A stretch of 5,397 nt of DNA. It comes from Nitrospinae bacterium RIFCSPLOWO2_12_FULL_45_22. GTDB lineage: Bacteria; 2-12-FULL-45-22. Made by a program: the position numbers and the translations under genes. Shown here one piece after another: positions 1 to 5,397 of the stretch (the stretch's first letter is position 1; every line of letters begins with the position of its first letter). Below the pieces are notes generated by a model. That model was not told the origin of the DNA. It made no database searches and saw nothing but the letters and a program-made list of their open reading frames with translations. The stretch is taken from positions 1 to 5,397 of the forward strand of contig MHDQ01000197.1 in assembly GCA_001803565.1 (NCBI GenBank), given 5' to 3'.

Positions 1-36
1 TTCTGGTAAGGCATATTGCTTTAATTTTTGGGACAC
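1..36 (-). CDS. Possible start of an unrecognised gene, cut by the window edge
   Basis: Reading leftward, a GTG at 36-34 opens a frame that stays open to the window edge (MSQKLKQYALPE if GTG is read as Met). It begins two bases after the stop codon of the upstream 70-residue gene. A GGAAGTGA-like SD lies inside the end of that gene. This mirrors the arrangement of the PIN pair at 904/906. Only 12 residues are visible, so no family can be named, and an open frame this short could be chance. Confidence 0.3.
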   Translation of the reverse strand, partial: MSQKLKQYALPE

Positions 37-38
37 CT

Positions 39-251
39 TTAATCACTTCCTTTAATCGGTTTTTGATTGCTGGGTATCAGATTGCCATTTTGATCAAATA
101 CCTCATGCCAGACTTCCCTTACCTTCCCATCTGGAGAAACTTCTCTTCTAATAGATCCTTTTTCTCCTGTCGGGCTTTTCCTTCTCCATCGCCTCTGGGT
201 CCTCGATCCATCAGGATGGACTATCTCTTCATCAGGCTTGAATTTGCCCAT
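39..251 (-). CDS. Small basic hypothetical protein, 70 residues
   Basis: I do not recognise this family. The protein is hydrophilic and rich in Arg, Lys, Gly and Asp. It has two PDG turns (HPDG near residue 12, SPDG near residue 39) and a C-terminal half, EVWHEVFDQNGNLIP, that alternates like beta strands joined by turns. There is no signal peptide or membrane segment. Arg/Lys clusters around residues 18-25 would suit nucleic acid or acidic-partner binding, but that is inference. The start codon is ATG at 251. The SD before it is weak (an A-rich GAATAGAAAAT run), which lowers confidence. A possible GTG start lies just after its stop, suggesting a two-gene unit. It is divergent from the PIN gene at 443. 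The opposite-strand frame at 63-350 looks like a shadow. Confidence 0.55.
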   Translation of the reverse strand: MGKFKPDEEIVHPDGSRTQRRWRRKSPTGEKGSIRREVSPDGKVREVWHEVFDQNGNLIPSNQKPIKGSD

Positions 252-442
252 ATTTTCTATTCGGCAGATGTCAAAGGAAGATTAACACCTAATTTATCAA
301 AAATAGGCTGCCTGGTCACTACAAAAATCAGTATGCTTAAAAGAAAATAGGAGAAAATAGAGACAGCGCCTATTTAAAAAAAAGAACGCCTGCACGGACA
401 GATAACATGCTAAAATAGAAAATATAAAAAGGATATACTAAA

Positions 443-904
443 ATGAAGAAAGAGACTTTATACCTTGATACATCTGTTCCGAGCGCTTATTATGATAAGA
501 TGAAACCAGAGAGACAAAAGTTAACCTGGGAGTTTTGGAAAAAATTAGAGAAATACGAAGTATATATCTCAGAGATGACAGAGATAGAATTAAAAAACAC
601 AAAGGAGAGAAAGAAAAGAAATCAATTCCTCTCGTTGATTGCTGGAATGGAGATACTTCCTATAACCGAAGAGGTCATTGAATTAGTCCAAATCTACCTT
701 AAAAATAAGGTTGTCCCTAAGGCAAAAGAAGAAGATGCTTATCATATTGCGGTTGCTACACTGAATGAGATTGATATTATTGTGAGTTGGAACTTTGACC
801 ACTTAGTGAATATAAAAACGAGGAGGAGAGTAAATGGGGTGAATATACTGCACGGGTATAAACCTATAGAAATAATCTCCCCTCCAGAGTTAGGAGGTGA
901 TTAA
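443..904 (+). CDS. PIN-domain RNase, VapC-like toxin candidate
   Basis: This 153-residue protein has the layout of a single PIN domain, a Mg2+-dependent RNase fold used by VapC-type toxins. The first acidic residue is D9 in YLDTSVPSAYYD, the second is E47 or E49 in EMTEIEL, the third is D98 in KEEDAYHIAVA, and the fourth region is SWNFDHLVN (N117/D119), followed by an N/GY-rich tail and the closing segment IISPPEL. The length fits the family. The ATG at 443 follows a modest AAAAAGGA SD with about 9 nt spacing. The stop codon at 902-904 lies within the SD region and just before the start of the downstream gene, so the two are translationally coupled. Family knowledge supports RNase activity; toxicity is inferred from the paired small gene. 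In classical VapBC operons the antitoxin comes first, so this order is reversed. It could also be a solitary PIN nuclease. Confidence 0.88.
   Translation: MKKETLYLDTSVPSAYYDKMKPERQKLTWEFWKKLEKYEVYISEMTEIELKNTKERKKRNQFLSLIAGMEILPITEEVIELVQIYLKNKVVPKAKEEDAYHIAVATLNEIDIIVSWNFDHLVNIKTRRRVNGVNILHGYKPIEIISPPELGGD
892..900 (+). promoter_or_regulatory. SD sequence that sets the start of the PIN partner gene
   Basis: AGGAGGTGA is a near-perfect complement to the 3' end of 16S rRNA. It overlaps the last codons of the PIN gene and sits about 8 nt before the GTG at 906. It argues against the GTG at 897, which lies inside the SD itself. Confidence 0.8.
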
Positions 905-905
905 G

Positions 906-1118
906 GTGGCGAAAAAGAAAGAATTTACTGATGACCCAATGATGCATAAGCTGCATGAGATACGATCTGAGATTCACCAAAGGATTAAAGATTTAAACCC
1001 TAAAGAGAAGGTTGCATGGATACATAAAGAAGCAGAAGGATTTTTGAAATCTCAAGGTTATAAACTTACCCCTGCGAGGAAAGGTTATCGTATTGCGGCA
1101 AAGAGTATAAAAGGGTAA
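906..1118 (+). CDS. Small partner of the PIN protein, antitoxin candidate
   Basis: This is a 70-residue basic, helix-prone protein starting at GTG 906, one base after the PIN stop codon, and driven by the strong SD at 892-900. Residues 10-31 (DPMMHKLHEIRSEIHQRIKD) look like an amphipathic helix. Residues 36-50 (VAWIHKEAEGFLKSQ) look like a second helix, and the end (KLTPARKGYRIAAKS) is Arg/Lys-rich. I see no clear ribbon-helix-helix, AbrB or Phd signature, so DNA binding is not shown. Position and coupling suggest an antitoxin or accessory protein for the PIN RNase. The family resembles small proteins I associate with this PIN subtype, but I cannot name it. A longer version beginning at GTG 897 is possible but less likely. 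Confidence 0.78.
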   Translation: MAKKKEFTDDPMMHKLHEIRSEIHQRIKDLNPKEKVAWIHKEAEGFLKSQGYKLTPARKGYRIAAKSIKG

Positions 1119-1152
1119 AAAGTATATAGTTCAGTAATCGGAGGCTGTTTTG

Positions 1153-1209
1153 ATGATGAATTTGGTGAATATTCCGGCATCCTTCATAGAAGATAGGGTC
1201 AGGTCTTGA
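1153..1209 (+). pseudogene. Truncated small reading frame interrupted by the 76-bp repeat
   Basis: A GGAGG at 1140-1144 is followed at 8-nt spacing by ATG ATG at 1153-1158. The frame reads MMNLVNIPASFIEDRVRS and then stops. The last residues come from the inverted-repeat element that starts near 1187. The good SD and spacing suggest the start of a third gene in the PIN operon that lost its body when the element arrived. The visible peptide is too short to assign. Chance is a real alternative. Confidence 0.35.
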
Positions 1210-1262
1210 ATCTTGACTTTTTCTCGATAGTCAGCAATGTCAAAAGTAAAGACCTGACCCCA
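1187..1262. repeat. Inverted-repeat (MITE/REP-like) element, copy 1
   Basis: This 76-bp unit matches 5139-5214 in the same orientation at 74 of 76 positions (differences at 1198 and 1247). It contains a perfect 12-bp inverted repeat, GGGTCAGGTCTT at 1196-1207 against AAGACCTGACCC at 1249-1260. Nested inside is TTGAC at 1213-1217 facing GTCAA at 1239-1243. It can therefore fold into a long hairpin on either strand. No transposase is present, so it would be non-autonomous; REP-like elements mobilised by RAYT/IS200-type transposases are the nearest known analogy. It lies between the convergent PIN pair and E1 gene, 15 nt beyond the E1 stop codon, and could act as a two-way terminator, although neither side has a U-tract. 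Confidence 0.85.
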
Positions 1263-1277
1263 GTAAACCACTGCGAA

Positions 1278-2156
1278 TTACACAGGCAGGTCTTTTGGCA
1301 ATCCTGTCCGGGTGTATCTTTTCAGGTCTGCTGACCCCCTTTTGCCCACCAATGAGTTACAAATAACGCAATCTTCCTTTTTCTTGTCAGTTCTTACATT
1401 AACCTTCCCTTGCATGCCCTTATAAACCAGCATCCGATTAGGAGTCCTTATGTTTGTCAGCAGCATGAGAAACTCAGTGACTGCCAGATTGGCTATGATG
1501 CCATTCAGGGATATCACTGCCGGGGCAGTTGCACCGCCACCTAAGCCATAACCGTGTTTTTCACGAAACTCCCTTTCAGGAGGGCTCTCCAATTCAATCT
1601 TGGCAACCTCTGTATCAATTTGGTTTGCACATAAAGCACAAAAATCACCAGGGCGAGCAATTATTACGCGCCCGCCAAATTCCACGACCCGGCCTTCCGC
1701 AGGGTAAATCTCAGCAGCCGAGTCAATCAGCGGGATTTCATATGCAGTTGAAAGCTCCGTCAGTATCAGCCGGGCTGCGTCATTATCCACACACCCGAAA
1801 AGATAATCTATATAGGTGAGTGCGTCCAGAACTTTCTCATTCCTAAGGTTCATGGACAGCTTGTTGATCTTGGCGTCGAGGCTTATCTGTTTTATCATTC
1901 TTTCCGCTACTTCCACTTTCAACCTTTTTTCTTTCACATCAATTGGGAGAGCGCCGACTAAACGGTTCAGGTTGGACTCCTCAACAATGTCATCATCAAC
2001 TGTCAGGAAGTCTTCCGCTCCAAGATACGCAAGGGCCTGTGCTATATGGGATCCCATCCCTCCCAAGCCGACAATGCCGATTTTAGCAGTTGCCAGCTTC
2101 CTCTGGCCTTCTTCCCCAAATGCAAGTATTTGCCTTGAAAACCTACCATCGCTCAT
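1278..2156 (-). CDS. E1-like (ThiF/MoeB-fold) Ubl-activating enzyme
   Basis: This 292-residue enzyme should adenylate the C-terminal glycine of the Ubl encoded in the same operon. Visible in order are FSRQI (6-10), the nucleotide-binding GLGGMG (30-35), VDDDIVEESNLNR (53-65) with the ATP-contacting Asp and Arg of the family, K77/K80, and DNDAAR (124-129). Zinc ligands are CALC (C173/C176) and CVIC (C263/C266), followed by a 26-residue tail. In MoeB/ThiF relatives a catalytic cysteine precedes the AGV-like helix. Here that stretch is HGYGLGGGATAPAV (201-214) with no Cys. The only other cysteine, C122, lies in the nucleotide-binding domain next to DN. Classical thioester transfer is therefore doubtful. 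The ATG overlaps the JAB stop codon as ATGA and follows a GAGGTGA SD. It is the last gene of the operon. The fold assignment is secure; the biochemical step is inferred. Confidence 0.92.
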   Translation of the reverse strand: MSDGRFSRQILAFGEEGQRKLATAKIGIVGLGGMGSHIAQALAYLGAEDFLTVDDDIVEESNLNRLVGALPIDVKEKRLKVEVAERMIKQISLDAKINKLSMNLRNEKVLDALTYIDYLFGCVDNDAARLILTELSTAYEIPLIDSAAEIYPAEGRVVEFGGRVIIARPGDFCALCANQIDTEVAKIELESPPEREFREKHGYGLGGGATAPAVISLNGIIANLAVTEFLMLLTNIRTPNRMLVYKGMQGKVNVRTDKKKEDCVICNSLVGKRGSADLKRYTRTGLPKDLPV

Positions 2157-2710
2157 TTGTCACCTCGCTTAAAAAGAGTGGCAGACCAGCTAAACAACCT
2201 TTCCCGGATTGACGGTTTAACAATCTTGCATCTTCCATCTTTCTTGATTATGCGGACTTCTCTCACAGGAATTGGTATCGGGTTATCCGTGTTCCAGAGC
2301 TGACCATACACTGAAGTTTTAGTCCATACCAAAGCAGCATATTTTTTGCCGGGAAGTTTCCAACGGACATAACTGACAAACTGCTCCAGACCGACGACAT
2401 CACTGGGAGAGAATTGTGCCATTCCATGGGTGCTTCTGTGAGAATGGCACTCCACAAGGTTGCAGTTCTTATTCCTTGCCGTTATCATTACCTTTACTTT
2501 CTCCTGCTCGTTCAATTCTAAATAAGACGATTCCTGAACGTCCCAACCAGTGGACTTTACCAAGTAAATGCCCTCGACATTCAGATTGATATTGGAAGAG
2601 GTCCCGGAATCGGTGGCGAAGAGGAAAGCTCCCTGTTCTTTTCTCCCTTTAAAGAGATGTCTTCTCAGTTCGTTGTAAAACTCTTCTGGAATTGTGATGA
2701 TGGCTTCCAT
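2153..2710 (-). CDS. JAB/JAMM metallopeptidase, probable Ubl deconjugase
   Basis: The protein is 185 residues from the ATG at 2710. JAMM zinc peptidases (Rpn11, CSN5, Mov34-type) cut isopeptide or peptide bonds after Ubl C-termini. The catalytic elements are the Glu in KEQGAFLF (E25) and the zinc motif in ECHSHRSTHGMAQFSPSD, with H89, H91, S101 and D104. The gap between HxH and SxxD is nine residues rather than the usual seven. There is no signal peptide. The neighbouring Ubl already ends in glycine, so precursor processing appears unnecessary; deconjugation is the likelier role. A TTG at 2719 could add three residues, but an AAGGGAG SD at 2727-2721 is only 1 nt from TTG and 10 nt from ATG, so I prefer ATG. 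It starts one base after the E2 stop codon and overlaps E1 by four bases. Confidence 0.88.
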   Translation of the reverse strand: MEAIITIPEEFYNELRRHLFKGRKEQGAFLFATDSGTSSNINLNVEGIYLVKSTGWDVQESSYLELNEQEKVKVMITARNKNCNLVECHSHRSTHGMAQFSPSDVVGLEQFVSYVRWKLPGKKYAALVWTKTSVYGQLWNTDNPIPIPVREVRIIKKDGRCKIVKPSIRERLFSWSATLFKRGDK

Positions 2711-2711
2711 C

Positions 2712-3101
2712 TTAACCAAGCTCCCTTAGGCGAATTTTGACTGACCTCATGAAGGATAAAAGATTGTCCCCTTCCTCTGTGCTGCTTGATGGATGCCATT
2801 GCTCTGCATGCCAGGAGAAACAACCCCAAGATCCTCCTAACGGGACCCCTGCTCCTTCACTGTAGTTTTGGATTGGGTTATCGTTGCTCAGCTTGAGTCC
2901 GCTTTCCACATAGAAGTTATCCGGAGCAGTATGGGGGTATGAAGAAGGGATAAGAAATAGAAGCTTCGTTTGTTTGCGGTTCAATCCATCCGGCAGAGGG
3001 AAATCAGGTATCAATATCCAGTCATAATTCTCTCCGTGCTGCAGGTTTGGGTATTTTGCCCGGAGCAGCTCAATTTCCTTAAGCATTCTCTCTTTCATCA
3101 T
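2712..3101 (-). CDS. E2-like (UBC-fold) protein, probably prokaryotic E2 family E
   Basis: This 129-residue protein resembles short bacterial E2/UBC-fold proteins encoded beside Ubl, JAB and E1 genes; my best guess is Prok-E2_E. An N-terminal helix (residues 3-17) precedes beta strands. The YPHTAP segment (55-60) corresponds to the YPxxPP loop of classical E2s. GGSWGCFSWHAEQWHP (89-104) lines up with the GxICLDIL...WSP active-site stretch, so C94, its only cysteine, falls at the catalytic position. LLSFMRSVKIRLREL is the following helix. The HPN tripeptide of eukaryotic E2s is absent; H98 and H103 lie just after the cysteine. ATG 3101 directly follows the Ubl TGA, and an AGGGGGTGA SD overlaps that stop. 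The second ATG at 3098 has the better spacing (6 nt against 3), so initiation there is possible. It is expected to carry or position the Ubl for transfer. Confidence 0.82.
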   Translation of the reverse strand: MMKERMLKEIELLRAKYPNLQHGENYDWILIPDFPLPDGLNRKQTKLLFLIPSSYPHTAPDNFYVESGLKLSNDNPIQNYSEGAGVPLGGSWGCFSWHAEQWHPSSSTEEGDNLLSFMRSVKIRLRELG

Positions 3102-3332
3102 TCACCCCCTCTTGAATTTAGGAGCTCTTCCAAAACCGTGACCCGGCTTTAACTCTACGGTTTCATTTTCGCCAAGGGTTCTTTCCGTTCCATCCGGAAA
3201 TTCTTCAACCACGGGCATGTCAGTTGGGAGATTTCCCAGGGTGCGAATTTCAGTCGTTGTGATCGTGTCCTTTTCCCACGGATACTCCTTTCCTTCGATC
3301 GTGACAAAATACTTTTTCCCTTTTTCGTTCAT
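3102..3332 (-). CDS. Single-domain ubiquitin-like protein (multiubiquitin family type)
   Basis: This 76-residue protein fits the beta-grasp multiubiquitin-type Ubl pattern: a KKYFVTIEGKEYPWE beta hairpin (6-20), a helix-leading stretch TITTTEIRTLGNLP (23-36) in which TEIRTLG matches the family's EIL-type helix, then a second hairpin with FPDGTER (45-51), NETVEL (56-61) and a tail HGFGRAPKFKRG. It ends in a single exposed Gly76 after Arg75, as expected for a substrate of E1 adenylation, without a removable extension. Other members often carry several tandem domains; this has one. There is no cysteine. The ATG at 3332 follows a textbook AGGAGGTG SD (3346-3339), the strongest in the operon, consistent with a high demand for the modifier. 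It abuts the E2 gene. Conjugation is inferred from the gene neighbourhood. Confidence 0.88.
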   Translation of the reverse strand: MNEKGKKYFVTIEGKEYPWEKDTITTTEIRTLGNLPTDMPVVEEFPDGTERTLGENETVELKPGHGFGRAPKFKRG

Positions 3333-3353
3333 TTTTGCACCTCCTCTGTGGTA

Positions 3354-3373
3354 GAGGGGGCTATTGCCCCCTT
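3354..3373 (-). other. GC-rich intercistronic hairpin before the Ubl gene
   Basis: AGGGGGC and GCCCCCT form a perfect 7-bp stem with a 4-nt loop, plus one possible G-U pair at the base. It lies in the 45-nt gap between the small leader gene and the Ubl gene, ending about 8 nt before the Ubl SD. There is no U-tract after it, so it is not a standard terminator. It could be an mRNA processing or stability barrier, or an attenuator that separates expression of the leader gene from the rest. Confidence 0.6.
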
Positions 3374-3377
3374 CAAC

Positions 3378-3545
3378 CTATTTCTTGTGTTTGGTCGTAT
3401 CAACCAGGTTAAACTTTGAACCTTTAGGCCCTGGCGGCAAAGGTTCACCCTTGACCGATGTGACTTCGGTTCCTGTCCTGGTGTTCTTATACTGGCCAGA
3501 GACCGGAGTCTTCTCCCCTGACTTTAAACTTTTGGTATTTGTCAT
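3378..3545 (-). CDS. Small YjzC-like protein, first gene of the Ubl operon
   Basis: This 55-residue protein starts at ATG 3545 with a strong AAGGGGGTGA SD (centred near 3558). It reads with KSGEKTPVSGQYKN (8-21), TGTEVTSVKGEPLPPGPKG (24-42) and ends FNLVDTTKHKK. The KxGxxxPxSGxY opening and the PP-containing middle recall YjzC-type small proteins of unknown function. No cysteines, membrane segment or signal peptide are visible. It is too short for most gene finders, yet it is the promoter-proximal gene of an otherwise complete conjugation cassette. A substrate, adaptor or modulator role is possible but unproven. The opposite-strand frame at 3364-3576 is a shadow of it. I am confident it is translated and unsure of its function. 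Confidence 0.8.
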   Translation of the reverse strand: MTNTKSLKSGEKTPVSGQYKNTRTGTEVTSVKGEPLPPGPKGSKFNLVDTTKHKK

Positions 3546-3580
3546 TTCGAGATCACCCCCTTCCTTTATTGGTTAATTAA

Positions 3581-3609
3581 ATTTTAACCACCGCTTAATT
3601 TATTGTCAA
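3581..3609 (-). promoter_or_regulatory. Sigma70-type promoter of the Ubl conjugation operon
   Basis: On the minus strand, TTGACA (3609-3604) is followed after exactly 17 bp by TAAAAT (3586-3581). Transcription would start near 3574, giving a leader of about 30 nt before the ATG at 3545. The -10 and spacer are overlapped by the operator-like site at 3584-3598. Confidence 0.8.
3584..3598. promoter_or_regulatory. Operator-like site 1
   Basis: TTAACCACCGCTTAA is a 15-bp imperfect dyad (TTAAnC-N3-GnTTAA). It recurs at 3629-3643 with 13 of 15 identical bases. It covers part of the -10 and the spacer of the minus-strand promoter, where a bound repressor would block RNA polymerase. An extra GGTTAA half-site lies at 3571-3576, near the predicted start of transcription. 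The likely binder is the adjacent XRE protein. Confidence 0.6.
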
Positions 3610-3628
3610 GAGGATAAAACGAAAAAGA

Positions 3629-3643
3629 TTAACCAGAGCTTAA
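3629..3643. promoter_or_regulatory. Operator-like site 2
   Basis: TTAACCAGAGCTTAA matches site 1 in the same orientation, offset by 45 bp. It lies just upstream of the -35 box (3651) of the plus-strand regulator promoter. Binding here could autoregulate the XRE gene, or cooperate with site 1 by looping. Confidence 0.58.
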
Positions 3644-3650
3644 AAATATT

Positions 3651-3679
3651 TTGACTAAAATTACCTTTTGATTTATATT
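3651..3679 (+). promoter_or_regulatory. Sigma70-type promoter of the XRE-ImmA regulator operon
   Basis: TTGACT (3651-3656) is followed after 17 bp by TATATT (3674-3679). The start of transcription would be near 3686, giving a leader of about 27 nt before the ATG at 3713. It diverges from the Ubl operon promoter; the two -35 boxes are about 41 bp apart. Confidence 0.75.
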
Positions 3680-3712
3680 TACACTGAAACGCTGATAGAG
3701 AGAGGGGCTACT

Positions 3713-4069
3713 ATGAATGAAAATATTGCTGAGATAATCGGAAAGAGAATCAGGGCTAAAAGGGAGGAAATTGGCATGAGACAGAAGAGGCTTGCTGAAA
3801 AAGTGGAAGTGAGCCCTGCTGCAATCAATCAGTTTGAGAAAGGGGAGAAAAAGCCTTCTTCTGAGGTTTTGGCCCGTATCGCAACTGAACTTGGGGTTTC
3901 AACAGACTATTTGCTTGGTGCTTCTGATGAGGAGAAAATGTTCCTCAGCGGCAATGTGGTTGCTGCTTTCCGGGATTTTAAGGAATTAAGCAAGAAGGAC
4001 AGAGAGATTATCTTAAGCCATATTGAATTTCTTAAGTCCAAGGCAAAAGAAAAGGAAAAAGGGAAATGA
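3713..4069 (+). CDS. XRE-family (Cro/CI-like HTH) repressor, ImmR/CapH-like
   Basis: This is a 118-residue protein. The HTH domain spans about residues 11-68: KRIRAKREEIGMRQKRLAEKV leads into the recognition segment SPAAINQFEKG, then KPSSEVLARIATELGVSTDYLL. The C-terminal part (72-118) is a charged helical segment ending in a Lys/Glu-rich tail, as in ImmR-type repressors that are cut by a partner peptidase. The ATG at 3713 follows GAGAGGGG with 5-nt spacing; an upstream in-frame start at 3668 lies inside the promoter and is rejected. Its stop codon overlaps the ImmA start by four bases. From its position beside two operator-like sites it probably represses both itself and the divergent Ubl operon. 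That target is inferred, but the domain assignment is clear. Confidence 0.93.
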   Translation: MNENIAEIIGKRIRAKREEIGMRQKRLAEKVEVSPAAINQFEKGEKKPSSEVLARIATELGVSTDYLLGASDEEKMFLSGNVVAAFRDFKELSKKDREIILSHIEFLKSKAKEKEKGK

Positions 4070-4893
4070 GCCTGGCAAAATATCATGCAAATTCCGTTAT
4101 TAAGAAATTTAGCATCAAAGACCTGCCTGTTGACCCTTATAGAATCTCCAAAGAAATGGAGATTGAGGTTGTGGAAGATGATTGCGAGGGCTATACCGGG
4201 ATGCTTTTGGTGGTTGCAGGCCAGGCCCTTATCAGCGTTAAGTCGAGTATAAGAGAATATCCCAAGAAGAGGTTTACCGTCGCACATGAAATGGGGCATT
4301 TTAGCATTCCTGAGCATATCACAGAGGAAAGGTATTTTTTCCAGTGCACGGACAAAGACCTCAATACCTTTGATAAAAAAGGAGGCAGGGAAGCCGAGGC
4401 TAACGAATTTGCCGCTGAGCTTCTGATGCCAGAAGACATCTTCAAGGAAAAAATAAGGCTAAAGGATCTCAGCTATAATTTGCTCCAGGATTTAACATCA
4501 GAGTTTGAAACCTCTCTTACCGCTACTGGAATCAGGTTTTCGGAGCTGTCAGGTGATTATGCGCTGGTCTGCTCAGAGAACTCCTGCATCAAATGGCTTA
4601 TCAAAGGCGATAACTTTCCATTCTATGTCAGAGGCGAAGGAAAGCTTGCCAATGAATCGATAGCGATAGAATTTTTCAGGGGCAAAAAACTTCCAAAATC
4701 TTTCGAGACGGTGCCTGCCTTTGCCTGGCTGGATGATTATAAGCTCAAAGGTGATATGGATGTCCAGGAATTATCCATCCCGCTTCCTTATTACGACCAG
4801 GTCTTGAGCTTCCTTTACATGGAACCCCGCGAAGAAGATGAGGACGATGAATATTTGGAAGAGTTGGATGGTTATCCTAGATTTAAAAAATAA
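4066..4893 (+). CDS. ImmA/IrrE-family zinc metallopeptidase, CapP-like
   Basis: This is a 275-residue protein. The zinc motif HEMGH (H74, E75, H78) lies in RFTVAHEMGHFSIPEH, and the third ligand is Glu109 or Glu111 in REAEANEFAAELLMP, the standard ImmA/IrrE arrangement. Residues 140-185 continue the helical part that follows in this family (TATGIRFSELSGDYALVCS). A further C-terminal domain (about 186-252) may sense a signal, and the end is very acidic (REEDEDDEYLEELDGY, 255-270). Family knowledge: ImmA cleaves the ImmR repressor of ICEBs1, and CapP cleaves CapH to induce CBASS, reportedly when stimulated by single-stranded DNA. By analogy this enzyme would cleave the upstream XRE protein and derepress the Ubl operon. 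ATG 4066 overlaps the XRE stop as ATGA. The last 26 bases overlap the second XRE gene. Confidence 0.93.
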   Translation: MSLAKYHANSVIKKFSIKDLPVDPYRISKEMEIEVVEDDCEGYTGMLLVVAGQALISVKSSIREYPKKRFTVAHEMGHFSIPEHITEERYFFQCTDKDLNTFDKKGGREAEANEFAAELLMPEDIFKEKIRLKDLSYNLLQDLTSEFETSLTATGIRFSELSGDYALVCSENSCIKWLIKGDNFPFYVRGEGKLANESIAIEFFRGKKLPKSFETVPAFAWLDDYKLKGDMDVQELSIPLPYYDQVLSFLYMEPREEDEDDEYLEELDGYPRFKK

Positions 4894-5062
4894 CTTAATC
4901 CGATTTGAGACGAACCAAGAGGACATTGGCAAAAAGCTTGGCATTAGCCAGAGCATGGCTAGCAGGCTGGAAAAAGGCAAGAACCCATCAGTTGAGCTTT
5001 TGCTGAAAATAAGCGAGGTTTTCGGGAAGTCTATGGACTGGATACTGAAGCACGAAGGATAA
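4868..5062 (+). CDS. Minimal XRE-family HTH protein
   Basis: This 64-residue protein is almost only an HTH domain: NQEDIGKKLGISQSMASRLEKG (16-37) holds helices 2 and 3, and NPSVELLLKISEVFGKSMDWIL (39-60) completes the fold. I chose ATG 4868 because a GGAAGAG SD lies 4-5 nt before it; the in-frame ATG at 4838 would add ten residues encoded within the ImmA acidic tail and has no clear SD. The gene overlaps ImmA by 26 bases in another frame, so it is third in the regulator operon. It lacks a dimerisation or cleavage domain. It might compete with the first XRE protein for operators, or form heterodimers with it, or it may be the C-terminal remnant of a longer regulator. Function beyond DNA binding is unknown. 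Confidence 0.8.
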   Translation: MVILDLKNNLIRFETNQEDIGKKLGISQSMASRLEKGKNPSVELLLKISEVFGKSMDWILKHEG

Positions 5063-5097
5063 GATAAGAACTTTGAACTGGTTGAGTAATGCATAAA

Positions 5098-5397
5098 CTA
5101 AACCCATTTTCTTGATTTCCATACACTTACGATCATAGTAGAAGATAGGTTCAGGTCTTGAATCTTGACTTTTTCTCGATAGTCAGCAATGTCAAAAGGA
5201 AAGACCTGACCCCATTGAACAGCCTTAAGGGCATCCCTGGATGCCTCAAAGAAGGCTAAAATTCCATCACCACCCACAGCCCATGCCTTGCCTCCAACCT
5301 TGTCTATCTCTTCCCTCAAGAGGTCTCTCTGTCGCTGGATGATGACGGCGGCCATATCGCCTTCTTCAGAGAAGATGGCAGTTGAGCCCTTCATATC
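5098..5397 (-). pseudogene. Class III adenylate/guanylate cyclase domain, 5' part only, truncated by repeat copy 2
   Basis: The frame enters from the right edge with DMKGSTAIF, the D-x-x-GST start of a class III nucleotidyl cyclase domain, whose first Asp is a metal ligand (codon 5397-5395). It continues through RQRDLLREEIDKVGGK and WAVGGDGILAFFE, where the Asp of GGDG (near 5268) is the second metal ligand, then RDALKAVQ. At 5214 the frame runs into the 76-bp element, which adds WGQVFPFDIADYREKVKIQDL before a stop at 5098-5100. The rest of the domain, including the downstream nucleotide-binding residues, is missing, so the product should be inactive. The true start is outside the window; the Met at 5394 is internal. 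It may have been an unrelated gene next to the island. Confidence 0.75.
5139..5214. repeat. Inverted-repeat (MITE/REP-like) element, copy 2
   Basis: This is the direct-repeat partner of 1187-1262, with 74 of 76 bases identical. The 12-bp arms are at 5148-5159 and 5201-5212 with one mismatch at 5150. It sits at the breakpoint of the cyclase frame. On the minus strand it keeps one frame open throughout, so it adds residues to the broken protein before the stop. Confidence 0.85.

What the first reader, a model, noticed from the sequence alone, without database searches (positions are those of the whole stretch)
1278..3545. Complete bacterial ubiquitin-like conjugation operon with a single-domain, pre-matured Ubl
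The operon encodes Ubl, E2-like, JAMM peptidase and E1-like proteins with gaps of 0 or 1 nt or a 4-nt overlap, plus a small leader gene. The Ubl is 76 residues and already ends in Gly, so it needs no processing, unlike multi-domain or extended Ubls. No E3 or RING protein is seen. Prokaryotic Ubl-E2-JAB-E1 clusters are established (Bil and Bub systems; E2-family-E operons in comparative genomics), and some Bil operons are antiphage. A defence role here is inference.
Basis: partly seen in the sequence, partly recalled or inferred. Interest (0 to 1): 0.85.

Follow-up and report, generated by a model that had tools for sequence, protein, structure and literature searches.

The report
DNA-damage-controlled bacterial ubiquitin-like conjugation operon
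A bacterium carries a compact set of genes that should attach and remove a ubiquitin-like tag, placed next to a known DNA-damage switch used to control anti-virus systems; it is a stripped-down variant of a recently described family (Bub), not a new kind of system.

Summary
The operon is real. The best solved-structure relatives of the E2, JAB and E1 are all Bub proteins (Citrobacter BubB, BubCD), so this is a Bub operon ("6e" in the 2006 comparative genomics), not Bil. Published work links CapW or CapH+CapP to 219 of 544 Bub operons. Two copies of one dyad motif lie in the shared promoter region and nowhere else in the genome. The E2 nucleophile is most likely Ser96: it is conserved in 26 of 27 family members, and close relatives have no cysteine at all. 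Variant features: JAB and E1 are separate genes, DUF6527 is absent, and the Ubl is a single domain ending at FKRG. In relatives FKRG is followed by MSS or fused to the E2. The YjzC-like gene also sits beside CapH/CapP on enterobacterial plasmids without Bub, the freshest lead. Phage defence is unproven.

The parts
3378..3545 (-). YjzC-like small protein, 55 aa, first gene of the operon
   Evidence: ORF with strong SD. Weak PF14168 YjzC 14.7 bits, below cut-off. tblastn/alignment to annotated 'YjzC family protein' genes at roughly 43-55% identity. Single copy in own genome.
3355..3372 (-). GC-rich hairpin between the YjzC-like gene and the Ubl gene (no T-run)
   Evidence: -17.5 kcal/mol for the 45-nt spacer, z -2.3; no terminator found
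3102..3332 (-). Ubl (BubA-type), single beta-grasp domain, 76 aa, C-terminus FKRG (codons 3105-3116)
   Evidence: PF14452 Multi_ubiq above cut-off; weak match to solved multi-Ubl 9d59; 38% identity to the Ubl of L050
2712..3101 (-). E2 family E (BubB-type), 129 aa; candidate nucleophile Ser96 (2814-2816); sole Cys94 (2820-2822)
   Evidence: PF14462; BubB 9eae/9eav by sequence; predicted fold matches BubB Z 12.3, 116 residues, rmsd 2.7; conservation
2153..2710 (-). Stand-alone JAB/JAMM metallopeptidase, 185 aa
   Evidence: JAMM residues E25, H89, H91, S101, D104 invariant; profile hit to BubCD N-terminal domain 1.2e-10
1278..2156 (-). Stand-alone E1-like adenylating enzyme, 292 aa, single adenylation domain with two CxxC pairs, no Cys domain
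   Evidence: PF00899 1.2e-39; best solved relative BubCD 8.9e-20; its 5 cysteines are C122, 173, 176, 263, 266
3581..3609 (-). Predicted sigma-70 promoter of the operon (TTGACA-17-TAAAAT, 11/12)
3651..3679 (+). Predicted sigma-70 promoter of capH-capP (TTGACT-17-TATATT, 10/12)
3584..3598 (.). Candidate CapH operator 1, TTAACCACCGCTTAA, overlapping the -10 and spacer of the operon promoter
   Evidence: only two exact TTAACCANNGCTTAA in 3.67 Mb, both here; dyad pair not reached in 60 shuffles
3629..3643 (.). Candidate CapH operator 2, TTAACCAGAGCTTAA, between the two promoters
3713..4069 (+). CapH-type HTH repressor, 118 aa
   Evidence: PADLOC capH 7.5e-22; HTH_3
4066..4893 (+). CapP-type ImmA/IrrE metalloprotease, 275 aa, HEMGH at residue 74
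   Evidence: PADLOC capP 1.8e-57; solved CapP 7t5t 5.5e-12; HExxH
1187..1268 (.). Left 82-nt flanking direct repeat with inverted-repeat arms
5139..5220 (.). Right 82-nt flanking direct repeat (95% identical)

Best explanation
A compact Bub (bacterial ubiquitination-like, class 6e) conjugation operon under CapH/CapP control. In resting cells the CapH repressor sits on two dyad operators in the shared promoter region and keeps the operon low (inferred). When single-stranded DNA accumulates through DNA damage or phage replication, CapP is activated, cleaves CapH and releases both promoters (published for CapHP elsewhere, inferred here). The E1 then adenylates the C-terminal Gly of the 76-aa Ubl, which is encoded already mature at FKRG. 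The Ubl passes to Ser96 of the E2 as an ester rather than to a cysteine, and then to a target protein (inferred from conservation; oxyester chemistry in Bub is from my memory of the published family). The separate JAMM peptidase removes the Ubl from targets; in relatives with tailed or E2-fused Ubls it would also do the maturation step that this operon no longer needs. The targets and the benefit are unknown; defence against phage or a broader DNA-damage response are both open. The YjzC-like protein is co-induced; its role is unknown.
For: Shown by sequence: Ubl, E2 and E1 families. Closest solved relatives are BubB, BubCD E1 domain and BubCD JAB domain. The E2 predicted fold (mean pLDDT 72) matches BubB at Z 12.3 over 116 residues, rmsd 2.7, then many E2/UEV folds at Z about 9-10. 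JAMM residues are intact. E2 Ser96 is conserved in 26 of 27 aligned family members; Cys94 occurs only here; the 50%-identical E2 of L050 and the Tenderia-type E2s have no cysteine at all. Mature C-terminus: FKRG* here, FKRG-MSS* in L050, FKRG-[E2] in L003/L013/L014. Regulation: CapH/CapP, facing promoters, two genome-unique dyad motifs. Similar dyad pairs lie in the capH intergenic regions of E. coli, Klebsiella and a Rhizobium Bub locus. PMC13373217: 219 of 544 Bub operons have CapW or CapH+CapP, and CapP is activated by ssDNA and cleaves CapH.
Against: No experiment exists for this operon, and Bub operons have not been shown to protect against phage (PMC13373217). The Bub mechanism papers were not in the library, so the oxyester step rests on conservation plus memory. 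The window E2 does carry one Cys two residues before Ser96, at canonical E2 spacing to Trp102, so a thioester is not excluded. The JAB model was poor (pLDDT 53), so its fold was not confirmed by structure. DUF6527, present in most Bub operons seen here, is missing, which could mean that the operon is reduced or works differently.
Confidence: 0.78

Rival explanations
1. The operon is a Bil-type (bacterial ISG15-like) antiphage system.
For: Same four activities in one operon; the JAB has a faint PADLOC BilC match, E 0.0087.
Against: No BilA, BilB or BilD match. Bil E1 has two adenylation domains and a Cys domain, BilB has a CEHH motif, and BilA has two Ubl domains (PMC11354881); here the E1 is one domain without a Cys domain, the E2 lacks the motif and the Ubl is single. 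The nearest solved structures are all Bub.
Confidence: 0.03
2. The cluster acts in sulfur-carrier or cofactor chemistry (ThiS/MoaD-like carrier with a ThiF/MoeB-like E1) rather than protein conjugation.
For: The E1 is ThiF-family with CxxC-CxxC like MoeB/ThiF; JAMM peptidases also occur with such carriers (PMC1779556).
Against: A true E2-fold protein is present. No thiamine or molybdopterin genes are nearby. ThiF/MoeB scores are far below their cut-offs (91.8 vs 275 bits). The carrier ends in -RG, not -GG, and belongs to Multi_ubiq.
Confidence: 0.05
3. The E2 works through its sole cysteine, Cys94, as a normal thioester E2 (a reverted Bub E2).
For: Cys94 is the only Cys and lies 8 residues before the conserved Trp102, the usual E2 spacing (the canonical spacing is from general knowledge).
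Against: Cys94 is found in 1 of 27 relatives, Ser96 in 26 of 27. The 50%-identical relative L050 has no Cys. Ser-to-Trp spacing in the family runs from 5 to 9, so spacing does not single out Cys94.
Confidence: 0.08
4. The operon is a general DNA-damage stress module, not a defence system.
For: CapH/CapP senses DNA damage; Bub has not been shown to block phage, and PMC13373217 itself raises this option. The first gene is a YjzC-like small protein.
Against: CapHP usually guards immune operons (PMC13373217), and this class of operon is on mobile elements and plasmids, as defence genes are.
Confidence: 0.4

Closest known systems
Bub (bacterial ubiquitination-like) operons, e.g. Citrobacter BubA-BubB-BubCD
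   Same: Homologous Ubl, E2 family E, JAB and E1; Ser in place of Cys in the E2; link to CapH/CapP
   Different: JAB and E1 are two genes here, not one BubCD protein; no DUF6527; one mature Ubl domain instead of a multi-domain Ubl or Ubl-E2 fusion; YjzC-like first gene
Operon class 6e of Iyer et al. 2006 (polyUbl, E2/RWD-like without Cys, JAB-E1, C-x3-C...metal-binding protein), PMC1779556
   Same: Same protein set; that paper already lists one to three Ubl domains and a solo-Ubl case
   Different: JAB-E1 unfused and metal-binding partner absent here; the E2 was called inactive then, but the conserved Ser and later Bub work argue for activity
Candidatus Tenderia plasmid operon (CP013100, locus L003) and two gammaproteobacterial MAG loci (L013, L014)
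   Same: Separate JAB and E1, no DUF6527, FKRG Ubl end, extended loop after the active site of the E2
   Different: Three Ubl domains fused to the E2; other upstream genes, no CapH/CapP and no YjzC-like gene
Operon in genome G405 (locus L050)
   Same: Closest E2 (50% identity) and E1 (44%), single Ubl ending FKRG, HTH-protease gene divergent
   Different: Ubl carries a MSS tail, JAB and E1 fused, HTH and protease fused in one RmrA-like protein, no YjzC-like gene
CapH+CapP regulatory pair of CBASS
   Same: Both proteins match the PADLOC models, and CapP matches solved CapP 7t5t
   Different: Guards a Bub operon here; candidate operator sequence differs from those near other capH genes

Membership tests
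Bub / class 6e | Ubl of the Multi_ubiq family | tested here: met
   PF14452 33.1 bits over a cut-off of 24.5
Bub / class 6e | E2 of family E | tested here: met
   PF14462 50.1 bits over a cut-off of 25; BubB by sequence and fold
Bub / class 6e | Ser, not Cys, conserved at the E2 active site | tested here: met
   Ser96 in 26 of 27 sequences; no Cys at all in several relatives
Bub / class 6e | E1 related to the BubCD E1 domain | tested here: met
   8.9e-20, best of all solved chains
Bub / class 6e | JAB related to the BubCD JAB domain, JAMM residues intact | tested here: met
   1.2e-10; E25, H89, H91, S101, D104
Bub / class 6e | JAB fused to E1 (usual, not required: 'typically fused', else an adjacent gene, PMC1779556) | tested here: not met
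   Separate genes here and in the Tenderia type; fused in the other operons surveyed. Not a required feature, so membership is not lost
Bub / class 6e | DUF6527 metal-binding partner (common, not universal) | tested here: not met
   None in the window, and none found in the 85%-complete genome (no positive control); also not found in Tenderia-type loci
Bub / class 6e | Oxyester conjugation activity | not testable with these tools
   Needs purified proteins
Bil | Two-domain BilA, E2 with catalytic Cys/CEHH, E1 with two adenylation domains and a Cys domain | tested here: not met
   Single Ubl, no conserved Cys in the E2, 292-aa single-domain E1; no BilA/B/D model match
CapH+CapP regulators | HTH repressor plus ImmA/IrrE protease with HExxH, adjacent and divergent to the controlled operon | tested here: met
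CapH+CapP regulators | ssDNA-activated cleavage of CapH | not testable with these tools
   Published for relatives (PMC13373217, PMC10904395)

The most novel reading that the evidence does not exclude
The YjzC-like protein is not a passenger but a working part of a CapH/CapP-induced response: a small effector, or the favoured Ubl target. The same small gene sits directly divergent to CapH/CapP, with no Bub genes beside it, on small E. coli and Klebsiella plasmids, so CapHP would have two outputs joined in this operon.
Probability: 0.2. Interest if true: 0.65.

Novelty: new variant of a known kind. Interest (0 to 1): 0.42.

Why it matters
It gives a small, fully split Bub system (one mature Ubl, separate E2, JAMM and E1, no DUF6527), convenient for testing which parts are needed for conjugation without a maturation step. 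The series FKRG* / FKRG-MSS* / FKRG-E2 points to where the mature Ubl ends in this branch. The CapH/CapP link and the shared YjzC-like gene suggest a testable DNA-damage regulon. If the YjzC link holds, it would name an uncharacterised small protein family as a CapHP target.

Tried and rejected
Searches for closer copies: genome contigs with a concatenated E2-JAB-E1 alignment gave two gammaproteobacterial MAG loci only. IMG/VR gave nothing with two queries, and phage records gave no JAB match, so a phage-borne origin is not supported. The window's own phylum holds only two genomes, so no near relatives could be compared. The YjzC-like gene as a constant Bub part was rejected: no hit in any other Bub locus examined. 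YjzC always beside CapHP was rejected: of the other YjzC-like contexts examined, only the three enterobacterial plasmids carry CapHP, and those are probably one lineage. An Rfam RNA in the window: none. An intrinsic terminator between leader and Ubl: none, only a hairpin without a T-run. The JAB structure model (pLDDT 53) was judged too poor to search. The DUF6527 search in the genome was empty but has no positive control. The main Bub papers (NSMB 2026, Structure 2025) and the Bil paper are not in the library.
Full report
What is there. The Ubl scores as Multi_ubiq and the E2 as Prokaryotic E2 family E, both above Pfam's cut-offs, and the E1 as ThiF. The JAB has no Pfam match on its own; a four-sequence profile of it matches the N-terminal domain of Citrobacter BubCD at 1.2e-10, and the JAMM residues E25, H89, H91, S101 and D104 are invariant across eight aligned sequences.

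Which family. The nearest solved structures are Citrobacter BubB for the E2 (2e-6), BubCD for the E1 (9e-20), BubCD for the JAB and a bacterial multi-ubiquitin protein for the Ubl (0.004). A structure model of the E2 (mean pLDDT 72) matches BubB best, Z 12.3 over 116 residues at rmsd 2.7, followed by many eukaryotic E2 and UEV domains at Z about 9-10. So this is the Bub family, which by content equals operon class 6e described in 2006: polyUbl, a UBC-fold protein without the usual cysteine, JAB fused to E1, and a metal-binding protein (PMC1779556). It is not Bil: there are no BilA/B/D matches, and Bil's two-domain Ubl, Cys-containing E2 and double-domain E1 (PMC11354881) are all absent.

The missed switch. 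Divergent from the operon lie CapH (PADLOC 7.5e-22) and CapP (1.8e-57; solved CapP 5.5e-12; HEMGH motif). CapP is a protease activated by single-stranded DNA that cleaves the repressor CapH, and 219 of 544 Bub operons were reported with CapW or CapH+CapP (PMC13373217). Facing sigma-70-like promoters were found (TTGACA-17-TAAAAT on the minus strand, TTGACT-17-TATATT on the plus strand). A 15-nt dyad, TTAACCANNGCTTAA, occurs exactly twice in the 3.67 Mb genome, both in this intergenic region, one copy over the operon's -10. The pattern was drawn from these two copies, so the count shows uniqueness rather than an independent prediction; a dyad pair as good was not reached in 60 shuffles. Paired dyads of other sequence appear in the capH intergenic regions of E. 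coli, Klebsiella and a Rhizobium Bub locus; two further loci (G286, G405) showed none above the shuffles.

Active sites. In an alignment of 27 family E proteins, Ser96 is conserved in 26 (the exception is a haloarchaeal protein), whereas the window's only cysteine, Cys94, is unique to it. The E2 of L050 (50% identity) and the Tenderia-type E2s have no cysteine. The likely nucleophile is therefore Ser96. As I recall, the Bub mechanism paper reports oxyester intermediates, but that paper was not available here. The E1's five cysteines are C122 in the ATP-site motif and two CxxC pairs; there is no Cys domain.

Ubl maturation. The window Ubl stops at FKRG. In L050 the same motif is followed by MSS and a stop; in the Tenderia plasmid and two gammaproteobacterial MAGs it runs straight into the E2 as FKRG-F[DE][EQ]NS. 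This marks the likely mature end and implies that a protease, most simply the JAB, is needed for maturation in those relatives and not here. Ubls that already end in Gly also occur in Rhizobium and Mesorhizobium operons (...KANFG*), and solo Ubl domains were listed in 2006, so the feature is useful but not new.

What is different here. In a survey with PF14462, 13 of 396 and 6 of 386 genomes had a match (the sets share at least one genome). In the operons examined, JAB and E1 are fused in one ORF except in the window and the Tenderia type, and DUF6527 is usual. DUF6527 was not found in this window or elsewhere in this 85%-complete genome (without a positive control). The window thus belongs to a branch marked by FKRG, an extended loop after the E2 active site, and no DUF6527; within it, the window has the most dissected gene set.

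The leader. The 55-aa first gene is a YjzC-like protein, matched at roughly 43-55% identity by YjzC-like genes on plasmids of several phyla, present once in this genome, and absent from the other Bub loci. On small E. coli and Klebsiella plasmids a YjzC-like gene lies directly divergent to CapH/CapP (PADLOC capP 3e-50 and capH 2e-28). In the other YjzC-like loci looked at there is no CapP. Two independent pairings are suggestive, no more.

Setting. The block from the operon through capP is flanked by 82-nt direct repeats (95% identical), each with inverted arms; they are the only full copies in the genome, and the right copy interrupts an ORF. The contig is only 5.4 kb from a fragmented, 85%-complete genome, so its binning could be wrong, and the host phylum is poorly sampled.

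Verdict. Observation confirmed; conjugation reading supported; family known (Bub/6e); variant of moderate interest. Shown: gene content, homology, catalytic residues, regulators. Inferred: oxyester relay, CapHP control at this promoter, deconjugation by the JAB. Unknown: targets, biological benefit, role of the YjzC-like protein.

Noticed in passing
L073:1708-3183, L075:1199-2686, L081:1227-2686: On small Klebsiella and E. coli plasmids a YjzC-like gene lies directly divergent to CapH and CapP with no known defence operon annotated beside it; it may be a CapHP-controlled gene in its own right.
   Followed up: partly
window 1187-1268 and 5139-5220: 82-nt direct repeats with inverted arms (GGGTCAGGTCTT...AAGACCTGACCC) flank the Bub-CapHP block; only two full copies in the genome, and a 19-nt core is found in two IMG/VR contigs. 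Possible mobile-element or REP-like ends.
   Followed up: partly
window 5098-5397 (-): ORF resembling the end of a nucleotide cyclase domain (GDGILAFFEASRDALKA) runs into the right-hand repeat, as if interrupted by it. No family match above threshold.
   Followed up: no
window 443-1118 (+): PIN-domain (VapC-like) gene overlapped by a 73-aa partner gene that follows it; a likely toxin-antitoxin pair just outside the left repeat.
   Followed up: no
window 4868-5062 (+): A third XRE-type HTH ORF of 64 aa overlaps the 3' end of capP in another frame and may be a further regulator.
   Followed up: no
L012:3744-5883 (Natrinema plasmid): A haloarchaeal relative of the Bub operon in which the E2 lacks the conserved Ser and has a nearby Cys (HCIHELHDW), and the downstream gene is a membrane-protein-like ORF rather than DUF6527.
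   Followed up: no
L004:5705-7171, L005-L008: Alphaproteobacterial and Deinococcus Bub operons carry an extra phosphotransferase-like gene between E1 and DUF6527.
   Followed up: no
L014:5436-9711: The Tenderia-type operon in this MAG is followed by genes that look like integrative conjugative element transfer genes, consistent with mobility of the branch.
   Followed up: no
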